Source: Candidatus Poribacteria bacterium
GTDB lineage: Bacteria; Poribacteria; WGA-4E; B28-G17
DNA length: 42,477 nucleotides
NCBI GenBank assembly: GCA_021162805.1
Contig: JAGGXZ010000183.1
Location: forward strand, 1-42,477
Reading direction: 5' to 3'
Shown here piece by piece: positions 1 through 42,477 of the stretch; within the stretch, counting starts at the first letter, position 1; each line of letters begins with the position of its first letter. The notes under the pieces were generated by a model. The model did not search any database. It saw nothing but the letters and a program-made list of their open reading frames with translations, and was not told where the DNA came from. The position numbers were made by a program, and so were the translations under genes.

Positions 1-315
1 ACGGCACGATCTACGGCGGTTTCAATCCCTCATAGGTATCCTACGAACACATCGACATATGTACCATCCAGCCCTCCCATTGAAAGTTTCAATCCCTCAT
101 AGGTATCCTACGAACAAGCTTTATCAGGTGATATCGGGGAAGAAGTTCCTAGTTTCAATCCCTCATAGGTATCCTACGAACACTCAGGCAAGGGCAACCA
201 CGGCACGATCTACGGCGGTTTCAATCCCTCATAGGTATCCTACGAACACATCGACATATGTACCATCCAGCCCTCCCATTGAAAGTTTCAATCCCTCATA
301 GGTATCCTACGAACA
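1..315. repeat. Internal duplication of repeat-spacer units in the array
   Basis: Positions 1-116 are identical to 200-315 (offset 199 bases, exactly three repeat-spacer units). The match covers the visible part of one spacer (1-18 against 200-217), two repeats and a whole 37-nt spacer (49-85 against 248-284), and stops one base into the next spacer. Repeat-mediated recombination or slippage between direct repeats explains this better than two independent acquisitions. The duplication may extend beyond the window. Confidence 0.95.
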
Positions 316-580
316 GGTTATGGGTATCCCTTCTCCGCCGGTCGGGGAAGGTTTCAATCCCTCATAGGTATCCTACGAACTTCTCTTCTGTCTCAGATAA
401 ACGGCTTTGAGGTTCATGTTTCAATCCCTCATAGGTATCCTACGAACCCTAACCGATTCATATAGGGGGAGAGGACAAGATGAGTTTCAATCCCTCATAG
501 GTATCCTACGAACCACGGATCTGGAATCAATCCACCCAAGGGATTTGGCGGTTTCAATCCCTCATAGGTATCCTACGAAC
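1..580 (-). CRISPR. Type I-B CRISPR array, leader-proximal end (continues beyond the left edge)
   Basis: Nine identical 30-nt repeats start at 19, 86, 152, 218, 285, 351, 418, 484 and 551, separated by spacers of 36-37 nt; positions 1-18 are the end of a further spacer. On the plus strand the repeat begins GTTTCAATCCC, so on the minus strand it ends in ATTGAAAC, the usual 8-nt 5' handle of type I-B crRNAs. The repeat holds a short TAGG-ATA-CCTA stem ahead of the handle, a plausible Cas6 recognition hairpin. Handle polarity, the cas genes on the minus strand and the adjacent leader at 581 onward all indicate transcription on the minus strand, right to left. The spacer at 514-550 would then be the newest. 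Spacers at 49-85 and 248-284 are identical. Confidence 0.98.
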
Positions 581-601
581 CCCATTGCGATAGCCGAAAA
601 A

Positions 602-630
602 ATTATAGCTGCTATAAGGACCAAATGCAA
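602..630 (-). promoter_or_regulatory. Leader promoter of the CRISPR array
   Basis: On the minus strand a perfect TATAAT (602-607) lies 17 bases downstream of TTGCAT (625-630). The expected start near 595 would put the first repeat (551-580) about 15 bases into the transcript. This sits inside the 181-bp non-coding stretch 581-761 between the array and cas2, which is therefore the leader. The -35 box matches consensus only in its TTG; the position is what makes the call convincing. I see nothing else recognisable in 631-761. Confidence 0.7.
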
Positions 631-761
631 GAAATAAAATTTCCTTTAGGCTTCCCCGGCTTGGTGAAACCTTTGCACGTCGAGCATCCTTCAACTTCAA
701 CCTTATCCGTCGAACCCCTGGGATTCCCGCGCTACCGGAGGTCGACGGAAATCCCCCTAGC

Positions 762-1025
762 TCATAGAAACGAGCTCTCGCCACCTTTTTCCACCCCCAT
801 GGTCTCGCGCTCCATATATTGGCTCCTCCTCAGGAGATAGAAGATCACGGAATCCTCCTCCTCGTTGATCACCCTCCTCAAATCCGACTTAAGCTTCTCC
901 AGTTGAGCTCGGGAGAGCTCCCCCTCAAAAAGGGAGTTCTGAACCCAGTTCAGATATCTCCTCCCGATTTTCAAAACCTTACTTACCCTCGCTACGTTCA
1001 CGTCGTAGGCCATGATCGTGAACAT
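762..1025 (-). CDS. cas2: CRISPR-associated endoribonuclease/adaptation protein Cas2
   Basis: An 87-residue protein of normal Cas2 length. The N-terminal strand carries the YDV motif (Tyr7-Asp8), where Asp8 is the conserved metal-binding residue. The C-terminus, ending SSFL, is the region that in the family packs against the partner in the dimer. Known role: two Cas2 dimers bridge Cas1 dimers in the Cas1-Cas2 integrase that inserts new spacers at the leader end. It is the last gene of the cas operon, its ATG lying 3 bases after the cas1 stop, and it is the gene nearest the leader. An internal ATG at residue 5 is possible as start but would shorten the first strand. Confidence 0.96.
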   Translation of the reverse strand: MFTIMAYDVNVARVSKVLKIGRRYLNWVQNSLFEGELSRAQLEKLKSDLRRVINEEEDSVIFYLLRRSQYMERETMGVEKGGESSFL

Positions 1026-1028
1026 AAG

Positions 1029-2024
1029 CTACCACCCCGCCTTGTAGGGTTTATAGGATTCGTCCCCCAATAGATGCTTCTCGATCTTGTAAAGCTCCAG
1101 GCGAACCAGACGGCGATAGGAGACCTTGCGTTTCAATCTGGGGTGATTTATGGTCGTGCGAAGCCGTTTCTCCCACTCCTCGATGAAGACCTTACGTCCT
1201 TTTTCCGTAAGGAATACCCCGCCGGCGGACTCGGAGAAATGCCTCGCCTTGATCTGTCCCTTGTTGACAAGGCTGAAGATCAACCTATCCACCATTATGG
1301 GCTTGAATATCTCGGCCACGTCCAGGTTAAGGGTGAACCTGCGGAAGTTAGTGGCGTGAAGGAAGCCGATTCGCGGATCGAGATGGGTGCGGTATATCTC
1401 GCTGAGAGCCGCGACATACATCAGCGAATTTCCGAAACTGATCAGGGCGTTCAGGCGATTCTGAGGCGGTCGGCGCGTGCGTTTCGTGAACGAGAACTCC
1501 CCCTGCTTAAGGATGAGGTCGAAGGCGCCGTAGTAGATCTCACGAACGTTTCCCTCAACCGCCATGAGGGATTCCGGCGAGTCCTGCCGATCAAGCGAGG
1601 AGCCCGTAAGCTCGATAGCGTTTATCGCGTCTTCCAGGTTCACCCCTCTGCGCAGGTAATAGCTGAGCACCTGTTTCATGTTCTCAATGGCTCCCGACAC
1701 GAATCGTCTCGCAAGGTCAAGCCTTTTTATCAGATCGAGATAATGTTCGGCCTGCTTGAGGATGAGACAACCGGAGTTGTAGTGTTCCCTCGGGTAAAAC
1801 GAGCCGATGTAATAGCCGTAATGGTTGAAGAAATGGATCAGGATCTCCGATCGGGTTAGAAACTCCAGCAGGCGCTTGTTCAAATCCACCTCGCCGAAGA
1901 TATAGAGCTCGGAGGTCCCCTCCACGGGAACGTATTTTCTTTTTCCTTCCGAATCCACGAAAGATATGGTATTCTGCTTTCGCTGGAGCTCGCCGTCGGA
2001 GAAGATGTATATCGGTTGTTTCAT
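1029..2024 (-). CDS. cas1: CRISPR integrase Cas1 (type I-B)
   Basis: A 331-residue protein spanning the full Cas1 length: an N-terminal beta-domain (about 1-90) and a C-terminal helical catalytic domain. Visible catalytic residues are Glu157 (in VEGNVRE), His223 (in GFLHATNFRR) and Glu238 (in LDVAEIFKP); the last replaces the more common Asp but keeps the metal-binding acid. Known role: catalytic subunit of the spacer integrase together with Cas2, with Cas4 trimming prespacers. It sits between cas4 (11 bases away) and cas2 (3 bases away) in one transcription unit, so the adaptation module is complete. The gene looks intact. Confidence 0.97.
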   Translation of the reverse strand: MKQPIYIFSDGELQRKQNTISFVDSEGKRKYVPVEGTSELYIFGEVDLNKRLLEFLTRSEILIHFFNHYGYYIGSFYPREHYNSGCLILKQAEHYLDLIKRLDLARRFVSGAIENMKQVLSYYLRRGVNLEDAINAIELTGSSLDRQDSPESLMAVEGNVREIYYGAFDLILKQGEFSFTKRTRRPPQNRLNALISFGNSLMYVAALSEIYRTHLDPRIGFLHATNFRRFTLNLDVAEIFKPIMVDRLIFSLVNKGQIKARHFSESAGGVFLTEKGRKVFIEEWEKRLRTTINHPRLKRKVSYRRLVRLELYKIEKHLLGDESYKPYKAGW

Positions 2025-2035
2025 ATAGATTCACC

Positions 2036-2557
2036 TCATCCCCAGCAGAATTCTCTATAGGCGCAGTTCCGACAGAACGGGATGCGGTGTGGAGGGGGAG
2101 GAGACTCTAAAGTTGCGATGCGTTTGATATCCTCGATGGCTTCCTCCAGCTTACATCTCAGATCATCTGAGAGCTCCACCGGTATTCGCTTTCGCTCTTT
2201 GGGTATGAGAAGCTCACCTTTCGCCTCCACGCCCATCAGATCGAGTCGCCACAGATAATACGCCAGTTGCATCTCAGCCGATTCCAGGAAACGCGAGGAT
2301 TTTTTTACTTCGCCTACAACCAATTGTCCCTTCTCTCTCCGAACCAGATCGATCTTCATCCCGTCCGTTTTGAACTCTTTCTTATCCCTCTGGTAAGACT
2401 CCTCATGAATGAGCCTTCCCAACTCTAAAAACGGGTTCTCCCTTTCCGGCTCGATCTCATGCGCCATCAACCATACCTCACGGTGGCAGATGTAGTAGTA
2501 CCAGACCAAAGTGCCGGTTACAGGTATTTCTCCTCTGAAAGGAGTTACCAGACCCAT
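2036..2557 (-). CDS. cas4: Cas4 exonuclease (RecB-like, iron-sulfur)
   Basis: A RecB-family nuclease of 173 residues from the chosen start. The four expected cluster cysteines are visible: one in the N-terminal YYYICHREVWL and three in the C-terminal CRNCAYREFCWG. Between them are the nuclease motifs GRLIHEES, MKIDLV, VGEVKKS and QLAYYL. Known role: Cas4 processes prespacer ends and selects PAM-bearing ends before Cas1-Cas2 integration. The reading frame is open upstream to a GTG at 2578, but an ATG at 2557 has a perfect GGAGG (2565-2569) 7 bases before it, and I use that start. It overlaps the cas3 3' end by 13 bases, suggesting translational coupling. Confidence 0.95.
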   Translation of the reverse strand: MGLVTPFRGEIPVTGTLVWYYYICHREVWLMAHEIEPERENPFLELGRLIHEESYQRDKKEFKTDGMKIDLVRREKGQLVVGEVKKSSRFLESAEMQLAYYLWRLDLMGVEAKGELLIPKERKRIPVELSDDLRCKLEEAIEDIKRIATLESPPPPHRIPFCRNCAYREFCWG

Positions 2558-5010
2558 GCTTTTTCCTCCGGCAGCCACTTAAAACCCGTTTCAAGATCGT
2601 AGAACCGATCTTGATAATCCTTATCGAGAGGGATCTTTCGATATTGGGTGTTTTCAGCGAGCGGACCAGGCAGGTTTTCCTTCGCCCTTTCTAAGAGCGG
2701 GGTGATCACTCTGCCCTTGAACTCCCTGCGGATGGAAAGATATGCCCGTTTTCTCTCTATGGGATCTTCCCTTTCCAAAACCTCATGGATGAAACGTTCA
2801 CAAATTATCTCATCTTCTTCAGTGAGAGCTACGAAAATCGGGATCTCAATTCCCTTCTCGATAAATCGATAATCGCTGACTCTTGGCATATCCCTATCAC
2901 GGTCGAATCGGAGATGACGGAAAGCTTTCAGTATCTCTAAATATTCTGTATCGTCCTTTCTCGATCGAACCTCACCAAAAAAGGTCTCCACCGCAGAGTA
3001 GAAATCCCCCTCACGAAGTATCCTGTCCCGGAGGAGTTCCTTTGCGAGCCAGATATGGATTTTCCCGTAAACCCATGGTGCGCCACCGTTTTTCAGGTTA
3101 ATAATTCTCACCTGTCCAGGTGTTTCCCGATCCCAGGATCGGTTACAGCGGCCAGCGACTTGGACAATTGAATCTAGCGGTCCTATGTCCCTGATGGTAC
3201 GGTGGAAATCGAGATCCACTCCTGCTTCTACCACCTGTGTAGATACCAGTATGGTTGGTTTCTCTTCGTTCAGTCGTTCTTTCAAAAACTCGATTCTCTT
3301 TCTACGCTGGATCGGGATGATATTTGTAGAGAGATAGACGATAGAGAGCTCTTCAGATTGAACTTCATCCTCCTCCGGATAACCCACCACCGGATGACAT
3401 TTCAGCTTCCTTTTAAGGAGTTCATAGGTCTCTATAGACGCCCTGATGGTGTTTAGAACTATTAAAAGCGAGGTTTTACCATCCCATTCTTCAAGAATCA
3501 TATCAGTGAAATCTTCAATTGGTAAAAGCTTGGAGGTTCGAGCATGAATAGAAGTTCTATCGAGCCTGGAAAAACAAGATTCAGGATCAGGCAACAGCTC
3601 AATGGTTTCTTCCTTACTGAAGATCAGCGGACGCGTAGCGGTCATTTGAATGACTGTGCACCCCAGATATTTAGCGGCTCCTCTCAAAATCTCCCCTACC
3701 AGCCTCCATTGTTCCACAGGGATGTTTTGAATCTCATCCAGGATGAGGATAGCTCCGGCAAGATTATGGTATTTCTTCAGAAAGGAATTCTTGAAACCTA
3801 TGAGGGTATGGAGTAGTTGAACGAAGGTGGTAACCGTGATCTCACTCTCCCAGCTCTCTGTCAACATGAGAGCTTCATCCAGCGGAACTCTTTCATCCTC
3901 CGTTTTATAGGTGACTTCAGATAAATGATGATGTTTCAGCAGATAAGCCGATTCATCCCTTTCAAAGTCGTCCAGCGTTTTAAGAACATCATGGAATACC
4001 CCGTAGTTCTGATCTATCACGTTGACGAACGGGAGAGAATAGATGATTCTGGGGGTATATCCTTTTTCCTTTTCTATCCTATTCCTAAGCTTAATCGCTG
4101 CCGATAGAGCAGTCAGAGTTTTTCCTGACCCGGTCGGAGCGGTGAGAGTAAGGATATGACCATGTAGATCCTCTAAAGGAATTGTCTCGATTGAATGGGT
4201 AACCTCCTCGTAGACCCTTCGCCGCAGTGGATCCAGCCGTTTTTTAGGGACAGGGAATTTCTCCTTGATGTAATGATCAACGATATCCGATGGGATCTTC
4301 TTCCTCCCGATTTTTCTTACCCTACCTGCATCCCGCTTATCTGCATCTATAAGAGCTGAGAAAAGAAGTTGAGCTGTAAAGGCGAGTTTAAGTCGGAACT
4401 CATCCGACAAGCTGCCCTGTACGATGTAATAAAGAGATGGTTTCCGGAGTTTTCTGTAGATCTCGATTATCGTGTTAATGTTCAGAAAATCTGTGATCCC
4501 CTCAATTCCCAATCTCTCCATCTCGGATTCAAGATAGGGAAGCCTAGATGAATCGAGCAGATTTTCGATTTGATCCTGTAGGACCTTCTTATCCCTTATC
4601 CATTCCGAGGAATTTTCATCCGGATCATGCAAGATCAGGGCGGGATCTCTGAGATCCCCGTGATGCCTATGAACGGCCAGAAACGCCAGAATAGGGAGGT
4701 ATGATGTGATACTTTCCTTCTGGAAAGGGTTTCCGAATTCCATGGAGACAACCCAGGCTGCTAAAAGGGCTGATATTAGAGCGTGGTTCCTCTTTCGGCC
4801 GGAGTCCTTTTTGCGAATAAGCCAATCCTGGAAGAAGGAGGTGTATTTCCCAAAGTCATGACAAAATCCTATGAGGCGAGCTGTCAGAGACAGCTCAGAT
4901 TGATTCCCTAGGGGAACGCTTTTTATGAACTCCTCCGCCAGCTCGCCTACCTCTTTGAGATGTTCGATTAAAGGCTTATCAGGATGGGATAAAAATCTCA
5001 TCTCCTCCAT
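2545..5010 (-). CDS. cas3: Cas3 HD nuclease-helicase
   Basis: An 821-residue protein with both expected parts. The N-terminal HD nuclease has GFCHDFGKY (His51-Asp52), NHA (His76) and HRHHGD (114-119). The superfamily 2 helicase has Walker A APTGSGKT (291-298), a DEIQ box (425-428) in place of DEAH, the TAT motif in QMTATRP, and the C-terminal motifs STQVVEAGVDLDF and QVAGRCNR. Known role: recruited by Cascade after R-loop formation, it nicks and degrades target DNA processively in the 3'-5' direction. All catalytic residues are present, so interference should be functional. It begins 4 bases after the cas5 stop and overlaps cas4. Confidence 0.97.
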   Translation of the reverse strand: MEEMRFLSHPDKPLIEHLKEVGELAEEFIKSVPLGNQSELSLTARLIGFCHDFGKYTSFFQDWLIRKKDSGRKRNHALISALLAAWVVSMEFGNPFQKESITSYLPILAFLAVHRHHGDLRDPALILHDPDENSSEWIRDKKVLQDQIENLLDSSRLPYLESEMERLGIEGITDFLNINTIIEIYRKLRKPSLYYIVQGSLSDEFRLKLAFTAQLLFSALIDADKRDAGRVRKIGRKKIPSDIVDHYIKEKFPVPKKRLDPLRRRVYEEVTHSIETIPLEDLHGHILTLTAPTGSGKTLTALSAAIKLRNRIEKEKGYTPRIIYSLPFVNVIDQNYGVFHDVLKTLDDFERDESAYLLKHHHLSEVTYKTEDERVPLDEALMLTESWESEITVTTFVQLLHTLIGFKNSFLKKYHNLAGAILILDEIQNIPVEQWRLVGEILRGAAKYLGCTVIQMTATRPLIFSKEETIELLPDPESCFSRLDRTSIHARTSKLLPIEDFTDMILEEWDGKTSLLIVLNTIRASIETYELLKRKLKCHPVVGYPEEDEVQSEELSIVYLSTNIIPIQRRKRIEFLKERLNEEKPTILVSTQVVEAGVDLDFHRTIRDIGPLDSIVQVAGRCNRSWDRETPGQVRIINLKNGGAPWVYGKIHIWLAKELLRDRILREGDFYSAVETFFGEVRSRKDDTEYLEILKAFRHLRFDRDRDMPRVSDYRFIEKGIEIPIFVALTEEDEIICERFIHEVLEREDPIERKRAYLSIRREFKGRVITPLLERAKENLPGPLAENTQYRKIPLDKDYQDRFYDLETGFKWLPEEKAWVW

Positions 5011-5014
5011 AGCT

Positions 5015-5812
5015 TCACCCCGGTTCCATGAACACTGTATACTCTTCTATCCTTTGGTCGATGATGGGATCGCGATAGGAGATGTGGAATATATCCCCGC
5101 TAACTATTAAGCTCAAGGGTTTACACTCTCGCTCGTAAATGGCGTCGTCAACAGAGGACAGATATCTCCCTGGACTAAGCTCCAACGGGATTCTGTCCTT
5201 CAGGATTTGAATGCCGGGTGAGATCTTAAGCCCGTTACCTCGAACCCGGCTCATAGGTACGACGGTTGAGATCGGTCGAGGTTCTCCCACATCCTTCAGA
5301 TATCTCAGATCGTCTGATTCGACGAGCGCAATCCATCTTATTTCCGCCGGGCATTCCGTTATGCCCAGATATGGTGGGTAAATGGGCCTTTTCTCCTTCA
5401 CTCTCCAGGAAAGTTCGTTCAGGATCGTCTCGTCCGCATGCCAGAAATATATCCGATAGATCAGCAAGGTCATCCCTGCCCTAGGAAAGACAAACTCGAT
5501 TGGGATTTGGGTTCCTCCTTTACTTCCATCAACCTGGTACCTATCTTTAGTCATCACATAATTCACCGTCTGCGTGATCTTCCTGATGGGAGTTCTCATC
5601 GAGACACCTATCCCACATTTTCCCAAGGAGAAATCCTCATAGTAAGAGTCGCGCTCTCTGCCCAGAATTCCGGCCACGAGCCCGCAAATAGTTGGACGAG
5701 GCGGAAAGGAGTATGAGAGTGAGGATGAATTGGTGTAGAACTTCCTGAAGTGAGCCATGTGCCCTGATATGTCAAATATCAGGATCGTCTCAGGATTCCT
5801 CGCTCTCTTCAT
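5015..5812 (-). CDS. cas5: Cas5 (type I-B Cascade subunit)
   Basis: A 265-residue RAMP-fold protein. The N-terminus (LIFDISGHMAHFRKFYTNSSSLSYSF, given here in part as LIFDISGHMAHFRKF) and the following PPRPTICGLVAGILG are the typical Cas5 signature, the second being the region that binds the crRNA 5' handle. Known role: caps the 5' handle end of the type I-B Cascade complex next to Cas8 and Cas7. The ATG at 5812 lies inside the 3' end of cas7 (23-base overlap), which puts it under translational coupling with its partner subunit. A GGGGGAAG stretch precedes the start. Confidence 0.93.
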   Translation of the reverse strand: MKRARNPETILIFDISGHMAHFRKFYTNSSSLSYSFPPRPTICGLVAGILGRERDSYYEDFSLGKCGIGVSMRTPIRKITQTVNYVMTKDRYQVDGSKGGTQIPIEFVFPRAGMTLLIYRIYFWHADETILNELSWRVKEKRPIYPPYLGITECPAEIRWIALVESDDLRYLKDVGEPRPISTVVPMSRVRGNGLKISPGIQILKDRIPLELSPGRYLSSVDDAIYERECKPLSLIVSGDIFHISYRDPIIDQRIEEYTVFMEPG

Positions 5813-6767
5813 CTTCTTCCCCCGGGTTAACCTCTACCGTTATATCCTTGAGCTTTTCGAACACCGCCCCCTTCAGGTCGGGATGTTTCCAGAGAACGAT
5901 CTTGCTGATTTTCTCCCTGTTACCGTTCAACAACTCCTCAAGTCTAGAGCACTCCATCTTAAAATCGACGATGTCGGACAATCCTTCCTCAGGTATGATA
6001 GAGATGTAGCTTCTCAAATCTCCGAGAAATGTAGTATCATCCTTGTATTCAACTCTCATGTAAAGCCTTGGCGTCTGACCGATCTTACTGCGTGTAGTAG
6101 CTTCCAGGGGCAACGCCTTGATCATAGAGCGGTCGAGGAGCGTGATATCCTCCTCCGTTAGGTTCGTGTGTCTAGCTCTCCAAGCGCTTGTTAACCCGTA
6201 AAAGGCTATGACTGAGTATTTCACGCGCCAATCCTTGCCCATGGTTCCATATTCGCCCTTCTCCTCTCCCCCTCTTCCGGCGAAGGTTGAGGTGATGGTA
6301 GAAGATGGAAGTATTTCAACTCTGTTGAGCGAATATCCCCAGGAAAATTGGACCGGTCCGGTCAGGGTCATGGAAGCTCCTCTTGCGCCCTCCTCCCCTA
6401 TCGGCATAGTCGCCCCGAAGATCCTGATATCGACCAGCTTATCGAGAAGCCACCCCTTGAACTCCGATTTTTTCTGAGCCTCTTTCGCGCTCTTCGCTCC
6501 GAACTCCTTTGCTAGGAGATCGATCCTCTGTTTGGCAGTGACCGTTTTTTCCTCGCTGCTCTCTTCTATTCTTCTGACCCAGATATCATATCCTATACCT
6601 AGCCAGTAATCCCTCAGATAACGCTTCAAGCGCACATCACTTACGAGGTTCCGACCGGTATCGTAGTCCATTCTCGGTCGGTTCTCCTCATCGGGATCGC
6701 CGTTTGGATTACACAGCTTGGCATCGTAGATGAAAAGGATCTCAGAGTTTTTTGTGATGACACTCAT
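5790..6767 (-). CDS. cas7: Cas7/Csh2 backbone subunit of Cascade
   Basis: A 325-residue protein beginning with the Csh2 hallmark SEILFIYDAKLCNPNGDPDE and the RPRMDYDTGRNLVSDVRLKR segment, diagnostic of the type I-B Cas7 family. The C-terminus is strikingly acidic (EEDEESEES), partly because this stretch also encodes the cas5 start. Known role: multiple copies polymerise along the crRNA spacer to form the Cascade backbone. Its ATG overlaps the cas8b stop by one base (TAATG), preceded by GGAGGGAGG, a strong ribosome binding site fitting a subunit needed in excess. Confidence 0.96.
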   Translation of the reverse strand: MSVITKNSEILFIYDAKLCNPNGDPDEENRPRMDYDTGRNLVSDVRLKRYLRDYWLGIGYDIWVRRIEESSEEKTVTAKQRIDLLAKEFGAKSAKEAQKKSEFKGWLLDKLVDIRIFGATMPIGEEGARGASMTLTGPVQFSWGYSLNRVEILPSSTITSTFAGRGGEEKGEYGTMGKDWRVKYSVIAFYGLTSAWRARHTNLTEEDITLLDRSMIKALPLEATTRSKIGQTPRLYMRVEYKDDTTFLGDLRSYISIIPEEGLSDIVDFKMECSRLEELLNGNREKISKIVLWKHPDLKGAVFEKLKDITVEVNPGEEDEESEES

Positions 6768-8773
6768 TATCCTCCCTCCTTTTTATGCGTTATGGCTTTT
6801 CTGGTAGCATAAGCATAGCCTGAAAGGATGTAATAGACGTTGTCCTGAGGAGTTAAACCCCATTTGTCTTTGTATCTGTCCATTAGCTCTTTCATGACAG
6901 AGAAGATCACCTCATTAAAGCCGTCGAGCTTCCCATACTGCTCGAGTTTCTCAAATATCTCATTGGACAAGCGCATTATCTTGGAAAACGGCATGCCCAT
7001 GAAGTTGATCTTGTTGAGTATAGGCTTTTTGACGTTTCCACCTCTCGATATCGAAGCTTGGGCATTCCCCACCTGTCCGACTAGATAACCCAGAAGGAAC
7101 AAAGATGATCTGGGACCGTCAAATCCCATCTCACTCAGGTATTCCTTCAATTCGGGTTCCAAGTCTTGAATTATACCGGACATTGGTTCATCCCTCCTTT
7201 TATCATTGAGCATCCCCAACCCTTCAAGATATTTCAGAAAGAGTTGGGATTGAATTAAGAACCTAATCATAGCTATGTCAGCGGAATCGCTGGGCGGCCT
7301 ATGGATGTAAGCCCCGAAGCTTTCATGGTGATACATCCTTGCCACTTCGATAAAGTTTCTCCTAAGAAAGGCTCCTGATAGAGGTTTACCGGTGAAAAGG
7401 GCATCATAGACCTCAAGCACCTCGCGGACAGATTGAGCTCCTTTTCGAACGGGAAAAAGGTACAGAATCGAATTCAGCTTTAAACTCCAAGGACCTTCAC
7501 CGAAAAACCTCTCAGCTAATTCGAAGATCTTCCCCTCTTCCTCCATCAGCAGATCAAGCCTTGAGGGCGGGACATCCTGAATTAGCTTGCTTATCTTCAC
7601 AGCTGCCTGCTGTCTGCTGGCGAAGAGGAAATTAAACATGAAGTAAGATTTGTTCTTCTCCATCTCACTGTAATTCTTAAATTCCTTCTGAAACTTTCTC
7701 CACATGTCCACGCTACTCACCTTGCCGAAAGAGCCTTGCAGATAATCAGCCCATACCTCCAGATTATCCTTGTTCAGACCGACATCCATATGAAAGGATG
7801 GTATCACGTAAACATCGCTGAGAACTAAGTTCGATTTCAGTCTGTTACCGACAAAGTTCTCCCCTGCTAGAAGAGCCATATAACAATCCTTGCAGATCCT
7901 ATATGTGCTGAGGAAACCACCCCTCTCCCCTTTCAGTCCGCTGGAGAAACCGATTTTATCGGTGATGTAAAACTTCAAGAGCTTAAACTGCTTAGTGTTC
8001 CACGTAACCACCTTCTTTCCGCCGCAGATATGGCATATCCCCTCTTCCGCATTGACGAACCTATCATCTACCAATCTCTTGAAGATGTACTTCCTGTAAT
8101 CCGGATGTTGAGCAACGAGTTCTCCATCTATTTCAAGAGTGTAAAGTGAGATATCATCCGGCTTGATATCCAACTGGGATTTAATCTCGTTTTTAAGAAC
8201 CTTAGCGACCTCTTTTACCCCTCTTTTGCGGTCTCCGCTTTCCTGAACAATTTCTTTCAGCTCCTTAGGTTCAGGCGCATCCTCAATTCCAAGGCCCTTG
8301 AGATCCCAGATATATCTGTATCTCCTGTGTTGTCCTTTAAACAGCGAGCTTTCACCATCGCCTAGATCGAAGAATATGGTATGAAAAGTTTTCTCGAGCA
8401 AGGATCTAAGCTCGCCCCCTTCCAATCTATCTTCCCTGATGAGATTCGGTATCGTTTGCGAGATGAGATATTCGACCTTATCCGTGGTTAACCGATCCTG
8501 ATCATCATTTGCCCCTGTCGGTTTCCCTACCCAGAGAAACTTAGCTCCGATCTCCAGGGAAGGTTCCGAAAATTCTGAACCGATGTCTAGTGAGAGAGAT
8601 GGCCTGTCGGTATTGATCTTCAAAATGACTACATATCCTTTTTCACCTCTGGGCTTAGAGAGATCTTCGATCAAAAACCTTGCCAGATCTAACCGAGGAT
8701 CTTCCATATCTTCGATAATAGCTTCGCCGATGGCTTTAATCCCTCTGATCACTTTCATCCCTCCCTGTTTCAA
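6767..8773 (-). CDS. cas8b: Cas8b/Csh1 large subunit of Cascade
   Basis: A 668-residue protein starting MKVIRGIKAIGEAI (after a 5-residue extension), an N-terminus like that of the TM1802/Csh1 branch of Cas8b. Around residues 240-300 it has a zinc-finger-like pair of CxxC motifs (CHICGG and CKDC), usual in this family. Known role: large Cascade subunit recognising the PAM and engaging the target with Cas5. The start is uncertain. The TTG at 8773 has GGAG at good spacing; the ATG at 8758 has GGGAGGG directly adjacent, which is too close; a GTG at 8752 would be correctly spaced for that GGGAGGG. It overlaps the cas6 3' end in every case. Confidence 0.93.
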   Translation of the reverse strand: MKQGGMKVIRGIKAIGEAIIEDMEDPRLDLARFLIEDLSKPRGEKGYVVILKINTDRPSLSLDIGSEFSEPSLEIGAKFLWVGKPTGANDDQDRLTTDKVEYLISQTIPNLIREDRLEGGELRSLLEKTFHTIFFDLGDGESSLFKGQHRRYRYIWDLKGLGIEDAPEPKELKEIVQESGDRKRGVKEVAKVLKNEIKSQLDIKPDDISLYTLEIDGELVAQHPDYRKYIFKRLVDDRFVNAEEGICHICGGKKVVTWNTKQFKLLKFYITDKIGFSSGLKGERGGFLSTYRICKDCYMALLAGENFVGNRLKSNLVLSDVYVIPSFHMDVGLNKDNLEVWADYLQGSFGKVSSVDMWRKFQKEFKNYSEMEKNKSYFMFNFLFASRQQAAVKISKLIQDVPPSRLDLLMEEEGKIFELAERFFGEGPWSLKLNSILYLFPVRKGAQSVREVLEVYDALFTGKPLSGAFLRRNFIEVARMYHHESFGAYIHRPPSDSADIAMIRFLIQSQLFLKYLEGLGMLNDKRRDEPMSGIIQDLEPELKEYLSEMGFDGPRSSLFLLGYLVGQVGNAQASISRGGNVKKPILNKINFMGMPFSKIMRLSNEIFEKLEQYGKLDGFNEVIFSVMKELMDRYKDKWGLTPQDNVYYILSGYAYATRKAITHKKEGG

Positions 8774-9524
8774 TTATCTCCACCATCCCAAACCCCTGTG
8801 AGTTTTTCGCGCCCAATCCGGCGTCGTAGGCCAGATGGAAGAAGGGTTCGGGTAAGTCCAGCTCATAGATCCCCGTCCAGCCCTTTATCACGGTATCACG
8901 ATACATCACCACGCTCTCATCCCCCTTCCGAACCCTGACAGGTCGGATATGTCCCTCGCTCAGGCTCATAATTTCATCATCACTCCACCCGAGCGCTCTG
9001 CCCTTCCTCCCCAAATTCGCCAGAATGTGCTTCTCCCATTCCACCTCAAAAGGGCTGTAATAGTAAGTCTTCCTTCGCCCGTCGCCGGTCATCAACGTGC
9101 TGTAAACCGTGATCGGCGAAATGGCACGGACTTTGACCGGCATGCTCACCTCCGGTATCTCCTCAACCTCCACCGACACCACCTCACATCGACCTTCCCC
9201 TATAAACACGATGGATTGACGTAGCAGATGTTCGATCAGCGACTCGAGAAATCTATCGTGAACCGAGCCCACGTGAAGCCTGATCGGGCCGGGGAAGGTG
9301 ATGGATCGTCCCTCAGCATCCCGCCCTATACGATACCTCCCCATCAGCCGGCTGAAAGTGAAGAGCTTGAAACGGCGTTTTCCGGAGGGGAAACCCTCGT
9401 CATGCAGCCAGTCGGCGATCGCCCTCTCCAGATTGTGATAGATCATCCCCTGAACCAAGCTGTTATACTGAATCGGCAGGGTGAGAGCGCCGTCAAGCGG
9501 CTGTAGCGTCAAGATTATCCTCAC
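8736..9524 (-). CDS. cas6: Cas6 crRNA-processing endoribonuclease
   Basis: A 262-residue protein with the duplicated-RAMP architecture of Cas6. The glycine-rich loop near the C-terminus (GLGAKNSQGFGMV) is the family's defining motif. His30 in GMIYHNL lies where many Cas6 enzymes carry their catalytic histidine. Known role: cuts the pre-crRNA in each repeat 8 nt before the spacer, leaving the ATTGAAAC handle seen in the array. It is the first gene of the cas operon, starts with GTG, and is preceded by GGGGTGATGGG. The 5' untranslated region runs back to the promoter at 9596-9604. Confidence 0.95.
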   Translation of the reverse strand: MRIILTLQPLDGALTLPIQYNSLVQGMIYHNLERAIADWLHDEGFPSGKRRFKLFTFSRLMGRYRIGRDAEGRSITFPGPIRLHVGSVHDRFLESLIEHLLRQSIVFIGEGRCEVVSVEVEEIPEVSMPVKVRAISPITVYSTLMTGDGRRKTYYYSPFEVEWEKHILANLGRKGRALGWSDDEIMSLSEGHIRPVRVRKGDESVVMYRDTVIKGWTGIYELDLPEPFFHLAYDAGLGAKNSQGFGMVEIIETGRDESDQRD

Positions 9525-9567
9525 GGACCCATCACCCCCAGATATGTGGGAGACAGAAGGATGCTTT

Positions 9568-9587
9568 CTCCTGTTTCCCGTCTCCTC
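9568..9587. repeat. Purine/pyrimidine-rich intergenic repeat, copy A (cas 5' UTR)
   Basis: CTCCTGTTTCCCGTCTCCTC here matches 11229-11248 at 19 of 20 positions, and looser relatives occur at about 30010-30057 and 32821-32893. Together with GGGAGACAG at 9548-9556 the downstream CTGTTTCCC (9571-9579) forms an 8-of-9 inverted repeat. It falls between the predicted cas transcription start (about 9589) and cas6, so it would be part of the cas mRNA leader. Confidence 0.6.
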
Positions 9588-9595
9588 TCTCCCTA

Positions 9596-9604
9596 ATTAT
9601 AACA
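9596..9604 (-). promoter_or_regulatory. Promoter of the cas operon (extended -10)
   Basis: On the minus strand TG-T-TATAAT, a perfect extended -10 element, occupies 9596-9604, giving a start near 9589 and a 5' UTR of about 65 bases before cas6. There is no good -35 box 17 bases upstream; that region is occupied by the palindrome at 9610-9630. An extended -10 promoter without a -35 is a coherent picture for a regulated promoter. Confidence 0.65.
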
Positions 9605-9609
9605 TGTGC

Positions 9610-9630
9610 GAGTGCAATATATATGCACTC
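9610..9630. promoter_or_regulatory. Palindromic operator candidate upstream of the cas promoter
   Basis: GAGTGCA and TGCACTC form a perfect 7-bp inverted repeat around the AT-only centre ATATATA. The 21-bp element sits at about -21 to -41 relative to the predicted cas start, overlapping the -35 region, and only 5 bases beyond the stop of the WYL regulator gene. This is the expected form of a binding site for a dimeric regulator. That the WYL protein is the ligand is inference. Confidence 0.6.
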
Positions 9631-9635
9631 ACCTT

Positions 9636-10601
9636 TCAGCCGTAAACTTTTTTCATCCTTTCGATCTCTTCCCTTATCTCCCTGCGGAGGCTTTCAGGCT
9701 GGAGCACCTCGGCATGCGAACCATAACCCATCACCCACCGCTTTACCTCATCCAATCCACCCACCCTTAACCGCAGTATAAGCTCTCCGGAGGCCAGCTC
9801 CTCTATCTTCTGGCTCGGATGCCACCTGCGCTCCCTTATCCAGCGTGCCTGGTAGGCGTCGAATTTGATCACAACCTCGACCGGCTCCTTTCCCCGTTCG
9901 GCTATGAATCCCTTGGACAGATACTCGTCGAGCGAGAAGCTCGGGTCCTTATCGAATCGGTAGGGCAGGACCTTCAATCTCCTTATGCGGCTTACGAGAA
10001 AATCGCGCACCTCACCCCTTCTGTGACAGAAGGCTATCAGATACCAGTCGCCGCGGATGTTGTGAAGATGGTATGGATCGACGGTTCTCTCGTTCAACTC
10101 GTCACGGCTGGCCGTGTAGTAGAGGATCTCCACCTGACACTTTTTCTCTATCGCCTGATGTAGATCCGCAAGCAGTTCGGTGTCGACCTCGACCGTCGAG
10201 CCTCCGGTGAAGACGATCCCCGATAACGTCTCCTCCGGATCGAAGCTTATGTGTTCCGGCAGGTATTGCGTTATCTTCTTCAACGCCAGGCGCAGAGGTT
10301 GTTCGAAGGGGGTTCCCAGATACCGCCTGACGAGCTCCTCTCCCAGGAAGAAGGCGATTATCTCCTTTTTTGTCAGGATTATGGAGGGCAGTGAGTAGCT
10401 CGGCTCGGTGTAGTACCATCCGCCTTTGATCCTGTCATATCCGATCGGAGCTCCCAGACGATCTATCATGAACCTCCTGTCTCCATAGGCCGTCCTGATG
10501 TTCCGCAGCTCAAAGCGTTCCTTAACCTTACGGGCGTTCGGGTATCTCCCAGCCCGAATCTCCCTGTCTATCCAGAGGATCCTTTCCAGCTTCGTGGACA
10601 T
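9636..10601 (-). CDS. WYL-domain transcriptional regulator
   Basis: About 321 residues from the chosen ATG. The N-terminal winged helix-turn-helix (about 1-65) has LERILWIDREIRAGRYPNARK followed by a recognition helix region, given here as LERILWIDREI. A WYL domain follows (about 135-225) with the literal motif in GDWYLIAF and the arginine-containing VSRIRRLKVL. A C-terminal WCX-type extension completes it. Known role: WYL proteins are ligand- or nucleic-acid-responsive regulators, and several lie beside or repress CRISPR-Cas and other defence operons. The frame opens at a GTG at 10616, but the ATG at 10601 has AGGTAGGGAG before it. It lies directly upstream of the cas promoter on the same strand, which makes it the prime candidate regulator of cas expression. 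Confidence 0.9.
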   Translation of the reverse strand: MSTKLERILWIDREIRAGRYPNARKVKERFELRNIRTAYGDRRFMIDRLGAPIGYDRIKGGWYYTEPSYSLPSIILTKKEIIAFFLGEELVRRYLGTPFEQPLRLALKKITQYLPEHISFDPEETLSGIVFTGGSTVEVDTELLADLHQAIEKKCQVEILYYTASRDELNERTVDPYHLHNIRGDWYLIAFCHRRGEVRDFLVSRIRRLKVLPYRFDKDPSFSLDEYLSKGFIAERGKEPVEVVIKFDAYQARWIRERRWHPSQKIEELASGELILRLRVGGLDEVKRWVMGYGSHAEVLQPESLRREIREEIERMKKVYG

Positions 10602-10633
10602 CTCCCTACCTCTCACGTCTCCATCGAGGACAA

Positions 10634-10662
10634 ATTATAAACCGTTATGGGGAGACATACAA
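10634..10662 (-). promoter_or_regulatory. Promoter of the WYL regulator gene
   Basis: On the minus strand TTGTAT (10657-10662) and TATAAT (10634-10639) are 17 bases apart, giving a start near 10627, about 26 bases before the ATG. The -10 is perfect and the -35 partial. Confidence 0.6.
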
Positions 10663-10669
10663 CAGCAAA

Positions 10670-10706
10670 ATCACCGGGAGAGCTATCGCCATAGGGTTCC
10701 GGTGAT
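10670..10706. promoter_or_regulatory. Inverted repeat between the divergent WYL and cupin genes
   Basis: ATCACCGG (10670-10677) and CCGGTGAT (10699-10706) are a perfect 8-bp inverted repeat with a 21-base centre, lying just upstream of the WYL promoter. It could be an operator. It does not resemble the palindrome at 9610-9630, so a shared regulator is not supported. The rest of 10617-10877 shows no gene I can support. Confidence 0.35.
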
Positions 10707-10877
10707 GAGGGCGTGCCGACCTCAGCGGGGATTAGACGGCTTTCCGATAGGCAAAAGCATTATATCACAAAGGCTTCTGCTAAGACAACTACGGATATCG
10801 GTGTGAAGAAATGGTCGTTGACGATGGGAGGCGAAGATGATAAAATTGCCCCGAAATCTGCCGTGAGAGGTGATGGG

Positions 10878-11213
10878 ATGCTCAAGAGGAGATATGATGA
10901 GGCGAGGCTTGAGAGATACGGCCAGGGGGTGAAACTATACTGGCTGGTGGATGAAAGGGACGGGGCCGAAAACTTCTCGATGAGGCTCTTCGAGGTCGAA
11001 CCTCAAAGCAGCACTCCCTTCCACACCCATCCATGGGAACATGAGGTCTTCATAATAGAGGGCGAAGGGGCAGTCAGGCTGGAGGACGGCGAGGTGCCGT
11101 TCTCATCGGGCGACGCCATATTCATCAAGCCCAACGAGAAGCATCAGTTTACGAACAAGGGGGATAAGGTTTTAAAGATGATATGCGTCATCCCACTGAA
11201 GGGTAAAGGATGA
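10878..11213 (+). CDS. Small cupin-domain protein
   Basis: A 111-residue single-domain cupin. Motif 1 reads TPFHTHPWEHEVFIIEGEG (given in part: FHTHPWEHEVFIIEG), with the three metal-binding positions His-His-Glu. Motif 2 has GDAIFIKPNEKHQF with the fourth ligand His. The frame is open well upstream, but homologous cupins start near here and GAGGTG lies 5 bases before the ATG at 10878. Function is not predictable beyond metal-dependent sugar or small-molecule binding. It converges on the galactokinase fusion gene and their 3' ends overlap by 70 bases. Confidence 0.85.
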   Translation: MLKRRYDEARLERYGQGVKLYWLVDERDGAENFSMRLFEVEPQSSTPFHTHPWEHEVFIIEGEGAVRLEDGEVPFSSGDAIFIKPNEKHQFTNKGDKVLKMICVIPLKGKG

Positions 11214-13591
11214 TCGTTCAAATTCCGCCTCCTGTTTCCTGTCTCCTCCCAGCTCCGAGAGAGCTGCAGGATGTATCTTTCGACCGTTTCCAGATCCTCC
11301 TTCGCCTTTATGCCTTTCGTCTCCCTCGGATCGGCCATCGCCAGGGCCAGGACCGTTTTCCCCTCGCGTGCCATCTCCCTGACCATCATGTTGGGAAACC
11401 CCAGCTCTCCCCCGGGTGTGTCGTATTTCCCCTCAGGCAGATAATGCTCGCGATGTAGCCTTCCCAGGGATTCAAACATCTCGCGGCACGGGAGCAGGAA
11501 GAAGCCGATGTTATCCTCGCCGACCTCAGGGGCCTTCGCCCCCTCGAGGTGGGTCTCGAGGCTGTCAATCACCCATCCCTCCTCATCCCTCACGATCGGC
11601 GCGTAGGGATTCGATCTCAGAGCCGTCGGGAAGGTCATGCTGCTGAATCGAGCTGCCTGATGGATCAGGATGGAATCCCTTATGGTTTCGACCTTGACGA
11701 CGGGCTGTGTGCCCCATATCACCGCCACGTCTCCGTCGAAATCCCTCAACCTCTCCCTCGCGGAGAACACGGCGTTCGCCGTCCCCAGCGCCTCCTCCTG
11801 AACGACGTAGTCGACCTGATATCCCGAAAGGGCCTTTCTGATCGGATCGAGCGTCTCGGGGCTTACGATCACCACCGGCCTCTCGACGTCGAAGGGAAGG
11901 GCGAGGAACTTCTCGAGGACATATCTCACCACCGGAATTCCGAAGACCGGCGCGAGGGGCTTGGGGACCTCGAGCCCGCTCCGCCTCGCCCTCACCCCTT
12001 TGCCGGCGGCGACGATCACCGGTTTCACCGGCCGGGAGGGTCCCTCTCCGAGGAGCCCGTCGACTATCGCCCTGATCTCATCCTCATTCTCCCTCCATCT
12101 CACCGGATCGTTTACCAACTCGATCAACCTGAACCGTTTTGACTCGGATGACGGGACGTAGATGGATCCATCGCCAGGTGATGAGATCATGATCGTGTCC
12201 TTATAGGAGCAGCTGCGGACGTTTTCGATCGCCCTCCGGACGTCCTCCTCTATAATCAACGCCAGGATGTTCCCCCCGAACCCTCCTCCCATTACCCTAG
12301 CTCCCAGGACTCCGTCACAGGAGCGTATGAGCTGGATCAGCTCCTCGATCCTTCCGGTGCTCACCTCATAGAGGTCCCTGAGGCTGCGGTGGGTCTCATC
12401 GAGCAGACGGCCGATCTGCGTCATCCTATCGATCTCGCCTCTGATATCCCCCTCCGATCCGGCCTCATGGGCCTCTTTCAGGATCTCGGCCGCCGCTATG
12501 ACCCGCCTTATCTCACCCAAGTGATGTTCGGCCCTATCCCGAACCTTCAGCGGCGAATCCATCCCCTTGACCTGAAACAGCGCCGGATATAGCTCCCTGA
12601 GCTCGCCCTCCATCTCTTCGAATCTCGATAGGAACTCGCGCAATGTGATGGATTGGGGCAGGAGCGAGAGAACCATCTCGATCGTCTCCCACTCCCTATC
12701 CAGCGAGGCCCTATCGCGCGAGGCTATGGCACTCAGAAGGGACCTCCACCGGATCTCAAGCGATTCGTTCCGTGAGAGGACATCCCTCAGGAGGGCCGGT
12801 ATGATGAATTTGGAGACGGCGGATCGCTCGTTGTATTCGCTCATCACGGCGCTGCCTTTATCGGCCGGATGGGCGTAGAAGGTCACCCATCTGTACCGCC
12901 CGACGGGCATCGGGATCGGTTCGACTGAGAACGGGTGGAAGCTTATGAGCAGAGCGTGATTTTCCCTGGCGAAGCACATCGTCGCGTGATCCATCTTCCC
13001 ACCGCGCGTTCCGACGAGCCACTCGGCCCTAGAGGATGACTCGGCCAACTCGTCCATATCGATCTTCATCCCGTTAGCGGCCCTTATGCCGATCCCTGAG
13101 GCGACGACAAGGGCGGACGAGGAGGAGGCGCCGCCCGCCGGGGGTATGGTCGACTCGACGAGCAGATCGATGCCCCTGAGGTTCTCCTCCGGACGCAGAT
13201 TCTGAAGGTAAAAGGCGGAGGCCTTGATATAGTTGATCCAGTTGGGAGGCGGGACGCCCAGCTCGGCCAGATAGCTCATCCAGCGTCGGCCTGGATCGGG
13301 ATCGTCGGGTGGGCGGAACTCGCCGATGGAGAAGCTCCCTGGAGGGTATCCGGGCGTGAGGGTCTCGGCCCTGACGATATCATCCTCCCTCGGCCTGAAG
13401 GCGACGATCATGGTGTGTCGATCGCTGGCGAACGGGAGGACGGCGGTTTTGAAATACTCCACATAATCTATGTGCTCGCCTATGATGTTTATCCTGGCGG
13501 GGGCCGTCGCGAAGCCCATCTCCCCCTCCCCGAACCTCTCTTCGAACCTTTTCATCAGCCCTATGAACCTGGAGAGGGTCTCCCTTTTCAC
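11144..13591 (-). CDS. Bifunctional galactokinase-like GHMP kinase / sugar-phosphate nucleotidyltransferase
   Basis: An 815-residue fusion. Residues 1 to about 475 are a GHMP kinase with the galactokinase signature (ARINIIGEHIDY), the phosphate-binding PPAGGASSSSALVVA and motif 3 GGGFGGNILA. Residues about 510-800 are a nucleotidyltransferase of the GlmU/RmlA type: VIVAAGKGVRARRSG, KPLAPVFGIPV and EEALGTANAV. Inference: one polypeptide phosphorylates a sugar at C1 and then activates it to an NDP-sugar, a salvage route. Substrate is unknown. GTG start at 13591 with GGAGG 6 bases before it. The last roughly 30 residues look non-conserved; part of the tail is encoded by the repeat at 11229-11248 and overlaps the convergent cupin gene. 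Confidence 0.9.
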   Translation of the reverse strand: MKRETLSRFIGLMKRFEERFGEGEMGFATAPARINIIGEHIDYVEYFKTAVLPFASDRHTMIVAFRPREDDIVRAETLTPGYPPGSFSIGEFRPPDDPDPGRRWMSYLAELGVPPPNWINYIKASAFYLQNLRPEENLRGIDLLVESTIPPAGGASSSSALVVASGIGIRAANGMKIDMDELAESSSRAEWLVGTRGGKMDHATMCFARENHALLISFHPFSVEPIPMPVGRYRWVTFYAHPADKGSAVMSEYNERSAVSKFIIPALLRDVLSRNESLEIRWRSLLSAIASRDRASLDREWETIEMVLSLLPQSITLREFLSRFEEMEGELRELYPALFQVKGMDSPLKVRDRAEHHLGEIRRVIAAAEILKEAHEAGSEGDIRGEIDRMTQIGRLLDETHRSLRDLYEVSTGRIEELIQLIRSCDGVLGARVMGGGFGGNILALIIEEDVRRAIENVRSCSYKDTIMISSPGDGSIYVPSSESKRFRLIELVNDPVRWRENEDEIRAIVDGLLGEGPSRPVKPVIVAAGKGVRARRSGLEVPKPLAPVFGIPVVRYVLEKFLALPFDVERPVVIVSPETLDPIRKALSGYQVDYVVQEEALGTANAVFSARERLRDFDGDVAVIWGTQPVVKVETIRDSILIHQAARFSSMTFPTALRSNPYAPIVRDEEGWVIDSLETHLEGAKAPEVGEDNIGFFLLPCREMFESLGRLHREHYLPEGKYDTPGGELGFPNMMVREMAREGKTVLALAMADPRETKGIKAKEDLETVERYILQLSRSWEETGNRRRNLNDHPLPFSGMTHIIFKTLSPLFVN
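11229..11248. repeat. Intergenic-type repeat, copy B (inside the 3' end of the fusion gene)
   Basis: CTCCTGTTTCCTGTCTCCTC matches copy A at 9568-9587 in 19 of 20 bases. Here it is read through by the GHMP kinase/nucleotidyltransferase gene and encodes the residues EETGNRRR. It lies just past the stop of the convergent cupin gene. Confidence 0.6.
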
Positions 13592-13605
13592 CCATCACCT
13601 CCGTA

Positions 13606-14256
13606 TCAAACGCCCTTGACGATCTTATACAGTTTGGTGGCCAAGTTGAAAAGGAATGAGGAGCTTTTGCCCCCTATCCCTGCCGATCTGAGTTTTTCGA
13701 GGAAATCCTTTGGCCCTTCGAACGGCTCCATCAGCACGTATCCACGTCCGATCTCGAAGGTCATGTGTGCATCGCTGCCCGCTCCGACGGGGATATCGTG
13801 TTCCTCAGCGAATCTCATCGCCCTTCTGTTCGACCATCTCAGCACGTTTCGGGCGTTAAATCCCTCGATGGCGTCGACAAGGGGATATATCCTCAGGAAA
13901 GCCTCCCTTTTGATCACCTCCCTGCGGAAGATATCGAACGGATGTGTGATGTAGACCAATCCGCCCTGTTCCTTTATCCTCTCTATCGTCTCCTCCGGAG
14001 AGAGATCCGGGGGAATCCTCTCCTTCAGGAACAGACCCGCCACCTCGCCCTCCTTCGTCCTGATCTCCTCCCCCACGATCACGCGTCCGGGCATCATCTC
14101 GTTGAGTTTGAGGGCGCCTTCGATCGAGTTGTGATCCAGTATTCCGACGATATCCAGTTCCCTCTCATCGCATATCCGGAGGATGTCATCGAGCTTCGTG
14201 CGACAATCCGGGGAGAACTCGGTATGAACATGCATATCGATCTTTAGCAGCTTCAT
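13606..14256 (-). CDS. PHP-domain phosphoesterase
   Basis: About 216 residues of the polymerase-and-histidinol-phosphatase fold. Metal-binding motifs are visible: DMHVHTEFSPD near the N-terminus, LDHNSIEG, GEEIRTKEGE, THPFD and AGSDAH. Known role: metal-dependent phosphoesterases acting on phosphorylated small molecules; the substrate cannot be told. Two starts are possible. The ATG at 14256 shares ATGA with the upstream gene's stop (4-base overlap), which I favour; an ATG at 14265 adds three residues. It lies 14 bases before the galactokinase fusion gene, so flavoprotein, PHP and kinase form one operon. Confidence 0.88.
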   Translation of the reverse strand: MKLLKIDMHVHTEFSPDCRTKLDDILRICDERELDIVGILDHNSIEGALKLNEMMPGRVIVGEEIRTKEGEVAGLFLKERIPPDLSPEETIERIKEQGGLVYITHPFDIFRREVIKREAFLRIYPLVDAIEGFNARNVLRWSNRRAMRFAEEHDIPVGAGSDAHMTFEIGRGYVLMEPFEGPKDFLEKLRSAGIGGKSSSFLFNLATKLYKIVKGV

Positions 14257-15443
14257 CCGAACCATCCGAATCTGGCCAGATGTCTCAGCTCAAGGAGGAG
14301 TCTGGGATCGTTCAGCAGCACGGTCTTGAAGATCTGGAAGACGGTCAGCTCTCCCCCCGGTATCTTCGAGAGGGCATGGGCGCATCTGTCCAGGGTTTCA
14401 TCGCTGAACCTGAGCACCCCCTCCCGCACCCTGCGGAGGTGTTTGAAGGTCCTGCCGACCTCCCGGTCCCACCTTTCGGGATACCGGCTGAGGAACCGCT
14501 CTGACGTATCCCCCGCCTTGATCGCCTCGACCGCCACCTCTCCCGCTATTCGGCCGGCTATCATGGCGTTGATTATCCCGCCTCCGGAGAGGGGATCGTT
14601 TTGATGGGCGGCATCTCCGGCTATCATGATCCCGTTCGCGACGATCTTTGGGAGCGTTCCGTCTATGGGGACGCTTCCGACGACGAGGGAGAGTATCGAT
14701 CCGTTTGGGAATCTGTCCCTGACGAATCTGTTCAGATAATCCAGGGCCAGCCTTCCATCTCCGCCGGAGATCGTCCCGCCGATTCCCACCCCTACGTTTG
14801 CCGTTCGATCGCCTTTGGGGAAGACCCAGGCATATCCCCTCGGCGCGAGCTCATGTCCCAGATAGAAGTCGCAGAACTCCGGCTCGATCTCCACGTTAGC
14901 CATCAGGTATTGGGCGCAGACGTCTATCTCATCGATCCTAAGGGCGGTGTCCAATCCGGCCCATCTTCCCACCTGTGACTCGACCCCGTCGGCGGCTATA
15001 ACGAGATCGGATCGAACCTCGTAGATCCTGCCCAGATGTTTGAAGCGCACGCCCCTGACGAAGTCCTCCTCCTTTATCACGTCGAATACCTGAGCCTTGA
15101 CGAGCACCTCGGCTCCCGCCTCAACGGCCATCTGGGCGAGATATCTATCGAAGATTTTCCTCTCCAGGACCACCCCTGCTCCGGGCTGTTCCACCACGAC
15201 CGGGGTGCCGTCGGGCGAGAAGATCCTGCCGCCGTTTATCCACGCGGATATCCACCTGGGATCGGGCTTCACGAACCGGCTGAGCTCTCCAAGCGATACC
15301 GCCTCGGCACACCTGACGGGCGAGCCGATCTCCTGACGCTTTTCAAGCAGCAGCACCGAGAGACCTTCCCCTGCGATGACCTTAGCGGCGGTCGAACCGG
15401 CCGGCCCCGCTCCGACCACCACAGCGTCGTATCTCCCCTTCAA
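14253..15443 (-). CDS. Geranylgeranyl-reductase-family flavoprotein
   Basis: A 396-residue FAD protein. The N-terminal dinucleotide fold is YDAVVVGAGPAGSTAAKVIA, followed by LLLEKRQEIGSPVRCAEA, a Cys-containing signature of the family; the second FAD motif is IMIAGDAAHQNDPLSGGGI. Known role: reduction of isoprenoid double bonds in membrane lipids, quinones or tetrapyrrole side chains. The frame opens at an ATG at 15509, but that gives a 22-residue extension foreign to the family. A TTG at 15443 gives MKGRYDAVVVGAG and has a perfect GGAGG (15451-15455) 7 bases before it, so I use it. The discarded extension lies in the cassette boundary region. Confidence 0.88.
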   Translation of the reverse strand: MKGRYDAVVVGAGPAGSTAAKVIAGEGLSVLLLEKRQEIGSPVRCAEAVSLGELSRFVKPDPRWISAWINGGRIFSPDGTPVVVEQPGAGVVLERKIFDRYLAQMAVEAGAEVLVKAQVFDVIKEEDFVRGVRFKHLGRIYEVRSDLVIAADGVESQVGRWAGLDTALRIDEIDVCAQYLMANVEIEPEFCDFYLGHELAPRGYAWVFPKGDRTANVGVGIGGTISGGDGRLALDYLNRFVRDRFPNGSILSLVVGSVPIDGTLPKIVANGIMIAGDAAHQNDPLSGGGIINAMIAGRIAGEVAVEAIKAGDTSERFLSRYPERWDREVGRTFKHLRRVREGVLRFSDETLDRCAHALSKIPGGELTVFQIFKTVLLNDPRLLLELRHLARFGWFG

Positions 15444-15482
15444 CGTCTTTCCTCCGAAATGGCATTTATCGACGCGCATGCT

Positions 15483-15500
15483 GTTATATGAAGTGGCGGT
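15483..15500. repeat. Cassette boundary: R-box inverted repeat downstream of the methyltransferase gene
   Basis: The plus-strand sequence GTTATATGAAGTGGCGGT here matches, as an inverted copy, GTTATATGAAATGACGGT on the minus strand at 16325-16342 (16 of 18). In cassette orientation it reads ATATAAC, the exact complement of the GTTATAT box before the methyltransferase gene. That is what an integron cassette requires of its two ends. A full attC beyond this box, towards 15443, is not recognisable, so this end seems truncated. Confidence 0.5.
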
Positions 15501-15505
15501 TTCTT

Positions 15506-16321
15506 TCATTTTGTAGCTATATTAAATATATCTCCCCCTTTCCCAATACATTCAACCTTTTTGAACCCTACTTCCTTCAATATTTTAACATAGTCCTGAA
15601 ATGTCCATTTGATTCTGGGATTCATTATAAAAGCTATTTCCGCCCTCATAATACCTTGTTTTTCAATAAGGTAGATGCGTTTTTCAAGGATACCTTCGGC
15701 GGTCTTTTCAGCAACTTCAATGCTTGTCACCCTCATACCATCCTTTTCATAGGGGGGAAGGATTACCAATTTCTCCCGATTTTCCCACTCCCTTTCGATT
15801 AGATTCTTTAAACCCGATCTTGTCGTCAATTCGGGATTAAGACTACCGAATATGAATTTACCATCATAATTAAGAACGGAATAAATACCTGCAGCTGAGG
15901 CTTTTAGAGTCTCATAGGTTTCTATCTCGTCGAAATAATCGCTAAACACACAATCATAGGTGCGGCCACATTTAAGTCCCAACTCCTCCCAGCGGGAGTG
16001 AAAGAACCGAATGTTAACACCTCTTTCTTTTGCAAGCTGCGGGGCATATCTAACGGCAATCGCGCTGCCGTCGGAGCCTTCAACTTCATATCCCTTTTCG
16101 GCGATAAGCACCGTCTTAAACCCAAGCCCACATGAGCAATCTAACACGGATTTAACTTTTAACAGGGTGAGCAGTGAAAATAACGGTTTCAAACCTTTTC
16201 GTATCTCATTCCAATATTCCGATTCCCATAACTCTCTTGTAAACCAGGACCACTTCCAAACGATATTCCAGGACTCCTCTTCACTTGAAGGAATTTTAAC
16301 TTTCACCTTCATCTTCTTCAT
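15506..16321 (-). CDS. SAM-dependent class I methyltransferase
   Basis: A 271-residue protein. Methyltransferase motif I is VLDCSCGLGFKTVLIA (around 59-74), followed by acidic post-I VEGSDGSAIAV. The middle motif YDCVFSDYFDEI and a late ILKEVGFKKVECIGKGGD complete the Rossmann fold. The substrate is unknown; no DNA-methyltransferase DPPY/NPPY motif is visible. Its DNA is clearly more AT-rich than the neighbours and it does not share function with the surrounding operons. The ATG lies 15 bases after the GTTATAT box of the attC at 16336-16417, the spacing expected for an integron cassette gene. Confidence 0.85.
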   Translation of the reverse strand: MKKMKVKVKIPSSEEESWNIVWKWSWFTRELWESEYWNEIRKGLKPLFSLLTLLKVKSVLDCSCGLGFKTVLIAEKGYEVEGSDGSAIAVRYAPQLAKERGVNIRFFHSRWEELGLKCGRTYDCVFSDYFDEIETYETLKASAAGIYSVLNYDGKFIFGSLNPELTTRSGLKNLIEREWENREKLVILPPYEKDGMRVTSIEVAEKTAEGILEKRIYLIEKQGIMRAEIAFIMNPRIKWTFQDYVKILKEVGFKKVECIGKGGDIFNIATK

Positions 16322-16335
16322 TTCACCGTCATTTC

Positions 16336-16417
16336 ATATAACGTTTTGCTGGCATACGAGGTTCGGCTTTACCGAATTTGGGTGGAGCGAAGCGTGGTCG
16401 TATATCCGCTGTTAGGC
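16336..16417 (-). other. Probable integron attC recombination site
   Basis: Read on the minus strand, the 82-base element begins GCCTAAC (RYYYAAC consensus) and ends GTTATAT (GTTRRRY with one deviation). Inside, GCGGATATACGA pairs imperfectly with TCGTATGCCAGC, the L boxes, with an unpaired AAAAC-side spacer. The centre holds a TTCGG-TAAAG-CCGAA hairpin. This is the architecture of attC: imperfect stem, extrahelical bases and variable terminal structure. GCCTAAC is the complement of GTTAGGC at the upstream boundary of the protease gene, as required for one cassette. The protease stop codon lies inside the element. Confidence 0.6.
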
Positions 16418-16809
16418 GACGTTGCCATTAAAACTTCCACCATTGGCATCTCTGGTGATCTTGGATTAGGAATAACCTTCCTTGTGCTCGGATCAACTAT
16501 GAGGTCTAACTGCTCAAGTATTATCTGACCTACAAGAGGTTGAGCACCTTCTGGTTCTGCCAGAACATTGAATTCGCCCGCTCTACCACACATTTCCACA
16601 GTTACAATACCATAAATTGATTTGATTTCCGTTTTGTTGTTCGCATATCTTACTTTCACTTCCCTCATCTTTTTTAAATGAAGTTCATCGATAGCATTTT
16701 GAGGTAAAACAAGCATAGTTGCTCCTGTATCAATAACGGCCTCGGTCTCGATTGCTCTTTCGGGCTCAAAGACATTTATGACCTTTATTTTCTCGACCAC
16801 TTTTCCCAT
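16369..16809 (-). CDS. Retropepsin-like clan AA aspartic protease
   Basis: A 146-residue protein. The active-site motif AVIDTGATMLVLP (about residues 23-35) is the DTGA of retroviral-type aspartic proteases, which act as homodimers. The later GQIILEQLDLIVDP corresponds to the family's hydrophobic ILG/LLE segment. Known relatives are small soluble bacterial proteins of mostly unknown role. The ATG at 16809 has a perfect GGAGG 7 bases upstream (16817-16821), so the longer frame to 16848 is not used. The last roughly 20 residues (MATSPNSGYTTTLRSTQIR) are encoded by the attC element and are probably incidental. Confidence 0.82.
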   Translation of the reverse strand: MGKVVEKIKVINVFEPERAIETEAVIDTGATMLVLPQNAIDELHLKKMREVKVRYANNKTEIKSIYGIVTVEMCGRAGEFNVLAEPEGAQPLVGQIILEQLDLIVDPSTRKVIPNPRSPEMPMVEVLMATSPNSGYTTTLRSTQIR

Positions 16810-16861
16810 TTTAATTCCTCCTACCCATGAATTGTGATCATAAAGCATTTTTTGACCTCTC

Positions 16862-16877
16862 TGCGATGTCGCCTAAC
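16862..16877. repeat. Cassette boundary: R-box upstream of the protease gene
   Basis: On the minus strand GTTAGGC starts at 16877 and continues GACATCGC. The plus strand at 16411 reads GTTAGGCGACGTTGC. The two form an inverted repeat of about 14 bases with two mismatches flanking the protease gene. GTTAGGC is a typical GTTRRRY integron core site. The 57 bases between it and the response regulator stop (16934) contain no attC or attI that I can recognise. Confidence 0.5.
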
Positions 16878-16933
16878 TTTCCGAGAAATGCACGATCTCG
16901 TCCCACCCTGAGCGCTTGGAAACCAGACGATAT

Positions 16934-18322
16934 CTAGCTCAGATCCTCCAATCCGTACTGCTTGATCTTCCGATAGAGCGTCCTGAGGCCGATCTTGAGG
17001 ATATTGGCCGCCTTGGTCTTATTGCCTCCCGTTTCTATCAGCGTTCGCTTTATCGCCTCACGCTCTATATCCTCCATAGACATGCCCACGCGGATGTCGA
17101 TCCTGTCCGATTCATCCTTATCAGCGGGCGTCGATCCCCTGATCTCCTCGGGCAGATCCTTGAGTTCGATCGTATCCGATGTGGCCGTGATGATGACGCT
17201 TTCGATCACATTTCTGAGCTGCCTCACGTTGCCGGGCCAGCTATAGCTTATCAGCTTATCCATAGCCTCGCGGGAGATCTTGATCGGGGACCTGTTGTTC
17301 TGTTTACAGATCTCCTCGATGAAGTGCTGGACCAGGAGCGGGATATCCTCCCGTCTTTCGCGCAGCGGCGGCACCTTGATCGTGAAGACCTTCAGCCTAT
17401 AGTAGAGATCCTCCCTGAACTTCCCCTCCCTTACGGCCTCCTCCAGATCTCGGTTGGTCGATGAGATGATACGCACGTCCACCTGTATGGGTTTGCTGGC
17501 GCCGACCCTCCAGAACTCGCGGGTCTCTATAGCTCTGAGCAGTTTCGCCTGCACCTCCGGGCTCATCTCGCCTATCTCATCCAGCAGCAACGTTCCGCCG
17601 TCGGCGAGCTCGAAATATCCGGTCCGCTGTCTGACGGCTCCCGTGAAAGCGCCCTTTTCGTGGCCGAAGAGCTCGCTTTCGAGCAGATCCTTCGGTATGG
17701 CGGCGCAGTTGACGGCGATAAAGGGTTTGTCCCTGCGGGGGCTGTTCTGATGGATGGCCCTGGCGATGACCTCTTTGCCCGTGCCGGTTTCACCTATGAT
17801 CAGCACGTTCGCCTTTGTCGGGGCGACCCTCCTTATCTGACGGAAGATCTCCTGCATCTGGGGGCTTCTGCCGATGATGTTTTCAAACCTGTATTTGCGC
17901 TCTATCTGTTCCTTAAGGCGGAGGTTTTCAAGCTCCAGCTCCCGCTTCTCGATCGCCCTACTGGCGGTCTGTCTCAGGATATTGATATCAACGGGCTTTT
18001 GAAGGAAGGTGAAAGCTCCGCTCTGCATCGCCTCGACGGCCCCCTCCACGGTTCCATATCCGGTCAGCACGATCACCTCGACATAGGGTATCTCCTCCTT
18101 CGCCTTTTTCAATATCTCCATCCCGTCCAGATCGGGCAGTTTCAGATCGGTAACCACCAGATCGAAGTCCTCAGAATTGATTATCTTAAGTGCCGTTTTA
18201 CCGGATCGCGCCTTGACGATCTCATATCCCTCCCTCTCAAGCGCCTCGGCTATCACCTCCAGATCGGAGGGGTCATCGTCCACTATGAGAATACGTCTTT
18301 GCCTCTCGTCCAATTTGATCAC
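16934..18322 (-). CDS. NtrC-family sigma-54-dependent response regulator
   Basis: A 462-residue protein with three domains. The receiver (1-120) has acidic pocket VDDD, phospho-acceptor Asp59 (VTDLKLPD) and Lys109. The AAA+ domain (about 147-380) has Walker A GETGTGKE (177-184), the sigma-54-contacting GAFTGA (224-229) and Walker B LLLDEIGEM. A C-terminal Fis-type helix-turn-helix (NKTKAANILKIGLRTLYRKI, about 430-450) binds DNA. Known role: ATP-driven opening of sigma-54 promoters after phosphorylation. GTG start overlaps the kinase stop by 4 bases (GTGA), so kinase and regulator are a coupled pair. A TTG three codons later, behind GAGGTGATC, is an alternative start. Confidence 0.95.
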   Translation of the reverse strand: MIKLDERQRRILIVDDDPSDLEVIAEALEREGYEIVKARSGKTALKIINSEDFDLVVTDLKLPDLDGMEILKKAKEEIPYVEVIVLTGYGTVEGAVEAMQSGAFTFLQKPVDINILRQTASRAIEKRELELENLRLKEQIERKYRFENIIGRSPQMQEIFRQIRRVAPTKANVLIIGETGTGKEVIARAIHQNSPRRDKPFIAVNCAAIPKDLLESELFGHEKGAFTGAVRQRTGYFELADGGTLLLDEIGEMSPEVQAKLLRAIETREFWRVGASKPIQVDVRIISSTNRDLEEAVREGKFREDLYYRLKVFTIKVPPLRERREDIPLLVQHFIEEICKQNNRSPIKISREAMDKLISYSWPGNVRQLRNVIESVIITATSDTIELKDLPEEIRGSTPADKDESDRIDIRVGMSMEDIEREAIKRTLIETGGNKTKAANILKIGLRTLYRKIKQYGLEDLS

Positions 18323-19095
18323 CTCACGGGGAAAAGCAAGGAGGCTGTCGTGCCCTTTCCCTCTTCGCTTTTCACCCTAACCTGGCCCGAATGGTTATCC
18401 ATGATCTGCTTGACCATGGATAATCCCAGTCCTGTCCCTTCGCCCTTGGTCGAGTAGAAAGGCTCGAATATCCTGTCGATCATCTCGGGCGGAATGCCGG
18501 CTCCGGTGTCCGATACATCTATCCTGACGAATCTGCCGTCCGGTTTGACCGAGACGGTCATCCTACCTCCCTTCGGCATGGCATCGTGCGCGTTGAGTAT
18601 GAGGTTAAGCAATGCCTGTTTAACCTGCGCCGCATCGGCCATCACCAGTGGAACGGGCTCCATCTTTCTCATCACCTCCACGCCCAGCCTTCGGGATTCC
18701 GGCTCTATGAAGTCCAAAACCTCGTCGACGAGGGACCTCATATCGGTGGGGGCGAGCTTTGGATCGGGCAGACGCATGTATCTGAGGAAATCGTTGAGTA
18801 TCCTGTTTAACCTCTGTACCTCCCCTCTGATCCTCTCGATCCTGTCCAGGTACTCCCCCGCATCCTTCAGCCGCTCGTCGGAAGCTATATCCTCCTGTAG
18901 GAGCTGAAGGTGGGCGTTAAGGCTGTTGAGGGGATTTCTTATCTCATGTGCCAATCCTCTTATCAGCATCTTAACCCTTCCGCGCGTCTCGATCCTCAGC
19001 CTGCCCCGGCGCCGAAGGAGGAACAGGAGGACGGAAATAGCCGCCGTTACGGTGAGGAGTTCGGAGATAAACCATAGCTTCCACAAGGCTATCAT
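18319..19095 (-). CDS. Membrane histidine kinase without a sensor domain
   Basis: A short 258-residue kinase. One transmembrane segment (about 9-28) is followed directly by a basic linker, the DHp helix with His50 in GLAHEIRNPLNSL, and the ATPase domain: N box NLILNAHDAM, G1 DTGAGIPPEM, F box FEPFYSTK and G2 GTGLGLSMV. There is no periplasmic loop or PAS/HAMP/GAF domain, so the signal must come from a partner. The ATG overlaps the stop of the SPOR-domain gene by 4 bases (ATGA), making that protein the obvious candidate. Its cognate regulator is the next gene. Confidence 0.93.
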   Translation of the reverse strand: MIALWKLWFISELLTVTAAISVLLFLLRRRGRLRIETRGRVKMLIRGLAHEIRNPLNSLNAHLQLLQEDIASDERLKDAGEYLDRIERIRGEVQRLNRILNDFLRYMRLPDPKLAPTDMRSLVDEVLDFIEPESRRLGVEVMRKMEPVPLVMADAAQVKQALLNLILNAHDAMPKGGRMTVSVKPDGRFVRIDVSDTGAGIPPEMIDRIFEPFYSTKGEGTGLGLSMVKQIMDNHSGQVRVKSEEGKGTTASLLFPVR

Positions 19096-19778
19096 CTGCC
19101 TTTTTGGGGTATGAAGACGGGAAATCTGGGCCTATTCGTCTCGGCCGCATAACAATCCAGCCCGTTGCGGTTTAACTCCAGCGCTTTCGCTCGGGCTTCA
19201 TCGATGGTGTTAAACCCGCCCATTATGACCATCCATTTATCGCCGATCGATCTCAGTTTGACCGAATACCCCATCCTGTTGAGCCGGGACGCGTATCGTC
19301 TGGCGTTATCCTCGATCTTGAAAGCTCCGAAGCTGATGATATATCTCCCCTCCGGTCTATCCGATCGTTTTTCAACTGAAATGGGTTTAGACGGTATCGT
19401 CGGCTTTATCGTCTTTTCAGGTGCTGCCACCTTATGGGAAGGTAATGGACGGAACCTCCACATCGCTCCGACGAACATCCCCGTTGCTAGGGCTATGGCG
19501 AGGAAGCTTCCACCGATAACCAGCCATTTCCATCTATCCCCGGCGAGGAGATACTCGAAGGAGAGCAGATCGGCTGCGTCGAGCATTCCAAGCACCCATA
19601 TTATCGGGAATCCCAGGATACCTAACTCATACAGAGTGGGTTGTCTGCTTGAGATAAGCAGTATGGAGGTCATCTCTAAAAGGGCCAGTGAACCGCCCTT
19701 GGAATATTCCCTTTTGTAGATCTGTCCTAACCCGCTGAGCAGAAAGGACAACAACACAGGGACGATCTTCCGATTCAT
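19092..19778 (-). CDS. Membrane protein with C-terminal SPOR domain
   Basis: A 228-residue protein. The N-terminal half has several hydrophobic segments (about 5-20, 32-45, 51-68, 84-105) starting with PVLLSFLLSGLGQIYKREYSKG, which resembles the small TM2/DUF5683-type region. A proline-rich linker (about 115-140) follows. The C-terminal 80 residues are a SPOR repeat: RYIISFGAFKIEDNARRYASRL and WMVIMGGFNTIDEARAKALEL (both given here in part: RYIISFGAFKIEDNARR, MVIMGGFNTIDEARAKALEL). SPOR domains bind glycan strands of peptidoglycan stripped of stem peptides, typically at division sites. It is 6 bases after secF and coupled to the kinase gene by ATGA. Inference: a cell-wall-sensing input for the two-component pair. 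Confidence 0.85.
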   Translation of the reverse strand: MNRKIVPVLLSFLLSGLGQIYKREYSKGGSLALLEMTSILLISSRQPTLYELGILGFPIIWVLGMLDAADLLSFEYLLAGDRWKWLVIGGSFLAIALATGMFVGAMWRFRPLPSHKVAAPEKTIKPTIPSKPISVEKRSDRPEGRYIISFGAFKIEDNARRYASRLNRMGYSVKLRSIGDKWMVIMGGFNTIDEARAKALELNRNGLDCYAAETNRPRFPVFIPQKGR

Positions 19779-19784
19779 CGGGGA

Positions 19785-20675
19785 TTACGCCTTCTTTTTC
19801 TGTGATCTCATATACCATCTGTATACGATCGGACTTGCGATGAATATGGAGGAGTAGGTTCCGACCACCACACCGATGGTAAGAGCTATGGCGAAGATAC
19901 GCACCTCGCCCGGACCTGCGAGAATCAGCAGACTGATGGTGGCCATCAGCGTTGTCAGAGAGGTTATGATCGTTCGGCTGAGCGTTTGATTGATACCGCG
20001 ATTGATTATATCGGCATACCTCCATCCTTTAAGCAATCGGAGGTTCTCACGTATCCGGTCGAAGACGACTATTGTGTCGTTGAGCGAGTATCCGATGATG
20101 GTCAGAAATGCCGCCAAGGTGGGCAGGTTTACCTCCCAGCCGAAGATGGAGAAGAAGCCGAGTGTAATCGTCACATCATGCACCAACGCCAGGATGGCTC
20201 CCACGGCGAACTTCAGCTCAAACCGCCATGCGATATATCCCAATAGAAAGAGGAGCGAGAAGAAGATCGAAAGCAGGGCGGCCTTTCTGAGGTCCTTGCC
20301 TATATTCGGCCCGACCTCGGATATGGAGACGTCCTGCACCTTGAAGCTCTCATCGCTCTGAAAGGCAGCCTTGACCGTTCTGCCGATGTTGGCCGATTTC
20401 CCCTCATGCCTTATGGATATCAGATAGGTGTTCTTCCCTGCGTCGGTCACGATCGCCTTATAGCCGAGCTGAGAGAGCTTCGCTTTAACCTGATCGATGG
20501 TGACGGGGTTTGCAAACCTGATCTCTATCTGGGCGCCCCCCCTGAAATCTATGCCGAGGTTAAGCCCATTTATCACGAGGAAGACCAGACCTATCAGGAT
20601 CAAGCTTCCGGAGATGGCGAATGCTATCCGGCGTTTGGCTATGAAATCTATGTTGACATTAGTTAGCAGTTCCAC
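19785..20675 (-). CDS. secF: Protein translocase subunit SecF
   Basis: A 296-residue protein with the SecF layout: an N-terminal membrane helix (about 16-35), a periplasmic domain containing NGLNLGIDFRGGAQIEIRF, and five further helices from about residue 130. The motif GYSLNDTIVVFDRIREN (in part: LNDTIVVFDRIRENLR) in the fourth to fifth helix region is conserved in SecF. Known role: with SecD it pulls preproteins out of SecYEG using the proton-motive force. GTG start at 20675, preceded by AGGAGAGG; secD ends 15 bases upstream. Confidence 0.96.
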   Translation of the reverse strand: MELLTNVNIDFIAKRRIAFAISGSLILIGLVFLVINGLNLGIDFRGGAQIEIRFANPVTIDQVKAKLSQLGYKAIVTDAGKNTYLISIRHEGKSANIGRTVKAAFQSDESFKVQDVSISEVGPNIGKDLRKAALLSIFFSLLFLLGYIAWRFELKFAVGAILALVHDVTITLGFFSIFGWEVNLPTLAAFLTIIGYSLNDTIVVFDRIRENLRLLKGWRYADIINRGINQTLSRTIITSLTTLMATISLLILAGPGEVRIFAIALTIGVVVGTYSSIFIASPIVYRWYMRSQKKKA

Positions 20676-20690
20676 CTTTCCTCTCCTTCC

Positions 20691-22610
20691 TCAGATGCTT
20701 AATCTTTTAACCGTTCGACCGTGATAGATGATGTTGTAAACCTCCCTCGTCACGAACAGGGCGGTGAACATGCTCGCCAGGATTCCCAGGCTCAAGGTGA
20801 CGGCGAATCCCTTGACCGGCCCCGTCCCGAACTGATAGAGCACGAGGGCGGTCAACAGCGTGGTGATATTGGCGTCGAGAATCGTCCACAGCGTCCTTTT
20901 ATATCCGCTATCCACAGCTGATCGGATCGTCTTACCCGATCTTATCTCCTCCCTGATCCTCTCGAATATGAGCACGTTGGCATCCACCGCCATGCCTACC
21001 GTTAACACCAACCCGGCCAGTCCCGGCAACGTCAGAGTTGCCCCCAACCCCGCGAGAGCAGCTATAAGGATCACCATGTCCATCATAAGGGCGATAACCG
21101 CTATAACGCCGGAGACCCTGTAGTAGAAGATCATGAAAACTACCACCATCCCCATTCCGATCAAAGCTGCTTTGATGCCCCTGCTGATCGATTCCCTGCC
21201 CAGCGTCGGCCCGACGGTCCTCTCCTCACCTACCTTGACGCCAACGGGGAAGGCGCCCGCTCTGAGGATCCTGGCCAGGTCGGTCGCCTCCTGAGCGGTG
21301 AAATTCCCCTCTATCTGAGCGTTTCCGGAGATCTTCTCCCTGATTCTAGGGGCCGATTGAACCTTCCCGTCGAGGAGTATCGCCAGATGTTTGCCCACGT
21401 TGTCGCCGGTTATCTCGGCGAACCTCCTCGATCCTGCCGAATCAAAGGAGAGCGTAACGACATATCCGAAGCCCCGCTGTCTTACACCAGCCGATCTTAT
21501 CCTCTCGCCGGTGAGCAACGTTTCCTTCTTCAGAACATACCAATCCCCTTCGGGGCTGTATCTTATCTCGGTGCCGTCGGGGATATTCTCAGGAGGGGGT
21601 GTATTGGCGTCTCCCATCCAGGGAGATCCGTTTCTGTCGGCCACCAGCTTGAACTCCAGCCTGCCCATCCGTTTGACGACGTTGAGCGCCTGGGATGAAT
21701 CCTTAGCCCCTGGAAGCTGGACGATTATCCTGGGCTGATTCGGCACCTTTCTGATCGAGGGCTCGGCGACTCCGAAGGCGTCGATCCTGTTCCTCAGGAC
21801 GTCCAGAACCCTATCGATGGCATCCTCACTATACTTCTTCAGCCCGTCCTGGCTCAATTTGACCAGGTACTTCACCTCGTTCTGCCCCTCGGATATCCTC
21901 CGAGGCGGGGCGAAGAACCTCTGCTCACCCAAGATCTTCTCCGCCTGTTTCAGATACTCCGTCCTTTCGGACGGACTTGAGCCGGGCGGTATCCTGATGT
22001 TGACCAGGAGAGCGTTCTGATCCTCACGAACCTCTATGGAGCTGGCCAATATCCTCTCGGAACGAAGCCGTTCCCTCAGTGCAAGGCTTCTCTCCTGAAG
22101 CAACGCCTTCTTTGACTCCTTCATATCGAGTTCTAACACGAGGTAAACCCCGCCCTTGAGATCCAACCCCAGGTTTAACCTCTTATCCGGTATGAGGGGT
22201 CTCAGGGATAGGGGGATCTTGCCGTAAAGCTGGAGCTTGGGCAGTATCCCCTCCATCTCCTTCTTCCCCTTACCCTTCACCCTGACGAACACCTCCCTCT
22301 TGGCCGTGGTCGAAAAGGAGATCTGGCTTTCAGGTATTCCAAGGGATTCGAGCCTGCTTTTGAGGATCGTCTGGATCTTATCCACAGCCTCGTATAGATC
22401 GACGCCCGCGGGAAGCTTCGCCTTTGAGAGGTCGAACCTTATGGCGCCGTCATCGGTGACCGTCGGCGGGGGGATCTCCCTCTGCATCCAGACCTCCAGG
22501 TACCCGTAGAGCGGGCCGTAGGTGCTGGATGGCGTTGGCAGGATATAGAGGATGGAGAAGATAAGGATGAGGATTATCAGGCTCACCTTCCACCAGTTTA
22601 TCTTAAACAT
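20691..22610 (-). CDS. secD: Protein translocase subunit SecD
   Basis: A 639-residue protein of normal length for the long SecD form. It has an N-terminal membrane helix, a large periplasmic P1 region containing LNLGLDLKGGVYLVLELDM and the YGKIPLSLRP segment, and a C-terminal six-helix RND-like unit with VGMAVDANVLIFERIREE, the conserved motif with the functional Asp. The first in-frame start is a TTG at 22616, but the ATG at 22610 has AGGAG 7 bases upstream and is preferred. It overlaps the preceding PHP gene by 8 bases. SecD and SecF are separate proteins here. Confidence 0.96.
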   Translation of the reverse strand: MFKINWWKVSLIILILIFSILYILPTPSSTYGPLYGYLEVWMQREIPPPTVTDDGAIRFDLSKAKLPAGVDLYEAVDKIQTILKSRLESLGIPESQISFSTTAKREVFVRVKGKGKKEMEGILPKLQLYGKIPLSLRPLIPDKRLNLGLDLKGGVYLVLELDMKESKKALLQERSLALRERLRSERILASSIEVREDQNALLVNIRIPPGSSPSERTEYLKQAEKILGEQRFFAPPRRISEGQNEVKYLVKLSQDGLKKYSEDAIDRVLDVLRNRIDAFGVAEPSIRKVPNQPRIIVQLPGAKDSSQALNVVKRMGRLEFKLVADRNGSPWMGDANTPPPENIPDGTEIRYSPEGDWYVLKKETLLTGERIRSAGVRQRGFGYVVTLSFDSAGSRRFAEITGDNVGKHLAILLDGKVQSAPRIREKISGNAQIEGNFTAQEATDLARILRAGAFPVGVKVGEERTVGPTLGRESISRGIKAALIGMGMVVVFMIFYYRVSGVIAVIALMMDMVILIAALAGLGATLTLPGLAGLVLTVGMAVDANVLIFERIREEIRSGKTIRSAVDSGYKRTLWTILDANITTLLTALVLYQFGTGPVKGFAVTLSLGILASMFTALFVTREVYNIIYHGRTVKRLSI

Positions 22611-23286
22611 CCGCAAACTCCTCCCGAAATTTCGTTTTTCCCATCAACCTCATAGCTAAATTAAAGGCATCCTTGAATACCGATTCCACCTCCTCCTCCG
22701 AGAGACCGGCGGCGATACCGACCTTACGGGCGAAGTCAAGGGTTATCAGATCGGAGGGGGAATGCGAATCGGTATTTATCAGAAGCTTAGCGCCGTAGAG
22801 CCGGGCGAGCTTCGCCACATGACCGTTTGCAAGCGAATGGCCCTTACGCGAGGATATCTCCAGATAAACCCCCTTCTCAGCAGCAAGCTTCACGTCATCC
22901 GGTTCGATCAGCCCCGGATGGGCCAAAATGTCCACGCCCGCCTCTATCGCTGCTCTATTGGTACCCTTGGCTACCGGTTCAACCAATGTCTCACCATGAG
23001 CCACCACCAACTGGGCTCCCGTTCTCCTGATGTCCTCCACAAGGGAGGGGATCAGGGGAGGTGGCACATGTGTGATCTCAGCGCCGACCAAAACCCTGAC
23101 CGATGTGACCGTATTGAGCTCAGCTGCACACCTTAACAAGCGGGGAATCACGAAGTCGAAGTTGGATCGATCGACATGATCCGTCAGAGCTATGAACCTA
23201 TATCCTTTCTCCTCAGCCCTTCTGACCAATTCCGAGGGCAGGAGTTCTCCATCGCTGAATATGGTATGAGTATGGAAGTCTATCAT
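22603..23286 (-). CDS. PHP-domain phosphoesterase, histidinol-phosphatase-like
   Basis: About 227 residues. Metal-binding motifs are in order: MIDFHTHTIFSDGELLPSEL at the N-terminus, ALTDHVD, GAEITHVPP, VAHGE, ILAHPG, LEISSRKGH and NTDSHSPSD. This resembles the YcdX/PHP hydrolase branch, which hydrolyses small phosphate esters; the substrate is unknown. A GTG at 23298 would add MSVR, but the family N-terminus fits the ATG at 23286. It overlaps secD by 8 bases and is the first gene of the secDF-SPOR-kinase-regulator operon. Its reason for being there is unclear. Confidence 0.88.
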   Translation of the reverse strand: MIDFHTHTIFSDGELLPSELVRRAEEKGYRFIALTDHVDRSNFDFVIPRLLRCAAELNTVTSVRVLVGAEITHVPPPLIPSLVEDIRRTGAQLVVAHGETLVEPVAKGTNRAAIEAGVDILAHPGLIEPDDVKLAAEKGVYLEISSRKGHSLANGHVAKLARLYGAKLLINTDSHSPSDLITLDFARKVGIAAGLSEEEVESVFKDAFNLAMRLMGKTKFREEFADV

Positions 23287-23330
23287 ACGAACACTCACAG
23301 AGGGGATGGGACGATGAATAAAAAGAAAAA

Positions 23331-23404
23331 CGCGCCCGGAGGGACTCGAACCCCCGACCCAGAGTTTAGGAAACTCTTGCTCTATCCTGCTGAGCTACGG
23401 GCGC
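23331..23404 (-). tRNA. tRNA-Arg, anticodon CCU
   Basis: On the minus strand a 74-nt cloverleaf folds fully: acceptor GCGCCCG pairs with CGGGCGC, D arm begins TAGCTCAGC, anticodon stem AGAGT/ACTCT encloses the loop TTCCTAA with anticodon CCT at 23368-23370, and the T arm has GGGTTCGAGTCCC. The CCA end is not encoded. It reads the rare arginine codon AGG, although AGG/AGA are common in this genome's proteins. Confidence 0.97.
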
Positions 23405-23445
23405 ATATGCCGAAATAAACCTGTTTTAGTATATCATAAACCCTC

Positions 23446-23961
23446 CTAAAATGCAATCAGGGAGTAAACCTCATATCCCCTCAGCTTCTCCCTACCCCTC
23501 AGATCGGTCAGCTCCGCGAGGAAGGTTATCCCTACCACCTCTCCGCCGAGCTTCTCGACCAGTTGTGCGGTGGCCAAAGCCGTTCCACCTGTCGCTAGCA
23601 CATCGTCGCAGATCAGCACCTTGCTGCCCCGCGGAAAGGCGTCCTGATGGATCGTCAGCACGTTCGATCCATACTCCAGATCGTAGGAGACCTCATAGGT
23701 TTTATAGGGAAGCTTGCCCTTCTTTCTGATCGGCACGAACCCGGCGTTCATCATATATGCCATCGCGCCGCCGAAGATGAACCCCCTGGCATCGACCGAG
23801 GCGATATACTGAACGCCCCTGTCCTTGAAGGGAGCAGCCATGGCCTGAATCGCCTCCCTGAAGACCTCGGGATCGCTGAGAAGCGGGGTTATATCCTTGA
23901 ACTGTATCCCGGGCTTTGGGAAATCGGGTATGTTCCTTATGTATTTAGAGAAATCCCTCAT
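23446..23961 (-). CDS. apt: Adenine phosphoribosyltransferase
   Basis: A 171-residue protein, the usual Apt length. The PRPP-binding loop VLICDDVLATGGTA is diagnostic; the N-terminal IPDFPKPGIQFKDITPLL and the VDARGFIFGGA substrate-binding segment are typical of Apt. Known role: salvages adenine to AMP using PRPP in the cytoplasm. ATG start with AGGAGGAG 5 bases before it. It stands apart from its neighbours, 70 bases upstream of the next gene on this strand and 40 bases before the tRNA. Confidence 0.96.
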   Translation of the reverse strand: MRDFSKYIRNIPDFPKPGIQFKDITPLLSDPEVFREAIQAMAAPFKDRGVQYIASVDARGFIFGGAMAYMMNAGFVPIRKKGKLPYKTYEVSYDLEYGSNVLTIHQDAFPRGSKVLICDDVLATGGTALATAQLVEKLGGEVVGITFLAELTDLRGREKLRGYEVYSLIAF

Positions 23962-24032
23962 CTATCTCCTCCTTGGTCTATTTCGTCGAGGAAATCGCAG
24001 CGCTTCCCCTCCTCTGACGTCACTTGAGGGCC

Positions 24033-26495
24033 CTATTTTATGGCGACCTTCGTCTTAAACTGAACGCCGCTTTCATCCTCGGCGAGGATGATATATACCC
24101 CCGGAGCCACCTGCTCCCCTACCTCATTTCTGCCGTCCCAGCTTGACATCCCGGCGAGCTTCTTCACCAGCCTGCCGGTGATGTCGTATATCCTGACCTT
24201 CGAGGGTCTAAAGCTGAAGCTCACCCTCTGCCCCTTGAGGGCCGGGTTGGGGGAGACGAAGAACCTCCGCGGTTGATCCTCCTCATATTCGTATATCGAT
24301 CCGATCACCCATGCCGTCTCAACCCCCGGCAGGGAGAACTCATATCTTCCGGGTTTAGGATCATCCTCAAACCGTATCGTCCCATGCCATCTCCTATCTC
24401 CGTCCCGATCGAGTTTCACCTTCAGCCTTTGGCCCTGAGGCGTTTTACAGGTGAGCGCTGGGGTGTTCTCCAGACTCAGCGAGGAAGCCATGTTCACCGT
24501 CCAGAATCTCCTCGATAGCCTTTGAACGTCCAACAGGATGATCGGAGGGGCGGGCGGGCTGGGGGAGATCCATCTCTCGGAGATGGCCGGAACGCCCATA
24601 ATGCCGTCTCCTCCTATCGGAACGACGGCGTATCTATACCTGGGGGAGCTCTGATCGGGGAAAGGGGATTTCAGATCCACATCCATGAATACGGTTCGAT
24701 CCACGAAGCTCGTATCGGTAGGATATACCAGACCGACAAGGTCTACGTTGTCATCGGCGACGAGATCCCCGTTTCTGTCGAAAGCCCGATAGACCTCCTC
24801 CGCGCTGAATTCATCGTCACCTGAAGGCGCCCGCTTGCGAATTATCGCCACCTCCTCGATGCCCGATATATCTAGCAGTTGCCATGAGAGCTCAACAGCG
24901 CCGTTCTTCCCCTGTCGAACGATAGGCGGTGAGAGCTTGCCTGATGGTGGTTCCCCCGCATAGAGCGTCACATATTCGCCCGGACGTTCCAGATCGGGAT
25001 CGAGGTTGATCAATATGACCGTAACTCCCCTCACATCCCCTCCGAATCCCTCCACCTTTATCTGCCCCTGTTGCGATCTGGGGAAGAGATATAGGTCGGT
25101 CACCTTCGTCGAGCCGTCTGATCTGTGTGTGATCATCTTAACCCCCCATCCGTATAACCCTTTGACTTTAAGCCTATCAAGCTCCTCCGGATCGGTTATA
25201 TCTCTGGCATCAACTCTGATCCAGATCTCCCTGTGCTTGGAGTCGGGCATCAGCTCGATGTATCTGGCTCCCATATGTTCCGGCATCTCACCCTCTATGA
25301 GGCGGACTTGAGCCGGATATCTTCTTATGAAGTCCTGAGGGTGTATAGCCACAGGCGGGTATCTGCTGCCGTTTCGGTAATGTCGCCTGTCATCCCTCCT
25401 CCATGTGAAGTAGTTCCATACCGTGAACTCCTTGAAGAGATCGGCGAAGTTGATCCCCATTAAGTCCATAACCTCGACGAAATTGCCCATCCCCCTATAC
25501 GTTCCCCATGTCGTGTCCTCGAAGATCCGTTTGACCACCTTGTATGTGAATTTTTCCGTCAGAAAGATCGTCCATATGACGTCTCCGTATTCGTGCCATC
25601 CGTCGAACCGATCCAGGGGCCAGTCCGGATGTGTGAACCAGTATCTCATCTGATCGGCATAGTAGTTCGCTCCGTCCGTCTCATCCGGCTCATCCGGATC
25701 GTCCAGATCATCTCCGTCATCGACCCTGCCGCCGTCATAGACAAACGACTCAACCCATGTCGAGCATGCCTCCATGAACCATCTGGGCATCTGGAGGTTA
25801 TAGGCCATCTGAACCCCATGGAAGAACTCGTGAGCGGCTGTGGTCTGGAGATATCTGATCCCCTCGGATTTCCCGAAGAAGTTATATACTCGCGAGTTCA
25901 TGGCGAAAAAGGGTATGGCCGTGGCGGCCGTCGAGATCACCCTGCCGTACCAGTCCGGCGATGTGAAGCCGAGCCATCCTCCGGCGAAGAGGTAGATATC
26001 ATATCTGGCATCTCCGCCGTTATCCAGCACAAACAGATCGTCCAGGGGAGCTTTAAATTTCGCCAGCTCAACTTCGATGTGATATGCCCTTTCATATGCA
26101 TCGGCGCAGATCTCGACATAATCCGGCACGCCGTTTTTGGGGTTGAGATCCTCAAGTGGGACGGCATCAGGTCCCGTTGTGGTGTAATGAAGTTTGAAAT
26201 GAGGTGTCGTATAGGTCAACGGTAGAGGACCTTTTGCCCAATAGCTTCCCGGTGAGCCCGGCCGGCTGAAAAGCTCCCTGAACTCCTTCCTGATCGAGCT
26301 TGGAAGCTCGTTCCATCTCTGATAGAGGGTGAGTATATCCGATGAAAGGCACTTGACCGGCTCAGATCCGCCGGAGGGCAACCTGGAGGCGGTTCTGATC
26401 CTTTGGATCGCCATCTGAAGCGGCTCATCATCAGCAAATAAGGGCAAAGCGATGAGAAGCAGAAACGCCGAAAGTGAAACAGATCTCGATCTCAC
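24033..26495 (-). CDS. Secreted HExxH protein with FlgD-like C-terminal tail (probable type IX secretion cargo)
   Basis: About 820 residues. From a GTG at 26495 (AAGGAG 6 bases upstream) a signal peptide is seen: RSVSLSAFLLLIALPLFADD. A gluzincin-like motif AAHEFFHGVQ (HExxH at about 222-226) is followed by WFMEACSTWVES with a third-ligand Glu about 16 residues later, so zinc protease activity is plausible though unproven. The C-terminal 85 residues are a FlgD-like Ig fold: FVSPNPA, VRIYDITGRLVKKL, WDGRNEVGEQVAPGVYI. Such tails serve as sorting domains for the type IX system in many bacteria, and an SprA-like translocon lies at 35364-41396. An earlier start at 26528 is possible but puts 11 charged residues before the signal peptide. 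Confidence 0.82.
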   Translation of the reverse strand: MRSRSVSLSAFLLLIALPLFADDEPLQMAIQRIRTASRLPSGGSEPVKCLSSDILTLYQRWNELPSSIRKEFRELFSRPGSPGSYWAKGPLPLTYTTPHFKLHYTTTGPDAVPLEDLNPKNGVPDYVEICADAYERAYHIEVELAKFKAPLDDLFVLDNGGDARYDIYLFAGGWLGFTSPDWYGRVISTAATAIPFFAMNSRVYNFFGKSEGIRYLQTTAAHEFFHGVQMAYNLQMPRWFMEACSTWVESFVYDGGRVDDGDDLDDPDEPDETDGANYYADQMRYWFTHPDWPLDRFDGWHEYGDVIWTIFLTEKFTYKVVKRIFEDTTWGTYRGMGNFVEVMDLMGINFADLFKEFTVWNYFTWRRDDRRHYRNGSRYPPVAIHPQDFIRRYPAQVRLIEGEMPEHMGARYIELMPDSKHREIWIRVDARDITDPEELDRLKVKGLYGWGVKMITHRSDGSTKVTDLYLFPRSQQGQIKVEGFGGDVRGVTVILINLDPDLERPGEYVTLYAGEPPSGKLSPPIVRQGKNGAVELSWQLLDISGIEEVAIIRKRAPSGDDEFSAEEVYRAFDRNGDLVADDNVDLVGLVYPTDTSFVDRTVFMDVDLKSPFPDQSSPRYRYAVVPIGGDGIMGVPAISERWISPSPPAPPIILLDVQRLSRRFWTVNMASSLSLENTPALTCKTPQGQRLKVKLDRDGDRRWHGTIRFEDDPKPGRYEFSLPGVETAWVIGSIYEYEEDQPRRFFVSPNPALKGQRVSFSFRPSKVRIYDITGRLVKKLAGMSSWDGRNEVGEQVAPGVYIILAEDESGVQFKTKVAIK

Positions 26496-26659
26496 GCTAT
26501 TCTCCTTAAACTTCTGGCATCCCCTCACTCCGAAACGATGGAGGCTCTAATATGAGGGGTCCGCCGCGCCCCGACGGAAAAATCGTGCGGCTCGCTAATA
26601 GTGTATAATACATCGGGATATATATCAACCCGGGGGTGTATAAGAAATCCGTCGGAGGA

Positions 26660-27099
26660 TCAAGCAGCCAATATCGCCTCACCAGAAGGGATCTCACTCA
26701 GATACCTAGCCCTCAAGAACAACATCGCCTCAGCCCCTTCTCTATTCCATCTCATACCACATCCCTCTCTCTATTCCTCCGCTTCCGACAGGTAAGCCTC
26801 TCTCTGTAGAGGGCATAATTCATCCTATCCTTGTTGGTGGTGTAATACCTTATCAAATCTTGCAACGCCTTTCTCTTATGAAAGCTCCTCTGCTTCCGCT
26901 TCAGCTTCTGCAAGGAATCTATCACATCTTTCACCTTTCCATCCCAAAGGAGAGACTCCTTCTGCTTAACCCACCTCACATCCCAAAGATGCTCAACTGC
27001 ATGTGCCCAGTCCAATATCTGCGTGCAATCCACAAACAGAGAAGCTATCCTCTCCCATATCCAGCTTGAGCCCCCCTTACCTACAAAATTTTCATACAC
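26660..27099 (-). pseudogene. Decayed ISKra4-like transposase remnant
   Basis: Two frames join to one transposase end. The first (27099-26752) reads SSWIWERIASLFVDCTQILD followed by WAHAVEHLWDV, like the catalytic region of ISKra4-group transposases. The second frame, from about 26755 to the stop at 26660, reads GMRWNREGAEAMLFLRARYL, the usual C-terminus of the same family. A frameshift and several stops separate them and the N-terminal half is missing, so it is dead. The flanks show no clear terminal inverted repeats. Positions 26496-26659 hold only this remnant's edge and the upstream region of the secreted-protein gene. Confidence 0.7.
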
Positions 27100-27129
27100 C
27101 TCCGTAACTGCGAGGGCTTTTCAATGATT

Positions 27130-27174
27130 TGGTATAATCAGGCATGATAAAGGGCACACCCCTGTGCGTGCCCT
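27130..27174 (+). promoter_or_regulatory. Possible promoter and leader hairpin before the GH42-like gene
   Basis: TG-G-TATAAT at 27130-27138 is a perfect extended -10 on the plus strand with no good -35. Just downstream AGGGCAC (27151-27157) and GTGCCCT (27168-27174) form a 7-bp hairpin. If real, the mRNA would carry a 210-base leader before the start at 27354. I see no convincing gene in 27100-27353. Confidence 0.35.
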
Positions 27175-27353
27175 CGAGTCCGGCAGACACGGGGCTTATC
27201 ACTACAGCGCTGGCGAAAAGCGTTGAAAACCCCTCAGGATATATTCCTACTGTTGACTTGATTAGCTGCTGGACGTATAATTCTACCGGAGGCAATCTGA
27301 AGCTGTCTTGTGATATATCGTTCTCCGGTTCATAACGCCGAGGAGGAGCGTCC

Positions 27354-29933
27354 ATGATCACGCTTCTTTTAACCACTTTGTTTCTCTCCTCCCAGACCTA
27401 TCAGCGTCTGGAACCCGGTGTATGGTATCTCCGCATCACCAATCCGCCCGGAACGGGACATAAGCTGTGCGTGAGGGTTTATTTCAATCCCAATCGTCCG
27501 CCATGGTGGGGTGATGTACTTTACCTCGCTCGGGATGGCGAATACGGCGAGCCCCCTCCAAAGGGTAGATGGATAAATCCCGGGGAGAGGAGCGATTGGG
27601 TCGACCTCGGCCCTCATATGAGCAGATCGCCCCTTTTCAGCGGTTCGCCCTGTTATCTCTCTCCCGTGTTCTTAGGTGCTATGACGGCGCCCAGCTCAGA
27701 TGTCCTTCATATCATCGTTGAAATCGCCAGAGGAGAGGATAAACGGCTCGCTCGCAGGATCGAGATTCAGGATCCCCATCCTACGTTTATCGGCTATTCG
27801 ACATGGCTCGGCAGACCTCCGAAACTGCCCACGCTGGGCCTCTTGATCCCTGTCGATCCATCCATAAGTGAGAGGGTCTACACCCTTGAGGAAGCGGCGG
27901 AGCAACAGTTGAAATGGATCGAAAGTTACGGGGAACATCCGGGTATGCCTGAGAAAATCCATTTCATCTGTCATCAGGCACAGATAGCCTTTGAAAATCC
28001 GACCCGGCTACAGAGAATGCAGACGGAGATACTTAGACGACTCGGATACAATAATCTGACACAATACGCATCCGATAGGAGGGATATAGAGGCGATCGAG
28101 GCGCTTGGCGTCAAGCCGATCCCGGCTAAGATCGTGGGTAGAGGGGATTTAGCAAGGGTATCCGATGAGTTGAAACGCTCCGGCCTCTGGGATTACGTCA
28201 GGTTTGTCAATTTCGGGGACGAGATCGAGTTATCCCTCAGTATGTCACCCGAGGAGCAGGACGCGGCCTTCGTTTCCTACCTGAGGGAACGGAGCTTCGA
28301 TCCGCTCGATTTCGTTCGACCGGAGGATGAGGAGGCTGCCAAAGCGGTGCCGCCTGAGGAGCGATGGAGGTTCGTACATCTGGGTGGGCCGCTCCCGCCC
28401 GAAAAGCCCAAGTTGTTTTATGAGGCAGCCGTGTTTCGATATCGGCTTTGGACGCGGGAGCTATCCAGGATAACCGAACAGGCCAGAAGATGTCTCCCTG
28501 CCGGGGTTCAAACGGGGGCCAACTACAGCCCGCATCTCTCAGTCTGGCCCGATGTGCGCAAGTGGATCGATATGTTCAGGGATGGCGGGATGACGATGCC
28601 GTGGTCAGAGGATTGGTGGTGGCAGGTGCCGGAACCTACACCTCAGAGCTACGGTTTTCTCCTCGACGCCCTGCGCCATGCTGCCGATTATTATAATTCG
28701 CCTTTCTGTTTCTACACCATTCCGGACCCCGGTGAGACGGCGGAACATTTCCTCAGGATGAACTATTTCGCTTTGGGACATCAGGCTAAGGTGATAGATC
28801 ATTTTTGCATCTACCATCAGGCTTTCGGGACATGTGATTACATAGACTTCTACATGAGCAAAGATACCTTCCGAGCGATTCATCGTATAACGGGGGACGT
28901 GAAAAGGATTGATGAGAGGCTCTATCAAGCTCGCATGCGCCCGGCGGATGTCGCTATTCTGCTTTCCATCGCCTCGGACGTGTGGGATACGGAGGATCTG
29001 CTGGCCGATCCTCAGCAGAAACATGATGATCGCCTCTATTGGGCTCAATTGAACGTGGACAATCACGAGCGTAAGGCGATCTGGCTCGCCCTGCGCCACG
29101 CGCAATATCCCGTTGACCTGATAACGGATGAGGATATAGTCGACGGAATGCTCGACCGTTATAAGGTCCTCTATATGGTGGGCCAGGAGCTGTTGGAGGA
29201 TGCGGTCCCCAATCTGGTGAGATGGGTGCAAAACGGCGGAGTTCTGGTCGCTGAGGGTGGAGGCGGCCTGCTGAACCAATACCGTTTGCCCATAAAGCGC
29301 ATGTATGAGCTTTATGGGCTGAGGGAGGCGAGGCTGGAACGTCCTATACGCTCTATACGTCCTAAGTCCGACCTGCCGGGGATGAAACCGCTGGATACCA
29401 TATATCTCAGCGGTGAGCTTTCCGAAACACTGGAGAGGTTGCCCGTTCTCTGTTATAAGCATATCCTCATCCCCTCGTCTGAGGCTCAGGTGGTCGGTAG
29501 GTATGACGATGGATCGGCCGCGTGTATAATACATCAGGTCGGGAAGGGACGGACGCTGTTGTTAGGAGGGTTGATGGGGCTCGCCTATCTTTGTCCCGCG
29601 ATGATCAGGAGGGGAGGGGATCTGCCCGAGAATTTCCCGGAGGATGTGAGACGATTCATCACATGGCCTCTTCGGCGGGCGGACGTCCGGAGATATGTGG
29701 TAACTTCTGATCCGCTGGTGGAGGCCACGCTTCAGGAAGGCCCTTGTGGGCCGATCGTCACGCTTATCAGCTTCAGAAGTAAACCGGTGAGCGTGAGTGT
29801 AAGGCTGATCGGACTGCCTCAGGCGACCAGCGTTCTCAGCGTGCGTCGTGGCCCTCTGCCGATTCGGCGTAAGGAGGGCATCCCTGAGGTGGAGCTGGTC
29901 GTGGATCAGGGTGATTTTCTGGTGGTTGATTAG
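27354..29933 (+). CDS. Secreted beta-galactosidase-like (GH42-type) glycoside hydrolase
   Basis: An 859-residue protein with a short signal peptide (MITLLLTTLFLSSQT). The N-terminal ~170 residues look like a beta-sandwich. The central part (about 190-510) has the pattern of a TIM-barrel with Trp/Tyr-rich strand ends (PWSEDWWWQVPEP). Residues about 535-650 resemble the class I glutamine-amidotransferase-like trimerisation domain of GH42: DVAILLSIASDVWD, YPVDLITDEDIVDG and LVRWVQNGGVLVAEGGGGLL. A small C-terminal beta-domain ends it. I cannot assign catalytic glutamates safely, so the exact family is open. AGGAGG lies 7 bases before the ATG. First gene of a plus-strand saccharide cluster. Confidence 0.75.
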   Translation: MITLLLTTLFLSSQTYQRLEPGVWYLRITNPPGTGHKLCVRVYFNPNRPPWWGDVLYLARDGEYGEPPPKGRWINPGERSDWVDLGPHMSRSPLFSGSPCYLSPVFLGAMTAPSSDVLHIIVEIARGEDKRLARRIEIQDPHPTFIGYSTWLGRPPKLPTLGLLIPVDPSISERVYTLEEAAEQQLKWIESYGEHPGMPEKIHFICHQAQIAFENPTRLQRMQTEILRRLGYNNLTQYASDRRDIEAIEALGVKPIPAKIVGRGDLARVSDELKRSGLWDYVRFVNFGDEIELSLSMSPEEQDAAFVSYLRERSFDPLDFVRPEDEEAAKAVPPEERWRFVHLGGPLPPEKPKLFYEAAVFRYRLWTRELSRITEQARRCLPAGVQTGANYSPHLSVWPDVRKWIDMFRDGGMTMPWSEDWWWQVPEPTPQSYGFLLDALRHAADYYNSPFCFYTIPDPGETAEHFLRMNYFALGHQAKVIDHFCIYHQAFGTCDYIDFYMSKDTFRAIHRITGDVKRIDERLYQARMRPADVAILLSIASDVWDTEDLLADPQQKHDDRLYWAQLNVDNHERKAIWLALRHAQYPVDLITDEDIVDGMLDRYKVLYMVGQELLEDAVPNLVRWVQNGGVLVAEGGGGLLNQYRLPIKRMYELYGLREARLERPIRSIRPKSDLPGMKPLDTIYLSGELSETLERLPVLCYKHILIPSSEAQVVGRYDDGSAACIIHQVGKGRTLLLGGLMGLAYLCPAMIRRGGDLPENFPEDVRRFITWPLRRADVRRYVVTSDPLVEATLQEGPCGPIVTLISFRSKPVSVSVRLIGLPQATSVLSVRRGPLPIRRKEGIPEVELVVDQGDFLVVD

Positions 29934-30057
29934 ACGTCCAAAGTTCAACGGCCGACGTCCAACGTCGAAGCAAGGAACGAGGAAATGGGTGTGGCGTTTA
30001 TCTATGAATGGGAAACCGGAGACGGGAGACCGGGAGAAAAGATGTAGTCCGGTCTCC
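29932..30057. repeat. Intergenic repeats after the GH42-like gene (decayed direct repeat plus hairpin, copy C)
   Basis: GACGTCCAAAGT (from 29932) recurs as GACGTCCAACGT about 20 bases later, a decayed tandem unit. At 30025-30033 GGAGACCGG and at 30049-30057 CCGGTCTCC form a perfect 9-bp hairpin with a 15-base loop. The preceding GGGAAACCGGAGACGGGAG is a relative of the purine-rich repeat found at 9568, 11229 and 32821. There is no U-run after the hairpin, so it is not a standard terminator. No gene is seen in 29934-30148. Confidence 0.6.
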
Positions 30058-30148
30058 TTGCAGCACTGGGAAATAAGCATTTCTACCCCTTCAAATCCTT
30101 GCTCCACTCTGCGATAATATGAGCGAAATAAAATATGGAGGTGAAACT

Positions 30149-31339
30149 ATGGGAATCAGCTTGGGTTTAGTGGGACTCGGGGCTTTCGGCTCGGCCTTCG
30201 TAAGGCTTTTCAAGGCACATCCGCTCGTGGACAGGATAGGGCTTTGCGACCTCGAGCCGGATAGGGTTAGAAGGTTCGCCGAAGACCCATCTTTACAGGA
30301 CAAATTCAATCCCTCGGATGCCTACTACTCTTTCGACGACATCCTTAAAGCCGATTTCGACGCCCTCGTCATTATCACACAGCCGTGGTTACATGCCGAG
30401 CAGGCGGTGAGGGCGATGGAGGCCGGCAAACATGTCTACAGCGCCGTTCCCGTCGTGATGTTGCCGGACGGTGATGAGATCCTCGACTGGTGCGATAAGA
30501 TCATAGAGACATGCAGAAAAACGGGCATGCTCTATATGCTCGGCGAGACCACGTACTACAGACCACAAACCATGTATTGCCGTAGAAGAGCGGCGGAAGG
30601 GGCGTTCGGCGAGTTCGTCTTCGCCGAAGGCGAATACTTCCACGACATAGAACATGGGCTCAGAGAGGTCGCCCGAAGGAGGCTTTCGGGCAAGGCCGGC
30701 AGGGAGTGGCTTGAGAGGAGAAAGAGATATATGGAACGGGGCATAATCGGGGGGCCCATGCATTATCCCACCCATTCGGTCTCCGGACCGATGTCCGTCA
30801 TGAAGGCGCACGCGAAGAAGGTGTGCGCATGGGGATGGAAGCCGGAAAGATATGAAGGATATATGTCCGATGAGGCAGCCTTCGCCGATGAGACTGCCCT
30901 CTTCTACATGAGCAACGGCGCTACCATGAGGATATGCGAGTATCGCAAGATCGGCCTTCCGGGCAGGGAGATGTTCAACATCTACGGGACAAAGGGATGT
31001 TTCTACGGGGCTGATCCAGGCTGGGGCGAGAACAAATGGTTCGACCTTCACGGATATACCGTCATCAGCGTGGAGGAGATGCGAGATCCGCTGCCTGAGG
31101 AGGTCGTGGAGGCGTTTCAGGAAGCAGGGGGAGGAAGGAGCATCTACGGCGGGCACGGCGGCTCACACGCCTATCTGGTGCATGAGTTCGTGGATGCCGT
31201 CGCTCATGAGCGGCTGCCAGCGGTCAACGCATGGGAGGCGGTCAGATATATGGCTGCGGGCGTCATGGCCCATAAATCCGCTCTGAGGGACGGTGAGGTG
31301 TTGGAGGTCCCCGACTGGGGAGATCCACCCGAAGATTGA
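30149..31339 (+). CDS. Gfo/Idh/MocA-family oxidoreductase
   Basis: About 396 residues. The N-terminal Rossmann fold has GLVGLGAFGSAFVRLFKAHP and an acidic LCDLEPDR at the end of strand 2, indicating NAD preference. Next come the ITQPWLHAEQAVRAMEAGKHVYSAVP segment (in part: WLHAEQAVRAMEAGKHV), where family members carry E-K-P near the nicotinamide but this one has SAVP, and the C-terminal alpha/beta domain with GGPMHYPTHS. Known role: NAD(P)-dependent oxidation or reduction of sugars, inositols and related compounds. The ATG at 30149 has GGAGG 7 bases upstream; the frame opens 10 codons earlier. Followed at once by the PIG-L gene. Confidence 0.9.
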   Translation: MGISLGLVGLGAFGSAFVRLFKAHPLVDRIGLCDLEPDRVRRFAEDPSLQDKFNPSDAYYSFDDILKADFDALVIITQPWLHAEQAVRAMEAGKHVYSAVPVVMLPDGDEILDWCDKIIETCRKTGMLYMLGETTYYRPQTMYCRRRAAEGAFGEFVFAEGEYFHDIEHGLREVARRRLSGKAGREWLERRKRYMERGIIGGPMHYPTHSVSGPMSVMKAHAKKVCAWGWKPERYEGYMSDEAAFADETALFYMSNGATMRICEYRKIGLPGREMFNIYGTKGCFYGADPGWGENKWFDLHGYTVISVEEMRDPLPEEVVEAFQEAGGGRSIYGGHGGSHAYLVHEFVDAVAHERLPAVNAWEAVRYMAAGVMAHKSALRDGEVLEVPDWGDPPED

Positions 31340-31359
31340 TCAAACGGTGGGTGATGGCG

Positions 31360-32109
31360 ATGTCTGGGGGGAAGCTTAAGATTCTTGTCTGTGGAGCCCA
31401 TCCGGACGATCCCGAGACAGGATGTGGCGGCACCATGGCCCTATACTCCGAGCAGGGCCATGAGGTCGTGGCAGTTTACCTCACAAGGGGCGAGGCCGGG
31501 ATCGCCGGCAAATCCCATCAGGAGGCCTCCGAGATCCGAACGAGAGAGGCGTTGAAGGCCTGTGAGATATTGGGCTGCAGGGCGATCTTCGTCGGCCAGA
31601 TCAACGGAAGCTGCGAGCTGAACTCCGATCGGTATGCCGAATTCCAGGCGATTATCGAGAGGGAAAATCCTGATGTCATCTTCACCCACTGGCCCATAGA
31701 CACCCATAGGGATCACCGGATCTGTTCGCTCCTCACGTACGATGCCTGGTTGAGATCAGGTAAGAAGGCGGCCCTCTACTACTACGAGGTCATGACGGGA
31801 AGCCAAACCCAGAATTTCCATCCGACCGACTATGTGGATATAACGGAGGTGAGGGAGAAAAAACGTGCCGCCTGCCTCGCACACGTTAGCCAAGGGGTAG
31901 AGTCCTGGTATGACAGGTCTCACGGCAGGATGGAGGAGTTCAGGGGGATGGAGTGTGGCTGCAGATTCGCCGAGGCCTTCGTGAGGCACGTCCAGAGCCG
32001 TCAGGCGGTTTTGCCAAATTATGAGAAAAAAGGGGGTAGAAATGAGGATAATCCTATGTCTTACGTTGACAGCCCTCAGCCTGATGATCGTGGCGTCAGG
32101 CTGGGCTGA
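31360..32109 (+). CDS. PIG-L/LmbE-family deacetylase
   Basis: About 249 residues. The zinc motif is AHPDDPETGCGGTMAL (His-Pro-Asp-Asp near the N-terminus), with the third ligand in HWPIDTHRDHR (HxxD/H pattern). Known role: zinc-dependent removal of N-acetyl groups from GlcNAc-type sugars such as GlcNAc-PI, mycothiol or bacillithiol precursors. Start chosen at the ATG 31360 behind GGTGGGTG; a TTG at 31336 would overlap the oxidoreductase stop. The last 30 residues read through into the LamG gene's signal-peptide region (68-base overlap) and look non-conserved, so the gene may have lost its original stop. Confidence 0.88.
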   Translation: MSGGKLKILVCGAHPDDPETGCGGTMALYSEQGHEVVAVYLTRGEAGIAGKSHQEASEIRTREALKACEILGCRAIFVGQINGSCELNSDRYAEFQAIIERENPDVIFTHWPIDTHRDHRICSLLTYDAWLRSGKKAALYYYEVMTGSQTQNFHPTDYVDITEVREKKRAACLAHVSQGVESWYDRSHGRMEEFRGMECGCRFAEAFVRHVQSRQAVLPNYEKKGGRNEDNPMSYVDSPQPDDRGVRLG

Positions 32110-32812
32110 GATCGACCCGAAGACCATCGTGGGGCTTTGGCTCTTCGATGAGGGGGCGGGCAAGGAGGCCTTGGATAGCTCAGGCAATAAGCACGACGCT
32201 ATCCTGAAGGACGGAGCGCCGAACTGGGTTAACGGGAAATACGGCAAGGCGTTTGAGTTCACGGGGGTGGAGTACTTCGAGATACAGAATTCGGCTGTGG
32301 AGCTCTCATTCGGCGGAACGAAACCTTTCTCCATCACCGCTTGGGTGAAGAGCCAGGGCGGGGGATATGTCGTCACCAAGTTCAACCGCCACATAATAGG
32401 CGAGTATATCCTATCCATCGAAGGTGGCGGCACTGTCACGTTCCACAGGGAAGTCGCACCATGGGGGTTAAGCGGCACGAAACCGGTGACGCCCGGCGAG
32501 TTCTCCCACGTCGCCATAACATATGATGGCGAGAAGATGAGGATATATGTTGACGGCGAGCTCGATGTCGAACAGAAACGAGACGCCCAGAATACAGATA
32601 CCGTCACGCCCGTTCTCATCGGCGGTCGGTTTAAAGACGGCAAGCCCGATCCGGATAGCCGCTTCAGAGGCGCTCTGGACGAGGTGGCCATCTTCAACGT
32701 GGCCCTCAGCAAAGAGCAAATCAAGGAGGTTATGGGAGGGCTGGCACCCACAAAGGCGGTCTCCGTCTACGGCAAGCTGACCACCACATGGGGGCGGATT
32801 AAAGGGGATTAG
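32042..32812 (+). CDS. Secreted LamG (concanavalin A-like) domain protein
   Basis: 256 residues. A clear signal peptide: MRIILCLTLTALSLMIVASG-WA. One LamG/Con A-like jelly roll fills the rest: VGLWLFDEGAGKEALDSSGN, AITYDGEKMRIYVDGELDVE and RGALDEVAIFNVALSKEQI are the standard strands. A short C-terminal tail ends KLTTTWGRIKGD, of a kind recurrent in Poribacteria-like LamG proteins. Known role: extracellular carbohydrate or protein binding. The ATG at 32042 behind AAGGGGGTAG is chosen over the frame start at 32021. Last gene of the plus-strand cluster. Confidence 0.88.
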   Translation: MRIILCLTLTALSLMIVASGWAEIDPKTIVGLWLFDEGAGKEALDSSGNKHDAILKDGAPNWVNGKYGKAFEFTGVEYFEIQNSAVELSFGGTKPFSITAWVKSQGGGYVVTKFNRHIIGEYILSIEGGGTVTFHREVAPWGLSGTKPVTPGEFSHVAITYDGEKMRIYVDGELDVEQKRDAQNTDTVTPVLIGGRFKDGKPDPDSRFRGALDEVAIFNVALSKEQIKEVMGGLAPTKAVSVYGKLTTTWGRIKGD

Positions 32813-32820
32813 AATTCAAG

Positions 32821-32874
32821 GGATGAAAGACAGGAGTCCGGAGTTTTCCCTCTTTCATCTCCTGTCTCTCATCC
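32821..32874. terminator. Bidirectional hairpin between convergent genes (repeat copy D)
   Basis: GGATGAAAGACAGGAG (32821-32836) and CTCCTGTCTCTCATCC (32859-32874) pair over 16 bases with a single mismatch. The hairpin lies between the ends of the plus-strand LamG gene (32812) and the minus-strand glycosyltransferase gene (32855), its right arm covering the latter's last codons and stop. It can end transcription from both sides, though the loop holds TTTT rather than a U-run following the stem. The sequence belongs to the purine-rich repeat family also at 9568 and 11229. Confidence 0.6.
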
Positions 32875-34291
32875 TTCGACCTGTCTCCCGCTTCCTGATG
32901 AAGACGGCGAAATCGTTCCTCTCCTTTATCCCTCTCTTCCAGTAGAGTTCCCCGGGGAAAAGGCCAACGAATTTGTATCCCTTCAGCTCTCTTAAATTTC
33001 CCGGCGGTCGGCCGATGATAATGAGATCCGGCCGATCACGCAGGATCCGATTCAGATCCTCGATCCTCCTGTTGTCCTTCGCCCAAAACCAGAAGGCAGG
33101 CTTTCGACCGCCGTTATGGTTGGCAAAGATGTTCTCCCTGAAATAGGGCAGGATCGATGTCGTCCAGAAAGAGGTCGCGTAGATCCTCTTTTTCTCCAGA
33201 TGGTTTGACCTTATATACTTCACAACGGCCCTGCTAGCTGAGTAAGGGCCTCTGAAATCGGAGATCGAGACGGCCGCCGACCAGAAGATCTGAATCCCGA
33301 TCACAGCGATCATAGAGGTGATGGTCAGTTTCTCAATGACATCCCTCAGCTTTTTCCGTTTCCCCTCCGTTTTTGCCTCACTCCCGAAGCTTATCCACAT
33401 GGCGAAGACCCATATCAGGAAGATGATGCCCTGATGCCATGAGTTATAATATTTGGCCGAGAAGAGAGCCAGCACGACGAAGGTTGACACCAGGTATACC
33501 GACAGCGCTCCTTTAAGCCAGAACCAGATCAGAGAGATCAGCAGAATGGGAATCGAGAGGTATCCGATCTCGGTCGTAGACTCATTTAACACCGTCCTGC
33601 TTAACCTGAGGAAGCGGCCTATCCCGAGGTGGTATCCCCTTGCAAAGGAGGAATCCTCGGGTTGCCAGAGCTGGACGACTATAAGCCCGATAAGGATCGC
33701 GAAGGCCACATATGCTTTCACCTGTTTCATCACGAGCTCGCGGTCTAACTCCGATCTCGCTCTGATCAGATCCACGGCATGTAACAGCATCAACGCTACA
33801 GCTACCAGCATCGTGTATACGCTGGTGTAAGCGAGCAGAGAGAGGAGAAGGGTGTAACGATATATCTTGGCCGTCTTATCCCTATAAGCGATCGCCGTAA
33901 GGAAGAACAACGTTGGGAGAAGCACATAGCTCCTGGCGATAACGGCATACTGATAGAAGATGAAATAGGTGAACGGGAGGGTAAATCTGATGGATTTCGG
34001 GAAGGGAGCGTAGCGGAGGAATATGTAGACCCCTAAGGTGGCGATCAAACCGGATAAAAGGCTGATCGAGCGGTATGGAAGCAGCTTGCTAAAAGGGGTT
34101 AGGATCAGATACCATAGCCCGGGATGGCCTTCATAGCGCAATCTTTTAAAGAGAAGATCAAACGGGTTGGAATCCCTGGCCAAAAGCCACGCCTGCGCCT
34201 CATCGGCCCACGGTTCATGCTTGACGATCACGATGGAGATCGAGATAATGTAGATCAGGAGAACCAGATAGGAAGGATCGAACTTTTTCAT
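32855..34291 (-). CDS. Multi-pass membrane glycosyltransferase (GT-C type)
   Basis: About 478 residues with roughly ten membrane segments. The first loop carries HEPWADEAQAWLLARD, an acidic GT-C motif (DE in the first periplasmic loop) used with polyprenyl-phosphate sugar donors, followed by YEGHPGLWYL. The C-terminal third is a periplasmic soluble domain with IGRPPGNLRELKGYKFVGLF. Known role: transfer of sugars from lipid-linked donors on the outer face of the inner membrane. The ATG at 34291 follows GAGGAAAGA; the frame opens 19 codons earlier in the coiled-coil gene. The last 11 residues (RETGRRMRDRR) are encoded by repeat copy D. Confidence 0.85.
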   Translation of the reverse strand: MKKFDPSYLVLLIYIISISIVIVKHEPWADEAQAWLLARDSNPFDLLFKRLRYEGHPGLWYLILTPFSKLLPYRSISLLSGLIATLGVYIFLRYAPFPKSIRFTLPFTYFIFYQYAVIARSYVLLPTLFFLTAIAYRDKTAKIYRYTLLLSLLAYTSVYTMLVAVALMLLHAVDLIRARSELDRELVMKQVKAYVAFAILIGLIVVQLWQPEDSSFARGYHLGIGRFLRLSRTVLNESTTEIGYLSIPILLISLIWFWLKGALSVYLVSTFVVLALFSAKYYNSWHQGIIFLIWVFAMWISFGSEAKTEGKRKKLRDVIEKLTITSMIAVIGIQIFWSAAVSISDFRGPYSASRAVVKYIRSNHLEKKRIYATSFWTTSILPYFRENIFANHNGGRKPAFWFWAKDNRRIEDLNRILRDRPDLIIIGRPPGNLRELKGYKFVGLFPGELYWKRGIKERNDFAVFIRKRETGRRMRDRR

Positions 34292-34305
34292 TCTTTCCTC
34301 GGCCG

Positions 34306-35310
34306 CTAATCCATCACCCGCCCGTCGATCACCTGCTGCACGTTCCACTCGCGGGCCAATCGGACGGCATCCCTTGTGATTCCCCTGCCGGCTACCACAG
34401 GAATCACCGTGTGAAGTCCAAGCTTCCTCAGGGATTCCGCCCTTCTCACTGCTCTCTCCACATCGTAGGTTCCCACACCCCAGGAGACCTCCACCGCCAG
34501 ATACACCTCCGCCCCGTCATCCCATCTTCTCCCTCGGATCACGGCATCTATTTGGAGCAGGTCTTCGGCTTCCTCTCTGGAGAGGATTCCTCCTTCCACC
34601 CCCTCATCTACCAGGACTGCCAGATCGTCTTCCGAGAGGGTATGAGCCCTTCTTATGAGCCGTCCGAAATAGGCGCCCGCTTTCCTTCTGTATTGCTCTT
34701 CCAAGACGATCCCCTTGAGCTCCCCCACGTCTTTCTCCAATTTCACGTGGGCTTCTGCGAGGATATCCACTCTCGCTATCAGCGCTCTCAGGTTCTCCTC
34801 AGTTTTCCTCTGTGCCTCTACCAGGGCATCCACACGAGCGGCAAGGCTCTCTAGTCTCTCCTCAGTTCTCCTCTGCGCCTCCGCCAGGGCATCCACGCGG
34901 GCGGTTAAGTTCTCCAGCCTCTCCGTCAGAGAATCTACGCGGGCAGTCAGGCTATCCATACGAGCGGTTAAGTTCTCCAACCTCTCCGTCAGGGCATCCA
35001 CGCGGGCGGTCAAGCTCTCCAGTTTCTCTGCCAGAGCATCCACGCGTACGGTCAGGTTATCCACATGTGCAGCAAGGCTCTCCAGTCTCTCCTCAGTTCT
35101 CCTCTGCGCCTCCGCCAGGGCATCCACGCGGGCGGTTAAGTTCTCCAGCCTCTCCTCGGTTCTTCTCTGCGCCTCCGTGAGTTCGCGGACCATCTCCGGA
35201 AGTTTCAAGAGCTCATCGGTCAGAACTAAACGGCGCAGCTCATCCCTCCATTCGGGTTTTTCCTCCAGGATTTTCACAAAGTCATGAAACTCCCTTATCG
35301 TGAACGCCAT
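34306..35310 (-). CDS. Coiled-coil protein with C-terminal nuclease-like domain
   Basis: 334 residues. The first 40 residues are a short helical head. Residues about 41-205 are an uninterrupted coiled coil of repeated heptads (LTARVDALTERLEN, LAEAQRRTEERLES). The C-terminal ~115 residues resemble the PD-(D/E)xK-type domain seen in DUF3782-like proteins: LLQIDAVIRG, YLAVEVSWGVG, TVIPVVAGRGIT. The usual ExK is EVS here, so catalysis is doubtful. Function is unknown in the family. ATG at 35310 behind GGAGGTGG. It lies 15 bases before the glycosyltransferase start. Confidence 0.75.
   Translation of the reverse strand: MAFTIREFHDFVKILEEKPEWRDELRRLVLTDELLKLPEMVRELTEAQRRTEERLENLTARVDALAEAQRRTEERLESLAAHVDNLTVRVDALAEKLESLTARVDALTERLENLTARMDSLTARVDSLTERLENLTARVDALAEAQRRTEERLESLAARVDALVEAQRKTEENLRALIARVDILAEAHVKLEKDVGELKGIVLEEQYRRKAGAYFGRLIRRAHTLSEDDLAVLVDEGVEGGILSREEAEDLLQIDAVIRGRRWDDGAEVYLAVEVSWGVGTYDVERAVRRAESLRKLGLHTVIPVVAGRGITRDAVRLAREWNVQQVIDGRVMD
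34841..35155. repeat. 231-bp-period internal duplication in the coiled-coil gene
   Basis: 34841-34924 and 35072-35155 match over 84 bases with one difference. The offset of 231 bases is 77 codons, exactly 11 heptads, so the duplication keeps the coiled-coil register. Between them lie degenerate 42-base (14-residue) units. This is recent intragenic duplication, not a CRISPR array. Confidence 0.85.
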
Positions 35311-35334
35311 CGTTCCACCTCCGGTAGGCAGGAT

Positions 35335-35363
35335 ATTTTACCATAAAACGGGATAGCCCGCAA
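35335..35363 (-). promoter_or_regulatory. Possible promoter of the coiled-coil/glycosyltransferase genes
   Basis: On the minus strand TTGCGG (35358-35363) and TG-G-TAAAAT (-10 at 35335-35340) are 17 bases apart, directly after the sprA stop. A weak GCGGG-CTAT-CCCGT stem followed by TTT in the same stretch may act as the sprA terminator. The region is only 53 bases long. Confidence 0.45.
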
Positions 35364-38300
35364 TTATCTGAATTCGCCCCTTGCCATCAGGGCTCCGAGG
35401 ATGGAGATATAATCGCGCCCCTCCTCAACCCTGTCGTTGTTGTAGACGATGCTCAGATGCAGGTTCATCCTGATCCGGGAGCTCAAGTTATAATCGGCGT
35501 AGAGGGATGTCTCATACCGCTCGCCTTTGTCCTCCCGGTTAAGCCCCAGGGTTCTGCGCGTTATGACGGTTGCGAAGGTGTTGCGGAGGTTGAAGTCGTG
35601 ATTGAGGCTGATATCCCTATTCAAAAGCGGCAGCGTCAGACTTCCTTCGAGGTGGAGCTTATAGCTGACGTTGAAGTTCGGCTTGATGATGAGCGCCTTG
35701 CCTTTGATCCCGCTCCGTTCGCTTTCCTTGAACGTAAGCATCACGCCTAAGGCCGTACTCGTTCCCCTTCCCCATCTCTGCTGCCAGGCGAGCGATGGGC
35801 TGTGGCCGCGGCTGAAGTAGATCCTCGCCCTCGATGTGCTTCTGGAGTTGGTGGAGTAGGCATATTTGAGCTGAAGGGTGGAGGTGTTGGCCGAGTTGAA
35901 CAGCTTCAGGTCGGCATCATATGAGCTTGAATCATCCTTCGATGTCGTGCCGGCCGTTTTGGAGAAGATGTGATATCTGGAGTAATCGAACCCGATCGAC
36001 GCCCAGGTGAGCGGATCGACTGAGCTGCGGAAGGAGATCCGCGTCCTGCGGGTCGACCGGCTTCTTTCGGGAGCGTCTTCGGGGAGTCTCAGCACATCTA
36101 ACATATCAGTGCCCTCTTTGAGTTTCCGGAGGTAATCCGTGGTCGAGAAGCTCACCCCGCCGCCGAGCGTCGTTGTGGTGATTATCTGCTCGAAGAGGCT
36201 CTTTGTGGGCTTAACCCCCATTCTCTCCCTCTCTTTGAGCTTTCGCTCTATCTTCGCCCTCTCCCTGTCTATCCAATCTCCTCTCTGCTCCTCCATCCTC
36301 TCCAGCTGATCGGGGGTAACCCCGTAGTACTCCAGCCTCCTTCTCTCCCTTTCCTCTATATCCTCCTGGCTTTGGGGGATCTGGGTGGAGATCTCACCCC
36401 CGCTTCCCGAGAGGGATTGAACGGGTTTCTTCTCGAACTTGAACCATTTCTGCGGCCGGATATCCAGGCGGAAGTCCGAATCGATATCCAGGGAGGCATC
36501 CTTATTTCCGCCGAACCACGTCTCGCGAAAGCTGAGCCTCGATCCCAGCGAGGGTCTTATGCCGAGGAAATCCCTCAACGTCGGTCTGAGCGAGAACCTC
36601 TGACTACGTGAGGCCAAGACATATCTGCCGGTTCTCCTCACGCTTTCAGAGCCGGAGGCAATACCTGTTTTAGGCGTCTCCTCCCGATACTCCAGCTCCC
36701 GCACGACGTCATAGCTCGGATTCAGCCCGAAGCCCTGTATCGGATTTATCCTGAGTGAAACAGCACCGCTATCGACCTTCTCCTTCCCCCTGCCCCCATA
36801 ATATCCGCCGTAATAGGAGGACGGATAATATCCCCTGCCTGTGTCCTCGGTTTTGACGGCAGTCTCCGGCTTGACGTCTGCCTCCTCGTGTCTGTACTCC
36901 ACATCCACGCCCAGCTTGCCCTTTAGGTCATATGAAAAGGAGCTCATATACAACGTGCTCAGATCGGTACCGCGTCTCTCGTTCCAGAGGCTCTGCTTGT
37001 CCACCGAAAATCCAAGGGATGGGAAGGGCGGTCGCCTGATCTGTAACGAGAGGTTACGGCTCGTCCCCCTGTTTTTGCCGTAGGTATAGCTGCTGATCGT
37101 GCCTCGACGTGCTTCGGTCTCCGACTCGTTATATCTCATGGTATACCTTATCGGCAGCCAATCGAAGATACGAAGCTCGGAGTTGAAGTTATAGTCATAG
37201 GTGCTCGTGCTATACCCGGATCTGTAGCTGCTATAGTAGGATCCGTACGTCTCCGCCTGTCCGGCTGAGCTTTCGAACTGTTTGTCCTGTCTAGCATATC
37301 CCCCGCGTATGCTCAGCCTCTGGCCGAGCATCAAGGCGAAATCCCCACGCCTCGCCCATCCGGCGCGTATGGTGGGTTCCGCGAGATGTATGTCGTTAAC
37401 CCAGACCTCCCCCTCTATCGGCTCGCCTTTGTCGTTCCTTATACCCAGAAGTATTCCGCCTATGTTCGCTATGGACGGGTTGCCGTGAACCTGGAGGCCA
37501 TCCGGATGACCGTCCCTATCCTTATCCCTCAGGTCTATATCCACCTTCTTCCATCCGACGAAATCCACCGGCATGGTGAACTCATAGTAATCCTGAGTCC
37601 CCTGTTTGAAGATGTTCACCGGTTCAGGGGGTTTGGGCCTTTCATATCCCCCGTATCCGCCATATCTATAGCTGGAGTAATAATATCCGCCTGTTCTGAG
37701 AGCGGTTCCCAAGCGCATGACGAAGGTTCCGCCTTTCCCATCCCCGTGTATCCAGAACGAGAGCCTATCGTACTTCGAGAAATCCTGTCCATCGCCCGGC
37801 CGCTGTCCGCGCAGCGGCTTAGATGTGACACCCATTGAGTTCGGATCCAGTTTATAGTTCAACGTCAGCGATTGTTCCCTGGGCTGTGATTCAAAGAATC
37901 CGAAGCCGGTCTGTACCATAGGGTGAAGCTTCCTGAACTCCCTGTTCCCCTCCAGCTCCTTGTAGGCCGTGAAGTAATCGTCATAGTCGAAGTTATCCTT
38001 AGCCCCTACCAAGAACCTCTCATCCGTCTCCGTTTTAACTGTGCCGGTCTGATCGATCACCACCCCTCGTTCCCATTTGTTTCCGACGATCTCCATCCCG
38101 CTCCACAGCAGCTTCCCCTTAGCCGTCGCACCGCTCTTCTCTATCCAGAGTCTGACATGCTTTATGTATCCCCAGCTTGGAGGTCTGCCCCATGCCTTGG
38201 CCTCCGAAAGGGGGATGCTGAGAAATCGCCATCCACTGTTCCTGTTCTCCTTCTTGAGCCACTCCTTGGGGATGGAATCGAGCGGGATGCTGATCTCGAA

Positions 38301-41300
38301 GTAGGAGTCGATCGTATCCAGCACCATGTCCCCGTTGAGGTCCTCGGTGTCGAGGACGGAATTGCCCGCTCCTATCTGATACTCCACCCCGCCATAGTTG
38401 TAGATCCAACCCGTATCCTCGCCCGACTCCAGGATACCGTTGCCCTTGTACTTCTGGTTCTCGGGCAGATCCTCGAGGGAGAGATCGAGGATGTCCACCT
38501 TCCCATCGCCGTTCGTATCCTGCAGATCCTCGGGGAGATCCTCGCTGTCGAGCCTGTTATCCTCATCTGAATCCTCGCTGACCACGCCGATGTCCACATG
38601 TAGGATGATATCATCATCGCCCTCGACCTTCACCCACATGTTGAGGAAGTCCCTGTCCGAAAGATCGATGCTCTCCTCGGAAAGCGACCTCGACAGCCCC
38701 GCCCAGCTTTTGGTGGCGTTCATATCATACCCGATCTCCATCACAGTCTCCTCCTCGGTCGATCGGGCGAGCGGATTGATGACCGAAGAGGGTAGCCGTC
38801 GGTTCCTATAGTAATTCCCCTCCACCTCCTCCTCGTCCTTCCTGGCCATTCTCAAAAGCACCCGTCCGAAGAGATCGACGTTCGGATCAAGCGGTTTGCT
38901 GGACTGTTTCCAGTCGAACTTGAAAGGGCTGATGGTCGTGGATTCCCTGACACCCTCCATCCCATCCACGAGGGCATATCCGAAGCTGTTGGGATTGTTC
39001 CGGCTGTACGCTGCCTCGCCGCTGAAATCTACGGATAAAGGAAGCTTATCTACGGAGATAAGCGGCAGCGGATCGATCAGCCGGGCGAGATTGAAGGTAT
39101 GACCCAAAGAGGTGTTCACATCGAAGGCTTGAACTCGATTGGGAGCGCCGTTCACATCGGGCACCAGCATTCCACCTCCGCCAGCGTTGTAGATATATCC
39201 GGCCGATATGTGGAATCCCTTCTTAAAGGTTGGGGTGAAAGTGGGGCCAAAGGTGCCGTAACTCCGTCTTCGGGAATATCCTCCGTAATAGCTTCCACCG
39301 AAGCTGCTGTAACCGCCATAGCCGCCGAATCCCCCGAAGCTGCTATATCCACCGCTATAACTGCTATAACCGCTGTAGCCCCCACCATATCCTCTCAGAC
39401 CTCCTCCCATCGGTAGGGTCTGAGAGGATGGAAGTGACAGTTTTGTCTCTTCGGTTCCCTTGGGTTCATATGAGTATTCGGCCCATACCCCGGCGACTGA
39501 CTGCTGCATCGACCCGCCGAAGGGGGCGTATTCATACTCGACCTCTATCTCGTCATACTCGTCCAGCTTCCTGAAGAAGGTTATCGTGCCGGTCTCATAT
39601 ATCATCATGTAATCCACATCTCGCCGTAATTTCTGACCGTTAACCCTTACCACCTCGCTTCCAGGGATGATGTTGAGCCTATTTAAGCTATATGTATCGA
39701 AACGGTAGGAATACTCGGCGTGGATGGTGTACATCTGATCGGTATACCGCGGGTTGTCCGAATAGAGGGCCTCGTTGTTGAGTTGATCCCTGTATTTGTA
39801 GTAGGGGCTTTTGGGGTCTTCTATCATGAACGGATGAGGAGAGGGAAAACGCAGAAGTCCCTTCTCGAAATCGATGAACTCCGGATCGACCATCCCATCA
39901 CCATCCTGATCCAGGCCGAAGATCTGAATGTAGGGCACCGGTCCCTTATCGGTCTGGAAGACGTCCGTTCCTCCCTCGCGCCAGATGGTGATCTCATAGT
40001 CGCGGGGGCTTATGTTTCGGTTGCCGAGGCTATATACGTTTCTCAGCTCCGCCCCGGGCCTATCGGTTTCCTTGATCACCACATATCCGACCTTATCGCC
40101 CGGCTCATCTATCACGCCGTCCCCATCGTCATCCTCGAAGACATGGCCGGGGTTTCCCATCTTCCCTCCGCCTTCTCCGAGGTATTCGTAAGCGGCCACG
40201 ATCCTATATTTGGGCGAGATCGGCTTTAGGAACTCTATCTCGCCCGTGTCGTAGTTGATGTTATAATCCTCGCCCGGATACTGTAGGTCGAAATATCCCT
40301 GAGCGGTTTTAACGCCCCCGACGTTGTTGGTCCCATCGCCGTCATCTATGTAGATCTCCTCACTGCCGGGTTTGATAGGGAGCAGAGACCGGCGGATCAT
40401 GCCGTCTGAATCGACGTTCAGGGCGTAGTATCTGCCTTTGATATAATTCGTATCCGCTATCCTCATGCCCATTCCGCCGCCGGCGCGCTGCGACTCGCCC
40501 CTGGATCTCCATTTGCCTTTGAGCCCCTTACTGCGCGATCCGAAGGCGGTGAGCTTGATCCCCTTGAGCTCGGCCAGAAGCTGGACTCCGAATAGGTTTC
40601 TGGTGAGGTTTAGAAACCTGACGTTAGGGAGGTCAAGTGTCAGATCGCCGAAGGCCGCCTTCTTGATGATGCTGTTCTCCCCACCCTCATACCAGACGGC
40701 GATCTTCTGTTGCTTGTTGCTTATCCCGCTGTAATAATCCGATCCGGTATCGCTGTAATCCACCGAGACATGGGTGTGCTCGCCTATCCTACCGTGCAGT
40801 CCCACCTCCAGAGCCTGCTCGATGTTCAGTCCCGTGGCTCTCGGCCCCCGGTATCCGTAACCACCATAGCCGCCGTAAGATCCATATCCGCCGAAGCTGC
40901 CGAAATCCCCCATGCCTCCCATACCGTAGTCGAAGGAGCTATATCCTCCGTAATAGCCATAGTCATAATCACCACCCAGATCGAATCCGCTGAAACCTGA
41001 CGTGAAGCTTCTATACCCTCCACCGCCGTAGTAGCGGCTGATATCCGATCGACCGAAATAGTGGGTGTAGTTATATTCGAGCGTGATGGACTTATAGCCG
41101 TTTATCTGGAGGTTGGAGTTGAGCGGCAGCTCTATCCCGGGCTCCTCCGATCGGACCTTAAGGCGTCGTTTTCTGAACGATCTTACATCCATCGGCTTCG
41201 TTCCGGACCAATTGGCGATGACCTCCGCGAGCATATCGGCCTTGTCAGGAGGTTCCTTCTCTTCCTTCTCGGCCGGAGCCCAGTCGTCGTTACGGTTATG

Positions 41301-41396
41301 ATCTTCACTCCCCGACGGAACCCACGGATCATCAGCATATAGGACAACCGGCAAGAACGACGCCAGGATGATCGCTATGAGGAAAACTCTGATCAA
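35364..41396 (-). CDS. sprA: SprA-like outer-membrane translocon (type IX secretion)
   Basis: 2010 residues, somewhat shorter than Bacteroidota SprA (about 2400). A signal peptide is visible (VFLIAIILASFLPVVLYADD). Family segments include NIEQALEVGLHGRIGEHTHVS (in part: EQALEVGLHGRIGEHTHVS), ENSIIKKAAFGDLTLDLPN and NLFGVQLLAELKGIKLTAFG, all SprA-type strands; aromatic beta-strands run to the last residue region. Known role: the 36-stranded outer-membrane channel of the type IX system. Odd features: Gly/Tyr/Ser-rich stretches at about 115-190, 665-715 and 1240-1260, and DxDxDG calcium-binding-like repeats near 430, 500 and 975-1060. TTG start behind GGAAGGGG, inside a structured leader. Confidence 0.85.
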   Translation of the reverse strand: MIRVFLIAIILASFLPVVLYADDPWVPSGSEDHNRNDDWAPAEKEEKEPPDKADMLAEVIANWSGTKPMDVRSFRKRRLKVRSEEPGIELPLNSNLQINGYKSITLEYNYTHYFGRSDISRYYGGGGYRSFTSGFSGFDLGGDYDYGYYGGYSSFDYGMGGMGDFGSFGGYGSYGGYGGYGYRGPRATGLNIEQALEVGLHGRIGEHTHVSVDYSDTGSDYYSGISNKQQKIAVWYEGGENSIIKKAAFGDLTLDLPNVRFLNLTRNLFGVQLLAELKGIKLTAFGSRSKGLKGKWRSRGESQRAGGGMGMRIADTNYIKGRYYALNVDSDGMIRRSLLPIKPGSEEIYIDDGDGTNNVGGVKTAQGYFDLQYPGEDYNINYDTGEIEFLKPISPKYRIVAAYEYLGEGGGKMGNPGHVFEDDDGDGVIDEPGDKVGYVVIKETDRPGAELRNVYSLGNRNISPRDYEITIWREGGTDVFQTDKGPVPYIQIFGLDQDGDGMVDPEFIDFEKGLLRFPSPHPFMIEDPKSPYYKYRDQLNNEALYSDNPRYTDQMYTIHAEYSYRFDTYSLNRLNIIPGSEVVRVNGQKLRRDVDYMMIYETGTITFFRKLDEYDEIEVEYEYAPFGGSMQQSVAGVWAEYSYEPKGTEETKLSLPSSQTLPMGGGLRGYGGGYSGYSSYSGGYSSFGGFGGYGGYSSFGGSYYGGYSRRRSYGTFGPTFTPTFKKGFHISAGYIYNAGGGGMLVPDVNGAPNRVQAFDVNTSLGHTFNLARLIDPLPLISVDKLPLSVDFSGEAAYSRNNPNSFGYALVDGMEGVRESTTISPFKFDWKQSSKPLDPNVDLFGRVLLRMARKDEEEVEGNYYRNRRLPSSVINPLARSTEEETVMEIGYDMNATKSWAGLSRSLSEESIDLSDRDFLNMWVKVEGDDDIILHVDIGVVSEDSDEDNRLDSEDLPEDLQDTNGDGKVDILDLSLEDLPENQKYKGNGILESGEDTGWIYNYGGVEYQIGAGNSVLDTEDLNGDMVLDTIDSYFEISIPLDSIPKEWLKKENRNSGWRFLSIPLSEAKAWGRPPSWGYIKHVRLWIEKSGATAKGKLLWSGMEIVGNKWERGVVIDQTGTVKTETDERFLVGAKDNFDYDDYFTAYKELEGNREFRKLHPMVQTGFGFFESQPREQSLTLNYKLDPNSMGVTSKPLRGQRPGDGQDFSKYDRLSFWIHGDGKGGTFVMRLGTALRTGGYYYSSYRYGGYGGYERPKPPEPVNIFKQGTQDYYEFTMPVDFVGWKKVDIDLRDKDRDGHPDGLQVHGNPSIANIGGILLGIRNDKGEPIEGEVWVNDIHLAEPTIRAGWARRGDFALMLGQRLSIRGGYARQDKQFESSAGQAETYGSYYSSYRSGYSTSTYDYNFNSELRIFDWLPIRYTMRYNESETEARRGTISSYTYGKNRGTSRNLSLQIRRPPFPSLGFSVDKQSLWNERRGTDLSTLYMSSFSYDLKGKLGVDVEYRHEEADVKPETAVKTEDTGRGYYPSSYYGGYYGGRGKEKVDSGAVSLRINPIQGFGLNPSYDVVRELEYREETPKTGIASGSESVRRTGRYVLASRSQRFSLRPTLRDFLGIRPSLGSRLSFRETWFGGNKDASLDIDSDFRLDIRPQKWFKFEKKPVQSLSGSGGEISTQIPQSQEDIEERERRRLEYYGVTPDQLERMEEQRGDWIDRERAKIERKLKERERMGVKPTKSLFEQIITTTTLGGGVSFSTTDYLRKLKEGTDMLDVLRLPEDAPERSRSTRRTRISFRSSVDPLTWASIGFDYSRYHIFSKTAGTTSKDDSSSYDADLKLFNSANTSTLQLKYAYSTNSRSTSRARIYFSRGHSPSLAWQQRWGRGTSTALGVMLTFKESERSGIKGKALIIKPNFNVSYKLHLEGSLTLPLLNRDISLNHDFNLRNTFATVITRRTLGLNREDKGERYETSLYADYNLSSRIRMNLHLSIVYNNDRVEEGRDYISILGALMARGEFR

Positions 41397-41406
41397 TTGC
41401 CAACCC

Positions 41407-41459
41407 CTTCCGTTAGATTTGGCTTTTTAAGTGCAAAGAGTTAACGGAAGAGGCCAAAT
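41407..41459 (-). promoter_or_regulatory. Structured sprA leader with two interlocking inverted repeats
   Basis: In mRNA order (minus strand) the segment reads ATTTGGC (b), CT, CTTCCGTTA (a), an 18-base loop, GCCAAAT (b'), C, TAACGGAAG (a'), then GGGTTGGCAA and the TTG start. a/a' is a perfect 9-bp and b/b' a perfect 7-bp pairing, and they interlock rather than nest. a' includes the GGAAG half of the sprA ribosome binding site. The helices could form a pseudoknot or two exclusive hairpins, one of which hides the ribosome binding site. It occupies nearly all of the 69 bases between the acyltransferase stop and sprA. Confidence 0.5.
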
Positions 41460-41465
41460 TGCAGT

Positions 41466-42477
41466 TTACCTCCGTTTCGGCAGCGGCCGCAGTCCGAAGA
41501 GAAATCTGGTGACGTTCGTCCGCCTGACACAAAGATCATAAATCAGAATCGTTCCCACCGATGTGGATACGACGATCGAGAGCGCCCGTATCAACAGGGG
41601 AACCTCCCATCCGCGTGTGTAGTAGCCAAGTGCGAGTATCAGCGGCTGATGGATGATGTAAAACGGATAGAAGGCCTCCCTCATATATCTGAGGAACCGA
41701 TTCTCGAAATTCAACAGTTTCCTGCCCAAACCCAGGATCAGAAGGAGCCAAAGCCAGGAGCTAAAACCTCGCAATGCCACCGCGACCAGTTGTCCAAATC
41801 CGCTCCCGTACCCTGGTTTCAAGGGCCCTCTACCTGGAGCGAAGACCATAGGTATCACGTTCAGGATCACCAGGATAATACCTGAGATCTTCCAATGCCC
41901 TTCGATCGCTTTCCATAACCGCTCGTCTGAGCTGATCAGATAGCCGTAGATGAAGCATGTGATATACTGAAAGCTGCGCGATAGATCATTGACGATGTTC
42001 CAAGCCATTCCACCGCGTATCACGGTGAGGATAGCCGTCCCGATCGCCAATGGAATTCCAAGTGTGAGGATCATCCCCGGCCTTTCAAGGATATCGGCCA
42101 GACTGATCGCCAGACGACGCCCGCTATCGCCCTCAAAATAGACGAACAACGGTAAACAGAGAAGGGAAAAGACAAACAGGTAGTAGACGAACCAAAGGTT
42201 GCCGAGAAAAAAGGTCCCGTTCATCCAAAGCAGCTTGAAGTAGTCCTTCAGGAAAAAGGTGAGGATATTGTGATAGTGGCTCTCCTCAACCATAGGACCC
42301 AGCGGTGGGAAACGCCAGTAGAAATGGTGCACGGGAATGATCACGAACAGGCAGAAGAGAAGAGGCACGAGAAGCCGTTTCAAACGGTTAAGCACATACC
42401 CCCATACCGATCGGAACCGCAGCGCGTAATAGGTGGCTGCGCCTGAGATGAGGAACATGATATGCATGTGCCAGGGG
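41466..42477 (-). CDS. Acyltransferase-3 family membrane protein (5' end beyond the window)
   Basis: At least 336 residues, with about nine hydrophobic segments. The start lies outside the window: before the first visible Met the frame continues PWH, giving WHMHIMFLISGAATYYAL, the internal WHMxxxFxxSG segment of acyltransferase-3/OpgC proteins. About 40-60 N-terminal residues with the first helix and the catalytic His are therefore missing. YPFYIIHQPLILALGY near the C-terminus is another family motif. Known role: O-acylation of cell-surface glycans, glucans or lipids from acyl-CoA at the inner membrane. It precedes sprA by 69 bases on the same strand. Confidence 0.88.
   Translation of the reverse strand, partial: PWHMHIMFLISGAATYYALRFRSVWGYVLNRLKRLLVPLLFCLFVIIPVHHFYWRFPPLGPMVEESHYHNILTFFLKDYFKLLWMNGTFFLGNLWFVYYLFVFSLLCLPLFVYFEGDSGRRLAISLADILERPGMILTLGIPLAIGTAILTVIRGGMAWNIVNDLSRSFQYITCFIYGYLISSDERLWKAIEGHWKISGIILVILNVIPMVFAPGRGPLKPGYGSGFGQLVAVALRGFSSWLWLLLILGLGRKLLNFENRFLRYMREAFYPFYIIHQPLILALGYYTRGWEVPLLIRALSIVVSTSVGTILIYDLCVRRTNVTRFLFGLRPLPKRR

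Follow-up and report, generated by a model that had tools for sequence, protein, structure and literature searches.

Cassette genes between a regulator and a reductase gene

The stretch of DNA analysed here in full (the window, 42,477 nucleotides) belongs to a draft metagenome-assembled genome (MAG; 4.35 Mb, 232 contigs, 95% complete) of an uncultured Poribacterium, whose closest named relatives are MAGs of Candidatus Poribacteria, and carries genes for an aspartyl protease and a methyltransferase between those for a response regulator and a reductase (Table 1). The protease start was set at an ATG placed behind AGGAGG; the score for TIGR03698 on this protein fell under the cut-off, and the final codons of the gene lie inside an attC site. 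As originally predicted, both genes are more AT-rich than their surroundings, with a GC content of 41% as against 55% and 61% in the flanking genes. Proteases of this family occur in 43 of 83 Poribacterial genomes, often in multiple copies, and the three chromosomal homologues that were tested have no paired ends. For the methyltransferase, no relative above 28% identity was found in the other 82 of these 83 genomes, nor any relative on viral contigs. Besides the window gene, clan AA retropepsin-like proteases recur in Poribacterial cassettes at L015 482-913 and L179 about 7740-8000.

Table 1. Cassette features and neighbouring genes, listed in minus-strand order (positions are those of the window).
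Feature	Positions	Strand	Basis
Upstream neighbour: sigma-54-dependent response regulator	16934..18322	(-)	Pfam; 78% identical in G001
Protease cassette start (left insertion edge), with G^TTAGGC box plus extended R arm	16863..16877	(-)	13 of the first 15 bases pair with 16411-16425
Cassette gene 1: clan AA (retropepsin-like) aspartyl protease, DTGA motif	16369..16809	(-)	Pfam gag-asp_proteas, 29.5 bits
Complete attC of the protease cassette	16336..16417	(-)	Covariance model R3; blastn to the C191 copy; covariation
Methyltransferase cassette start, with G^TTATAT box plus extended R arm	16325..16342	(-)	16/18 bases pair with 15483-15500
Cassette gene 2: SAM-dependent methyltransferase	15506..16321	(-)	Pfam Methyltransf_25, 39.3 bits
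Methyltransferase cassette end, R'' box ATATAAC; remainder of attC missing	15483..15500	(-)	Sequence, pairing
Downstream neighbour: geranylgeranyl reductase family protein	14253..15445	(-)	Pfam; 84% identity with G001 across 179 aa

Each gene had been predicted to be bounded by paired 7-base boxes, and these were found in place: on the plus strand, a GTTAGGC beginning at 16411 is complementary to the GCCTAAC ending at 16877, and a GTTATAT beginning at 15483 to the ATATAAC ending at 16342. In both cassettes the 5' box is complementary to the cassette's own R'' box at 7/7 bases, again as predicted, and the agreement between the start and the reverse complement of the end does run well past the box, over 15-18 bases (Table 1). 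These two are the sole inverted pairs in the whole window with 7/7 box bases and at least 13/18 overall, and dinucleotide shuffles of the window (n = 200) gave a mean of 0.115 such pairs, with two or more in 3/200. The sequence behind the last R'' forms no attC, so this site, which had been described as truncated, has been lost, and because it is absent the right edge of the insertion is not proved.

Between the regulator gene and the pair lie 56 bases, and 37 bases separate the pair from the likely start of the reductase gene, probably a TTG behind GGAGG. In G001, a sister genome from the same family as the host, the regulator gene is followed by a different small gene on the same strand (L159 3067-3474) that has no Pfam match; thus, the junction varies between relatives.

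A Poribacterial attC family with long paired ends

The 82-base attC-like element that had been noticed between the two genes comprises an R'' box (16411-16417), L'' and L' arms of 11 bases each, a central hairpin and an R' box (16336-16342), the last being the first bases of the methyltransferase cassette. On the minus strand it reads, from 16417 to 16336, GCCTAAC-A-GCGGATATACG ... CGTATGCCAGC-AAAAC-GTTATAT, and its L stem contains two mismatched pairs, in agreement with the imperfect L-box pairing of the original prediction. A copy on another contig of the same genome (C191) is 85% identical by blastn (E 1.7e-22), and our own covariance model R3, built from 11 sites with the window excluded, matched this site on the minus strand with 68.9 bits (E 1.4e-15, approximate owing to a short calibration) and nothing else in the window. 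No Rfam match was found at the element. The suggested fold of these 82 bases alone, run as plain DNA, did not give the attC shape, since each of its R boxes comes from a different cassette; the shape was recovered in folding once the cassette's own start was joined on, as in the excised circle.

Other contigs of the host genome bear more attCs of this type, in arrays or as solitary cassettes (C28, C115, C123 and C191); C9, C100, C119 and C178, cited below, are also host contigs. C191 holds a head-to-tail array of four attCs, and the cassettes between the sites encode an aspartyl protease, a PIN-domain protein and its small partner, and an FMN reductase, followed by a truncated last cassette. 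A first covariance model (five sites, from the window and C191) led to further sites in C115, C28 and the genome G005, with no solid match in the rest of the 83-genome phylum scan; a weak match in G084 (E 0.32) was not regained with R3 and was dropped. Searching 26 chosen genomes with R3 added C123, two more G005 sites and, in G059 (same phylum as the host, different class), a contig with three attCs and a single site. The MAG SpSt-970 (G114) gave matches identical to those of G059, and the two were treated as one genome. The family is known from three Poribacterial genomes, namely the host, G005 and G059. The last cassettes of the C191, C28 and G005 contigs look truncated, their ends having been sought by pairing and not found. 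Binning errors are possible for small contigs; the window, C115 and C123 carry cassettes flanked by chromosomal genes.

Between the R boxes, the inverted L boxes are kept as structure while their sequence varies. Across 12 sites, both sides vary in 9 of the 11 pairs of the L stem, and 94.7% of cells are paired, a level reached in 0/500 shuffles. For the structure as a whole, the share of paired cells is 88%; shuffles give 70%, and sliding the partner by one column leaves about 30-33%. This 12-site alignment was fitted to the structure, but the same L stem can also be seen when the first five sites are aligned with plain MAFFT. Pairing in the R stem is lower (77%), as expected because R'' and R' come from neighbouring cassettes.

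The extension of complementarity beyond 7 bases had been called unusual. The extension itself is not: allowing up to two mismatches, control cassettes are paired over 6-14 bases, with class 1 cassettes reaching 10-14. Its length is moderately unusual, as seven family cassettes are paired over 15-20 bases, beyond any control used. At positions 8-18, start and reverse complement of end agree at 3-10 of 11 positions in 12 family cassettes (mean 7.2) and at 3-7 of 11 in nine control cassettes (mean 4.9), a small set that includes three cassettes of plasmid R46 (two-sided p 0.023; p 0.049 with the first nine family cassettes only); a tenth control, OXA-2, agrees at 4. When ends were exchanged among the first nine cassettes, the observed match sum had a permutation p of 5e-5, and thus each start fits its own end. 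Long paired ends are the rule in this family; the idea that they are unique to the host genome was rejected, as they are partly common to G005 and G059.

One mispair within these arms is fixed. At position 11, the start has A and the reverse complement of the end has G in 12/12 cassettes with both ends known, a combination seen in 0/9 controls; the top strand thereby carries an A.C mispair and the bottom strand a T.G wobble. A bottom-strand wobble bias of arm mismatches was set aside as separate evidence, being largely an effect of position 11.

No extra-helical base was found: the 11-bp L stem of the family is without any single unpaired base, and we therefore file the sites as a variant of attC. 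Judged by their sequences, the sites form a distinct Poribacterial subfamily that lacks such bases. Bouvier et al. (PMC2727003) describe the extra-helical G of attC as absolutely conserved and as required for strand choice, and they find that the spacer is still able to impose polarity where extra-helical bases are missing. Here the central spacer is unpaired and one-sided, measuring 1 nt towards R'' against about 5 nt towards R', and the family may be a natural case of spacer-imposed polarity. Circles of six cassettes folded in silico were more stable as the bottom strand than as the top strand by 0.7-8.8 kcal/mol (24.4 vs 15.6 kcal/mol for the window circle). A natural family of this kind, its stems backed by compensatory changes and another asymmetry fixed at one position, would make the rule of strand choice directly testable.

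Integrase relics and candidate recombinases

The original prediction placed the cassettes in the chromosome with no integrase in cis, and indeed neither intI nor attI was found in the window flanks. No intI scored above the family cut-off in the assembled host genome, where all matches are relics or Xer-like. A search for IntI in the same genome did recover recognisable intI genes, but these lack the catalytic domain. The two relics (C119, L016 5904-6418; C178, L017 5771-6330) are 78% identical over 560 bases and have one internal deletion in common; the reading frame ends with RDGKG or RDDRG, beyond which the sequence runs directly to the terminal VRSPLD motif. They possibly represent a non-autonomous element whose spread followed the deletion. 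Each lies near a canonical-looking attC and toxin-antitoxin-like genes. Among 85 Poribacteria, intact intI was found in G004 (with one in-frame TGA) and G061.

C9 and C100 carry C-terminal remnants of another tyrosine recombinase. Over 53 aa the C9 remnant shares 66% identity with an intact G005 gene, which is of XerA type by NCBIfam NF040815 (above cut-off). On C100 (L261 11948), a family cassette start, GAG^TTAGGCGAAAACGGGC, follows within about 100 bases of the XerA-like remnant, and the contig ends inside that cassette.

These remnants raise the alternative of a separate integron-like system, in which a tyrosine recombinase of XerA-like type, lacking the extra domain specific to IntI, moves the cassettes. 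Its case consists of the cassette start on C100, the relation of the C9 remnant to an intact gene in a genome with these attCs, the failure of R3 to match the canonical-looking attCs near true intI relics, and the lack of attCs of this family (by R3) in both genomes with intact intI. On the other hand, C100 is the one physical link and stands at the end of a contig; the array of three attCs in G059 is accompanied by only a distant relative (37%) of the enzyme; G061 has a damaged copy of it and no such attC; and MAGs are incomplete. We consider this alternative unlikely. The fuller proposal of a separate Poribacterial capture system, in which cassettes with long sequence-conserved R arms and with attCs devoid of extra-helical bases would be served by a XerA-like mover lacking the IntI-specific domain, and the strand chosen via the one-sided bulge together with the position-11 mispair, is also unlikely. 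The cognate enzyme would be either IntI or the XerA-like enzyme, and the evidence leaves both as candidates.

Insertion between chromosomal genes and known systems

We are highly confident that two integron-type cassettes were inserted between chromosomal genes by site-specific recombination and later stranded. The protease cassette and then, in minus-strand direction, the methyltransferase cassette would have been placed between the regulator and reductase genes by recombination at G^TT. In the free circle, the end and start of a cassette would come to lie side by side, allowing the bottom strand to fold into a hairpin with a long R arm, a one-sided bulge beside the cut and the 11-bp L stem; a tyrosine recombinase would cut this folded strand and join it to attI or to a chromosomal site of the G^WT type. 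Later loss of the last attC and decay of the recognisable intI genes would have left the pair stranded, presumably immobile at present and probably read with the neighbouring genes. Against the cassette reading stand the absence of an extra-helical base, of the last attC, of an empty site in a relative and of any active integrase seen, as well as the draft state of the MAG; with these weighed, our overall confidence in it is still high.

The insertion was likely at a secondary site, as had been proposed; an empty site, sought as an adjacency of regulator and reductase genes in G001 and in all loci retrieved, was not found. C115 carries cassettes between chromosomal genes, with GNAT-like and RelBE-like content as read from translation. 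C123 has a solitary cassette with its own attC, and its start was located from the cassette end alone (15/18 agree; runner-up 9). G^WT is the consensus for chromosomal target sites, and the flanks of the C123 cassette, joined as CCACTG^ATAAAGG, fit it.

Two other explanations fare far worse. It is very improbable that each gene represents its own small transposon-like element, framed by terminal inverted repeats and with no relation to integrons: single genes are indeed flanked by long inverted repeats, but these match within each gene and differ between genes, the neighbours are joined by a structured attC and stand in head-to-tail arrays elsewhere, and no target duplication or transposase was seen. 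That the genes are old residents of the place, bounded by boxes through chance, is scarcely credible despite the small same-strand gene directly behind the regulator in G001, as that gene is without a Pfam match, the methyltransferase is missing from other genomes, shuffles rarely yield two such box pairs and an independent model matches the attC.

Like cassettes of class 1 integrons and VCR cassettes, those described here have G^TT boxes, a 5' box complementary to their own R'', L boxes, a variable central part, and one gene or toxin pair each, with the gene ending in attC. Unlike them, the Poribacterial sites have no extra-helical base and have spacers of 1 and about 5 nt, in most cassettes the conserved R arm pairs along 15-20 bases, and the position-11 mispair is fixed; the family model gave no match on class 1 attCs. 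Chromosomal attG sites were reportedly described by Loot and colleagues in 2024, cited as reference 57 in PMC12901181. The likeness to CALIN elements and single attG cassettes lies in attCs without an integrase in cis, in single insertions between chromosomal genes and in the G^WT-like junction of C123, whereas the window has one intact attC and has lost its right end. Under the default of IntegronFinder 2, a CALIN has at least two attC sites without intI (PMC9024848). The predicted CALIN-type pair therefore holds as attC without integrase but, with one complete attC, falls below that default; C191, with four attCs, would qualify. Archaeal integrons (PMC9668308) are similarly borne by MAGs and mostly without IntI, and their attI lies just downstream of the recombinase gene, an arrangement also suggested by the C100 remnant; archaeal IntIs, however, have the IntI-specific extra domain, whereas that remnant is XerA-like.

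No report of integrons in Poribacteria was found in the open papers searched; three of these contain both words, to judge by their counts in passing. The window adds this phylum to the cassette hosts and would illustrate how cassettes settle between chromosomal genes once the integrase is gone. At the far end of the C115 cassettes, in the place of a third (L176 about 7150-7060), there is a remnant of 44 bases that includes a perfect inverted repeat of 14 bases; it appears to be an emptied cassette that has neither a gene nor an R'' box.
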